Of a stretch of 64,000 nt of DNA, positions 1-64,000 are shown piece after piece. Location: contig NC_090291.1 in assembly GCF_037392515.1 (NCBI RefSeq), positions 689,501 to 753,500 of the forward strand, written 5' to 3'. The stretch's first letter is position 1; every line of letters begins with the position of its first letter. The translations under genes and the position numbers were made by a program. The notes beneath the pieces were generated by a model. The model was not told the DNA's origin. It did no database searches and saw nothing but the letters and a program-made list of their open reading frames with translations. Source of the stretch: Haliotis asinina. Taxonomy: Eukaryota > Mollusca > Gastropoda > Lepetellida > Haliotidae.

Positions 1-2
1 AA

Positions 3-857
3 GCGTGGCTTGAAAAACAAGCCCTGTGGCAGATCAATTTGCCGGCACCACGCTACTTGCCTAGAAGGAGGTTCGGTATTAACATACCTAATAGCGTTCA
101 CCAGGCAGACCTACTGTTCCTACCCCACGACAAGAGGTACAAGTATGCCTTAACCGTAGTGGACGTAGCCAGTCGTTACAAGGAAGCCGAACCCTTGACC
201 ACGAAAGATTCGGCCCAGGTAGCCAGAGGATTCGAAGGCATATACAAACGCAGTCCGCTGACGTGGCCAACAGAGCTGCAAGTTGACCCCGGACGGGAGT
301 TCATGGGTGCCGTGTCACAACTGCTAGCCAAACACGATACAAAGGTCAGGCGTGGCACGGCCGGAGCCCATCGCAGCCAAGCCATAGTTGAGAGATTTAA
401 TAGGACTTTGGCTGAGCGCTTGTTCGGCCATCAGTATGCTAGGGAGATGGTCACCCCTGGAAAACGATCGACTGAATGGGTCACGAGGTTACCCAAGGTG
501 GTGTCGGCAATCAACCATGAAGTCACCCGTCTCACCGGTAAGAAACCGGCAGACGCTATCAAACTAAAATCAATAGTTGCAGAGTCGGCCGCTCCATTGC
601 GTGGGAAGGAGAAACAGATACCAGATAGGGCCCTAGTGAGGTATCTATACCAGCCGGGGGAACACGAGGGTGATAGCCGTAAGCGGGCCACCGATCCTAT
701 ATGGTCAGTCAAAACTTACAACATAGATAAAGTGGATATGAAAGCCGACGAACCTAACTTGTACTACTTGAGGGATGGGCCGGGTAGGGGGTTTGTAAGA
801 GAAGAATTATTGATCGTACCGTACGGCACAGTGTTACCTCCAACACACGTTAAGTAG
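3..857 (+). CDS. Retrovirus-like integrase, unit 1, open at the left edge
   Basis: DDE-type integrase that would insert element DNA into the genome. The frame is open from the window edge, so the N-terminus is missing from view. Visible parts are an rve core with the first Asp in HQAD, the second Asp in VDPGREF and the Glu in IVERFN, then a C-terminal segment with YYLRDGPGRGFVREEL, which resembles the region before the end of Polinton integrases. It reads with the two downstream units. It is an element gene, not a host gene. Confidence 0.75.
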   Translation, partial: AWLEKQALWQINLPAPRYLPRRRFGINIPNSVHQADLLFLPHDKRYKYALTVVDVASRYKEAEPLTTKDSAQVARGFEGIYKRSPLTWPTELQVDPGREFMGAVSQLLAKHDTKVRRGTAGAHRSQAIVERFNRTLAERLFGHQYAREMVTPGKRSTEWVTRLPKVVSAINHEVTRLTGKKPADAIKLKSIVAESAAPLRGKEKQIPDRALVRYLYQPGEHEGDSRKRATDPIWSVKTYNIDKVDMKADEPNLYYLRDGPGRGFVREELLIVPYGTVLPPTHVK

Positions 858-891
858 TAGGGGTAATAGTAGCAAGAGCTAAGGGCCCAAC

Positions 892-920
892 CAAAGCCTT
901 ATTTAGTAAATAAGGCTTTG
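892..920 (+). terminator. 13-bp perfect hairpin after the integrase stop (repeated at 1821-1849 and 2750-2778)
   Basis: CAAAGCCTTATTT, a 3-base AGT loop and the exact reverse complement form a perfect 13-bp stem about 35 bases after the integrase stop codon. It is present unchanged in all three units. A role in 3'-end formation of the element transcript is an inference: palindromic 3' ends are known for some large DNA viruses, and a link to Polintons is not established here. Confidence 0.4.
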
Positions 921-985
921 TAGAGACTTTTCTTGAAAGTGTTTTAGAACTGTCATTCCCTATACTACTGCCGGCACCACGCTAC

Positions 986-1786
986 GTGCCTAGAAGGAGG
1001 TTCGGTATTAACATACCTAATAGCGTTCACCAGGCAGACCTACTGTTCCTACCCCACGACAAGAGGTACAAGTATGCCTTAACCGTAGTGGACGTAGCCA
1101 GTCGTTACAAGGAAGCCGAACCCTTGACCACGAAAGATTCGGCCCAGGTAGCCAGAGGATTCGAACGCATATACAAACGCAGTCCGCTGATGTGGCCAAC
1201 AGAGCTGCAAGTTGACCCCGGACAGGAGTTCATGGGTGCCGTGTCACAACTGCTAGCCAAACACGATACAAAGGTCAGGCGTGGCACGGCCGGAGCCCAT
1301 CGCAGCCAAGCCATAGTTGAGAGATTTAATAGGACTTTGGCTGAGCGCTTGTTCGGCCATCAGTATGCTAGGGAGATGGTCACCCCTGGAAAACGATCGA
1401 CTGAATGGGTCACGAGGTTACCCAAGGTGGTGTCGGCAATCAACCATGAAGTCACCCGTCTCACCGGTAAGAAACCGGCAGACGCTATCAAACTAAAATC
1501 AATAGTTGCAGAGTCGGCCGCTCCATTGCGTGGGAAGGAGAAACAGATACCAGATAGGGCCCTAGTGAGGTATCTATACCAGCCGGGGGAACACGAGGGT
1601 GATAGCCGTAAGCGGGCCACCGATCCTATATGGTCAGTCAAAACTTACAACATAGATAAAGTGGATATGAAAGCCGACGAACCTAACTTGTACTACTTGA
1701 GGGATGGGCCGGGTAGGGGGTTTGTAAGAGAAGAATTATTGATCGTACCGTACGGCACAGTGTTACCTCCAACACACGTTAAGTAG
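986..1786 (+). CDS. Retrovirus-like integrase core, unit 2
   Basis: Second copy of the integrase segment, with the same catalytic Asp, Asp and Glu motifs (HQAD, VDPGQEF, IVERFN) and the same C-terminal block. The unit begins within the gene, so the first in-frame ATG (986) lies just before the catalytic core. No promoter is evident before it. It is followed by the same 3' hairpin as the other units. Confidence 0.7.
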   Translation: MPRRRFGINIPNSVHQADLLFLPHDKRYKYALTVVDVASRYKEAEPLTTKDSAQVARGFERIYKRSPLMWPTELQVDPGQEFMGAVSQLLAKHDTKVRRGTAGAHRSQAIVERFNRTLAERLFGHQYAREMVTPGKRSTEWVTRLPKVVSAINHEVTRLTGKKPADAIKLKSIVAESAAPLRGKEKQIPDRALVRYLYQPGEHEGDSRKRATDPIWSVKTYNIDKVDMKADEPNLYYLRDGPGRGFVREELLIVPYGTVLPPTHVK

Positions 1787-1914
1787 TAGGGGTAATAGTA
1801 GCAAGAGCTAAGGGCCCAACCAAAGCCTTATTTAGTAAATAAGGCTTTGTAGAGACTTTTCTTGAAAGTGTTTTAGAACTGTCATTCCCTATACTACTGC
1901 CGGCACCACGCTAC

Positions 1915-2715
1915 GTGCCTAGAAGGAGGTTCGGTATTAACATACCTAATAGCGTTCACCAGGCAGACCTACTGTTCCTACCCCACGACAAGAGGTACAA
2001 GTATGCCTTAACCGTAGTGGACGTAGCCAGTCGTTACAAGGAAGCCGAACCCTTGACCACGAAAGATTCGGCCCAGGTAGCCAGAGGATTCGAACGCATA
2101 TACAAACGCAGTCCGCTGATGTGGCCAACAGAGCTGCAAGTTGACCCCGGACAGGAGTTCATGGGTGCCGTGTCACAACTGCTAGCCAAACACGATACAA
2201 AGGTCAGGCGTGGCACGGCCGGAGCCCATCGCAGCCAAGCCATAGTTGAGAGATTTAATAGGACTTTGGCTGAGCGCTTGTTCGGCCATCAGTATGCTAG
2301 GGAGATGGTCACCCCTGGAAAACGATCGACTGAATGGGTCACGAGGTTACCCAAGGTGGTGTCGGCAATCAACCATGAAGTCACCCGTCTCACCGGTAAG
2401 AAACCGGCAGACGCTATCAAACTAAAATCAATAGTTGCAGAGTCGGCCGCTCCATTGCGTGGGAAGGAGAAACAGATACCAGATAGGGCCCTAGTGAGGT
2501 ATCTATACCAGCCGGGGGAACACGAGGGTGATAGCCGTAAGCGGGCCACCGATCCTATATGGTCAGTCAAAACTTACAACATAGATAAAGTGGATATGAA
2601 AGCCGACGAACCTAACTTGTACTACTTGAGGGATGGGCCGGGTAGGGGGTTTGTAAGAGAAGAATTATTGATCGTACCGTACGGCACAGTGTTACCTCCA
2701 ACACACGTTAAGTAG
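1915..2715 (+). CDS. Retrovirus-like integrase core, unit 3
   Basis: Third copy. Its predicted protein is identical to that of unit 2, with the same three catalytic motifs. The unit ends at 2827, where the sequence passes abruptly into unrelated DNA (CTTGCTGAAC), which marks the right end of the array. Confidence 0.7.
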   Translation: MPRRRFGINIPNSVHQADLLFLPHDKRYKYALTVVDVASRYKEAEPLTTKDSAQVARGFERIYKRSPLMWPTELQVDPGQEFMGAVSQLLAKHDTKVRRGTAGAHRSQAIVERFNRTLAERLFGHQYAREMVTPGKRSTEWVTRLPKVVSAINHEVTRLTGKKPADAIKLKSIVAESAAPLRGKEKQIPDRALVRYLYQPGEHEGDSRKRATDPIWSVKTYNIDKVDMKADEPNLYYLRDGPGRGFVREELLIVPYGTVLPPTHVK

Positions 2716-2827
2716 TAGGGGTAATAGTAGCAAGAGCTAAGGGCCCAACCAAAGCCTTATTTAGTAAATAAGGCTTTGTAGAGTCTTTTCTTGAAAGTGT
2801 TTTAGAACTGTCATTCCCTATACTACT

Positions 2828-3808
2828 CTTGCTGAACAATAACATGCATTTTACTCAGTCCATTTGAGCCAGAATTGGACTGATGAATTGCAAATTCTAT
2901 CATTGTACATATTGCCACATAAATATAAATAGTACACATGTTTATCATTTACTGATACCAAACAGCGCCCTTATATTTGAACATTTTCCAGACTCCATCG
3001 GAAAAGTTGTTTAAGAAACTATCATCCTTGAAAAGTTGTTATCTGTCGTGGCAAGGTGAAACCGCAGAAATGGAACAGCCAGTCATGGCAGGGGACATCT
3101 CAAAATCTATTCCAGGAGACCTGTCAGTTTCTCATCTGTCGTTGTGTCACAGTCACGACTTAAAGGGATGACAAGTGGTTCTGACTCATATGGACTGCAG
3201 ACTGTTTCCAGTTATAAATACATTTATTACAGTATACACATCTTACTTACAAAACAGGTAACAATGAAGAAAGCAATGAAAAAAGTAAATCACTATATTT
3301 TTCCTAAATCAACTAAATCAAACAACAGCCTAAAAAACTGATTTTTCCTACATTCAACACCAGCATGTAAAGAAGGTGTGACATATCGCTTTATGTTTAC
3401 ATTCTACAATATATGAAAATATATTTTGTTTTTCTAAATATTCACTGCCATGCATAAGTGTAGAATAGTAATCGCTACCCTGCAACTTTGAGCTTCTGCT
3501 GGCAGGGATTGTGATTGTACAGGTCATTTTAAAACCTCTACTTGTGGAATCATAAATTCTACCAGTAGAGACTCTGATTGCAATCTCTACTGATAGAATC
3601 TCTGATTCTACCAGATCGCAATCTCTACCCTGACACGTTTTTTTACATTCGAAAATTATATCTCATTCTTCTTTCAATCAATTTTAGATTATTTCTGATC
3701 AATGGATCACCACTAATCATGATAAACATAAAAGTGCCTTAAACAGTGTAGTATTTATTCAATATTGGTAATATTTAATACCTACATAATGAATACAGTG
3801 TTAACAAT
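2828..3808. other. No gene seen; AT-rich spacer
   Basis: No convincing exon, including no continuation of the RPUSD2-like gene. Around 3540-3640 a short block repeats GCAATCTCTAC and neighbouring words in both orientations, which looks like a small degenerate repeat. Confidence 0.5.
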
Positions 3809-4316
3809 ATGTAATTTTCTGAATAAATTGATATTTCATACTTATCCAGATTCATGCTTATTGCTTATCTGTTCTTCCCTGGTGATGGTAGTGGAACACC
3901 TGAAATCCCTTGAAGTTCCCTTCTAAAAGAAGCAGACGTAAAATACACTCACCCAATTCTAGCCTCCACTTTCCTGCGCAAATGGTCAGCTGACCGACCA
4001 TGCATGTTACTCTCTCCTCATAAATTGCCCGACACAAGAATTATTGAAATTCAGCGTGCCTGTGAGGGGTGGCTGGGAGGGCTTTCGTCAGGAGTCAGGA
4101 TAAGTATAAAATATCAATTCTATTGAGAAAATTACATATTTTTCCTTATCCTGACTCATGCTTATTGCTTACAGAATCCGATGGAAATAGCGCCAACCTC
4201 ATGCGGTTGAAGTCTAAAGCATGACATTCATGCAGCTGTAGCCAAGGCAAGTAAAAACAGCGTCTTCTGAGTTAGCAGTTCAAATGAGGTATTATGTTGT
4301 TGATGATGTTATGATG

Positions 4317-4532
4317 TTAAGATCCCATGCTAAATCTATGTTGTTTATCTTTCAACGTGAAGGAGCGTAGTAAGGCGAGTAGCTTGGGTACTTTAGTACG
4401 CTTGGTCCACGTTTCCATGAGGACGACTGAGCTGAGAGCTGCAAAGTATGTAGATAATGTAGAGCCTTTCAGACCTCTGGAATGTCGTAGGTGACATGAA
4501 TATTCTGCTATCTGCGGACATGTTGCCTTCAT
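4317..4532 (-). pseudogene. Tyrosine recombinase N-terminal fragment (DIRS-like)
   Basis: Encodes a segment with PQIAEYSCHLRHSRGLKG then STLSTYFAALSSV. This fits the helical core-binding domain that precedes the catalytic domain of tyrosine recombinases (pattern: a short helix, LR..RGLS, then STI..Y.SAL). The catalytic part is not seen. It follows the polymerase-end fragment on the same strand, in the order expected of DIRS elements. Fossil. Confidence 0.5.
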
Positions 4533-4660
4533 CGCCGTGAAGCCTTTCTTCTTGGCGTATGTCTCAGACAGCTTCCACTTGTCATCATAAAGGGTGCAAG
4601 TGGATTTTCATAAGGCTAAAGTAACTGCTTTTGTTGCTCTTGTCGAGTATCCTCTGTGTT

Positions 4661-4930
4661 TTAAACAGATTTTGATACAGTCCATGCGTGAAGTCGGAAT
4701 ACAGATGGGTTGCCAAATGCCTGTTTCGTGTGGGGATGGACGGGAAGATTTTTCCAATCTGGTACCTGCAGCACTGGTTGTCCTAACACCTCTATGAGTG
4801 TTGGAAACAAATGCATCATTGGCCAGTAGAGTGCAACCAAAGTCAGTTGTAGCCCCTTCGTCTGATTTTCTCGATGACTTTTGGTAGCAGCACGGGAGGG
4901 GGAAATACGAATGAGTTTAGTCCTTCCCAT
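4661..4930 (-). pseudogene. End of reverse transcriptase/RNase H block (DIRS-like)
   Basis: The segment ending ...VFRLHAWTVSKS, preceded by LVALYWPMMHLFPTL, matches the typical tail of DIRS polyproteins (LVAP.WP...WFP.L ... L.LHAW.LSG), the last part before the recombinase gene. The upstream polymerase is largely missing. Fossil. Confidence 0.55.
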
Positions 4931-5299
4931 GGGATGCTGAGGGTGTCTGTTGAAAAGGCTAACGGATATGGTACCGGTGATACCAAGGTTGTTGTCTGTT
5001 TGTTGAACAAACGGTATTAAACTTCTTATCTCTCACTCTCTGGACTCTGAAGAACGGGACTTGTTAGTGTAATGCTGACTTGTCTGCTTGAGCACCGTTG
5101 TCAAGGTGTCGATGGACTTGATCATCATAACCTCGAGCGTCTTGAGCAACCATCCTTGCAACTTCCTTGAACTTCCCATTAAAGAGAGTAGGCGCTGACC
5201 ACTGAGCTTGATATAGAGGCTTGGTAATGATCTCACTCAGTGATGCTGCAGACAGGAGACCTTGTTGACGAAGTAGATTCAGTCCCGCGATAGTAGAGG

Positions 5300-6578
5300 T
5301 TAAAGGTCACATGCAACGTAAAACACAACTTTGCAGATTCTGGGACCTTTCGGTATGCACTTACCGGAACAAATCATAAAAAATGCCAATTCAACCTATA
5401 ACGTTGAAAAAAACGCGATGAAAGAAAAGCCCGCGAAATCGGAGTTCAAACGTTTCACTAAATTCCCCCCAGCGCTGGGGGGAAAACTGGTTTCAACTGC
5501 TGTGCTGCGCTGCGTCCATAACGCATGCGCAGTGAATAGGTTCGTGGAGCTTGAAACAGTATGCACGTCCAGCGTCTTAGGTCGTGAGCAGTAGTCTAAT
5601 CCTGGTTGTGTACACAAACAAGTAAATAATCTACTCGTTACGTAAAAAAAACTCGTTGATTGTGGTAAGCAGTCTCTGTCACAGAGAAAGCTCATTGTCT
5701 GGTATATTCACACCTATATGACTGCCTGCCTGTCTGCTAAAGACAACATGCAATACACAGCTTCAGTGACTGACCACGTGCAATTTAAACTTAGCACCTA
5801 TCAGACTATACGACATAAAGAAAACAAGTTGATTTATGACTCGTGCACTCGAGTTCCGTGTCTGTCACATTATGTAATTAGGTACGTGTGATACACATGA
5901 CATGTTTTTGTGTCTGTGGGTTGCAAACAAACTACATTCATTTTTTTCGGATGACTGGATCTGACGGAAACTTGTGCAAACTCAAGTCCTGCTTTGTACT
6001 TGGACAGATTCCAGCCACGCACTAGTTTACCATCTCTACTGACATGATATTTGATTGGATCGAACTCAAATTCAGAGAACATGTATTTTCCAAACCCAAC
6101 ATCTGTATGTACATTCTTCATGGATAACGACTTCTTTTAGTGTATGCGATTTTGTTTGACAACACTATATGAATCCATACTGAAACGACGCATCAAGTAC
6201 ACAAAAAGAAGTTGTTATCCATAAAGAATCTTACTTTCTTGTGACTGGCTATACTTCTAAAATGCCCATCAAACAGATCATCTTTCTGTGCACACAATGA
6301 ACCCTCAGCATATCAGCAAATGAAACAGCCAATCGGAAGCCGTCGTTACACTTGACTCCTGTCCATATCCACCCGCTATGACTGGGTTCGGTCTCCCGAA
6401 GGCTTCGTTTTGGGGGAAGTAAGCCCAAGTACAAAATATTGCACTTTTGAATCGCGATTGTACGCTTATAATTTTGTTTATTTGTTTTTTTAAAAGCAGC
6501 AATGTATCTTATATGTCATGAATAAGTGATAAATGTGTTTTAATTATGTTTGATTTTTTGCTTGCATGTGACCTTTAA
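5300..6578 (+). mobile_element. TTAA-flanked non-autonomous DNA transposon, copy 1
   Basis: Bounded by TTAA on both sides with matching ends AGGTCACATGCAA. The TTAA target and purine-rich ends suggest a Kolobok-like or piggyBac-like family. At 6120-6222 it contains a palindromic sub-element with arms starting ATGGATAAC and ending GTTATCCAT. A minus-strand reading frame of 83 codons (5870-6121) has a degraded counterpart in copy 3; no transposase is recognisable. It is inserted in the DIRS-like element and is therefore younger. Copies 2 and 3 lie at 7917-9182 and 9778-10882. Confidence 0.75.
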
Positions 6579-6888
6579 GTCATCAGCCATAAATTGCTGA
6601 ACCTTCTCCTGAGTTACCAGCTTGCGATGAGAGTCTCATTGACAGCTCTTGCTCGAGCTAATCTGAAGGTGCAGCTCGTAGTGGTGTCGAGCTGAGCAAG
6701 TCTCTTGTCGCCTACCTTGTAGGATTTGTTGCTGGCTAGACTGATGATTTTATAAGTTTCATTGATGTCCGGTGCTCTGATGAAGGGCTTCATGTGATGA
6801 AGAGGGAAGTGACAAACGTTGAACAATGGCACATGTTGTTGTTATAACTTGGCTGCCAACTTAAACGCTGTAGATAACATCACAGGAA

Positions 6889-7077
6889 TCATAGATATCG
6901 GAGTGTATCAATGTAGTCATTCTTCATCTTGTAAGTATTTACTTCACTGGAGTCCTTGGATGGTGAGACTAAGTCTAGTCCATTTGTGATCCACGATGAT
7001 GATGACGAGAACAGTCTTCTCTCTTCTTCAAAACGCTGCTCCATCAAACTCATCATCTGCATTGTAAACTGTTGCAT
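6889..7077 (-). pseudogene. Possible gag-like fragment of the DIRS-like element
   Basis: A short reading frame with a Gln/Met/Glu-rich helical stretch (QQFTMQMMSLMEQRFEEE) followed by a serine run lies just inside the right terminal repeat, where a first structural gene would be expected. The assignment is by position and composition only. Confidence 0.3.
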
Positions 7078-7542
7078 GAAGGCGCCTGCTGCGTTGCCTG
7101 TACAGAGGGCTGAAATGTAAAGTTGTCTGCAGACTAACGTTGCTGATGAAGTCTGCGTTGTATGGCGATCTTTATCAGGGTTTAGAGGTGTTGATGTTGC
7201 TGTCAGGGCTGATCTAGATGATGCCGCCCGATGACTACGTTGGTTGATATCTACCTCATTTCAACCAACGGTAGCTTGTCGAAGATAAGTCGTTCATGTA
7301 GAGGAACGATTTCTTCTCCAAACAATTTCTTCTTTGAATAATGATACAGGTGGGTGAGTGTATTTTACTTTCGCTTCTCTCAGAAGGGAACTTCAAGGGA
7401 TATCAGGTATTCCACTACCTTCGCCAGGGAAGAGGAGATAAGCAATAGGCATGAGTCAGGATAAGGAAAAATAAATATTTATAGATATACGCATATAGGA
7501 ATGTACAATGCTATCTGTTACTGTAGTGACAAGTGGACTCAC

Positions 7543-10500
7543 GTAATCCTCCTCTGAATATGCCTTGAACTCTGACCTGATGACATCCAGGATGGTCCGA
7601 CCCAGCCAGCGCTGTTTCACATACGAGGTGAACGTGTAGTAGTATGGGTACACCTTCCTCAAACCTTTATACAACAAGCACACTTGGATGTTTCAAAACA
7701 GACTCATACTATTCACAACAGTCTGATAATATTTATAACAAGCTAAACAAATATTGGTTCTAAGATCTTCATTCATCAAAGAACATGGTAGCACTCCAGA
7801 ACCACAAATTCAGTATGATTGAAAACATGATCAATTAGCATACCTTCATTACAATATTAATGATCTGAAAACCAACCATTTCTGCTGAAGCATTCATGTG
7901 ACCATCTTACATTTCTTTAAAGGTCAAATGCAACGTAAAAAACTACTTCACGGATTCTTATACCTTTTGATATGCATTTACCAAAACAAATCATCAAAAA
8001 TGCCAATGCAAGCTATAAAATTGAAACAAAATGCAATGAAAGAAAGCCTACAAAATCAGAGTTCAAATGATTCACTACTTTGCGCCAGTACTGGGGGGAA
8101 AACTGATTTCAACCGCTGTGCTGTGCTGCGCTCATCACGCACACACAGTGAATAGGTTCGCAGAGCTTGACACAGTAAGCATGCCAGGAGTATGAGATCG
8201 TGAGCAGTAGTCTAATCTTGGTTGTGTACACAAATAAGTAAATAATCTCCTCGTTACACAAAAAGACATGTTGATTGTGATAGCCAGACCCTGTCACAGA
8301 GAAAACTCAATGTCTGATTTATTGCGGTCTAAGTAAACTTAGTCTCAGTGTATTTCGTTACACTCCACCACTGAGTCTAACAAAACCTAGTAGAAGAAAA
8401 TGTTCAGGTCACTGACACAGATCTCTCCACAAACAAAAATCTGCATATAACACAATTATACCTGCAGTATATGGGCTTTGGGGTTTCTGTTGACATGGTT
8501 ACCATTAACTAATGTTTCTGTAACATGACATCCTTGAATATTGCCAAAAACACCATTGTCAGTGACTGTTTACTCATCATTGTCATGGTAGTATGTATGC
8601 CGTGTGCATCACCTGGAAGCGAGCGTACGCTAAACAGCATTCGGAATCGTTCAGGTTTCAACCTTTTTGAGATAAAAAGTTCAAAAGGTATGTGCTAATG
8701 TCCACTTTCGCGATTTGGTAAGCTGTGTTCTGATTGGTCAATCTCAAAGGTTACCTGAGTTTTTGTTAGACTCAGCAGTGGAGTGTAACAAAAAGTACTG
8801 AGGATAAGTTTACTTAGACTGAGGTTTGTTGACACCTATGAGTCTGCCTGCTGGTCTGCTATTGACAATATGCAATGCAAAATTCAATCACTGACCACAT
8901 GCAATTTGAAATTTACACCTATCGGGCTTTTAAGCCATGCACAAAGAGCCGGCTAAGCATATCGATAAATGAACACCCATCGGCTTTGGGTTCAGTATCT
9001 CAGCTACTACGTTTTGAGGGACGTGAACCCAAGTACAAAATACTACACTTTTGATCTGCGATTATACGCTTACAATTTTGTTTATTTGTTTTTTCTTGAT
9101 CAGAAATACATTTTATGTACGAAGAATAAGTGATTACTGTGTTTTAATTATGTTTGACTTTTTGACTGCAAGTGACCTTTAACTTAAATGTAATTTTCTG
9201 AATAAAACTAATATTTCATGCTTATCCTGACTCATGTTTAGTTTGCTTATCTCCTCCCCCTATGCTAAGATAGTGGAACACTTGAAATCACATTGAAGTT
9301 CCCATCGTGAAGTGGACTTACAATCACACTCACCCAGGAGAAGCTGCCCTTTGCCCTTGGCACCATTATCGGTCAAATGACCAGCCATGCTTGTCACTCT
9401 CTCTGCCTACATTTCTTTAACTTAATGCAGCAAGAATCAGAATATCCAAATATTGCATCAAATTTAAGGAATGAATGCAGTGTAATCAAGCAAACCCTTA
9501 CTTCTCATTACCACAATATTTAGACGTTCCAGCCCTTTTTCCAATGAAAAAGTCCAAAGAAAAATAAGTATAGATTTCCCTGAGGTTCTGAATCTCCCAT
9601 CATACTTTTCACTAGTTCAGTCTTATGACATCCTTGTTACTACCCTTCACTATTCTATATGTTATCATGTGACATTTAACACAACATAGTGAATGTATAA
9701 CTTCCATTAAAGGCACAATGTTATTACACTTCTCTAAAAAATCATTATACACTTTCCTCAATAATACCATCAGCCTTCAAGTTTACATGCAACCAAAAAA
9801 TCAAACATAATTAAAACACAATTATCACTTACTCATGACATATCACATACATTGCTGCTTGTAAAAAAACAAATAAACTAAATTATAAGCATGCAATCAC
9901 AATTCAAAAGTGCAACATTTTTGTACATTTTCCGATTGACTTACTTCACTCGAAAACGAACCTCTCAGGAGACCGAACCCAGTCATAGCGGGTGAGTGCA
10001 CTCAAGTGTAGCGATGGTTTCCGATTGGCTGATTCATTTGCTGATATGCTGAGGGCTCATTGTGTGTACAGAAAGATGATCTGTTTGATGGGCATTTTAG
10101 AAGTGTGGCGAGTCACAAGAAAGTAAGCTTCTTTATGGATAACAACTTCTGTTATAGTACTTGATGCACCATTTTAGTATGGATTCATGTACCGTTGTCA
10201 AACAAAATCATATACACTAGAAGAAGTTGTTATCCATAAAGAATGTGTATGGAGAGGTTGGGTTTTGTAATGTAAATACATGTTCTCTGAATTTGCGTTC
10301 GATTGAATCAAAAATCAACTCAGTAGAGATGGTGAACTATGGCGTGGCTGGAAACTGTCATTCGTCCAAGTACAAAGCAGGACTTGAAAATGAGAAGAGT
10401 TTGCACCAGTTTCCATCAGATCCTGTCATCCAAGAAGAATGGATGTAGCTTGTTTGCAACCCACAGACATAAAAACATGTCATGTATACAGGTATCACAT

Positions 10501-13500
10501 CTGCCTAATCATAGGACGTTGCAGAGACAGGACTCAGGTGCACGAGTCATAAATCATTGGTTTAGCCTGATAGGTGTTAAGTCCAAATTGCATCTGGTCA
10601 ATGATTGAAGCTGTGTATTGCATACTGTCTTTAGCAGACAGGCAGGCAGGCAGGCATATAGGTGTCAATAAACCAAACATTGAGCTTTCTCTGTGACAGA
10701 GGCTGCTTGCTACCATCAAGATTTTTATGTAACTAGTAGATTATTTACTTGTTTGTGTACACAACCAACATTAGACTACTGCTCCTGACCCCATACTCAG
10801 GGCATGCATACTGTTTGAAGCCCTGTGTACCTATTCACTGTGCATGTGTTATGGGTGCAGCGCTGCACAGCTGTTGAAGCCACTTGAAGTGTTGAATGTT
10901 TGGAAGCTGTTTGCCTCACCATTTCAATTATCCATTGTGCCTATTATTTAAAGGGGCACTGATGTGCAGCCAATGATGTTTCTCGCCAACAGTCTAATTA
11001 CGAAATCAAACTGCAAATTGGTCAGCGCCCGCTCCTTCGACCGTGACGGACAAAGGAACTGGGCTCCTGTCCATATTAGCAGAATTTCTTCACCCAAAAG
11101 AGTCAGGAGGACGGATGCCCATCATATGCCATTATTTAAAAATATCCATGGTATTCCTTGTCTGATCGTAACAAAATATCCCAGCAGTGTAGTTTGTTTC
11201 GGATGCTTGGATGGTATAGTTACTCAATTTGATCCTATTTCTGTGTTTTTAACCTCGATATTTAATCATGTTACATGAAAATATGATGTCTACAGGCACG
11301 TAGCAAGCCATTTGTTTTCCTCCGGAAGATTGCAAAGCTTTATATTTAAGTAATTTTGAGTGTTGGTTCAGTTGTGATAGCAAATATCATACGTAAAAAT
11401 TTGGTAGCTATGGTAGCTACAATGGTTTACTATTTATGATAATAAAAACACACAGTTGATTTATTTGTATTCGTAAACAATAAACGATTACTTTGCCTTC
11501 GGTAGAGAAATCTGAAAATTTTCTAACGTAAAAAAAACCCTTATTTCACCTATTTACCCAAGTACACAGCAAATGCCTGTATGTATTCCTTATGTAACGA
11601 AATTCCGTTGGTATCCTCAAAACACTTTCGGCCCATAAGTGTTTTCAGGCTGCATGCGACACAGAGATTACATCTTCCTTGCTGTAACTCGCGTTTGATG
11701 GTGTAAACCTACACGTGTTATTTGTCATCATTCTCTGGATGGTCAATTAATGAATTCATAACAGGTATAATTAGTAGTAACACCACTTCGGTTACTCAAC
11801 AAAGGTTCCCATTTGGCATTTCTCCTGTCTGGAGTAAATACTCAACATTATAAATTAAGGTCTGTAATGGCAAATATATTGTATGTTATGTAATATGTGC
11901 ATGTAAGTGATGCAAGAGGGTTTATCAGCTGAGTTACAAAAACAAACATCGATCAAAGGATTAACCGATAACACACTGATTGATTAATTACTTTTATCTT
12001 CTGGCAGATTTGTCAAAAGGCAGTGTGTGTAGATGACTACACCCTGTCGTAAAGTGTGAGTGCAAAAACAACATCCTCCCTTCAAAGAATTAACCACCCT
12101 TGCGTTGATTGATTGATTGCTCATTATTGGTTAACTAAATTACTTAGAATAGCGGACATCATACAGTTAGTTGCCAGGTGTGCTATCTTGGGAGACCAAT
12201 GAGAGGTTTATCTGGTTTTCACCAACGAAAGACGTCAAACGACGTGTTACTTTTTCGCAAATTAGACAGTTGTAAGACATGCGACACAGAGCAGGATTAT
12301 TTACCAGCTGCAGATGAATGGAATACAATTTCTTTTACGTGGATATTGATGGATACATTCCTGAACAAGGTAGTAGCCTGACATTGTTGCTATAAAATTA
12401 GTCTATTTTACATTCATTATTTGCATTTTGTTTTAATCTATTTGTTGTAGCATTCAGCAGAATCTGTATGACAGAAAACACACACTAGATCGTGCATGTG
12501 TGTGAAATAGGATCCACATTGACAATCTATACGATGTATAAATGTTGCTGTTATGTTAGAAATGTACTATAAGTATAAGCAGATCGCGTGTTCTTTTATT
12601 AATTTTCAGAATCATATAAATATGACAATAAACTAATTAGGGTTATGAGACAAAATATAGAGACATACATTGGCTTCGTTATTTTTCCGTCCTAATTGTT
12701 TTTTACCATTTCTACCACTGGCAGATGATTAACCTTCAAAGTGTTTCATTTGTTTTCATAATACATTTGTAATGAAGTAAAAATGACTTCACCTAAGTTG
12801 ATCTGTCTATAATTAAACTATCAATTGCGCTTACGGACTGCGCAGCAGAGGTCACGAACCAGTCACGAATTCTGGGATATCATCCGGGTACTCACGGGAG
12901 AAAAACAATAACAAAAGTTTACACCAGTCCACGGAAATTGCTCCGCATCAGTGCCCATTTAAGTCATGTGTTGTCAAAATAAGACAAAATGTTTGTGTGT
13001 GAAGCACTTGTGTCCATGCAACATCTACCATTCTCGTAGTAATATTCAGTTTCTTCATACAGGTCAGCAGCAAATCCTGGCTCAGGGGCATTCAGCTTTT
13101 TCGACTTTGGCTTCTTGTCACGGTTCTTCCATTTCTCCATTCTCTCAAACTGAAAAGGCCATTGGCATGAGTGTGTTCTACATAATGCATAATGTACTCA
13201 CTGGCAACACTAAAGAATTACACACTTTACTGGTATCAACTGTAGTCTAGACTCACATAGGTGAGAGTTCTCCAGTTCCCCTGTCCCAAATGACATATAT
13301 TCATTGATATACACTAGCATTATTGACAAAACAACCCAAATTAAGTACAATATAAGGCTTGAACTAGTGTCACCTCTGTTAATCGGAGAAAGAAAGAATA
13401 CGAGGGAGCGAAAGGAACTCTTTCCTTCACACATTGTGTGGTTTCATGTCTATGCAGCATGTTTACCTTCTTCAGTCCTCTTTTCGACAATGTTGCTTTG

Positions 13501-13781
13501 TATTCTTCAAGTGAGTGACTCGGGCCTTGGAATTTATACTTTTTATTCTTATCTCGATCATGATGATGTGGGTGATTACTTCGCCCGGAAGTGGAATCTG
13601 TGTCCTTAGTATCCATGTCTTGCCTAATCGCCTCCTCTGTAAGACCTCTAACACTGTATGTTACTTGAACATCCGTTCTGAGTACGGTGTACAGTTTTTG
13701 TAATCCGCTGTTTTTAGTAGTAAAGTCAAAAGTCCATGGTAAAGGTGGCTTAACTAGGGAGAAAAGACCTTTCAACCTCAT
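7543..13781 (-). CDS. RPUSD2: RPUSD2-like RNA pseudouridine synthase, first three coding exons
   Basis: Coding exons on the minus strand are 13467-13781 (105 codons, phase 0 donor AAG|GTAAAC), 13029-13149 (acceptor TTTTCAG, donor ATG|GTAGATG, phase 1) and 7543-7664 (acceptor TAAAG, donor TAC|GTGAGT). Joined they give 186 residues. Residues from about 130 on (YEETEYYYENGLRKVYPYYY, then VKQRWLGRTILDV) match the conserved block just before the catalytic domain of RPUSD2, a RluA-type enzyme that isomerises uridine to pseudouridine in RNA. The ATG at 13781 has an in-frame TGA directly upstream, which fixes the start. The N-terminal 40 residues are basic and poor in acids, as in a mitochondrial presequence, followed by a low-complexity His/Asp/Lys stretch. 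The catalytic domain is not found in the window, so it should lie beyond the left edge, after an intron of at least 7.5 kb. Intron 2 is 5.4 kb and mostly transposons. A truncated gene cannot be excluded. Confidence 0.8.
7917..9182 (+). mobile_element. TTAA-flanked DNA transposon, copy 2, with nested MITE
   Basis: Same family as 5300-6578, in the same orientation, with TTAA at both ends and termini AGGTCAAATGCAA / ..GCAAGTGACCT. Its middle is interrupted by the hAT-like MITE at 8325-8821, and the section matching the palindromic part of copy 1 is missing. It lies in intron 2 of the RPUSD2-like gene. Confidence 0.75.
8325..8821 (+). mobile_element. hAT-like MITE, copy 1 (497 bp)
   Basis: Terminal inverted repeats of about 60 bp begin CNGTCTAAGTAAACTTAGTC and include GTTACACTCCACCACTGAGT. 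A second copy of nearly the same length and the same orientation is at 42661-43156. Imperfect 8-10 bp direct repeats (ATTTATTG / GTTTGTTG) flank it. No coding capacity. Inserted in copy 2 of the TTAA-flanked element. Confidence 0.75.
9188..9415 (+). repeat. Solo terminal repeat of the DIRS-like family
   Basis: Aligns directly with 3809-4035, the left end of the DIRS-like element: shared words include ATGTAATTTTCTGAATAAA, CTTATC..GACTCATG and AATGACCAGC. No internal sequence accompanies it. It may be a recombination or deletion remnant. Confidence 0.55.
9778..10882 (-). mobile_element. TTAA-flanked DNA transposon, copy 3, inverted and end-truncated
   Basis: Reverse-orientation copy of the 5300-6578 family. 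The end near 9778 is recognisable (ACATGCAACCAAAAAATC), but similarity stops near 10882, so the other terminus is lost or replaced. The palindromic ATGGATAAC...GTTATCCAT part is retained at about 10134-10243. Confidence 0.65.
10948..12962. mobile_element. 2-kb TTAA-flanked DNA element with short terminal repeats
   Basis: TTAA at 10948-10951 and 12959-12962 encloses ends AGGGGCACTGATG and (reverse) ATGGGCACTGATG, with a further partial match to AGC. TTAA duplication with RGGG-type ends fits Kolobok-like elements. A 104-codon plus-strand frame (10964-11278) resembles nothing I recognise and no transposase is seen, so the element appears non-autonomous. It ends 66 bp from RPUSD2 exon 2. Confidence 0.6.
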
Positions 13782-15309
13782 TCACGAACTCTGGAAGTGT
13801 GCAAGAGTAAAACACAGTTTTGTTTGTTAATCTGGAAAGCTGTCATGACTGAAATACGGGAAAGGCTCAGTTTACACACTGTTCGGTATGGAGGTCGCCA
13901 TCTTTTCTGAAGGGAAGTAACCGCGTCCCATCACCATATTAGCTCCCTTGACTGTGTAATCCTTGTATTGGGATGTATAAAAATGACGAGGCACGGCACG
14001 CCGTGGAAAGATAAAAGAAAGTGGATATTCTGTAGGTGTCATTATAGAACTTATGAGCTGTGTTCGCATAAACAAGATTGGGGTTTTGTTCATTTGAAAA
14101 ATGACTAAGGCTTGCAACAGCAGTCAGAGATATTATAACCTAAACTCTGCTGATATGTATGCAAAAAAAAATGACTTTTAGGTGGTTTAGAAAGCCCTTT
14201 TCGTACAGAATATATTTGAACATTTTTGGAGAGAATATCATTATCTGAGATATCTATAGAAAGTTTCAAGTTGATAGTTTAAACATGAAGAAAGCACTTT
14301 GAAGGGCATGAGGAAAGCAATCTTCGTTTATCGGCAGAACATATCTTTTCATGTAGACAAATACTGATTTTATTTAAAATATATTGCCAATTTTCCTATG
14401 AATGACAGAGTTAATAGGTATCACAAGCAGTACCCTCTGTGAAAAGAGGAAGTCATTCAGATCAAAACTGAAGAAGTTATTGTACAAAATGTAAACCTGA
14501 TGTTCAGTGAAGTGATCGCAAGAGTGCAGTGAACACATAATTCAGTGATCGGAAATTTGGAATATGCAGTGATCGGAAATTTCTGTACACTTTTTATTAA
14601 AATTAAAATTAAAATTAAAATATGAAATAAGTGGGGTTTTTGATGTATCAAAGTATATTTTCAGTCAGTTTCAGACTTAGCAGCATGAATGAGGGGGTTA
14701 GGTGAGGATATTGCCCTCCTATCGATGGCTTTTCTGCAGTTGTCAGTCACTGTGTGCAGAAACACGGAGATTTGAAAATAGAGACAATGACCATAACAAA
14801 GGCAATAATTCATATTTACCAAGCGTACACGTATGACAATGTATATGAAGCCAACTTGAGGGTACTAAAAGCAAAAACACAAAATCTCTACCCATAGTAC
14901 CTTAAGCCACAGCTAGTCCCCTATGCAAACTGCGAACCAGAGACACATGGATGGGTCGCCAAAGTGTGAAGATTCATCAGTGATGTCATTTGGCGGAAAT
15001 ATGCGCCATACTCCGACTTTCCTTTAACACAGTCACAACTACTCACAAAAATTTGTTGTGGACCAACTGATCAGTGGTCACCACAAAGACAAACATGTAG
15101 ACGGTGAAGGTTTCCACAATGTGGATTACATACAGTCAATCCGTATATCATGTGAGACGTGGAAAGACAACAATTTGTACTCTTTTGTACTACATGTATT
15201 TAAATATTCTCTAAATAATTTTCACAAGACATATTCAGGGATATTTGTAATTCCAAATATATTAATAGAATTACACGTCATTAGTATCATCAATACCAGT
15301 ATTGTGAAT
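13782..15309. other. Upstream region of the RPUSD2-like gene
   Basis: No exon recognised. The first few hundred bases should contain the promoter and 5' UTR of the RPUSD2-like gene, but no TATA box or clear element can be singled out. A short AAAATT run lies near 14595-14620. Confidence 0.4.
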
Positions 15310-15440
15310 TTAGTTTTACGCCGCCCTTAGCGATATTCCAGCAATTTCCCGTTGGGGTACACCTTTTACCCATATGGGAAATTGAACCCGGGTGTTCGGC
15401 ATGAGCGAATGCTTGTAGGATATCCAACCGCCACAGTAAT
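15310..15440 (-). repeat. tRNA-derived SINE, family A
   Basis: Reverse copy. Read on the minus strand it ends in the tail CTAAGGGCGGCGTAAAACTA and carries the B-box-like GGGTTCAATTTCCC near 15385. Other family A copies: 20173-20336, 22313-22470, 28456-28735, 32214-32373, 50533-50636, 63180-63320. Confidence 0.65.
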
Positions 15441-18400
15441 GGTGTTGAAGGAAGGCCAAATTCACCTCTAAGCCTGCTAGCATCATCAATGAAGGGCCAA
15501 GCTATTAGTAACAATTCGTAAAAGTTGTAAAATCTTCATTTTTGTTTCAAACAAATACAACTGTTTTTTCACAAGCCTTCTTAACAGTATGGAAAAACAC
15601 ATTTACTTCTTTAACGTCCGATACATTCTGTTTCAAATGGCACACATTTTATTCAAAATGTCAACATGGAAATCCATTTGTTGACACTTGCTGAAAGGTG
15701 TCAGACCTTGACTAATGCTTAGTCTCTGAATAGATAATCATAAATTTTGATGGCAACCAACAAACCTATTATAAATTGAAAAGGAGCCCCAAGGAGACCA
15801 GGGATTCTGAACCTGGGGAAATCTAGGCTTGCTTCATTTAGGACTTTAGCATTGCAGGGAGGCTAGGATGTAGGGAACATAATGTGGTTCGGGGACTGTG
15901 AGAGTGTCAGACCATAGGCCTGGTCACATTCAGCAGTTGGTTGCTATCCGCTTTTATGTCAGTCAGGTGCTGTTGGAGACTGTGACAGAGATTTCAAGAA
16001 TTCAAACCAGTCAACAGTCTTAGATGATAGGCACATGATTAACGCTGAGGTATGACACCGATTCCTTAACGCAGCAGTTCTTCCAACAGAACACTCCACC
16101 TCCCCAGGATAACAAACCCATGTAGCAACTTTTTAGCAAATTTCACGCAAAAGAAGTTGTTAACTGGCCATGGATCGATGTATTTTAAGCTGGGACTTTA
16201 ATTTCTGATTCTGTGCCAATAAAGCATAGATCCAAATAATATATTTCAGTCATCTTTACTTCCACATGGTCCATGTGCATGTTTGAAAAGACTGTATGAT
16301 ACTGATCACTGCAAGAAAAAATATGATCAATGCAAGCATACACAGTGGGTGTACAATCATTGGACCCCGATCACTTCATGATCACATTTAGATAGATAAA
16401 ATGAATATTATGCATTCAATAGGGCAAAGACGTCACATATATGTGGAAAAGTCTATCCTTAACCATAACGGCCCATTGAAATGCTGCAAAAATCAATTAA
16501 ACCATTACGAAATAAACTTAGTATTTGTCTACATGAAAAGATACATTCTGTTGATAATAGACGATTGCTCCTTTCATGTTTAACTTACCAACTTGAAACT
16601 TTCTATGTATAACCACCACATCCGGTGCATTCGTGAAATGCTAATATTTCAACCATACTGTTCATGTTTCACAAATGATAACTGGATTTTTAACACAGAT
16701 CTAGCATTTGCCACCAAAACAAGCACGCAGTCACTGCAAATGCAGGCAGACAGTCACCCCATCACTGCACTCTGCAGGACAGTGGTTCCAGGGGGTGTGT
16801 ATGGCAAAGTGGAAGGAAAGTATTGAAAGGTTTTGAAGTTCTCCTCCAGAAGGAGCACCACCACCAAAATCAGTTTAAGTCAAATTTGTTCCCATGGAAA
16901 TGCAAAAAAACATTTTATGAACAATCCCATCAGTACCAAAAGGCACCAATACACCACCAGATCAATCTGTGCCAAGTTTGATGAAGAAATAGTGAACAGT
17001 TTGTAGTGAGATTTGTGAATGTTGTCAACAACTCATTCGGAAACAGATACTAATGCTGGTCATTTTGTAATGCCATCTGAATATGCTGATGTTGAGAAAT
17101 CAACCCCAAATTTGCCCAGTTTTATTTTGAGAATTCCAAACTTACAGGTTTAACTAGGAAACAATGTTTGGTATGGACCATGTCTAATGATAACTGTTTC
17201 ATATCAGTAATGCTATGTAATCAATCATGTCAAGACATGCCGAGTCGGCTCAAGTCCTGCCTGCTCCTGTCATGCAGACACCTGTGATGTATCCTTATGT
17301 TATGGTTTTGCAGACACTTAACAACCATTCGTTGCTATCTTTTGACTATAAATCCTCTTACTAACTTCTGAAGATGACAAGTCACAATATAAGATTTTTT
17401 AGTGGTGTAACACACTTCGTCTTAGGTTCTGTAAATACGGTCCATGAACATATGGCAGCACTTTATGTGTGTACTGCTTGTATGTGCAAAACAATTTAAG
17501 AAAAAATTAAAAACTGAATAAAATAGTCATGGCTGTTTAATTAAATTGTCCTGTCTGAGTGTCAGCTTCTTCTCTAAATCTGTTCACCTCACTTGGAGGA
17601 TAATAACTTGCAGAGATAAATGATGTAAAGTTATCCAAAGACTTGATCTAATATTATACCAGAAGCCGTATTCCTCCTCATGAAATTGACATCCTAAACT
17701 GTCCTCCTTACTTGCAACACTTCTGAATACCATGTAGAGATCAAAATCTTATCATCACATAATGATAGCATTTAAAAGTCAATGACAAAACTAGACACAC
17801 AATGCTAATCTGAAAAGATTTATTTCAGTCATCTTGTCCAAGACATAATTTACACTACAATCTTCATTCAGCACCTTCAAGCATCAGAAAATCATGAAAC
17901 TGTTGAAGCTGTTTGGGACATGGAATTCGAAGCAGGTTTATCTTCATGCCTGCAACACTTTGATCACTGGCACCATATTGAAACTGTTCTGTGTAACATT
18001 TCCTTTATATGCTTATATACAAGCATTCATGGACCTGACATTCACTATTGTTTGTGACATGCCATATCTACTGGGACTGGGAAAGGTGACTGGTTGGGCA
18101 GGGTCCTGGCTTTCACCTGACAACCCACAAGGATCTTTCATGTAAAATATTGCTAAATGACAATAACATTCAAAATCCTTGGTTTCACATCAAGTCGTTA
18201 TAGTTCACATTAGTTTCTGACCATGTTGTCATTCCTCCCGACATTTACATTCTAGTATTTTATACTATACTCTCCCCTGAAAAAGTTTTCCCTTAGAAGT
18301 ATTTCCCCCCAAACTTTGGACTTCATGATTTATGCTACAAGCATTATGCATTAGGATTCAGATATTAAGGAAATATACACATAGCATACTAATTTCATCA

Positions 18401-20172
18401 TAATCAGTAGTAGCTTAGAGGAAGACACCAGTTTAAAGCAAGAACTAATTTCATAGATCTACAACTCCACAAGGGTTTAAAATTACAAGTTGTTTAAAGA
18501 TGTTTGTACATAAATCCTAGCCTGAGATATTCAAAATGCCACGGTTTAGACAGTTTAATGAGCTTCTTTGAAGAAAACATACCATTAGTAAACAGTGTGA
18601 CATTTTTTAATTAAGGTCATTAAGCCATGGCCCAGTGAAGCACATCTATTGTAATCCAAGCTATTATAATTGACACATCAAAACTGGCTTGGATAGAACT
18701 AGCCCAAGCATACAGTAAATGTGCCAGCAGGATTAATGCCACTTAAGATAGGATTAAGAGCACTCCCCTCTGCCTGGTTATTCCAGTAGGTCACACCCCA
18801 CTCTGTATATTCAGTATTTCATTGGCTATAATAGGGCACACCCATTTTGTATCTTTTAACGAGCCACAACCTTTTTATTGTTTCAAGTTTAGTTAAATAG
18901 TCTCCAACTGCATTTGTCCATCAGAGGGGTTTAGACTTCCAACTCAGACCAACTCTAGCCCTCAGCCCAGAGGGTTGTACCGACTCTCTGTGGCCAGCCT
19001 TGTTGTTCTATTTCTTGTTCATAAAATTGTAATTAGCTTCTTGTGACTTCGGACTCTTTGCTGAGTTAATTCCCCCAAGTAGACCAGCACGCCAGTTAGA
19101 TAAGGGATTTCAGTGGTACGCTCATTTGGACCCGAGACCCTTATCATAATACAATACTACAATCCGTTTCCAGTTGAAACTGTTAGTACATGCTAATTTG
19201 ATAAACAAACAAGTGACACCTACAACTTTATTAGCCTTAATTAGCTTACACTACCGCAACCTTTGATTCATGCCGAATTGTGTGTGTAAACATGTGGAGA
19301 CAGTCACAGTTCAGGTGGATACTTGTCAGAGACAGATAGATGGTTATCAACTTGACATGCAAATATTGAGTTAGGAGGGTACTATTGCTTGTCGGGACCA
19401 TGAAATCATATCAAGATATCTGAAATATCGAGACATTCATATCGAGTTAAAAAGGGTCAAATAATGATCAATAATGAAGGATTTTGTTGGGACAGAGAAA
19501 TCATATCAAGACAACTTATCAAGATATCAACTTATCAGAGTTCAACACAATGATGTTTGACTTCACACAAAGATTATACAGTTCTTAAGTAAAAACATCC
19601 ATTAATTTCATGACCCTGCTCAAAACTAGCATAAGTGTGAAATGTTTTCTACCATCATCCAGTCATGGTGTATCACACTTAAAGGAACTCTTCGAATGAG
19701 TTCCCACAGATACTTGATTGGCATTTTAGAAGATGCTATTTGATGAACTTGAAGAATTTTCTGGATTTCATCTCATTTTATTCTTAATTATTCAGAATAA
19801 AAAGATGATGAAATCCAGATAATTCTCTTGGTTCCAATAACCTAATAAAATGGCTGGTCCCTGAGCTGTTATTGTCAATAATATAAACAACAAAGGATTC
19901 TTATCGATCAAATCAGGTCATTAACATGCTATTGCTGTTCTCTCTTAACTGACCAGACTTGACCATGTGCCCAATGTCAATATGACTATACTAACTAGAC
20001 TCTATATGCACAGTAGATACGTACATACACAGCTGACCTGAATAGGGGTAAACAGGCATGGCTTTCTATCTGAATATATTAGATATTCATTTAAATAAAT
20101 ATACACATATTATTGGAATCAGTTTTATTTATTTTCGAAAGACATCAAGAGTTGAATAGTATAGTAGAGTAT
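15441..20172. other. Intergenic, no gene seen
   Basis: Only short unsupported reading frames. One monomer of a dispersed tandem family lies at 16805-17005 (see 43340-44450). The stretch 18700-19150 has an LTR-like look (a promoter-like A/T segment followed by a T-rich run and a GACCCGAGACCC end), but no partner or target duplication is seen. Confidence 0.4.
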
Positions 20173-20336
20173 TGAGTGAGTGAGTGAGTCTGATTTTATG
20201 CTACTTTTGGCAACATTCCAGCAATATCATTACAGGGGACACCAGGGCATCACAGTGTAACCATGTAGAGAATTGAACCCAGGCCTTCGTCATGACAAGC
20301 GAACACTTTAACCACCAGCCTAACCCACAGCTGCGG
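20173..20336 (-). repeat. tRNA-derived SINE, family A
   Basis: Reverse copy starting with a GAGT run (tail poly-CACT in reverse) and ATTCCAGCAATAT; the head carries AATTGAACCC (B box in reverse) and a reversed A box near TTTAACCACCAGCCTA. Confidence 0.7.
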
Positions 20337-20602
20337 AGAGTATAATGAGTTGATAAGGTGTTAGTGTGTGAAAATCAGTATGGTTAGTATGACAAGCAAC
20401 AATCCTTCAAAACATGATGACGGTACACATCGTAACAACCCACATGTAGTTCAGCTGTAGAGTTGTGGCCCCTTAGTTGCTGCGATAAGCTTTCCAGGGT
20501 ATCCTGGATCCAACCGTAGGTATCACCTCTGTGGTGATCCAAGGTTGCACCTGTGATGATCTGGGTTAGAACTGGTCTTCAGTAAATCATGCTGACTGTA
20601 AG

Positions 20603-20970
20603 AGTGAGTGAGTGAAGGAGTTTAGTTTTAGTTGCACTCAGCAATATCCCAGCTACATGGCCGACCAGATAATCCAGTGATAAACAGAATGAGCATCGAT
20701 CTGAACAATTGGGAACTGATGACGTGTCAACCAAGTCAAAGAGCCTGACCATATGATCCCATTAGTCGTCTCTTATGGCAAGCATGGGTTACTGAAGGTC
20801 TAACCTAGACCTTCACAGGCCGCTTGTCATAGGAGGTCATTGTATCCCAATTGTGTACATTGCCGTTGATCACTGGATTGACTGGTCCAGACTCGATTAT
20901 TTACAGGCTGCTGCCATACAGCTTGAACACTGCTGAGCGCTGCATAAAACTAAACTCGCTCATCTATGGT
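20603..20970. repeat. Two family B SINEs, head to head
   Basis: A reverse copy (about 20603-20825) meets a forward copy lacking most of its head (about 20826-20970). Both carry the family B body (ATGAGCATCGATCTG in reverse; GACTCGATTATTTACAG forward) and the shared tail TAAAACTAAACTC. Confidence 0.65.
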
Positions 20971-21041
20971 TGCATAATTTAGGTTGTCCTGTTCTACCAT
21001 CGTTTTCAGTGGACATGAAACACCAGACTGCTGCACTTGGG

Positions 21042-21210
21042 CTGCCTAAGTGAGGATAGGCTGTTCATCACTTGGTCTAATGCCTGCCTAAGTGAGGATT
21101 GGCTGTTCTTCACTTGGTCTAATGTCTGCCTAAGTGAGGCTGTTCTTCACTTGGTCTAATGCCTGCCTAAGTGAGGATAGGCTGTTCTTCACTTGGTCTA
21201 ATGTCTGACC
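21042..21210. repeat. Minisatellite, about 42-bp unit, four copies
   Basis: Unit GCCTAAGTGAGGATAGGC + TGTTCTTCACTTGGTCTAAT is repeated four times; the third copy lacks a few bases. The ends GCCTAAGTGA and TCACTTGG are roughly complementary, so each unit could fold. Confidence 0.8.
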
Positions 21211-22312
21211 TGTAATTTGCGAAAGCATTTTCGGGATCTGTCACCCTAAGGTGTCTTACCAAGACAGCAGCTGTTAGTCCTTAAAATATTCTCGTCAAAG
21301 AGGTGTTAAACTATTCTTGTTCATTCATTTAACCTAAAAATTGGCCCAGAGATGAAGTAAATGTTTGGTAAGGCAATCAAGTGATTATTTTTATGAACAA
21401 CAATCCTAAATTTAAGAGGACACCGTCATATATCTCTGTCACTCTGCCACTTTCATTTTGTAAGTTGTTTAAACCAGGATTGTTTAGGTCACACCTATAA
21501 GACAGATGTAAAAAACAGAGTTTTTGTTTTGTTTGTTTTTAACTGACACATCCAGCAATCTCATTGTTAAATGATGGCAGTGTGCAAATAATCAAAGTCT
21601 GTACCACATAATCCAGGGAATGACATCATAAGGATCGATATACAGAACTGTGATCTGATCTACCAAAATCAGCATGTCTGACAATCTGATCCTGTTAGTC
21701 ACTTCTTATGACAAACAAACATGAGTTGACGATGACCAATTCTAACCTGGATCTTCACAGGACCATTAAGAAAACTACCTCATGAGACTGATGTAAGGAC
21801 AATACACGATATGGCTGACCTGGCAACGATCCTGGTGCCAGTGAGCTCCACCATGCTTCAGTCAGGGGTGTTCAAGCATTATCAATAAGAATTCTAAAAC
21901 CAAGCGTTTCATTACATGTTCTACACTCACACTGAGGTAAGTCGAACATTGTAAGAATCTAATGAGAACATCTGATGACACTATCCTCTTCCTGGCTAAT
22001 GGATGAACAGTGACTTAGTTATTGGTGAAAACACAACCCACAGGTGATGAAGTAAACACAATTAGTCAGGTCTCTGAACCCTGTTATTGAAGCAAAGAAA
22101 AAAATACCCCAAAAATGGTTTTATTGTCAAGTATTTACCTCGGTGACAAGAACAAATGCTCTAACCATAAGACTACCCAGCCTTCCACATTGCCTGAAAG
22201 TCAAAAAAAACCTCTAAATGATGGATGCAGAAAGAATGTCTACCAACATACACAAGGTTTATGTCGGTGATGTACAGCACACAGCATCAAGCTAATAGAT
22301 ACAATTAGCACT
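21211..22312. other. Intergenic, no gene seen
   Basis: No exon or strong repeat recognised. Confidence 0.35.
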
Positions 22313-22470
22313 GGTTGGGTAGTCTAGTGGTTAAAGTGTTCACTCGTCATGCTGAAAACATGATTCGAGTTCCCACATGGATACAATATACGAATCCCAT
22401 TTGTGGTGATCTCTGCCATGACATTGCTGAAATATTGCTAAACGTGGCGTAAAACAAACCTCTCTCATGT
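22313..22470 (+). repeat. tRNA-derived SINE, family A, forward copy
   Basis: The head GGGTAGTCTAGTGGTTAAAG is an A-box-like tRNA 5' half, then GATTCGAGTTCCC (B-box-like), then the family tail ATTGCTAAACGTGGCGTAAA. This forward copy shows the polymerase III promoter layout best. Confidence 0.7.
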
Positions 22471-22750
22471 AGATACAATTATCTGCGTCATATACACACT
22501 AGTATCGTTTCTGTTCCATTGAAACACAAATTTCAATGGATTCTTAGGAAACTAAAAACAATTAATTACACAAATGTATGGACATAAATGTATGTAAAGC
22601 AAACATAAAGGACCTATGGGCATACATTAAGTACATGATTGTGACAAACCTTCCTACACTAATGATTTCATTCAAATCTTGTAGCTCCTTGAAACATAAC
22701 ATTGAAATGATAAGTTGTTTCAAAGGCATTTAGAAGTTGGTGAAATCAAA

Positions 22751-22906
22751 CTAAAAATGCTTTATGGTTCAACTTCTTTATTAAACAAGGTCACAACGTT
22801 TCGAGACCATTCCTAGTCTCTTCTTCAGGTGAAGGAGAGACTAGGAACTGTCTCGAAATGTTGTGACCTTATATAATAAAGAAGTTGAACCATAAAGCAT
22901 TTTTAG
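22751..22906. mobile_element. Foldback element with arms of about 70 bp
   Basis: A near-complete inverted repeat centred close to 22828. The arms contain GGTTCAACTTCTTTATTAAA, CACAACGTTTCGAGAC and CCTAGTCTC, and are closed by a short loop around TTCAGGTGAAG. It has no coding capacity and looks like a palindromic MITE. Confidence 0.75.
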
Positions 22907-24120
22907 ATTGAAATGATAAACAACAATAATGATGATTTAGCATAATATTTGCATTGATTTGAAAGTCTGATAAATAATGATTACAAGATACACAACTTGT
23001 GTCATTCAGTCTGTGATATATTTGACATAGCTGGGCAATTTCAGTGGTCCATGATAACGTATTTAGATAACTGTCCCATAAGTCCTTGAGGCAGTTCACA
23101 TCTATACAGCTTATACATTTTCCACCTCTACATGAGCAATGGAAACACTACCTGCTGTTGGTTCTCCAGTCAGGACATAGGGCTGGGACAGGTAACCCAG
23201 ATACCCCAGAAGGGTGGACAAGGATCAATACCCGGACACGCTATGGTCATGTGACTAATAGATTAAACAAGGTAATATGTTATTCTTTCATGATTTAAAG
23301 GGTGTATCATCCTCAAAGGTTTTGACATAATTTACAGTCCCTTCTTTTGAATATAACACATTGTTAAAAAACTGAAAAGCTCAAAATTGTAACCTCCAAG
23401 CTGAAGAATATGTTGCCATTTCTTGTAAATTTTATGTCAGGAATTAACAAAACTGGTATCAGGCTAGGGTGGGGAAATGGGAGGTGTGGTACCCAAGTAG
23501 AAAATTCGGACCTGTCCCAGCCCTAGAAAGACAGGTAACTATTTGGGAAGAAACAGGACATAGTACTACATATACAGGTCCAGCACACACATCAAATTCA
23601 TCCACGGCACAGCCAGAAGTTGGGCAACAGAGCCATCCAGTTCCAGAATCACTATTTTGTGCAGGATGTTCACATAGCCAGTTCCATGTAACACTGCATA
23701 GAAAGGATTAAAAGCAGAATGGATTCCAGTTGAACAGCAGAACACATACATGGAAGTCAGACAACTGGTAATCTGGAATAGATACTATACTGATCCACAA
23801 TAAAAACGCATGTAATTTTTTCAGATCGTTTTTTTAAACTTAAGTCAGAAGTATTAATGATGCACTGAACATGTGAAATTTGTTCAAAGGATGCACTTCA
23901 TGCATCCGCAGGAAACAGAAACACTCATGAAAATGCATTTTTTTATCATTTGTTGAAACACCACAATTCAATCCTGACAATGAAAATACATATGCACTTC
24001 GTAAGGTGTATCCCGTATAATGCAGTCTATAGAGAGCTCAATAGCCAGTCTTAAACAAGCTGTGACTGAATCTGCAAGCACATGCCCTTGGACTCCTTGA
24101 AGCTGGTATTTCACTTATGT
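22907..24120. other. Intergenic, no gene seen
   Basis: Only short unsupported frames. The words GGGCTGGGACAGGTAAC (23180) and, reversed, CCTGTCCCAGCCC (23512) are about 330 bp apart and may mark a small inverted-repeat element. Confidence 0.35.
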
Positions 24121-24129
24121 TGTTTAATG

Positions 24130-25011
24130 TCAACCAGTCCACCATTACCTGTCTTGACAGTTGTTACCAGGTGACATGGAGCGTTGCAGGCCAACAAGGA
24201 CGACTTCCAGTTATGATGACAAGGGAAGATTGACAGATGAGACTGGTGCACCTTAGAGATCACTTCAGAACAGCAACTGTAAGAGCAGCAGCAACAATTA
24301 GTACCCATGTAAGCAGGATCCACTCATCGACAGTCACTCAGCTCCCGAGACATGCCGGACTAAACTGTCAACGTATATTGTGGTCCTGTGCTTCACCCCT
24401 GACACCGCCAAGCCCTATGTCAGTTCACACAGCAGTATGCACAATAACAACCAGTTTTCATCCATAGGCTTCTCATTTCAGATGAGTCACGGTTTTGTCT
24501 GTCATTCGTGGATGGAAGACAGTGTGTTTACAGATGTTGTGGGGAATATTATGGAGGCCCTTGTGTCAGACAGAGAAATTGATATGGTGGTGGTAGTGTA
24601 ATGGTTTGGGGGCCATTAACACAAGTGTCAGGAGTGATCTGTTTGTCCTCCAAGGTAATTTGACTGCACAGCATTACGTGGATGAAGTCTTGAGGCCCGT
24701 ACTGGTTCCTTTGCTGCACTGTCACAAAAGTCCATCTTCATGCCACCAGGGTGACACAAGCATTCATTCAGCAAACTGATTTCAACCCTAATGAGCATAT
24801 GTGGGATGAACTGGGGAGATGTGTTTATCAACGTCAGCCACTGCCAGCCAGCGTCTCAGATCTCATACTTGCCTGGCAGCAGAAATGGAGGAACATGCCC
24901 ATGGCCTACACTGTTCGCATCTGTGACTCATTGCCCTATCGGCTCGGGTGTATGGAGGACACACAAGATACAGTGTTTGAAGGGGTGACCTTGATGGACC
25001 CTTATTACTGA
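24130..25011 (+). pseudogene. Tc1/mariner transposase relic
   Basis: Recognisable pieces occur in order but in more than one frame: LRDHFRTATVRAA (near 24246), FSDESRFCL (near 24472), GGGSVMVWGAI (near 24588) with GNLTAQHYVDEVLRPVL after it, and NPNEHMWDELGR (near 24788) with the C-terminal tail. These match the Tc1 DDE transposase, which cuts and pastes at TA. Frame shifts lie between the first and second pieces and again before the NPNEHMWDEL block, so it is dead. Terminal repeats are not obvious. Confidence 0.75.
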
Positions 25012-25127
25012 TGCCCGAGTTTTTCAAAACCATAAATATTGCATATTACCCATGTATTAAACTGAAAATGCTTTTACACCTAAAACTCAGATTTTTGTCA
25101 CTTTATTCCATATCACAATTAGTTATG

Positions 25128-25672
25128 CGCTTTCAGTGTGGGTCATTATGTGTCTTCCTCGATATCTCCAGGTTATACGTTCCAATAAATCGCCATTATA
25201 CCCTGGATGCTTCTATGGCTCAGGCCAATAATTTTATTACCTCCCTTTGTTGGCCCCACTTTCTCCAAGTAGCCAAGCCACTGTTACGACAGAGCTTGCC
25301 AGTGTCAACAAAGCGAGCAGTTGTAGCTGCAAATATCTGTTTGCAGTGAAAGTGAGATTTGGGGAGAAATCATACAGACAAACTGACAAGTTTGAAACTT
25401 ATAAAACTGTATGCAAGAACTCCTTTTACCTCCTCCAGAGTACCTCTGCATCACTTGTATAGCCAAGTTTAATCCGTTTGATAATTTAAGGAGTGAAAGT
25501 GAGTTGTGGTTAACATCTGTGGGGATAAAAAGCCAGCCATGCGAGTTAATATAATCATTGGGCCTAGCTGCAGATACATCCAGGGTATAGTGGAAACTTA
25601 TCGGAACATATACACTGGAGATGTTGAGATGAGTATATGTAAATAGAGTCAGAAGCACTTTCAGTGTGGTCA
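25128..25672. mobile_element. Long-TIR DNA element, non-coding
   Basis: The left part (about 25128-25235) is repeated in reverse at about 25545-25672. Shared words are CTTTCAGTGTGG, ATCTCCAG, ATACCCTGGATG and CCAATNATNTTATTA. Half of a related sequence is at 47396-47490. The 129-codon minus-strand frame across it is not supported. Confidence 0.6.
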
Positions 25673-25828
25673 CACAGTGAGTTTCAAGGGTCACAATTTC
25701 TGACAGATCTTCAAAAAGGAGTGAGGAGGTTCTGCTATAAACAATGTCAAAATAGTCATCCCCTGGGACAGAAATTCCCTTACGATATTCACATAGTCCT
25801 GCACACTAAGACTCCAGAAGACTTGAAG

Positions 25829-26052
25829 CAGTGTAAGAATTCCAAAATGGGGTTGAAAATACCAGTTCCTGAGACAGGAACTATCCCAAGATGTTCTGGT
25901 AGTCTGTAGTTCTGTACCGAGGGTCCAACAGCTTGTAGGAGAGTAAGAATGTCTACAAGGGGTTCAAAATACCAGTTCCTGAGACAGAAACTATCCCAAG
26001 ATGTTCAAGATAGTCTGTAGTTCTGCACCAAGGGTCCAGCGGGTCCTTGTGG
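25829..26052 (-). repeat. 110-bp duplication in the RNF166 3' UTR
   Basis: Two direct copies with about 110-bp period share AAAATACCAGTTCCTGAGACAG and TAGTCTGTAGTTCTG. The second copy runs up to the stop codon of the RNF166-like gene, so both should be in its 3' UTR. Confidence 0.8.
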
Positions 26053-26054
26053 AG

Positions 26055-29000
26055 TCAGAAGCTCTGTAATGAGGCCTGGATTGCTTCCTGCAGCATGGAC
26101 TCATCGTCATGTTCGTAGTCCTGCAAGTTTAGACAAAACACTTTGTTCAAGCATGCTGGTACATATCACTTGTGATATTCTAACATCGTTTAGTACACTG
26201 GACTCTATCAAGTGAAACATATGTTGTCTTTGGATTACACTTCATCAGTAAAGTACAGATTCTTGTACTTTAGTTGGGTTGAATCTATTCTAATATTTGA
26301 ACCCACTCCCTTTGAGTAAGGCACAACATCGCCACCACACACAGTCACCCACCTAACATGCTCAGCCCCTGTACCAAATGCCATATTTGGGATTACACTT
26401 TCTTAGTAAAGGACAATTTCTAGAACTTTTTAGGTTGAGTGCCATCCAGGATTTGAACCCACACCCTCAGTGTCAGGAGGCACCTCATCACCAGCACACA
26501 CAGTCAGCCACCTAACCTGCTCAGCCACTGCTGCCTACACAAAACTGGAAGTCTAGACATAGTGTACCAATCTGATTAGTGTAATTGTGTATTAATAACT
26601 CCATCAAGGCTGCAAACAAAGTGAAGCAACATCTTCAGTTTCCTAATTCCTTCATCTTGTCACTGACCAACACCATCATACAGATGCACAAACATAGCAA
26701 TATTTATCAAGGTACTCTAAGGGAGGGAGTGCTAGTGAGTATGTTTTTCTTTCAATTTTCTGCAATACTCAAGCAAGCTTCACACACTGTACCATGTGGT
26801 GTTCGAAATCCATGATGAGTCAATGATTTAACCATAAGGCTACCCACTCCTCATATCAAGGTACTAATTTGCCATAATTGGCCTAATTTCTCAAAGTCAT
26901 GGATTGTGACACATTCAACATCTGAATTAATTCGGAAGTAACTTTGCTAACAATTCTGTGACTCATGTCAGCATGAGGTTCATAATTTGAAAGTATATGT
27001 CACAGGTTCACCTCCATCTATCATGAGGAAATAACTCATGGAATTACATACACATTTGGTATTCAAACTTGTCTGTTTGCTTGTTGTTTTACGTTAAATT
27101 CTACAATATTCCAGCCAAATGATGACAGTCTGTAAACAATCAAACATGGCCATGACGCACCTGTCACAGGGTACACACAAAGAATCTAGGAAGCCTGACA
27201 ACTTCATACAATGCACTCCATTGATGAACAAAGGCTGTTTGGAGACAATTTCTGCTATAAGTGCTAAAAATATTGTACTTACGACATAAGTATCATATTC
27301 AAACTTGTGCCTGAGGTTGAGATGTTGCAAGAAATTGGCACTGACGCGTGATTTATCTCCCCATGGCATTGAGGCACACACCGGACACACCTGCAGCAAT
27401 GAAAGTGTCATTCAAGACAGTAACCATGGTAACAAGATCACCTGGTATTAAAAACAAAAGGAAACAAACTGTTGCAATAGTGCAGTAAAAGTTATAACAA
27501 ATGGTTGAAATACTTTCATTTCATGGAAATAGAAGTGCAAGTAAAATCTTAAATTCCATTGATTTATTATGATCATAATGGATATTTATATAGTGCACAT
27601 ATTCATGCAACAAGTGCTTGCTCAAGGTGTTGGTATTTGTCTCCCTTGATGACGGGATGTCACTCTCAAAGTCACATCATATTCACTCCAAGGTTTTCAC
27701 ATGCAGTCACAGGTGGGCTCGATCCTGCCACTTCAACCTCACGGAATCACTACACTGGAGCTTTAGCCAGCTCGCTCACCACATCCCCAGAGAAATTGAC
27801 ACTTCTCAGTCAAACAGACTGACTCATCTCAGTTCCTTAGGACTCACAGGGCTTCTGGGGTGGAGCAAGGCCATAAGTATTTCGTGTGTAATTTGTGGTC
27901 TATGAACGTGATTTACAATAATTACCATCAGCAGCTAATTTGTTGTGGGCAGTGTCGATGATGTGACACACAGGTAGACATTCATTGACAGCATACTCAC
28001 CACTTGTTGTGGGCAGTGTCGATGCTGTGACACATAGCTAGTCAGTCACTGACAGCATACTCACCACTTGTTGTGGGCAGTGTCGATGCTGTGACACATA
28101 GCTAGTCAGTCACTGACAGCATACTCACCACTTGTTGTGGGCAGTGTCGATGATGTGACACACAGGTAGACATTCATTGACAGCATACTCACCACTTGTT
28201 GTGGGCAGTGTCGATGATGTGACACACAGGTAGACATTCATTGACAGCATACTCACCACTTGTTGTGGGCAGTGTCGATGCTGTGACACATAGCTAGTCA
28301 GTCACTGACAGCATACTCACCACTTGTTGTGGGCAGTGTCGATGCTGCTCATTGCAATGTTTGACCAAGGCTAATGATTCCAAGTTCTTCTCCTCACAAT
28401 ACGGGCACTGGAACGTGGATCTGTTTGGGATATTGCTGAAACAAAGTAGGAAAGTGAGTGAGTGAGTGTGGTTTTATGCTGCTTTTACTAACATTTTTAC
28501 CAAAACCCGGGTTGTGCCAAGCAAACACCTTTTTGACTGGACTACACCACTACCTCAGAGGTGGGAAACACATAATCTCAAACCCAGGTTATGATGAGTT
28601 AACACCTTTTCCACTGGGCTACATCACTGCTCCATAGTTGGAACACACAGTCTCAAACCCAGGTTATGACAAGTGAACACCTTGTCCACTTGGCTACACT
28701 ACTGCCCCATAGTTGGTGAACACAGTCTCAGACAAGAGACTATTAGTCAACAAAGAAATACACTCAACAGGCTTTGGTACAATAACCAATACTCAAACAT
28801 TTCTTCTATAAATACTGAAGGATGATAACAGCTAAAATTCCAAACAATTAACAACAGTTTGATAATTCTCCTCAGTCTGCTGAAAAAGAGTTAAATACCC
28901 TTTACAGTTTTCTAATGTTTTTTTAACTGACTTCTTGCTTTATTTCATAAGACATTTCTAAAGAGAAATATTTTGTGTTAGAAGTCAGTACACATAAATG

Positions 29001-32000
29001 GACAATCACCCTTCCCACCACCACACCCGAAAAAGATGAAAAATTAGTGTATATCTACCTCCAATATGATATATCAACTTAACTTAAGCAGTGAAATCTC
29101 AGAGACAAATGACAGTGACAGAAATGCTGACAACCACTTCTCTTGTCACTACCTGGGTACTGGTTGTGACGTCTGCCGGACAGGCCGGAACTGAGGAATA
29201 CTGTGATCGGCACTGGTGCACTTCTCCATGTGGTCTCGCAGGTTATACACTGCCATCTGGTGAGCAAAACCAAACACTGAGTCAGAGGTGTGGTTTAATA
29301 AGCCTTTACAATTTCATGGCATGGCGCTGTGTGAGACATCTTGAGTAGGATTCCCTCATCAAACCCACTGAGAAATTGGACCCTTAGTGTCAGATTTGAC
29401 AACTGTGTGCTTTAACTACAAGGCTACCAAAACACCCCTCAAAGACAAAATGCGACATGAGTTTGGTTTAACACCTCTTTGGACCCTGATATCATCACAT
29501 GCCTCCTCTATGTGACAAGAAAACCTGAAGTGAAACAGGTCATCATAGGTATATACAAGCTCCGTGAAAGTCACGAACACACATCACCTCTGTAGTGTAG
29601 GTGGTTAAAATGTCCGCCCAGACAGCGGAAGGTCGTGGGTGTCATACTTGGCCTCATCTCACCACAAGATGTTGAAATAGCGCACTTGTTAGTGCACTTC
29701 ACATTAGTGGGTACAAGAAGGACTGGTCATCTCAGAACCAGTATACTGTGTCTGTGTGGGGTATTCATGCTTAACTGCAGCATGGTATCTCAGTGAACCA
29801 GCACTAAAAAACAACCTCATGTCTGGGCTAGTACAAGCAGCCACACATACACAAGCATGCCCACTGTCATATGAGGGAAACATGCTCATATATTGCACTG
29901 AACACATTTGACCTCACCTGAAGAAGACAGGTATAGTGTTGACAAACACAGAAACATAACTGCCTTAGACACATGTGTCCCTTACCTTTTTCCAAACAAT
30001 AATTAAAGCCATTGTCAATATTAAACCAGATATATGTGGTTTTACGGACAATTTACATCACTTATACGTATTTTTTCATCTTACCAAACACCTCAATTCT
30101 AATTTTGAACAGTTTGAAACAGGGTATTAGATTACCATGTATGATAAGGAGTACTGAAGATAGCTGAATATATTGCATGCATGTAAGGTTGCTGACTTGA
30201 TTTAAGGTAATTAAAACCTGATTTCATCTGGCAAAACCAGATTGCACTGGCTGGAGATTGAAAGGGTTTTACAGGGATTTACCTTGAGTCCTGTATTTGA
30301 GGGTCCCTGAAACTCAACCTCTTAATTTTCAGGGGTCCTAGACTACAAAAAGGGGTTCCAGACACTTAAATATTATTAATGATTCTATGCTATAATATTG
30401 TTGCAGTTCAGGAACTACCACTGCATTGTGTATCATGATCAACACAGTATTTCAACTGCAAATGATATCATAACCTAGCTAGTAGCAGACTCAGTGATAC
30501 CTTTTTGTTACTTGAAAAAACATAAAATAAAAAAGTGTTTTGACTTTTTCTGCATCCCTGTGGATGTGGTTATCTATTTCATTGCGTCCATTGTCAGTTT
30601 TTCTGCATATGGAACACAGGAATTTGCATCCTGTTAATCCCTGGTTTTATCAATCTTTAAATTACATATATTTATCATGTAGATCTCTCATGGAAAGATT
30701 CTTCATACATCAAACAGTAAACTACTGATCAGACTGACTCAACCACTATTGTACTATCTACCAACCTTCCTTCATTATTTGCAATTTGACTGAAAGCATG
30801 TGGTGTTTAAGACCAAATGGCAGTTTGCTGAATGTGTGTTTGTCATAAACTCAGATTACTGTTTTCAAACTTTTCAGTTCGCACTGACTTTCTATTTCAC
30901 AAGCATTGTCACTAAGGTGACATAATCCCCTGCCACATTTTATCAAATCAAACTTAAAAAGAAATGAAAGTGAAGATCGTAGTTTAAGATGAAGTAAAAT
31001 GTCAACAAAAACATTACTCTCAAACTCTCTTGATATCTTGCAATGTAGCTGTTCGAACACAAAAATATTCTGGAGAGTCACTTAGACCTTGACCAGCGTA
31101 TGAAACTCCTCAAAAATACAGTCGCTGCGACATTGAAAATTAAATGAAGGCCACCAAAATCGACTGGGCCGTGCACATTCCCTAGATTAAGCTTGATGTT
31201 GAATATGAAGAAATCCAGTAAACGGTTCTTCAGAAATCTCGCTGACAAGCTTAACATGCAGTTTACATGCTGAAATCTTCAAAATGTCGCCGTGATCTTG
31301 AATTATCTGAAGGTCACTAAAATTGACTGGGCCCTGCACCTTCCCTCGCTTAAGCTTGGCTCTGAATATGAAGAAAATCAAGTGAACAGTTCTTGAGATA
31401 TCTTGCTAACAAAATAAAAAGCTACAGTCGCCCTGTGACCTTGAGATGAAGCTCAAGGTCACTAACCCTGACTGATACCTTTCTTTCACTGTGATAAACC
31501 TAGATACTGAATAAGAAAAAAATCTAGTCAACGGTTCTTAAGATATTCTCATCTGTATGTACATATGCTGGACGGAGCCAAATACTACATTTCCCGCTTC
31601 ACGCTAAACACACACCGGTTGGATAACATACATATCCATCCATTAGAAGGGTACCCCTGAAGATCCTGGTTTGAATTAATCACTCATACTGGTTGCAAGA
31701 GGCGACTAAAGGTATCGGATGATCGGGCTCACTGACTTGATTGACCATTCCATCCCAATTTACATAGATCAATGCTCGTGCTGTTGAGTACTAGATTTTC
31801 TGGTCGAGACTTGATTATTTACAGACCACCACCATATGGTTGGAATCTTGCTGAGTGCCGCATAAAAGAAGCTCACTCACTCACTCACTCTTCTGAATGG
31901 TTCACTGTACCTGCTGTCCACACCACTGGCAGTTGGCTCGGTTTGTTCGCATGTTATTCTCAATGTCCAATGCCTTTTCCATTTGGCTGGGGTCAAATGG

Positions 32001-34772
32001 TGACCGACACTGCGGACATGTTGGTGGATGCACATTCTGTAGTCCTATGGCACAGCACTGACAATATCTGAAACCATCACAGTACAAACGATCACTTTGT
32101 GAAGTCTGATACAGCAGAGATTTGTTCTACACACCATCAACATCCCTCAACTCAATGTTTCTCTATCTCTCATATTACCTACTTTGAAGCACTGAAGCAT
32201 AAGATGCTAGCTTTTGAGTCATTGATTGGCTTTATGCCACTTTTAGCAATATTCCAGCAAAACCATGACAAGGGACACAAGAAATGGGCTTCACCCACTG
32301 TACACAAGTAGGGAATCAAACCAAGACCTTTGGTATGACAAGGGGATACTTTAACCACCAGGCTACAACACCACCACTGACAGGGTTTTACTTACTTACT
32401 TACTAACAACAGCCATAGCTGTCTTTGATATTTATTACTGAAGGGTACCTCTCAATGGGTTACCATAGAAACTGTGCTGTGTAATAAATGATATATGAAG
32501 TAGCCTTCAGACTTTCATTGCTTACTGGATGAAAATGTGTCTTGCATACAAAAGGACATACTGATCAGATGGATTCCGACTTTCAATGCCTATTGGTTTA
32601 CCATAAAAATAGGTCTTCTTTACAAAACCAAATAACAAGCAGGATTCCGATTTACACAGCCATGTGATTTTTGTACAAGTGCATCTATGTTGTGGTACCC
32701 TTCTGCAGCACAAGAGGCTGATCGCTGACTAGGATTACACAGATCATTGTATCCCAGTTGAGTACATTAATGCTTGTCGTTTTGATAACAAGATTGTCTG
32801 GTCTAGACTCAATTATTTACAGTCCATATACTTGGAATATTGCCAAGTGCAGCATCAAACTAAACTCACTCACTAATTCACAGGGATTTGTAACTCACAA
32901 ATCTAACATCAAAGTATATACTGTCAAAGACATGATACTGACACTATCCTTTGATACAGTGCTAAGACCTGAAGGATAGTGGTAAGAAGCTTTCAATGAC
33001 TAGAGGCACCTTGTGCTCCTGTGATAAACTTGTTGATTATAAAGATCGTCAGAATCAAACTCAAACTAAGGGAGGAAATGCAGGCAAGTTTAGTGTCACC
33101 TTGACAACTCTGACAATGGGTGACTTCTGGCAGACTTGCTGCTGAATGGTGTAAACTAATCATGGACAGACATGGACTTTCCTATGATTTCCAAAACCTG
33201 GGAACATTTTGCATTGGTCTGGTACCATCTGGGTACAAACAATCAAAACCCTCTATATGTTCTTGAGCACCAATGGTAAATATTCATATCAAATCGATCA
33301 TGCCTGTTCTTATTGACTACTTTAAACAAAGCCTGTTCTAGTTCAGCTAGCTAACATCGTGTGTCTTTGTTGGAACACGACGTTTAGCTAGCTGAACTAA
33401 GCCTAGTGTTACCTGAGGGTGTCGGGTGTTATACCCTTCTCCCTAGGCAATCTGTATTTCCTCCACTCTTTGTCTGGGGATGATGTAGTCAAGACGGTAT
33501 ACTCAAGGATAAGTCCAGTTTGGTGTTATAGTCCTTTTATTTTTGGTATTGTTTTTCACAAACAAAGGCCCTCAACTATTTCCTAGTTTCTGGTCTAAGC
33601 ACAACATTAGTTTACAACGTCCTGGAAGAACTTGTTGGTTTCTTGCACAACTTCTGATACTATAAGTTCATCTGAGCCATTCTCTCGATATACAGAGAGA
33701 ACCTCTCAAGTCAACGGTGGGGCCCAGAATCGCGCACCACTCACTGGACAACTAATAAAATAGAAGTCATGACAATTTAGGCTCCTCCCCCTGAAATAAT
33801 GTCCTACGTCATACAAAAATGACTCATACTCAATCTTAATAATTAGTTACTTTCATTAGTCCCTTTCTGAGACTTTATTGGTACCATCAAATTCTTCCAG
33901 TACCAAATATCTTCGCTAATTAACTTTAAGCCATCCATCAACCAAACACTGACATATCTGACAGAATAACAAATAATATTTCAAACTGATAGGCGCCAGA
34001 AGATATTTAAACAAATTATTTTCTGCATGTCCCTTTTATTGACAAACTGACCACTAATATCCGAATGTCCATCCGCCTAATCATGTAGAATTACAAAGTC
34101 CTAGTTTATGTTACTTCAGAGGAATTGTTATTCCCCCAAGAAAAGTGAGTCCATAAAAGTTCGGTTACTTGGTCAATGCACTTTCCCTGTACATTGAACC
34201 TTCTTACTTGACTTTAAATTTTCCTTAAATATTTGTAAAATGTATTTTAAGAATTTCAACTCTAAATGTCCTGGTTATACTAGCCTACTTTCTCTTTCTT
34301 AAAAAACAACAACAACAACAAAAACAACTGTCCATGTCAAAATGTTGACAATATGTAGTGTTGTAAAACAGTACTTCACAACAAGTATAAACCGAATGTT
34401 GTGTGTGAAGTTGAATTGCTTCCGCCACTGGTCCTGGTAGTTGGAAAAAATCCGAGCCTTACCAGTCCACAATATACATCAAAATATCTAAGCCGAATTG
34501 ACAACAGTTACTTGATATGCACCTATTCATTGAAAAATACTCGAAACGAATGAACACCGTTACAATTCGCGTATGATAACGGATACATGGAATGAACAAG
34601 GAAGATTATTGAGTGATCGAAAACTGAACACTTTCCCTTCAACATTGCCCGAAATAACACAGCAGACTCACACATGCTGAAAAGGACAGCCTATTCTGAC
34701 TGGCGACTGTAACAACTCCAGACAAACTGGACACTTGAAAGATGCATCAGCGTCTGAAGAACACTGGGCCAT
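26055..34772 (-). CDS. RNF166: RNF166-like RING E3 ubiquitin ligase, six exons
   Basis: Coding exons on the minus strand: 34672-34772, 31911-32067, 29153-29256, 28321-28435, 27283-27390 and 26055-26120. All introns are GT-AG and all phases agree, giving 216 residues (human about 237). Domains: RING finger (Cys14, Cys17, Cys29, His33, Cys36, Cys39, Cys51, Cys54), a C2HC finger (Cys80, Cys83, His95, Cys99), the motif [15 protein letters not shown] (115-129), a C2H2-like finger (Cys131, Cys134, His147), a Di19-type segment [13 protein letters not shown] (159-171) with [14 protein letters not shown], and a C-terminal ubiquitin-interacting motif [17 protein letters not shown]. The order and the NIPNRSTF and PWGD motifs identify the RNF114/125/138/166 family, closest to RNF166. 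Mammalian members ubiquitinate autophagy and antiviral signalling factors. The RING has three residues between Cys29 and His33 instead of the usual one. The start ATG (34772) has a strong context, but an out-of-frame ATG lies 8 bases upstream. Confidence 0.92.
26222..26535 (-). repeat. Two tRNA-derived SINEs of family C in RNF166 intron 5
   Basis: Two tandem reverse copies. Each carries TTTGAACCCAC (a reversed B box) and a CACACACAGTCAGCCACCTAA-like head. A third copy is at 50080-50205. They lie between the last two coding exons. Confidence 0.6.
26536..27282. other. Rest of RNF166 intron 5
   Basis: No further exon. Short SINE debris near 26770-26860 (TTCGAAATCCATGATG, ACCATAAGGCTACCCACTCC). 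Confidence 0.4.
27926..28373 (-). repeat. 64-bp tandem array duplicating an RNF166 splice donor
   Basis: Units start at 27990, 28054, 28118, 28182, 28246 and 28310, spaced exactly 64 bp; a degenerate first unit lies at 27926-27989. The unit at 28310 is the true end of coding exon 4. On the minus strand each complete unit reads CGACACTGCCCACAACAAGTG|GTGAGTATGC, that is, the last codons of the exon plus its donor. Two unit subtypes alternate (A,C,C,A,A,C from left to right, then the exon). See findings. Confidence 0.95.
28456..28735 (-). repeat. Family A SINE with a triplicated head, RNF166 intron 3
   Basis: Starts with a GTGAGTGAGTGAG run and a degraded tail. The reversed tRNA-like head (AACCCAGGTTATGA.. 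AGT..ACACCTT..CCAC.GGCTACA) is then present three times at about 80-bp spacing. It sits just upstream of coding exon 4. Confidence 0.6.
29578..29910 (+). repeat. tRNA-like SINE in RNF166 intron 2
   Basis: GTAGTGTAGGTGGTTAAAAT and GCGGAAGGTCGTGGGT resemble the A- and B-box halves of a tRNA. The tail is poorly defined. Confidence 0.4.
31090..31600 (+). repeat. Tandem repeat of about 150-bp units, three copies
   Basis: Recurring words are AAATCGACTGGGCC / AAATTGACTGGGCC, GAATATGAAGAAA and AACGGTTCTT, with ACCTTGA..TGAAGGTCA between them. A diverged mollusc-type dispersed repeat in RNF166 intron 2. Confidence 0.65.
31640..31890 (+). repeat. SINE, family B
   Basis: Forward copy beginning near CCCCTGAAGATCC, with GACTTGATTGACC, GAGACTTGATTATTTACAG and the tail TGCTGAGTGCCGCATAAAAG followed by a CTCACTCACTC run. 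It ends 20 bp before RNF166 coding exon 2. Confidence 0.75.
32214..32373 (-). repeat. tRNA-derived SINE, family A, RNF166 intron 1
   Basis: Reverse copy with ATTCCAGCAAAACCATGACA, GGGAATCAAACCAAGACC (reversed B box) and TTTAACCACCAGGCTA (reversed A box). Confidence 0.7.
32718..32880 (+). repeat. SINE, family B, RNF166 intron 1
   Basis: Forward copy with GATCATTGTATCCCA, GTCTAGACTCAATTATTTAC and the tail AATATTGCCAAGTGCAGCAT. Confidence 0.65.
33350..33740 (+). mobile_element. Candidate LTR and primer-binding site, RNF166 intron 1
   Basis: About 390 bp without coding sequence ends at TCAACGG followed by TGGGGCCCAGAATCGC, which has the form of an LTR end plus a tRNA primer-binding site. A short inverted repeat (AGTTCAGCTAGCTAA / TTAGCTAGCTGAACT) marks the left part. 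No second LTR or gene is seen. Fossil; weak call. Confidence 0.25.
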
Positions 34773-34780
34773 TCTGGCAT
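34691..34780 (-). promoter_or_regulatory. Upstream reading frame overlapping the RNF166 start
   Basis: An ATG at 34780, 8 bases before the RNF166 ATG and in another frame, opens 29 codons ending at a TAG (34691) inside exon 1. Its context (G at -3, C at +4) is weaker than that of the main start (A at -3, G at +4). If the transcript starts upstream of it, it could lower RNF166 translation. Confidence 0.4.
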
Positions 34781-36175
34781 CGCACTGCACCACCTAATGG
34801 TGACTGGAATAACAACGGCACTGACGTATAACATTGATAATGTTTACAGTGTCCACACATAGTATATTCCTAACAACGTTGTCTAATGATGAATTATTCG
34901 GGCAGTTTCATTCGCCTCTTTTCATATATCTAAGAATCAAATAATCCAACATGTCACATGCATGTATTTTTACAACTTAAATAAAATTTTGACATTGTTT
35001 TTGTAAAGAAATATGGCATAAAGTACAAAGAAATTTCGTCTGATTATAACATTTTACAGGTATAGTTTATCATGTAACAATTAGGAGATAAACATCATGT
35101 GTTGGCCAATTTCCGGGTGTTATTGAGTATTTGAAGCACGGGAATGCATTTGGAACCCGTGCTTCAAATACTCAATAACACCCGGAAATTGGCCAACACA
35201 TGATGTTTATCGACATTGTAAACACAAAAGTAAACCAAAGGGGTTTTAGTGTCTGCACTCGTTTACATCGAATACGGACACAGCAGTGAAGTGTCATCAG
35301 CTGGCCGTTTCAGCTGGTTCCCATGGTAGCGTCTGGAGTTGCTCATTTGTGACGTCATTCTAACTTTACGTCACAATATGATTTGAATGACGTCACCACT
35401 GTTGATGACACAACAAAACAATTGTTTACGTGTCAATACGCCGTGAATAGTCTTTCAGTTTCCGGGAATCTAATACCATTTAATCATGTTTTTCAACCAA
35501 TCAGATTAAAGAACACAGTAACTTTTGGTTTACAATGAAATCAGTGACAGTAATGAAAGCTCACGGATGTTGTTATGTTTTGGTGTAAAGTTTTGTGAAT
35601 TTCATCAGTTATTGAAGTCTTGACAATAATCTTTCCAGCTCTACGGATTTGTTTTACAATACACTAGTTCACGTGTTAACAGTACGACAGTATGGAATAT
35701 TTTGTAGCATTCAATTTTAGAACAGCTGCCCCAAGTAAGCGTGGGTTATTGTACATTTGACTGCTGTGGGATTACCTTCTATATTCGGATATTCGGATCT
35801 TACCATTTTAAAAGAGCCCCACAACTTATCCAGGCTTAAAATATATCACTCACGCCGGAAACACCAACAATATATATATAGATATGATTTTAAAAAATGT
35901 TTCAAGAGATCAACATAATAACAAGAGTCTTCTCGGAAAACAGTCTCGCTCGTTGTCAGATTGTTGCGGCCAACTTTCAACCGAATGTCATATGTATTTC
36001 GGGGTTAAGATAAAAGTAAAGAGTACTGAACAACACATCTGCCCACATTTTTGTGATAAAACATATATGTATTTATTTTGTATTTCTTACCCTTGGGGCC
36101 ATGTTTCAACTGGCAATAACTCGTAAAGATGTTTCAGGAATGTACAAATATCATGAAAATATGGTATTCACAACG
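34773..36175. other. RNF166 upstream region
   Basis: It should contain the RNF166 promoter and 5' UTR. No TATA box is clear. The main feature is the inverted repeat at 35087-35211. CRE-like TGACGTCA words occur near 35350-35395 (GTGACGTCATTC, ATGACGTCACC). Confidence 0.4.
35087..35211. repeat. Perfect 56-bp inverted repeat, 13-bp spacer
   Basis: Arms 35087-35142 and 35156-35211 are exact reverse complements over 56 bp, starting GATAAACATCATGTG and ending GTTTATC; the spacer is AATGCATTTGGAA. It lies about 315 bp upstream of the RNF166 start codon. It could be a foldback element or extrude as a cruciform. Confidence 0.95.
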
Positions 36176-36244
36176 ATACATACATACATACATACATACA
36201 TACATACATACATACATACATACATACATACATACATACATACA

Positions 36245-36274
<30 letters not shown>
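36176..36274. repeat. (ATAC)n microsatellite, about 24 units
   Basis: An uninterrupted tetranucleotide run. Reading frames across it (THTYIHTY... type) are artefacts. Confidence 0.97.
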
Positions 36275-36275
<1 letters not shown>

Positions 36276-36749
36276 TCATTTGTCCTTTTATATTTCACTT
36301 TTTGTTTTGGTTCAAAGTTACCTCCCTTGTCCCATAACCTGAGTTGGAACCCCGTTGAATAAGTTCGATAGATTATTTAGATCACGGGTCACTGTTAAAT
36401 TTCTGTGATAAATTCTGTAACACCTTTTTGGAATTTAGGGATTTCATTTGTGGAAAAACCAACCATTGAACAACCACTACATAAAGGCAGTGTGCAAACT
36501 ACATTTCCTAAATTATATTGTCTCAGGTAATTACAAACAAATTGTAAAGCGGTTTCAAGAATGGGTTACATCCCATTCTTCCTACAGTGCCCTTTCTGCC
36601 TACATCCAACTTTGCCTACAAAAAATATTGTAGGCGGTATGGGAAATGATTTTTTGCCTATAAAATAAACACATTTACCAGCCACTGATGGTTTTATTTT
36701 TTGTATAATTGTCCCCGACACACTGGCGTCGATGCTCTAGCAGGCGCAT

Positions 36750-38750
36750 GCGCACGATGACGTCACTCCCGGTTCCAAAGTGCGCTCCCCGGGTAAGGGG
36801 AGATAACTCATGAACATTTGGTGAAAGGCAGCACAACCTCGACGCTAAATGTCCACATCGCTCTAGCAATAGGTCAGCAGTTCTTCATCAAAGACAGCCC
36901 TTTCAGTCACCCGTGCGTCGTACAGGCCAAGAATTTGCGTTTTGCAGGAAACATGCTGTCAGGATCGTAAGTAGACACCGGAGGATAAGGACCCACATAG
37001 CCTTGGTGAGCGTTGGTGTTGAAAAAGTGAGGAAAGTAACCTTTCTTGACTTCTGTCAATGCAAACGTTTTGTGAAACTTCTTCAGAGGTGTCATGAGGA
37101 AAATGAGTGAATACCCTGTTCATCAGCAAGATGAGATTCCCCCGTAGTATAATCTGGGGTGGTTTCAGGAGATGTTGATGAAAGTACTGTTTAAGCAAGT
37201 GCCCATCACATCCACGAAAGCTGTGTGCAATTACTAAAACGTCGTCGTCTGTGGCAAGGTCGTCTTCTTATTTCTCTTCTTTGTCTTCGTCTTCTTCTAC
37301 ATCAGTTGGTTCTTGTGATGTTTTTTTTTTGTTTCGAGGCATGCCCTGGTGGTTGGCGTGCCCCGTTACGTGTCTTGGAGGATTTCTTTTCTGCCAGTCA
37401 CTCATGTCCTTAAAGGTCGCCAGTCTAAGAAATACCTTCATGGGGCTAGGGCCTTATCCTTCCTTACGCCATGGACATGCATATTTTACACAGTTGATCT
37501 GGGGTCTCGGAAATACATTTTCCACATCCCAGATGCACCACGCACAAGTTCGGAACATGAGTACCTTCATCTTGAGTGCATTCAAAATCGTAGAAGATGA
37601 ACTGGTGCTGTTGTCGTTCTTTGTCTTCATTCTCTTTTCATCCTTTGTGGGTGATGCGAGGTGGGTACCATGGGCTCTTTGCAGATCTTACAGTCACGAT
37701 TGGTGCCACGTACACTTGTGGTTTGACATGCCCGGAAGTGTTCTCACGTTGACTTTGGACATACATCGATGACAGTTAAGGGTGGTAGAACAGGTGTTGG
37801 GATGCTTGGCAGAAGCTGTTTGTTGGCATTGAAAACAATGCTGGTTTCGGAACCTGAAGACAGGAGATCCCTCCACTGTCCACACTGCCGCAGAGTTCCA
37901 TGCATCGGCACGACTATCATCGAAATTCTCGCCTACAACGATCTTGAGGATGATCGTATCCTTGGCCACGGGTTTCATAGTAATAGGGATGACCTGTGAA
38001 AGCTGGCATGGATGTAATGACATCGTAATGTTGATGGTGGTGATACAAGTGAAAGATCATGGTGGGATGAGACATTTCACTCTTGTACAGGAGCCGATTC
38101 ATCATGGGAGTACACTTTGTGTTGGGAGTAAGGCACCAAGCGTTGACAAAACTGCTCCCACGAGGCATGTCTTGTACACGGGCCTTCGGGGATCTTCAGA
38201 TGATGAAACAAACCCTTGGCGGCTTTCAGCTGGGCTGGTGTGCGATAGTCACACGGGTATTTCCATTGCTTAGTTCATTCCTGGGTCACACAATCTGCTT
38301 TGTGTGCCTGGCGCCTGGCCACGGCGAGGGCACCGCAAAGCAGAGTTGATCATCATTCTTGATTTGGACAATGCATTGTTTCTTTCTCAGGAAGGCCTTT
38401 AAGCCAACAATGTGCCTGGGTCCTGCGTGTCCCTGGCCTAGGAGAGTCGAATCGTCTACATTGAGAAAGTAAATTTCCATGGCGTCATCAGTGTTCAAGT
38501 CGTGGTTGCTTTGTTGCACTTTTTCCATTTGGACCAAAATGTGTTCCCCTCGGAGGTCCTCCATATGCTTCGAAACTTGATTCTGACGTGTCTATCCAAG
38601 GCGGGGTGTTCCAGGCGCAATTCCTCTCAATCACCATCATGGCCATTCACGACCTTTCTCAGGTCCAGCAACACAGCATCAAACTGCTTTCTGAGAACCA
38701 TGGGTCTTCAGCTTGTTGACGCTGCAACCAATTAACTGGACTGAACTTCA
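36750..38750 (-). mobile_element. Polinton DNA polymerase B remnant, broken
   Basis: Minus-strand pieces of a protein-primed family B DNA polymerase of the Polinton/Maverick type. A part with QIKNDDQLCF (about 38300-38400) corresponds to the region before the exonuclease domain, and a part with KKGYFPHFFN, YVGPYP and YDPDSMFP (about 36907-37095) corresponds to a later conserved block. Pieces are scattered over frames with several breaks, so it is an old fossil. No terminal repeats, capsid or integrase gene are seen next to it, so its limits are approximate. Confidence 0.7.
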
Positions 38751-38893
38751 TCTGAGAGCGATGACTGGCCAGCCGGAACTTCTTGGTTGTTGTTTGAGAC
38801 GCTTCTGGCTCCAACTGTTAGAGCACGGGCGTCTCTTCAGGTTCATCCTCTTCCATGGGTGGTGACAAGACGGTTAGAGAACTGTTGAGACCC

Positions 38894-38987
38894 CATTCTC
38901 TCCCCACAGCGGTTACTCCTGTCATATCTTCCTACCTTACGTTACGTAGGAAGATATGACAGGAGTAACCTCTGTGGGAAGAGAATG
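38894..38987. repeat. 42-bp inverted repeat with 10-bp spacer
   Basis: Arms 38894-38935 and 38946-38987 match with two mismatches; the inner 24 bp (GTTACTCCTGTCATATCTTCCTAC) are perfect when read as two halves. It lies just beyond the Polinton remnant and could be a separate foldback element. Confidence 0.85.
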
Positions 38988-40202
38988 TTGAGGCCCATGC
39001 TGAGTCTGGTTTATACAGACATCACCCTATGGCGTCACCTCATGGCGTCACAATACTCCGTCTTAAGAGTGCCATGAGGCAACACCCAATGAGGTGTGAG
39101 TGAAATCATTTGGTAGTCATAATTACAGCCCGCCATTTTACAAGGTTACGGTTCACTGCAAATGACTACCGCCGTTGTGTTTGCGTTAGACATTGCAAAT
39201 ACTATGACGTCATAGATCCCTGAAAACGATCCCCTCATAGACGACGTCACAGCTCATGTGACATTCCCAAAACTGGGTGTTTTCCGCGAACTGCTCATTC
39301 AAACATCATTTAAAGTAGGAGCCCGTCAATGTCAATGTAACCATTGACAAGCTTAGCTTTTTCTCCTTCCAGTCCACTGCCATGTTGGCACAACACTTCC
39401 TAATCTTGATGTATATCTCCTCTTTCCAAAACGTAATTATTTGCCATGAGCTGAAACTAAGAACATGATTGATTGAAACAGAGGAGAGGGGAAAAGGGCT
39501 TCACTCTAAGGGAACAGTTATTTTTGAAATAACATGTTGTATCATTACAGAGTGATGTTTATGCAGATATAATACCAATCCATGGAATTAAACACAATTC
39601 GAGATTCGTGTGTGAGGCTGGAGTTACTTTTGAGAGCCCTTGCCGAGCCGGAATGGACACAATTCAAGACACACGCATATCAGAGGCTTAAGTTGCCTTT
39701 CACAGTCAAGTCAGACCGAACAATTGTGACGGATATAATGCTGAGAGTGGGGAAAAACATCAGATCATTTACCAGTGGGCATGCTTTACGATGAGCAATG
39801 ACCTTCAGAGGTGATATTTGCTTGGATATAGATGTGGAAACCTTTCCGAGTCGATAAAAATGTGAATCGAGACTAAGTATTAATTTATGCTTGTTGAAGT
39901 ATACATGTATTTCGTTCAACGATTCCTAATGGTACCCGTTTGTGGTTTCTGGCAGATCATTTTTATCATGGGTGTAAGTTGGATTAATCAGTTATAGGCA
40001 TGTTTTTCTTTAACTGATTTAGTAGCAGAGTCTATAGCTGTCCCGTCTCGGCCCGGAATGCTACTGCCTGCTTAGTTTATCGAGCATATATTAGTACCAG
40101 TTGTAATATCAGTGAGTTGAAATACTTAGTGCTGTGTACATATATAGATACCAAGTTGATTAATTAGGATTTTTACACTCAGTCAGTTAATCGTATTCAA
40201 GG
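38988..40202. other. Intergenic, no gene seen
   Basis: A 70-codon plus-strand frame (39582-39794) is open but matches nothing I recognise, and I cannot support it as an exon. Confidence 0.35.
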
Positions 40203-40468
40203 AGTGAGTGAGTTTAGTTTCACCCAGCAATATTCCAGCTACATGGCAGCGGTCTGTAAATAATCGAGTCTGGACCAGACAATCCAGTGATCAACAACAT
40301 GAGCATCGATCTGAGCAATTGGGAACCGATGACATGTGTCAACCAAGTCAACGAGCCTGACCATCCGATCCCGTAAGTCGCCTCTTACGACAAGCATAGA
40401 CGCCTTTTATGGCAAGCATGGGTTGCTGAAGGCCTATTCTACCCCGGGACCTTCACGGGTCGTCTTCA
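40203..40468 (-). repeat. SINE, family B, near full length
   Basis: Reverse copy beginning GGAGTGAGTGAGTTTAGTTT, through AATCGAGTCTGGACCAGAC and CATGAGCATCGATCTGAGC, to CCCCGGGACCTTCACGGGT. The best preserved family B copy here and a useful reference for the family; it contains one internal duplication (CGCCTCTTACGACAAGCAT). Confidence 0.8.
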
Positions 40469-41569
40469 AGAATGAATCGTCACCCTATATAATGTTTACA
40501 AACTAAATGCGAAGTTACCTAATGAATCCCGTTAATCCCTGTCACTGATAATCTTAATTACTGGTTCAATCAAAACATGTCACTTTTAAAGCCAATCAAT
40601 CAGTGGCTGAAATATGTTTTGGGGTTTTGTGCAAAGATCGTCATTTGGGTTTTCGTCATAAGGAATATTTGTCCAAGGTCTTCTTGCCCTATGGGGCTCT
40701 TGTCCAGAGGGTTTTTTGTCCTATGTGTACAATCTTATTAGGCTACCCTACCGCCCGACTGAAAGAGAGAGACCACTTGGCTCCATGTGCCAGGGATAAT
40801 CCACATAATCTCTATATAGCCCCCCACACAACGTGTGATACAACGTCACTATAAAGAGCAACTTCCCTGAAATATAAAAATAAACTTTATCATAAACAAA
40901 CACCGAATAAGAATTTTCTGTTATTTACGTTTTTGAAATATTTGGCTAATTGTTGTTTGGGGTGATTTCACTAAAATGTGTCTGTTCCTTGGGCCCCTGA
41001 AAGGGACCCTTCTCGCTTGCACCTAAATACAATAAATATCATTTTATAGATATGTATTGTCGATACTGAATAAATATCACGAGCATAGAACTTTAAAGTG
41101 TGTCAGTAGGTGTATGTTCTAACGTTGGAAATAGTCATGACACAGACACAATATATAGGTGAGTTTGAAAAAAAAGATCGCCCCGCATCGGAGCGAGTGA
41201 GCATGGCAGGGATTATCCCCCTTTGAACCACCCGCCGATAGAGGGGGCAAAAAAGTTCACTCCATGATCGAAGAGAAAGAATGTAAAGTGACAGATCAAT
41301 TTACATTTGGGACTTAGAAACCGTCACATCCGATCCATAGAGGTAATATACGTTATTAACGTCATGTGCAGTTTAAATGTCATAACAGCGTGTTCAGTAC
41401 ATGTGAACTGACCTCATACTTTCGATAACTCCTCCGAAAAAGTTAGTAGACTGAGCAGGTTTGCCGTCAAAACAATGCTTTCACATGGTGTCCTGACTTG
41501 ACAACTGTCGCGCCTCATTTCCGGAACATTTTACGAGTTTACAGTCTTGTCTTTGTGTGTGTTCTAGCG
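40469..41569. other. TWSG1 upstream region
   Basis: No exon recognised. It should hold the TWSG1 promoter and 5' UTR. Two very short upstream frames (ATG at 41475 and 41485) precede the TWSG1 start. No clear TATA box. Confidence 0.4.
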
Positions 41570-44500
41570 ATGAAGTGGACAAGCGCAGCATTGGCATTTT
41601 GTGGAGCGCTTGCTGTACTGTACCTGGGCGAAGCTTGCAATGAGGCGATTTGTGCAAGCCGGGTCAGCAAGTGCATGCTGATCAAATGTTGCGAGTGCAA
41701 CATGTCGGATAAAAAGAACTGTACGTGTTGCCGAGACTGTCAGGTTTGTTTGGCAGACCTGTATACAGAGTGCTGTTCATGTGTGGGTAAGTCAAGCTTA
41801 GTTTTTGCAACTGCTATCTAAACGTTCTAGTCAAATTTAGATTCCTGTATAATACCCAGAAGGCATTTACGAAAAGCTTAACCAGGTCAGCTGTAACCCC
41901 AGTGAGAGGTCATAGCATGGGACTTATTTTGCGGTTGTTAGTGTTGTTGCTGTTAGAATAATGGATGCCTGCTTACATTTGGCATTTTATATTTACTTCC
42001 ACTTGACTTATGTTTAACCTTAATTTCTGTTGCAAGAAATATAACACATGTTCAATACATGGGCAGTATCACAGGGGCTTGTAACGCTGAAAACTGCCAT
42101 CAAGGTATATATCGTCCCTAATAGTAGTAATACAACATTAGGGACAATATATACCTTGATGGCAGTTTTCATCATTACAAGCCCCTGTGTTCAGTATGAA
42201 TGCGGCAATCCTGATTGCCTTGTTGACCTGGAATTTGTAAGAACTCTCAGTTATGGTAGCGTTGTTATTTTCTTGCTATGGCATACCGTACGATTGAATG
42301 ACACTGTCAAGTGTTGAGAACTGAAGACAAGTAGTAAATCTAATTTGCTTTACTATTAAAAATCATTTATCAACTTTGTTGTGATTAGTAATATCATCAT
42401 GTTTTAAACCAAATCATCTGTAACTTCTATCAATTTGGATACAAGGAACAATAACTTAACGAAAAAAAAGTTGCCATCTTAAAACATGCCACACAGTTTG
42501 CTGCCGTGTGCAGGATGAAGCTGGACAATATGTCATACAAGGTTTACAATATCCAGAAGTTATTGCAAAGATGAATACTTTAATATTTCAACAATTAGAC
42601 ATAACATTCCAAAGAAACAAATAACCTTTTCATGAGCGACAAGATTGTTAAATGTAGTGTCAGTCTAAGTAAACTTAGTCTCAGTGTATTTTGTTACACT
42701 CCACCACTGAGTCTAACAAAACCTAGTAGAAGGTCACGTCAGGTAACCTTTGAGCGACCAATGACCATCCAATCAAACACGAGACGGTTAAATAGATTTA
42801 ACCAATCAGATAACGGCTACTATTTAGGGGTCGGAGGAATTTTCAAAATATTCACGAATATTGCCCAAAACACCATTTTCAGCGACTGTTAACTCACCGT
42901 TGTCATGGTTGTATGTAAGCCGTGTGCATCACCCAGAAGCAAGTGTAAGCTAAATAGCATTCGGAATCATTCGGGTATGAACCTTTTCGAGATAAAAAGT
43001 TCAAAAGGTATGTGCGAATGTCCACTTTCGCGATTTGTTAAGCTGTGTTCTGATTGGTCAATCTCAAAGGTTACGTGATGCGACCTCTCATAAGGTTTTG
43101 TTAGACTCAGTAGTGGAGTGTAACAAAAAGTACTGAGACTAAGTTTACTCAGACTGATGTAATGTGCATGTGTAAGGAGACGATGCGGGGCATGGTGTTC
43201 CTGCTTTTCCAATGTTTCCATGTACCCCAGTGTTTTCGTGTGCTGCGATAGTAGAGTCCCATTATACTAGCTGCCATATGCATATTTAACACATCCAATA
43301 ATATGGAACATGTGGTGGGAGCACAACTATATCAGTCAGAACCTAAAGTGGTGCCTTTAGCCATGTACAATTTTTTTGTGATTTATTACTTTCTCGGTTT
43401 CCGTGGAAACGTTTTGGACATAGTCTCAAAAGTGAGATGTGTGTTTCATTTCCAGAGCAGAACTCAATAATTTCTTAATATCTGTTAGTAAAACTTTCTA
43501 GATATGTGTGTGGTAGACCCCAAAGTGGTGCCTTTTGGTTTGTAAAGGTATTTGTGATGTATTATTATGCCCCCGGCATATGATGCTGGGGGATATAGTC
43601 GACGCCTCGTCTGTCCGTCCGTCCGTAATTATTTTGTTTCCGGAGCATAACTCAGAAACCGTTCAATATTTTTAAACCAAACTTGATAGATATAGTAACC
43701 TCAGCCTATGGTTGTGCCTTTTGCTATTTACAGATTTTTGGCATTTATATGTTTTTTGTTTTTCCATGGAACATTTTGGTGTTACTCTTGGGTGGGCTTT
43801 GTTTCCAGAGCAGAACTAAAAAACCATTCAATATTTTTCTGCAAAACTTGGTAGATATATCAGTCAGAAGCTGAAGTAGTGCCTTTTGCTATGTACAGGT
43901 TTTTGTGATTTATTATTTTCTCGGTTTCCATGGGAACGTTTCGGACATAATCTCAAAAGTGAGAGGTGTGTTTCATTTCCGGAGCAGAACTCAAAAACCA
44001 TTCAATATTTTTCTGCAAAACGTGGTAGATATATCAGTCAGAAGCTGAAGTGGTGCCTTTTGCTATGTACAGGTTTTTGTGATTTCTTATTTTCTCGGTT
44101 TCCATGGGAACGTTTCGGACATAGTCTCAAAATGGAGGGATGGGCTTTGTTTCCAGAGCAGAACTCAAAAACCATTCAATATTTTTCTCCAAAACTTGGT
44201 AGATATATCAATCTGAACCTATAGTGGTGCCTTTTGGTATGTACAGGATCTTTTGATTTATTATTTTCTCGGTTTCCATGGAAACGTTTCAGAGGGGTGG
44301 GCTTCTTTCCCAGAGCCCAACTCGAAAACCATGTTACATTTTTCAACAGATCTTGGCAGATATATGAAATTGTGACTTTGCTGGTTACAGATATATGGCA
44401 TTTATTATTTTCATGAATTCCATGGAAACAATTCAAACTTAGTCTATTCAAACTGACTCTTGTTTTTATTTACCTTTACCATCCCAAAATGGACTTAAAC

Positions 44501-46567
44501 AGACCAGATATGGTGAATTTACCCAGATGTATGAAACAAGTTATTTAAACTTTTTCCAAACCATTGTGTGGGCAAGTTGTAAATTTAGTGTTAGTAAAGT
44601 TGAGTGGTCGGACGAGCCTTATTTAATACACTGTGCCCATCGACCTATAACCTCATCCCAATTCACATGGCCCTGCCTCCATTCAAACCATTATGGTGGC
44701 CAAACTCATAAATGTTGTTGTTTGTCAGGCCTCTGTCCCCCACCAGACCCCAACATGGATCTCTACAAGACCAGCTCCATTGAACGTCTGGGAGACCCTA
44801 TTCCAGATCTGTTCAATGTCCTCACCGAGATACCAGACTTCCAGCAGCGTTGGGTGACTTACACGTACCCCCGTCACCAGCCAGAGGAATCATTCTTAAA
44901 CAATGGCTCCAAAGACTTGAAGTACACCTTCACTATAGGTAAGGATAGGGGTGGTTTGAGCATTTGCGTTCATTTTAAGTGTATTTCTTATTTGTCAAAC
45001 ACATGAACATCTGGGGTAGGATAGGATTTTTTCAAACAATGCTTGCCACAATTGGTGATGATGCTTGTCATAAGAGGTGGCTAACACGATTGGGTCCGAC
45101 TCGTTGACTTGGTTGACACCGGTCTTCGGTTCCCACTTGTGCAGATAGCTGCTCATGCTGCTGATCACTGGATTGTCTGCTTGAGACTTGATTATTTACA
45201 GACCGCAGCCTTATAGCTGGAATATTGCTGAGTGTGGTATAAAACTAAACTCACTCACTTACGTACTATACTATGTCAGAATGTGTCACCATTACTCTAT
45301 TGTTGATTAGGTGTCATATACATCCTCTTTCAGGTGGCCGAAGCACAATGTTCAAGATGTTTGTTTATCCAGGATATATTACTGTGTTTACTGTCTCTCA
45401 TGATAAAGTCAGTTAAGTAACATGTTTTGTGATGCAAACATTGGCCTGCCTCTTTGATATCTGCTGCAAGATGACAGTATCCGTGCTTACTCTGGATTCA
45501 AGCAGCATACACACACTCTTTTTGTCATCCAGATGATTTGCATGTCCACCTCATGCACAGTATTTATTTGAAAACGGAAGAGCATTGGCAGAGCCGAAGC
45601 TAGTGGCTGTGGTTTGTCAGATTGAAACAAAGCTTCACTGCCTATTGTAGAAGCCCATAACCATTATCTTTCTATGTCATGCTCAGGTGATGCTTGTGTG
45701 TAGAGTTGTGTCCCTTGGTCATTTAACAAGTTTCTGAAAATGTTCCCAATGTGTAAATTGAATAACTCAAAGTAAGGCTTCACCAACTGTTGTAGCAAAG
45801 CTGTTGATATTCTAGAACAATCTGGAGTCCCTTGTTGTAACCATGATGACATCTGTTTTAGTGAAGGTCAGGGTTACAATTGGCCTTCAGTAACCCATGC
45901 TTGTTGTAAGAGATGAGGAATGTGATCGGGTTGTCAGGCTTGCAGTCTTGATTGACACATGTCATTGTATACCATTACCAGTAGTATAGAAGCTGGATCA
46001 CTGGATGTCTGGCCCAGTCTTGATTATTTACGGACTGCCATGTGGGATATTGCTGAGAGTGGCGTAAAAAAAATCAACCAGCTGATACTGGGATAGACCT
46101 TGTTTGACACATCCAACTCCCAGGTTCCGTTTCCTATTTGGGTGCATCATCATGGAAAGTCTCTTGTTACTAGTTATGATGTGAAAATCCTACAGGGCCG
46201 CACTGTCATCCACTCACATCAAAATATTTTATTTGCAGGAGAGGATGAAAAGAAATTTGCATCCAAACCTGAAGAGGATGAGAACAAGAACTGTACCGTG
46301 GCATTCTTCTCGCAGTGTATGTCTATACACAAGTGCAAAGCTTCCTGCAAGTCCATGGGTGCCGCCAAGTACCGCTGGTTCCATGAGTATGGGTGCTGTC
46401 AGTGTGTTGGTGACGTTTGTGTCAACTACGGCCTCCCCGAACCCCACTGTCTCAAGTGTCCACCTCCAGATGAGATTGCTGAATCTGACATCACAGTAGA
46501 ATATGCAGAATCTGGGGTGAAGGTTGGCATGAATGAAGAGGTCAAGGTGGCAGTGGATGGCCTGTGA
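41570..46567 (+). CDS. TWSG1: Twisted gastrulation (TWSG1), secreted BMP modulator, three exons
   Basis: Exons 41570-41786 (donor G|GTAAGT, phase 1), 44729-44938 (acceptor TTTGTCAG, donor G|GTAAGG, phase 1) and 46239-46567 (acceptor TTTGCAG, stop TGA) join to 251 residues (human 223). A signal peptide (MKWTSAALAFCGALAVLYLG) is followed by the N-terminal Cys-rich domain CNEAICASRVSKCMLIKCCEC...CTCCRDC.VC, which binds BMPs. The C-terminal domain with NCTVAFFSQCMSIHKCKASC and SMGAAKYRWFHEYGCC is the chordin-binding half. Twisted gastrulation acts outside the cell with chordin to adjust BMP gradients in dorsoventral patterning. NCT and NMS glycosylation sites lie in the N-terminal domain and NCT in the C-terminal one. 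Beyond the usual end the protein adds about 35 acidic residues (from PPPDEIAESD). The ATG at 41570 starts directly before the signal peptide; an upstream in-frame TTG is not used as start. Confidence 0.95.
42070..42189. repeat. 53-bp near-perfect inverted repeat in TWSG1 intron 1
   Basis: Arms 42070-42122 and 42137-42189 (CACAGGGGCTTGTAA ... ATTAGGGAC) match with about four mismatches around a 14-base loop. CAGTAT occurs on both sides (42064-42069, 42192-42197), a possible target duplication. It could be a foldback MITE that forms a hairpin in the intron RNA. Confidence 0.9.
42661..43156 (+). mobile_element. hAT-like MITE, copy 2 (496 bp)
   Basis: Same family and orientation as 8325-8821. 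Ends are CAGTCTAAGTAAACTTAGTC and its reverse. Flanks ATGTAGTGT / ATGTAATGT form a 9-bp duplication with one mismatch, in the hAT/MULE range. Non-coding; in TWSG1 intron 1. Confidence 0.8.
43340..44450 (-). repeat. Dispersed tandem family, about 180-bp units, five to six copies
   Basis: Recurring block: GTGGTGCCTTTTG, ATGTACAGGTTTTTGTGATT, TCTCGGTTTCCATGG.AACG, CAGAGCAGAACTCAAAAACC and TTGGTAGATATATCA. One unit contains a GCCCCCGGCATATGATGCTG hairpin and GTCCGTCCGTCC. Related monomers in the opposite direction are at 16805-17005 and 52130-52500. Confidence 0.75.
45030..45265 (+). repeat. SINE, family B, TWSG1 intron 2
   Basis: Forward copy with CATAAGAGGTGGCTAACACG, GTTGACTTGGTTGACAC, GAGACTTGATTATTTACAG and tail TGCTGAGTGTGGTATAAAAC. 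Confidence 0.75.
45870..46075 (+). repeat. SINE, family B, TWSG1 intron 2
   Basis: Forward copy with CAGTAACCCATGCTTGTTGT, CAGTCTTGATTATTTACGG and tail TGCTGAGAGTGGCGTAAAA. It ends about 160 bp before coding exon 3. Confidence 0.75.
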
Positions 46568-49500
46568 GGCTACAGATTATTACACAAGGATTATGTAGTG
46601 GCGACAGACATGCTTACTCAGCATGTTTACGTCCCAGCAATTAGCATTATATGCAGTACCAACTAGCTTTGAAAGAATCTGATGCCTCAGTTATATAGTG
46701 TGTAATGATATCTGGACCAAGCTTGTATGAGCGGTGGTTGTAAAGGTGGGCATCAGGTGCACACTCGACAAGCCAGCCATACTTGTGATGTATTATTCAT
46801 GGAAGGTTTGTATTCAGTGCAGTGACAGTTGCGCAGATCACCATGTTTATTGTTTTGTAGTTTTGATGTTTCACATGTATTTTGATGCCATAAAAAATAT
46901 GAACAGAACTGCTTAATCCATATTTCCTAGAAATTATCATTTCACAGTTACATCGACAGACCCTGGCAGAATTTAGTGCTATGACTTTCGGTAGGGGCAC
47001 AATCTGTACTTGATACAGAATTACTATTCAATGTACATTTGTTTTCTGTGAACTATGTCACAATATGCTTATGCCGTCCTTTCATGTTGAAACCATGTTG
47101 TCATGGTTTCTAACATCTTCATGAACAACTGACTGTTAGAGTGTGGACATTAGTTAACAAATAGTGCTGTTAATAATATTTCAATTTACTCCCTTGTGAG
47201 TGTATGTGAAGATATAGAGTACAGATTAATGTGGAACTGAAATGAATGCCAAACACTTTTTACAACATCTCTGATATTCAAGTAGTTGTATCTGAAATGA
47301 ATCAAGTTGGACCAACTGTTGAATCTGAAAGTGATCACTTTTGCACTTGTCTTGTCACGTTAAGGTGACATGTACACTTGTGTTATTTCTTGCATCTCAT
47401 AAATGTAACAAAATTATCGGACCGAGCCGTAGATGCAACCAGGGTGTAGTGGCAATTTATCAGAATGTATAACCTGGATACATCAAGGATAGATTTCTGG
47501 AAGCTCCTCATCTAACTTACTTTAAGTGATGGAAGCGACCAAGGGGGAATGGAGTTTAACAAAGCAAATGCTGACAGAACTACACCAGTTTTCGCTGTCC
47601 CTTGTAATAGGGAATTTAGTGAAACAGTGAAATCTCATAAATGTAAGCCTTCATGTTTATGTCTTCTGTTTACAAACATGACCAAACTCCAGATTTGCGT
47701 TTCCTTTGCTGTTCAGTATATATGAGATCCATTCATGGTCCTAATCTCAGAACTTGGCGAGGTTCAGTAGTTTGAAAGAAAGTCTTTGTCTGATTTTATG
47801 AGAAACAGTGAAAGGCCTACTTGATGGCCATTAGATTAGGATGATTTGGCATGCTAAGGTAATGCATACCTTTCCGGTAGATGAGACAGCATGGACGAGA
47901 GGTGAAAACAGGTACAAATTGCATCCATTGTTATCCGTTCTATGTCAGGTTATGAACAGCAACTATAAGCCAGTGTTAAAATAAATATTTATGTTCTTTG
48001 GTTGTGGAAGAGGAAGTGCAGTTGTGTATATATTTTATGCCAGTTTGTATTTAATTGTGTGGTCAGTACATGTGAATGACAGTGTGGTGGATAGGTTTGG
48101 TTCTAAAGTTTGAATCAATTTGAAGTTATCTAAGACCTTGGTATTTATCATTGTATGAGCATATTTGCCATTAAGATCTCAAAACCTATAAAATAGTCTT
48201 GGGTAATGACATATCTTTGGGAACCACAGTCATGAATACCTCATATTTTATATTTTTATATTATTTTAATTTAACGTACAATTAAATTGAGTATTTTTTG
48301 CTTAAAAGTGGAGGTAAAAGTAATAAATGTTGTCAAATCTATGAACTTTTGCTGTAGTTGACCATTAAAATGTGTTCTATCTGTCATCAATGTATGCTAC
48401 ACTGTCATTGACCTGTTGACAAATTCCAGCATTACATTAATAGATTGAATTTAAAGCCCAGTTAGAATGTTTTAGTGGTGCCATATATTCTGTACATAGA
48501 CATTAATAGCCAGGGACAGAATGAGAGGTAAAAACCTTGTCTGAGCAGGATGACAGCTAACAAGACTTATTTATGTCCCCTGGTCCCTAAGAACTTGTCA
48601 GTCTAGATGACTCAAGCATTGAATACTATCATAATTACATGTATAGATCTCGATATTTTTAGTTGATTATTTTGTAAACAACCAATCCATCTATTGTCAG
48701 TGTAGTTCAGCAGTATATATGAGATTTGATCAAACAATGGTGTCTATCCATCAGGAGAAATCAAAGTATTTAATGAGCTGGAAAATCAAAATTTGACTTA
48801 TGTTGATGTCAAGTACACATTATGGGAGAGTTGTCCAGGGTTATCTAACGTTGCAGCTCTCCAGTCAAATCCTCAGCATGTTTGACGCTGTATTACTAAC
48901 ACTATCAGCACATGAAGAAGTGTTACGAAATCCTTGGAAACATGCATTTTGGTCTAGTCTGATGGCTGTTTGAGGAGAATCCAGTAACTTCTAATCAGGT
49001 TTATGCTTTGTGATAGAATTGTAACACAGGGTTCACACAGACATGAAAAAATATGAAGTTTGGACCTTCATTTAGACTCTTAAAAATGTCCGAAGTTTGT
49101 TACAGCCTTGAACAGGCCCTTTTTGCCTGTGATTTGTTTTAGAAGGCCCCATATTTAGCAAAATTTGACAACATATGATTCTACAGAAAACTATAAAAAC
49201 TACCTTGCAGTGACACCTGGTGTTAATCTTCTTTGTCGCGTAAGATCATGCTAGTGTAGCAGTGTGGGTTGAGTTCCCGCTAGGGGTTGGTCCTGTATTT
49301 GACCAAGTTTGTCCGACTTCAATTACTTATGTGTTATATGTGTTTCTTGTATATATTGTTCCTTGAAATTGTTGATTGGGCCTTGAAAAAACAATATAGG
49401 ACCTAATCTGTACGAACCTTAAGAACCATTACATTGTTTTATCTTTCAACTGTTAAAGGAATGATTAGAGTGAGACACTTTAAAGGTAAGGAGATACAAG

Positions 49501-50005
49501 TGATGGGGGATGAGATAAGACCTGTCTGTTCATGTGTAAAGGGACTGTAGGCCTGTTGCTTAAGGGTAGGTAACTTTGTAAGGCATCAGTTTTAATGTCA
49601 AGGTTGTATTAACCCTGATGTAAAATGTAAAATATGTGTCCTTAAAAACAATGTCACTTGACTATCACTTCTGAAAAGCTGAGAATATTAAGTTAAGAAC
49701 AGCTTTTTGCTACTTTGTTATATGCTCTGTTATGTCATTTTGAAGGTATTGTATGTGTACTTAAGTATTTACACTATATATTTTGCCTGTTTATACATCA
49801 GTGATGTGTCTTTATACATCGTTGATGTGTCTGAAGTGCAGTAGTTTTTGGAAATCTATGCAAGTTAGTGTACATGGTCTTTTAGAGACCCTCAGTCGTC
49901 AAGGTCACAGCTGAATGGACTTATGATGATGTGTGATGGCCCCGATCAGTGATCTGGAGTAATAAAGATGATGATTTTAGAATAAAAGTTGTTTCGTTGA
50001 TGTGT
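46568..50005 (+). other. TWSG1: Probable 3' UTR of TWSG1 with two AATAAA signals
   Basis: 3.4 kb with almost no recognised repeats, unlike every neighbouring stretch, apart from 47396-47490, which matches half of the element at 25128-25672. It ends with AATAAA at 49961-49966 and 49981-49986, followed by a GT-rich run (GATGTGTGTGTGC), the usual layout of a cleavage site. The UTR extent is inferred. Confidence 0.55.
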
Positions 50006-50079
50006 GTGTGCTTTTGGCAGTTACAGACGGAATATTTCATTGGTATGATTGATTGATTGTTCATATGTAACATGTGTTT

Positions 50080-50205
50080 GGGATTACACTTTCACAGTAC
50101 ATATTCTAGTAATTTTGTTGGGCTGAGTGACATCTGGGATTCGAACCCAAACCCTCAGAGTCGGGTTTCCAGTCGCCAGCACACATAGCCACCGAGTCTG
50201 GGGTC
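50080..50205 (-). repeat. tRNA-derived SINE, family C
   Basis: Reverse copy with GGATTACACTTTCACAGTA, GGGATTCGAACCCAAACCC (reversed B box) and CAGCACACATAGCCACCGAG. Confidence 0.6.
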
Positions 50206-50278
50206 ACTTTCAAAATGCATTGTGTATTCATGTTTGTTGCCTAATGATTCACTAATTAACTTTCAACCTCTGTGATGG

Positions 50279-50636
50279 AGGTCTATAAATAATCGAGTAT
50301 GGGTCAGACAATCAAGTAACTGACACAATGAGCAACCATCTACGCAGTTTGGAGACAGTGGCACCAGCCATGTCAGCGAGCCTTCCCACCGGATCCCGTT
50401 AGTCGCCATGGGTTGCTGAGGACCAAGGATGAGTGTGGAGGGTGTTATGGACATCCGACAGCCATGGTTGCAAGATGGTTCCAAAGCTTACATAATCAAA
50501 GCTACTTGTTCCGCCCCTACGGTTTGAGTTGTCCCTTGGGTACAATGTGTAAAGCTAATTTCTGGTGTCCCCCGCCGTGATGCTGCTGGATTATTGCCAG
50601 AAGCAGCATAAAACCAAACTCGCTAACTCGCTTTAT
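50279..50636. repeat. Adjacent SINE pieces of families B and A
   Basis: 50279-50430 is a reverse family B body (AATAATCGAGTATGGGTCAG, TGTCAGCGAGCC). 50533-50636 is the forward 3' part of family A (GGTACAATGTGTAAAGC, GGTGTCCCCCGCCGTGATG, CAGCATAAAACCAAACTC). Confidence 0.65.
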
Positions 50637-51044
50637 TCAATGAGGCATTTATCTAATACCAAACTGTCATTCTTACAGAAAAAAAAAATACTTCCGACTA
50701 CTGCAGTTTTGAGGACTGGTCTTTGATAATTATCAAGTTACAGGTGAGCGATTGCATTATCGACATCGATCGCGTCTCGCCTCACCTTGGAAACAATCGG
50801 TCGAACATGCGTGTTTGTTAACACTGAACCAAACCACGTCAATACTTTATGACACGAGGGTGCTGCTTCCAACTGGCTTCTCGTGGTAGCTGTCTGAATC
50901 ACGCACAGCACCTGTTGGGCATGGCAAGAACTCTTAATCTGTTGTGTCCAGCGCTTGGACTTAGTATATGATTCATGTGCTCACCCCTTTCAATAATCCT
51001 GGATGCGCCTCTTGATCCTGTTTATGAATAACCACCCTATATCG

Positions 51045-51150
51045 TACGATGCTCGTGTAGTTGGTCACTGAATTGTTTGGCCCAAATTCGATTATTTAAA
51101 TGCCCGCCGTCATATTTGTCAGTGCGGCGTACAACTAAACTCACTTCCTT
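51045..51150 (+). repeat. SINE, family B tail
   Basis: GGTCACTGAATTGTTTGGCC, TTCGATTATTTAAATGCC and the tail GTGCGGCGTACAACTAAACT. Confidence 0.6.
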
Positions 51151-51607
51151 ACCCACTATTACCTTCCAGACATCAGACAACAGTAGTATATTGAAGTCTT
51201 ATATTGTTGGATCATAGATTTCGGACGACATGTCTCACACTGGCTGTGACGAGCGGTGTTGCGTCACTTGGTATGTATTCATCTACTTTAGTAATGAAAT
51301 TGTTACAGTCACAGCTTTTTCAAGATTTACATCGTCGGATCATACTTTGGACGGCAATTCTCACTTGGGCTGGGACAAGGGGTATTGACACACACAGATA
51401 TCATAAATTCTCGCTTCGTGGCGTGTGTTTACGATAAATAATCCTTATAGGTTACTGACATGTCGCGATAATAGCCACAACGTGAGTTCAGAATTGTGCA
51501 TAATACAGGGATTTAGCAACGGGCTTCACACAAGATCACAATATCAAACGAGGGCGTAATTATTTATGCACTCCCAGCTATTTTCTTTAACTTCAGCTAT
51601 CAACCTG
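51151..51607. other. No gene seen; short imperfect direct repeat
   Basis: Two similar stretches about 125 bp apart (TTGGATCATAGATTTCGGAC and GTCGGATCATACTTTGGACG, each followed by TCTCAC) suggest a degenerate duplication. Confidence 0.35.
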
Positions 51608-51713
51608 GGCCTAGATTTTCGGAGCTCTCTTAGCGGATAGATACTCCTAAGGTACTGTTAATGTATGTTACTTACGATTATCGTAGCGCTAAGAGAACTT
51701 CGAAAATCTAGGT
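51608..51713. mobile_element. Small palindromic MITE
   Basis: Arms GGCCTAGATTTTCGGAGCTC.. and ..GAACTTCGAAAATCTAGGTC with TCTCTTAGCG / CGCTAAGAGA inside; about 100 bp, non-coding. Confidence 0.75.
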
Positions 51714-52129
51714 CCTGCTGGACCTTTCTGCCGTATTTAGTTCGCGCATGAGTTTGGATTGAACCGCTTTAAATATAGTTTTCCTGATTCATGCAGCGTT
51801 AGAAATAGATTCAAACTGTCACTGGCCAGAGGGACTAATGACCCAAAAATTGTTACTGGCCCTATTAACATATTACTGACCAGAATGATTAATGATAATT
51901 TACAGAGAATAAAACAGCGCATATGAGAACCGTTCGAGTGTTCATTTCACAAATTAATTGTTTAAGACCATTGACTCTGAGCTTCTGACATTGATGGGAC
52001 ACACTCTAAGATTACCCATACATTTTCAGATAAGAAGACAAAGTCATCAATATCCCCAGCAATGGCAAAATACTCTTCATGGATATGTCTGCAAGTTATG
52101 ATTATGTCAAATGTTTTGGCGTGTATATA
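51714..52129. other. Intergenic, no gene seen
   Basis: Nothing recognised beyond short unsupported frames. Confidence 0.35.
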
Positions 52130-52500
52130 GCAAAGTGGAAATAAAGTATTAAAAAGTTTCTAAGTTCTAACCCAGAAAGGAATACTTCCATCGTATTCAG
52201 CCGAACTTGTTGCCATGGAATCGCAAAATATATTTTAACCAGACTTCCAAAACTTCCAAAAGGTACCAGTTCACCAGTAGATATGCGTATGTACCAAATT
52301 GGGTGTAGAAACAGGAAACGGTTTACGGTTCTGTTCCAGAAAAGAGTACTACCACCAATTTGAGTCAAAGTCAAACCTTTTGCCGTGGAAAGGCCAAAAA
52401 TATTTAATTCAGAACTGCAAAACTACCACAAAACACCGGAACACCACCAGATCGATCTATGTGCCAAGTGTGGTGAAGAAATATTGAACGGTTTTAACGA
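52130..52500 (+). repeat. Two monomers of the 180-bp dispersed tandem family
   Basis: Matches 16805-17005 (AGCAAAGTGGAAATAAAGTA / GGCAAAGTGGAAGGAAAGTA; TTGCCATGGAATCGCAAAA) and, in reverse, the array at 43340-44450. Confidence 0.65.
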
Positions 52501-54640
52501 TATGCCCCGGAAAAGACAAAAGTGTATTAAATTATCTTCATCACAGGAAGGAGATAATACTTGTTTCCATCTGAGATGCTGCAACCACTATCGTAGCAGC
52601 TTTTCACAGTCAGGATCTTGAGCTGTTTGGACCTCACCATCCTCTACCTAATATGCATTTAAACCTATCTGGTCATCATTTCTGACTTCCTCAGCGATTT
52701 CTGAGGTTGGAGAACCCTCCTTAACCGTTTGAGTTCTACTTCTAACCAATGGTGAATCACAGGGGTCACACTCTGGCACTTGACCAGTGACGTTACTGCT
52801 CCCGACCTAGATAACTATATGTAATAATGTGAATTTGACTATTTATTAATGTTTTTGAAAACAATGATGTCGCTAAAATCAGGAAGTCGGGATTCAGGAA
52901 ACATAATCGGCACCTACATTATCACTAGCCACGCTGGCCAGCTTCAATAACTTTTGATAGACCCGAACAAGAGTCAATAGCATTTTGTTAGCGGGCAGGC
53001 AGTTATTTCGAACACTGGATACATGTACATCATACCCCGTCTGTCTGATGTGGGAGGAGAGCCCCGAGGAATGCAAGTGAGATACCAGTATGGTGAAACC
53101 ATCGTTTATAATGGGGTGTAGTTGACAATGAGATGCATCTGCTCACAGTGAAATGCGATGCATTGGTTCACTAACGAGGGGCGTTCAAAAACTAGCCAGC
53201 GCCACCTCGAAAAACACACAAAATAATGCAGCTGTTTGTATGTTGTATTTGTGTACATATTATCTGTCTGGTTTTGCTAGATGTTCCAGCCTCACATTCC
53301 CCTTTTTGTTTGAACTTTTCTTTTGGTACCCCGCAAAAACTTAAAGCATGCAATAAATACATTACAATCTCCAGGGAACACAATGTGCAAGAAACATTTT
53401 GTGGGGTTCTCTAGAATCAAACTAAAGTGCAATAAAAGGCTGTTTGATATTACAATCGCTTGTTAAAGTGACTCCCCTCTTCATGTGTACTGAAGAGCTT
53501 GTTTAGGAGACCCACTCCTTTCTGACGACGTAATCATCACGACACATCTTATCCTGCTGTTCAAACTGAACACTGCATGGTCACAAGTATCAACCCTCTA
53601 GTATACTGTCAGCAGTTCCAGCTTTCATATCAGGACACATTGTTTTTGAAAGACTAAAATAGGAGTGTTTTAAAAACCGCCCCCGTCTAATATACATCGA
53701 ACGCTCCAAATCCTTAAATGGTAATAATGACGGGTAGTCCTCTAATACTATGTTGTACATATTTTGTATGATGATATCTGAGGGCATGCCATTATCCTAG
53801 AGATACCAAATGTCAGATCATTTTAATTTTGGTGTTGTAGTCAGATCATTTTAATTTTGGTGTTGTTAGAAATAGTACACCCCCATGTGTTGTGAAGACT
53901 AATATCTTGCTAAACGCATTACCACATTGGATATGGCTTTGCTAATGATTCTTTCAAAATAAAATTAAGCTTGACAAACACTGGATATCGATGAGGACTC
54001 CTTTGGCCGCCTCTTCTGCGCCGTTGTTTCAGTTGGGTGCCTTATATAAATGTTACTGCAGTGTAAATCCCATGATAAAAGTTTAAAATTAGCATTCCGC
54101 TCCACGTGTTGGAAACGAGGTGCAGGTGGTTCCACTGCATGCGGTGTACGTTTACGGAGTGGGTTATCACTTCTCATTTCCTTCCCTTGGCCATGACATA
54201 AACCCGGTAAATCCGAATGGTAAGACTATTCGCGTGGCCGAGAAGGTTGTAAAGCGCGATACGACACGCTAGGTTATGTACACACCTGAGTAAACACGGA
54301 TAAGGTGTCCACACATGACACTTTCATCAGGCCTGTTGCATCAGGCATATCTGTCTCACCATACTAATATTGCAAACAAAATGCAAATGTACAGACATGG
54401 ATCAGTTTCACTTGAAACGAGAATTGATACGTGTTACCGCTCATTCACAGGCGACGTTTCACAGGATCCCGGATTGTGGAGAACTGGTTAGGGTTGCACA
54501 TAGATCATCAAGTCCACAGGTCACGGGGAAATGATCCACAGGAAACGTGCACGAACGCACGCACGCACACACACACACATTTCCTGTGTATGTTACTTAA
54601 GTGTACATAGAATCAGATCGGGCAAACGGATAAACATGTG
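52501..54640. other. Intergenic, no gene recognised
   Basis: A 29-bp direct duplication (TCAGATCATTTTAATTTTGG + TGTTGTAG) lies at 53811-53868. Minus-strand frames at 53590-53787 and 53965-54177 read as plausible protein but match no family I know. A CACGCACA run is near 54555-54580. Confidence 0.35.
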
Positions 54641-54689
54641 CATTGTTGTCATTGACAGTATCAATTCAGTTCACTCACTGCACATGTGT

Positions 54690-55960
54690 TGACACAAGGG
54701 GGCGTCCAGGTCAGTACCTGGTGAAACCACCTCGCGCAGCCTTCACTGCTCGACACCGCCTTAAAAGGGATTGCACAAGTCGTCGGGATTTCGCTTGGGG
54801 AATTCTTCGTCATTCCTCCTTCCACGAGTTGTCAAGTTCTGCAAGTGTCCGAGGACAATAGTGACATTTACCTACACGTCGATCAAGTTCGTTCTATAAA
54901 TGCTCGATCAGGTTCAAATCAGGCGATTTTAAAGGCCATTGACTTTTGCATTGGCAAGTTACGCACCTATTACACGAACTGATTGTGGTCGAGCCTTGTG
55001 TTGAAACAGCACCTTGTGGCGGTTAAAATGTGGGAGGTGGTGAGGTCGCAGAATGTTGTCGGTTTAGCGTTTTGTGGCAAGATTGCCCTGCACCTTCATT
55101 AGCTCTGATGTGCAGTTTGTTCAGCCTGACATGGGCTACACGGGTGGTCAACGCGCACACGCGGCCGATCGAGTTAACTTCATTAAAGTGGGGAGCAGAT
55201 CATGTTAATAATGTTAACTTCGTGAGAGACACGCATACATGGATTCGTTAAAGACCGAACCGGAAACATTAAACTATCTGTAGTCTCTTTTTAAAAACAA
55301 AGTTAGGACATTGCTGGTCATTTCTCGACACTGACATGTTAAACGGCCATCTCGTATCGGCTGGTCGAACATGTTGACGATCAACTGATAAAGGTGCACC
55401 CTTTCACATTAATAGACCCAACAAGTTGTGACACGGTCACGAAATGCATTCAATTTGGTATTCACGTGATCAGGTCAAAATCAAAAGCTGTACCGTGTAG
55501 GACATGGCTCCCTACACCATGACGGTTACGCCACTAGACCTGTAGAACGCAGTTCGGCGAAAAGCGTTCGCGTCGATGTCGACAGACACCTTGTCTCCCA
55601 TGTCGTCGTTGTAGGAGGAAACACGATTACTCGCTGAACCAAATGTGTCACCATCGTCCCAGGTTTCATGCCTATACCATGTTGCCCCATTGGACACGTC
55701 GTTGTCGACGAGTCGTGCAGCACAGATCCAACGTTTGGTCGATATGCTCGAATGTACATTTCTTTCAGGCGATTTCTGATGGTTTGGCCAGACATTCTAT
55801 GCAGACCAGGCTCCTGTCTGGCAGTGTCCGTTGCTGTAGCAAATCGGTGAAGTAGGTGAAACACCCGGATGTACTGGTCCCGAGCAGAGTGGTGTTTCAG
55901 TTCTGGCACGATTTTTGATCGAATTGAAACTACTATATACATACCACAATCGTGATGTGG
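54690..55960 (-). pseudogene. Second Tc1/mariner transposase relic
   Basis: On the minus strand, in order: RDQYIRVFHLLHRFATATDT and PGLHRMSGQTIRNRLKEM (the DNA-binding half), a part like WDDGDTFGSASNRVSS with GVTVMV (near 55510), and WPLKSPDLNLIEH (near 54930) with a C-terminal tail. The order fits Tc1 transposases. Stops and frame shifts are present: the PDLNLIEHL block is followed at once by a stop, and the segment between it and GVTVMV is not open. It is distinct in sequence from the relic at 24130-25011. A family B SINE tail (56032-56083) abuts its 5' side. Confidence 0.75.
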
Positions 55961-56031
55961 TGCGAAAGTGGACGTTGAAGTGTCTCCCAACGGCAAACTG
56001 AGACTCCCTGCTTCCAAATGTCCAAGAGCCG

Positions 56032-56083
56032 CCATATAGATGGAATATTGCTGAGTGCGGCGTAAAACTAAACTCACTCACCC
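56032..56083 (+). repeat. SINE tail shared by families A and B
   Basis: Only the last 50 bp (CATATAGATGGAATATTGCT, GAGTGCGGCGTAAAACTAAA, CTCACTCACC). Confidence 0.7.
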
Positions 56084-57405
56084 AAATGTCCAAGGGCGAT
56101 ATTGCGGCCAGTTTACATCGTAATGAAAAAGAAAGAACTTGGTTCGGCATTTTATACCCGATGTCTCTATTCATTCATTACGTAGAAAGCTTTTTCTGCC
56201 TGCACTACATGTGCCGTTTTCAGTTTTTATGACTAACGTTTACAAACAGATTTGTGGGTGCGTTTGCGCGCAATACACATCAAACACGACACGATTAACG
56301 CATTCAAACGTATAACAGACGATTGTGGTCCAGATATATATCAAAATGAACTACTGAAAACGCGTCTTGGTTTTGAAGAGACCATAGACGCGCGCGTATA
56401 ATGGCAGTGAATTCTGGACAGAAGTGTAGTTCGGTGACTGACAATACAAGTTTTCCAGTGTTCATTTGCTCTGTAGAAATGTGAACCAATCTATGTTTCT
56501 ATTCGTCCCCATGGATATAAAATGGAGAATACTGGAGTTTGATTATAACTGTAAAGGTTTAGACATGGATGAGCTAGGTAACTCGTGTTGTGGAGCTTGT
56601 TGCTATAGGGTACTTGGGTGGGGGTGGGGGTGGGGGTGGGGGAGTAATCTGTGTAATGACTATTTTCAGTAGAAACGAACCCTTACACCAATATCAACTG
56701 CGTGTATAACGCTGATAGCCACGTGATATTTCAGGCTTTGTTCATGAGGGCGGAAGAAATGTGAGTAAATTGTGGAAATACACCTCCTTCGTGTGGTGTC
56801 GGGAAATTTAGGACAAGGAATCTTACACAACAGGGGATCGGTAAAAGAGTTTTCATGCGCAATAGAAAACAATGACCTCTTAGTATTTTTTGGAAGATCC
56901 TCTCATGTCCCTGTACACTGTGACCGTGACCATCTCGTTTACTGGAATATTGCGTCGTCAAACCATAAACACACACTCCCGCTTCACCCTTCCCGAAAGG
57001 TCCCCGAAAGGACAGACAAAAGTGTTCTAGATTTTATATGTCACAGAACACCCTGAATATTGGAATTCAGTTTTATGACCCCCAAGGAATGCCCCATTTT
57101 CGGCGACCCGTCACTATCTTCTGATCCAATACCCATCCATTACCGCAGTAAAATAGTACAGGTCCCCAAGCAAATATCCACTTAACCTAGTTGCACCAGT
57201 CAACAGGGTGATCAACGTGCTTGTCTGTTCTCAAGCGCTTGTGCAAATATACAATACATTCCCATGGCTAACCACAATATTCCGAGGTCGTGGGAATAAG
57301 AAACACAAGATCTGATTATTTGTGAAAAAAGGAAACAATAACGGTGACGTTCATAATACTCAGAACCGCCCCCCGCTCATTACTGAACCGCATCCACCCC
57401 AACAC
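56084..57405. other. Intergenic, no gene recognised; G-rich run at 56610-56642
   Basis: Five GGGGG runs separated by T near 56610-56642 could form a G-quadruplex. Overlapping frames at 56731-56976 (minus) and 56772-57056 (plus) cannot both be coding, and neither is recognised. Confidence 0.4.
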
Positions 57406-57482
57406 ATATACACCCGCACCCGCACCCGCACCCGCATCCGCACACGTACCCGAACACGTACCCGAACACGCACACGCACACA
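57406..57482. repeat. CACCCG-type minisatellite grading into CACACG
   Basis: CACCCG units followed by CACGTACCCGAA units and CACACG units. Frames across it are low-complexity artefacts. Confidence 0.9.
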
Positions 57483-58020
57483 ATTTCCAACTGTGAAGAT
57501 GATTTATGTAATTGATTGAACATCTATGTTGATGGTACATTGATCTCTGTATGTTATTGGCTTTAATGACAATTAACGAGAGAAGAGGAACATTGAATGT
57601 TCGCCCTGTAAAGCGTGAAAGCTGAAAGTATGAAAGCTAGGATGTGATTTCGAATTTTCTTTCTCTTCGTTAAAAAACGCATAATCTTACTGTGAAACTG
57701 TGACAGCCTGTACCCTTTTAATACTAACATGACACTTCACCTGAGGTGGCGAGGAATGCCACGTGTTCAGTAAACAATGAATAATAAAGAGTATTTTAGA
57801 GTCTGCATGGCTAATAAAGGCCCTCAACTCTAGTAGGGCTGTTTATCAGACTAATGCCGCTCTGACACTTCCACGAATTTTGCCTCCGCATTGTCGCGCA
57901 GTTCGTCTTGGCAATGCGTGGAATTTAGAGGGTACTTATGAACGTATGAACCTAGCTTGCTTACTGATCGCGTCCTTTACGCCTAAGTTACGCACCTGGC
58001 AGCAATGTACGACCAAAAAT

Positions 58021-58353
58021 CATTGTTTACGTCTAGCGTGCGGCATGGTACACACGGCGGGCATTGTTTACGTCTAGCGTACGGCATGGTACACACGGCG
58101 GGCATTGTTTACGTCTAGCGTACGGCATGGTACACACGGCGGGCATTGTTTACGTCTAGCGTACGGCGTACGGCATGGTACACACGGCGGGCATTGTTTA
58201 CGTCTAGCGTACGGCATGGTACACACGGCGGGCATTGTTTACGTCTAGCGTACGGCGTGGTACACACGACGGGCATTGTTTACGTCTAGCGTACGGCATG
58301 GTACACACGACGGGCATTGTTTACGTCTAGCGTACGGCATGGTACACACGACG
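58021..58353. repeat. 41-bp minisatellite, eight copies
   Basis: Unit GCATTGTTTACGTCTAGCGT + ACGGCATGGTACACACGGCGG, copied eight times without spacers; the fourth copy has an extra 7 bp (ACGGCGT-type duplication). Late copies share CACACGACGG where early ones have CACACGGCGG, so variants are ordered along the array. CpG-rich. Confidence 0.95.
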
Positions 58354-58635
58354 CACTTTGTCCCATCATGGGCATGTATTGCCACAGCGCAGTCCTGGTT
58401 TTATTTGATCTCGCTTTGTCCCGCTTGACGCCACGCTATAAAAATAGCAAGCATGAACCTCAGCCTCATGCGTTGCTGTGGACCCACATTTAATATAAGA
58501 GAACAAGCTCTTAATGCACAATACAACAGGTGTCTATCCACAAGGAAGATCCGAAAGGTTAAAAACATTACGTAAGGATATCCCCTAACTTGTTCCAAGA
58601 GATTGTGGCTAACCCTTCATCTCGAGAAGAAGACC

Positions 58636-59075
58636 ACATTCATCAATGAGAGAACTGCTGGAGGTAGGACCCAAGCTGGCAACCACTCGTCGCTTCCTAG
58701 CCATTGGTAAAAATATAGTTTTATAGTACAGCTTCAGGGTTGACGTTAGTACCATCTGCAAACTCATACCAGAGGCCTGCACAGCCATCGTTGAGGACCA
58801 CAGGGAAGTAAACACCATAAACTGACGAGGAGTGGAAGGAGTTAATTTGCTGAAGGTTTTATTTGCAGATGGAACTTCAACAACTGTCTAGGGGCTGTAG
58901 ATGGAAAGCGCATTGCTATGAAGAAGAAACCCAAAGCTGGATCACTCTGTTACAATTATATGGGCTTACACAGCATCGTACTCACTGCCCATGTGGATGC
59001 TGGAAACAGATTGTTGTATGTGGATTTAGGGACAGAGTGTTGTTCCTGGGCAAGAAAGAATGATCACATTCTGTC
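58636..59075 (+). pseudogene. Harbinger (PIF-type) transposase relic
   Basis: MRELLEVGPKLATTRRFLAI (58646 on) resembles the N-terminal helices. After a stop in the same frame, VDVSTICKLIPEACTAIVED follows, then CLGAVDGKRIAMKKKPKAG (58885 on) with the first catalytic Asp (58900-58902), and YNYMGLHSIVLTAHVDAG, LLYVDLGTE. These are hallmark blocks of Harbinger transposases (also seen in the host-derived HARBI1). The later catalytic region is missing, so it is truncated and dead. The element's ends were not found. Confidence 0.75.
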
Positions 59076-60164
59076 CCAGAGTGATCACACATGTGGACCA
59101 CAGCAACACAGTCTCTAACATTTGTGAATTACTGCCATTACTAGTTTCTAAATTCATTAAGCAAAGAAAGGAATTACAGAAAGTACTTTCATTTCTTCTT
59201 TTTGAAAAAAACCCACACATTTACCTACAAAATATAGACGGTACGGCGAAAACATAACATATTTACAAGCGAAGGATTAAGTTAAAGTTAAAGATGTCCA
59301 CACGAATTAAAGACATGAACATCCTCATGGTCGGAGGTCAAGGGAGGTGTCAATATCCTTGGAATAAGGTGACAGCCTTGACAGGTTATACTGTTCGCTG
59401 AATCTAGAGAAATATCCTTTTCCCTCTCGGCAACCTCTGCGTCTATCCGAAGAGGTATGTGTTTCTGTTCTTGGCCGGTCTCTGCTTCAAGTCTCCTATC
59501 CACTTCTGGTCCTGCTCCTCTTCTGGTTTTCTTCTTCTTGGCAGGCGTCTTGTTGATTGTTCTCTGTCGAGTTGAGGAATATGAGGACTGGCGACAGTTT
59601 TTATGTACGCCGAATGCGCCGAATGATTTGAGCGCCAACAATGCATGAAGCAGGTGTACTCAGTGAAGTATCAATTTCGTGACATGCACAAACTATTCGT
59701 GCCGTGCTCAAATCACGCGGAACTCGTTGTGCCATGATCACGTGAACAAGTCGTGACAATACACAAATCCTGCCCGCCCACTTCACGACAAGTCAAAAAG
59801 CATGAACTTTGGCGCACTCTGCCGCATCCACGTCGCACACAGATCGTGATCAAAGCGGGCCAGTGCGTGATACTGCGTGTTTTGACGCGCACCCCCGCAG
59901 TGTTCGAGGGTAAGTTCCGCAATGTCCACGACTAGTTTACTCTTTAGCACGCAAAGCTGCGTACCACCATTGCGGGGACAAAATACATTCAAGAGTCACA
60001 GTGGCTTAAAGGCTCTGAAGTCTGGTAAGGCTGTTTATCACGTGACCACCTACCACGTGACACCTGTCAAAATTAGTTTATGTGTCACGAGTGGTTTTTC
60101 TGTATTTTGTGTTATCATTGATTAAGTGATGCATGTGTAGTTATCATTGGGTCACAATGTTGAG
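59076..60164. other. Intergenic, no gene recognised
   Basis: A 117-codon minus-strand frame (59288-59641), Lys/Arg-rich in its middle, could be debris of the second Harbinger gene, but I cannot support it. Confidence 0.35.
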
Positions 60165-60535
60165 TTTTGAATTCGAGTTGTGGGTCACATTAGCGGCAGG
60201 CCTTTTTAGATAGAGCTCTAGAGTTACCTGCCCTTGACAATCTATTGTTTTCTTCCTGTTCGAGAACGTTCTAAGAGAATGATAACAGACGTACTTTGCT
60301 CGAATGTTCTAGACTGTGTGTCGTATATATAAAGTCTGGTTGTTGTGTTGTGTGACGGAAAACCAAGCACGGACTTACACTCGGAATTATTATGGAGTTC
60401 TGCCTCCGAGTCCTATCACTGCCTGTTTGTCAACAACATCATCTGATGTACATCATCATTGTTTGACACTATCTGCCATATTACTCACTTTGTAAAGAGG
60501 CTCTCATTGTAACTCAACATTCTGGTGAGTTAATA
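60165..60535 (+). mobile_element. Candidate solo LTR
   Basis: Non-coding stretch with a TATA-like GTATATATAAAG at 60323, a likely transcription start zone, and an end in TAACTCAACA followed by TTCTGGTGAG. Start near TGTGGGTCACATTAG. The TG...CA ends fit an LTR, but no target duplication or internal region is seen. Fossil; weak call. Confidence 0.3.
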
Positions 60536-62930
60536 TCTTAGATTTGTGACCCATTACCGTAGACTTGTGACTCAGTTGCATTGTACTAGAAACCTGTCTT
60601 GTGATAGGCTTGCACCAAAGACGAGATGCTCTCTGACTGGTCAAAAATAAAACATCACTGTTATTTTCATTTCGTGGCGTGATATATAGTGTTGGTGCGA
60701 GCCTACCTAAGGTGAAGGACAAACATGATGGACTCGATCACTCGATACCGCTAATTCCCCAATAAAGTCGTGTATTGCAGGTGAAAGAATAACCTATTTC
60801 ATTTAAGAGGTTGTAGAACAAGAGCGGAATATCTAGGGATTACGGAAAATTTATGTTTTTCGCCGATCGGGTGTTTTAAGTGAAAGACGTAGTGTCATAG
60901 ACTAAATCATTTCAATAAGTTTCCTTAAAACTTCATTTATTCAAACGATCTATTTGTTTCAATCTTCAATATAAGTCCAAACTGCACCGACATTCTATCT
61001 CCTTTGTCGATGTAATTAGGGATACTCTACAACAGGGATAGGTCACGAGAACACGTGTTAACATCAGCTGTCCTTTCTAAAAAATCTACTTTGAGACTTT
61101 TTTGTTTACATTAATAATTAATCCAGATATCTGATTGCATGTGGGGAATGGAATGGACATTAACAAAATGTTAACTGACACTGTCACACTGCCCTCAAAA
61201 ATAAAGTGTAAAACTGTCACAAAGTGTCCTAAAACACCTTTCCAGTTTTGTCAAATAATAAGATCCACAAGAAAGAAAGAAGTTATGGAACTATAACCCT
61301 CAAGCATCAATGGCGAATCAGTTCAGATCGGCAATCTGTCATATTTTTTTAGATCATAAAACTATCACTGTTACTTGCAAACACATTTCACCTGATAGTA
61401 TATTCCCCTCATATGAATAAAAGGTGTATGTGAAAGATGTTTTTGAGGAAGTAACTAGGAATATCCAAACAACGGTGTATAGTATTTCAATGGCGGATCA
61501 GAACAGATCGGCGAAATGTCACATTTATCACCCTAACAATGTTTTAAGTCATAAAACTGTCACCATTACTTGCAAAAACCTTTCAACTAAAGGTATGTTC
61601 CTTCTAAAAATTAAACGAATGTGTGAAAGAAGTTTTTATCAGCAAAATTTAGTCTATCTTCACGGTGAATCGAGAATAGAAGCCAGTGAGCTATAACATA
61701 CCGACTTGAAACTTTACTACAAATCTACTCTCCTAATACGGACACTAATACCAATTATTTGACTTAAACTGAAGTGACAAAAGAGCTAACCTATCTTCTA
61801 CATGTAGGATTTCAGTTGTTACAACACTCAGCGACTTTAATCAGCTGTTGAAAATAAACCGGGCTCCACCACATTGGCTACACTGGTTACGTAACGACCC
61901 GAGACATACATTCAGCGGCATTTCGAGGAGTTTCTTCTCCCCCTCTATATAGTCTCCCTGATTAACCACAAGTATTTTTTTTTTTAAATGGTGTTCCGTT
62001 TATGACTAATCAGAAGTCTTTCATATGCAGTGATAAAAAGAGTACCCAGAAAAGCACGTTTACTCGTAACATCGGACAGAACGTAGAAAACGTACGAATA
62101 GCTCTGAAACATTAGATCAGACTATAGATGGCAGTTAGGTCGCTCAGCCAGATATGACGGCGGAATGTCGACTCACCTGGCATGAAATACATGCGCTGCT
62201 GACTGGCGCAAGGGGTCATCTCAAAGATATTTTGTACTTTTTCATGGGTGTTGAGTATTCTCGTCCATTGATTAACATCCTATGTGTCTTTCCTTCATGG
62301 AGTTTATGTTAAGACATTTAAATGAGTATGAGACCTGATATCCATACAAAATCATATTAAATTATCAATATATAAGGTGGCGTGATCACCCGAAGATCGA
62401 TATTTTCTGTAAATTGTTATCATACGCCGTATATATCCCCAGTTTAATTCCTCTAAAGGACTATCACATCTTAGCTGATATTTCTATCAACAGCCCGACC
62501 CTAACCATCCTCTGCGAGACCCGTCCTGGCTTTGCTTTTGAGACGACCCCTCATGCCTGTTTCTTTTTCCTAGTGATAGTGAGACTCCATGGTAGCTACA
62601 TCCTTAATAATTTCAGCATTTTAATGAAGCTAAGCCTATTTTATATATGGGCATTTAAAAAGTGCCCTTTGTAATACAATATCATCGCAGACTAATTTAC
62701 ATAAAGCCATGGTCTATTCCAAATAAGTCGCTTTGGACACTAAATATATCCACATTGCTGATTTGTGCACTAATCTCTCTTCTGTAAAGTCCCTTTTTTG
62801 AGTTTCCTATCTCCGTACCATTGAACTACATGAATTAACGTGAAAAAATCCAAAAAAACATTTCTATTTCCGACAGTAGTATAGTTTGATTGGAAGAACG
62901 CAAGCATCATTGGAGGCAGACGAACACGAG
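60536..62930. other. Intergenic; partial 180-bp duplication at 61270-61690
   Basis: About two copies of a 180-bp unit share CAATGGCGNATCAG, CAGATCGGC, CATAAAACTNTCAC and ACTTGCAAA. Otherwise nothing recognised. Confidence 0.45.
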
Positions 62931-62934
62931 CCTG

Positions 62935-63105
62935 ACAGGTTTACAAAGAGCTTGACAAGGTTACAAACAGCTTGGCAATGTAACAAAAATATTGACAATT
63001 AACAAAGTTTAACATGTAACAAAGAGCTTGACGATGTTACAAGGAACTTGACAATGTTACAAAGTGTTTGACAATGTTACAACGAGCTTGGCAATGTTGT
63101 ACAAC
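62935..63105. repeat. 20-bp minisatellite, about eight to nine copies
   Basis: Unit ACAAAGAGCTTGACAATGTT with substitutions and small length changes; copies in the middle are the most degraded. Confidence 0.85.
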
Positions 63106-63179
63106 TGCTTTGTTGCTTCTTACGTCCACGTTTCATATACTTGATGTGGCATTGCTCTCCCTCTGTCAAAAGAGTGCTT

Positions 63180-63320
63180 GAGTGAGTGAGTGAGTTTTAG
63201 TTTTTCACCGATTTTAGTAATATTCCAGCAGCATGAAAGCGAGGCACACCAAAACTGGGCGTCACACATTGTACCCATGAGTACCCCTCGAACCCGGCTT
63301 CTGGGCGAGACGAACGAAAA
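63180..63320 (-). repeat. tRNA-derived SINE, family A
   Basis: Reverse copy: GAGTGAGTGAGTTTTAG, AGTAATATTCCAGCAGCATG, CATTGTACCCATGAG, CCTCGAACCCGGCTTC (reversed B box). A further head fragment (ACCCGGGTCTTCCTAAAGGC) lies at 63700-63760. Confidence 0.7.
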
Positions 63321-64000
63321 CTTAGGAACAATGTTGCGCCCCCACTCCTCTTTCCCTTGAAAGAAGCATTCCTTTTATGGCTTACAATATTGTGTCAACT
63401 CAATCGAACGGATAGATAGACACGAAACACATTTTCCCTCACATTTCTTTAAGATTTTATAATATATTTACTGTACAAAAAAAACAACCCAAAACGTCCA
63501 CAAGGAGCTGAAGGGTGTAATGCGACATCAGGAAGACTTACCTCCCTTAGTGATGAACTGACATGAAAAATATATTCACGTGGAAATTAATCAAACACCC
63601 CAGGATAAAAATATGAAGAAATGATATACCCAAAAAGTGTGGGTGTGTACAGTGTTTTGTAATAGTCCATCAACATCGCGACTAGGGACATCAGACTTCT
63701 CACACTGGGGAATCTTCCACAACCCGGGTCTTCCTAAAGGCTACCCCACCGCTCCATTCCCATTAATAAGAAGACATCTTTCATGATAGTTCATGATAGT
63801 TATCAGGCCGTCCGTCACGAGTGTGATCATGACAACTGTGTCGCACCAGCACCATTATGTGTGCAGTATGATACCCTCGACTTTCTGAACATTTACTTTG
63901 ACAGTAGCGGAAGTGACGTTATGTAAAATGGCAGTTGCGAGATAGTTGTTTTTTTTTTTATCGCGTCCTTTCTGCATGGACACTCTATTGACAGGTTTGC

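What the first reader, a model, noticed from the sequence alone, without database searches (positions are those of the whole stretch)
27926..28373. A 64-bp tandem array multiplies a working splice donor in RNF166
Six consecutive 64-bp units each contain the last 24 bases of RNF166 coding exon 4, its donor GTG|GTGAGT, and flanking intron. Only the unit joined to the exon body (28310 on) can be the normal exon end; the other five are decoy donors downstream. Using a decoy adds 64 bases per unit and, after the real exon end, reads VSMLSVTD and stops, so most decoy use would give a protein lacking the Di19 and UIM parts. The two unit subtypes alternate in blocks, suggesting growth by unequal exchange. 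An array in which coding sequence and a splice site are the repeat unit is unusual.
Basis: seen in the sequence. Interest (0 to 1): 0.75.

Follow-up and report, generated by a model that had tools for sequence, protein, structure and literature searches.

The report
Abalone splice-donor minisatellite, a "mirage"
In an abalone gene, a 64-base stretch covering the end of an exon and its splice site is repeated six times in a row; similar arrays are known from lancelets, and splicing probably ignores the extra copies, so it is a neat but largely ordinary case.

Summary
On the minus strand, six complete 64-bp units (28344-27961) plus a 21-nt remnant (27960-27940) repeat the last 24 nt of RNF166 exon 4, its donor GTG|GTGAGT and 34 further intron bases. 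Units run A B B A A B from the exon; A and B differ at 6 of 64 sites, units of one type are identical. All six donors are identical. Only the first (28320) gives the 216-aa protein, 100% identical to a named Haliotis asinina RNF166-like record. All five decoys give the same 167-aa product ending [11 protein letters not shown]-prone.

The kind is known: minisatellites spanning exon-intron boundaries, 'mirages', are described in amphioxus genes, and transcript data there suggest that they leave regular splicing intact. Exon 4 has flanking introns of 717 and 930 nt; in published exon-definition minigenes with two identical strong donors the upstream one was used exclusively. Most likely the decoys are nearly silent and the array is a recent, tolerated minisatellite. 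I found no earlier mollusc case in the library searched. No RNA reads or other abalone genomes were reachable; the own-genome search did not complete in 10 attempts.

The parts
28321..28435 (-). RNF166 coding exon 4 (115 nt), normal end at donor 1
   Evidence: acceptor and donor read; translation matches named H. asinina protein P0001
28281..28344 (-). Unit 1, type A: 24-nt exon tail (28344-28321) + authentic donor (first intron base 28320) + 40 nt of intron in all
28217..28280 (-). Unit 2, type B: decoy donor at 28256
28153..28216 (-). Unit 3, type B: decoy donor at 28192
28089..28152 (-). Unit 4, type A: decoy donor at 28128
28025..28088 (-). Unit 5, type A: decoy donor at 28064
27961..28024 (-). 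Unit 6, type B: decoy donor at 28000
27940..27960 (-). Partial seventh unit: 21 nt of exon tail, no donor
27391..28320 (-). Intron 4 when donor 1 is used (930 nt)
34672..34772 (-). RNF166 coding exon 1
31911..32067 (-). RNF166 coding exon 2
29153..29256 (-). RNF166 coding exon 3
27283..27390 (-). RNF166 coding exon 5
26055..26120 (-). RNF166 coding part of exon 6, to the stop codon (66 nt)

Best explanation
A minisatellite whose 64-bp unit happens to span the 3' end of RNF166 coding exon 4 and the start of intron 4: a molluscan 'mirage'. Shown: its structure, the six identical donors, and the coding consequence of each donor. Inferred: it grew by duplication and unequal exchange or conversion, recently (zero differences within unit types). 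The spliceosome defines exon 4 from its acceptor to the nearest strong donor (28320), because exon 4 sits between long introns (717 and 930 nt) and all six donors are equally strong. Units 2-6 are therefore removed inside intron 4. Occasional decoy use gives a stop codon ending 27 nt past the exon end and a message expected to be destroyed by NMD. On this reading the array is tolerated rather than functional.
For: Array anatomy. The donor-1 protein is 100% identical over 216 residues to the named H. asinina RNF166-like protein, the only one of 95 listed hits (128 candidates) with Haliotis in its displayed name. A 167-aa product lies inside the length range of that search and none was listed with Haliotis in its name, though clustering at 90% identity could hide it. 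The H152-to-C161 spacing across the junction is ungapped in 19 of 19 aligned homologues (19 of the 95 hits were aligned). U1 duplex energy is -11.1 kcal/mol for all six donors, rank 2-7 of 702 GT sites in the gene. Introns 3 and 4 exceed 250 nt. In exon-definition minigenes with two identical strong donors the upstream one was used exclusively (PMC9225289; abstract). [quoted passage not shown] PMC3902484). A polymorphic intronic minisatellite is described in another abalone gene (PMC6905558). An array of this size placed at random in this gene covers at least one splice boundary in 27% of trials and exactly one, as here, in 14%.
Against: No RNA evidence was available. The named protein is a database record, not a junction count. 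Under intron definition the classical rule favours the intron-proximal donor (here unit 6), and the same paper's all-event data, before matching donor strength, lean downstream in all four intron classes. The decoys have stayed intact: 0 of 6 A/B differences fall in the 30 exon-tail-plus-donor positions (P 0.018 if independent; 0.036 for any circular window of 25). All three AG dinucleotides that follow the donor in type A are absent from type B (P 0.015 or 0.031 by direction of change, chosen after the fact). Both could be read as selection. The published minigenes have two donors, not six, and abalone splicing rules are assumed similar.
Confidence: 0.78

Rival explanations
1. A working dosage control: decoy donors capture part of the transcripts into non-productive mRNAs (alternative splicing coupled to NMD), and unit number, which may vary between individuals, sets how much full-length RNF166 is made.
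For: All six donors are identical and strong. Every decoy leads to the same premature stop, 145-401 nt upstream of the exon 5/6 junction, so decoy use would be NMD-prone. Minisatellites vary in copy number in an abalone intron and in amphioxus mirages. No A/B difference falls in the exon tail or donor.
Against: The exon-centric proximity rule predicts near-exclusive use of donor 1. Amphioxus mirages are reported not to produce aberrant mRNA. No decoy isoform appears under its own entry in the protein search, although clustering could hide one.
Confidence: 0.08
2. A nascent microexon. Type A units end in ...TGTGTCACAG, so an acceptor after intron copies 1, 4 or 5 plus the next donor defines a 24-nt in-frame exon that inserts a second HRHCPQQV.
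For: The sequence permits a 224-aa open product: exon 28088-28065 (232-nt upstream intron) or 28024-28001 (296 nt). A branch-site-like CTGAC lies upstream (motif recalled). Mirages have been proposed as a route to new introns and exons.
Against: Weak acceptor: pyrimidine fraction 0.53 and longest pyrimidine run 2, against 0.59-0.82 and 4-7 at the five true acceptors. The first possible intron is only 40 nt. The insert would lengthen a zinc-finger linker that is ungapped in 19 of 19 aligned homologues. B units have no AG there.
Confidence: 0.04
3. Assembly artefact: a shorter true array was expanded or shuffled by misassembly.
For: Tandem repeats are often misassembled; PMC3087553 notes that one mirage haplotype appears aberrantly assembled in the amphioxus draft. 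The own genome and raw reads could not be examined, and the sequencing method is unknown to me (one search found 0 papers).
Against: The period is exactly 64 throughout, with two clean unit types in non-periodic order. The array is about 405 bp, well within a long read. The named protein lies on a 58-Mb contig. Unit number could still be off.
Confidence: 0.08

Closest known systems
'Mirages': minisatellites spanning exon-intron boundaries in amphioxus genes (Adh3, globins BflGb6 and BflGb9, troponin C, PGBD5)
   Same: Tandem units that carry an exon end, its splice site and adjacent intron; many units keep splice signals; BflGb6 shows concerted turnover; both boundaries of an exon can be involved, and BflGb9 duplicates the 3' boundary of an exon as here.
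   Different: Here a mollusc (abalone), the RNF166 gene, a 64-bp unit (Adh3 10-72 bp; the two globins 150-160 bp), all six donors identical. Transcript and polymorphism data exist for amphioxus, none here.
Internal tandem repeats at exon-intron boundaries in human segmental duplications (PMC2812944)
   Same: Minisatellite-sized repeats at exon-intron boundaries.
   Different: There RNA-supported variants with novel introns are documented; here no transcript data, and the gene is not shown to lie in a segmental duplication.
[quoted passage not shown] potato RdRp, ATP2A1; PMC4974935)
   Same: Duplication of a segment holding splice signals.
   Different: No new intron is evident here; the named protein is unchanged.

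Membership tests
Mirage (exon-intron boundary minisatellite) | Tandem repeat units that span an exon-intron boundary | tested here: met
   24 nt exon + 40 nt intron per unit, 6 units + 21 nt
Mirage (exon-intron boundary minisatellite) | Minisatellite-sized unit, several copies | tested here: met
   64 bp, 6.4 copies
Mirage (exon-intron boundary minisatellite) | Units carry splice signals as potential cryptic sites | tested here: met
   identical donor in 6 of 6 full units, 0 of 1 in the partial unit
Mirage (exon-intron boundary minisatellite) | Regular splicing not disturbed | tested here: inconclusive
   named protein equals the donor-1 product; no RNA reads available
Mirage (exon-intron boundary minisatellite) | Length instability among alleles or in soma | not testable with these tools
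   needs other individuals; own-genome search unanswered
RNF166 E3 ligase family | RING and Di19-type zinc fingers, overall homology | tested here: met
   P0001 100% identity; the next 12 hits (P0002-P0013), all molluscs, 50-56%; zf-Di19 58.2 bits; RING residues C14 C17 C29 H33 C36 C39 C51 C54 invariant in 19 of 19 aligned, though no RING Pfam model reached 0.001 for this protein
Intron gain by tandem duplication | A new intron formed from the duplicated segment | tested here: not met
   protein unchanged. The exon 4/5 position looks old: in 6 of 7 partial environmental ORFs (P0089-P0094) unrelated, intron-like sequence runs into the same residues, and P0095 starts there. Against: P0088 runs from exon 4 into exon 5 without a break, so the intron is not universal

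The most novel reading that the evidence does not exclude
A variable-number array of identical strong 5' splice sites acts as a rheostat for RNF166: U1 bound at downstream copies diverts a fraction of transcripts to NMD, and unit number, changing by unequal exchange among individuals, tunes the level of this ubiquitin ligase, with the decoy donors kept intact (and acceptor-like AGs lost from B units) by selection or by conversion from unit 1.
Probability: 0.07. Interest if true: 0.7.

Novelty: new member of a known kind. Interest (0 to 1): 0.35.

Why it matters
It extends the mirage phenomenon, found in this library for lancelets (plus human boundary repeats), to a mollusc, suggesting that it may be general in animals with minisatellite-rich introns. 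Six identical donors in series are a natural test of exon definition: which of several equal 5' splice sites is chosen, and why. It also warns gene annotators and short-read splicing studies that reads from such arrays map ambiguously. If decoys are used, it would be a natural copy-number dial for a gene.

Tried and rejected
Local RNA structure as the selector of donor 1: rejected. All six donors have similar predicted accessibility (mean unpaired probability 0.18-0.38, donor 1 0.22), and the units are not unusually stable (z -0.21 for A, +1.02 for B). Donor strength as selector: rejected, all equal (the duplex program was not forced into the splicing register). Mobile or dispersed repeat: no second copy of the unit elsewhere in the 64-kb window (best other match 12 bp, E 0.39); the rest of the genome was not searched. 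Rfam: 0 matches at gathering scores in the window. Constraint on decoys: suggestive statistics only, which treat six differences of one A/B split as independent and were partly chosen after seeing the data. Microexon: kept as a weak rival. PMC12783039 (earthworm metallothionein, passages): intronic minisatellites and untranscribed fourth-exon duplications, no repeated splice boundary in the passages seen. PMC5896119 and PMC3045353 (passages): no boundary array in the passages seen. Structure prediction, structure searches and contig-collection scans were not run: they do not bear on splicing of an animal gene.

Literature seen: PMC3087553, PMC3902484, PMC12783039, PMC4974935, PMC2812944, PMC6905558, PMC5896119, PMC3045353 passages only; PMC9225289 abstract and passages. 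The amphioxus Adh paper (PMC117041) and PMC1783408 are not held and were not read. No mollusc case was found in searches, judged from the listings and the papers opened; one search found 0 papers for the assembly-method terms.

Full report
What is there. On the minus strand the end of a coding exon is followed by a tandem array. Six complete 64-bp units start at 28344, 28280, 28216, 28152, 28088 and 28024, and a seventh copy at 27960-27940 stops after 21 nt, before the donor. Each full unit holds the last 24 nt of the exon and the first 40 nt of the intron, with the donor GTG|GTGAGT. From the exon outward the unit types are A B B A A B. A and B differ at positions 40, 44, 47, 51, 54 and 64; three A units are identical and three B units are identical. 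TRF gives 6.4 copies, 94% matches, score 690. The unit has no other copy in the window (best other match E 0.39).

The gene. Exons at 34772-34672, 32067-31911, 29256-29153, 28435-28321, 27390-27283 and 26120-26055 join into a 216-aa protein. It is 100% identical to a protein named E3 ubiquitin-protein ligase RNF166-like of Haliotis asinina, a cluster of 5 member sequences with a 58-Mb contig, so the window very probably comes from that species. Pfam gives zf-Di19 at 128-188 and nothing else at 0.001. The RING cysteines and histidine are invariant in 19 of 19 aligned homologues (19 of 95 hits aligned). The exon 4/5 intron position looks old: in 6 of 7 partial environmental ORFs, unrelated intron-like sequence runs directly into the same V-C-P residues and the seventh starts there. 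Against this, P0088 runs from exon 4 into exon 5 without a break, so the intron is absent in at least one source.

What each donor would give. Donor 1 (28320) makes a 115-nt exon and the full protein. Donors 2-6 make exons of 179, 243, 307, 371 and 435 nt, and all give the same 167-aa product ending VSMLSVTD*, because the stop lies in the first (type A) intron copy. The stop is 145 to 401 nt upstream of the exon 5/6 junction, so NMD is expected by the usual 50-55 nt rule (recalled). The truncated product would keep the first zinc-binding half of Di19 and lose the second half and the C-terminus.

Why decoys are probably silent. All six donors pair with the U1 5' end at -11.1 kcal/mol, among the best 7 of 702 GT sites in the gene and stronger than the true donors of exons 1, 2, 3 and 5. 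Predicted RNA structure does not single out donor 1. Position does: exon 4 is flanked by introns of 717 and 930 nt. In five minigenes with flanking introns of 365 nt and two identical strong donors, the upstream donor was used exclusively; with both donors weakened, the larger exons were mostly skipped and the smaller kept the upstream preference (PMC9225289). The authors conclude that exon-defined exons choose the donor closest across the exon. The same paper reports the opposite rule for short introns, and a downstream preference in all four classes before strength matching, which counts against certainty. [quoted passage not shown] PMC3902484 says that Adh and troponin C mirages do not generate aberrant mRNAs, and suggests the same for PGBD5.

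How unusual. Arrays of period 10 or more cover 2051 of 64000 bases (16 of the 22 TRF rows were entered; 4 with period under 10 and 2 redundant ones were left out). With 10 splice boundaries in this gene, the chance that at least one is covered is 0.28, or 0.23 if this array is left out. A 408-bp array dropped at random into the gene covers at least one boundary in 27% of trials and exactly one in 14%. This ignores selection, and one window is a small sample, but it shows that a minisatellite on a splice site needs no special cause here. A polymorphic intronic minisatellite is reported in an abalone TSSK1-like gene (PMC6905558, passages).

Evolution (inference). Two unit types 9% apart but without variation inside a type suggest an older duplication that diverged, then recent spread of both types by unequal exchange or conversion. 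No A/B difference falls in the exon tail or donor (P 0.018 for 30 positions; 0.051 for the exon tail alone; 0.036 for any circular window of 25). Three of the six differences (positions 40, 51, 64) are the G of an AG: type A has three AGs after the donor, type B none. Six random changes in positions 31-64 would clear all AGs from A in 1.5% of trials, or give B three or more in 3.1%; this was noticed after the fact. Conversion from the constrained unit 1, selection, or chance could explain both patterns.

Microexon alternative. The AG ending type A copies would allow a 24-nt in-frame exon, HRHCPQQV, giving a 224-aa product. The acceptor is weaker than all five true ones (pyrimidine fraction 0.53 against 0.59-0.82; longest pyrimidine run 2 against 4-7), and none of the 19 aligned sequences has an insertion there.

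Verdict. It is a new member, probably a first molluscan one within the library searched, of a known kind: the exon-intron boundary minisatellite or mirage. Whether the decoys do anything remains untested, because no RNA reads and no other abalone genome were reachable and the own-genome search did not complete.

Noticed in passing
28503-28730: A second tandem array (75 bp x 3, about 80-85% alike) lies in intron 3, 67 bp upstream of exon 4, so exon 4 sits between two minisatellites.
   Followed up: partly
1-2860 (approximate end): A tandem repeat of period 929 bp, about three copies, in which the unit carries a 290-aa ORF with an rve integrase core domain (Pfam PF00665; the ORF is listed complete in two copies): an integrase gene amplified in tandem.
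   Followed up: partly
46097-46567 (+): ORF matching the Twisted gastrulation conserved region (PF04668, 106.9 bits): a Tsg gene in the same window as RNF166.
   Followed up: no
28281-28344 and other A units: Three of the six A/B differences remove the G of an AG dinucleotide, so B units have no AG after the donor while A units have three.
   Followed up: partly
43793-44290 and 58021-58350: Other sizeable minisatellites (174 bp x 2.9 and 41 bp x 7.9); not checked against exons.
   Followed up: no
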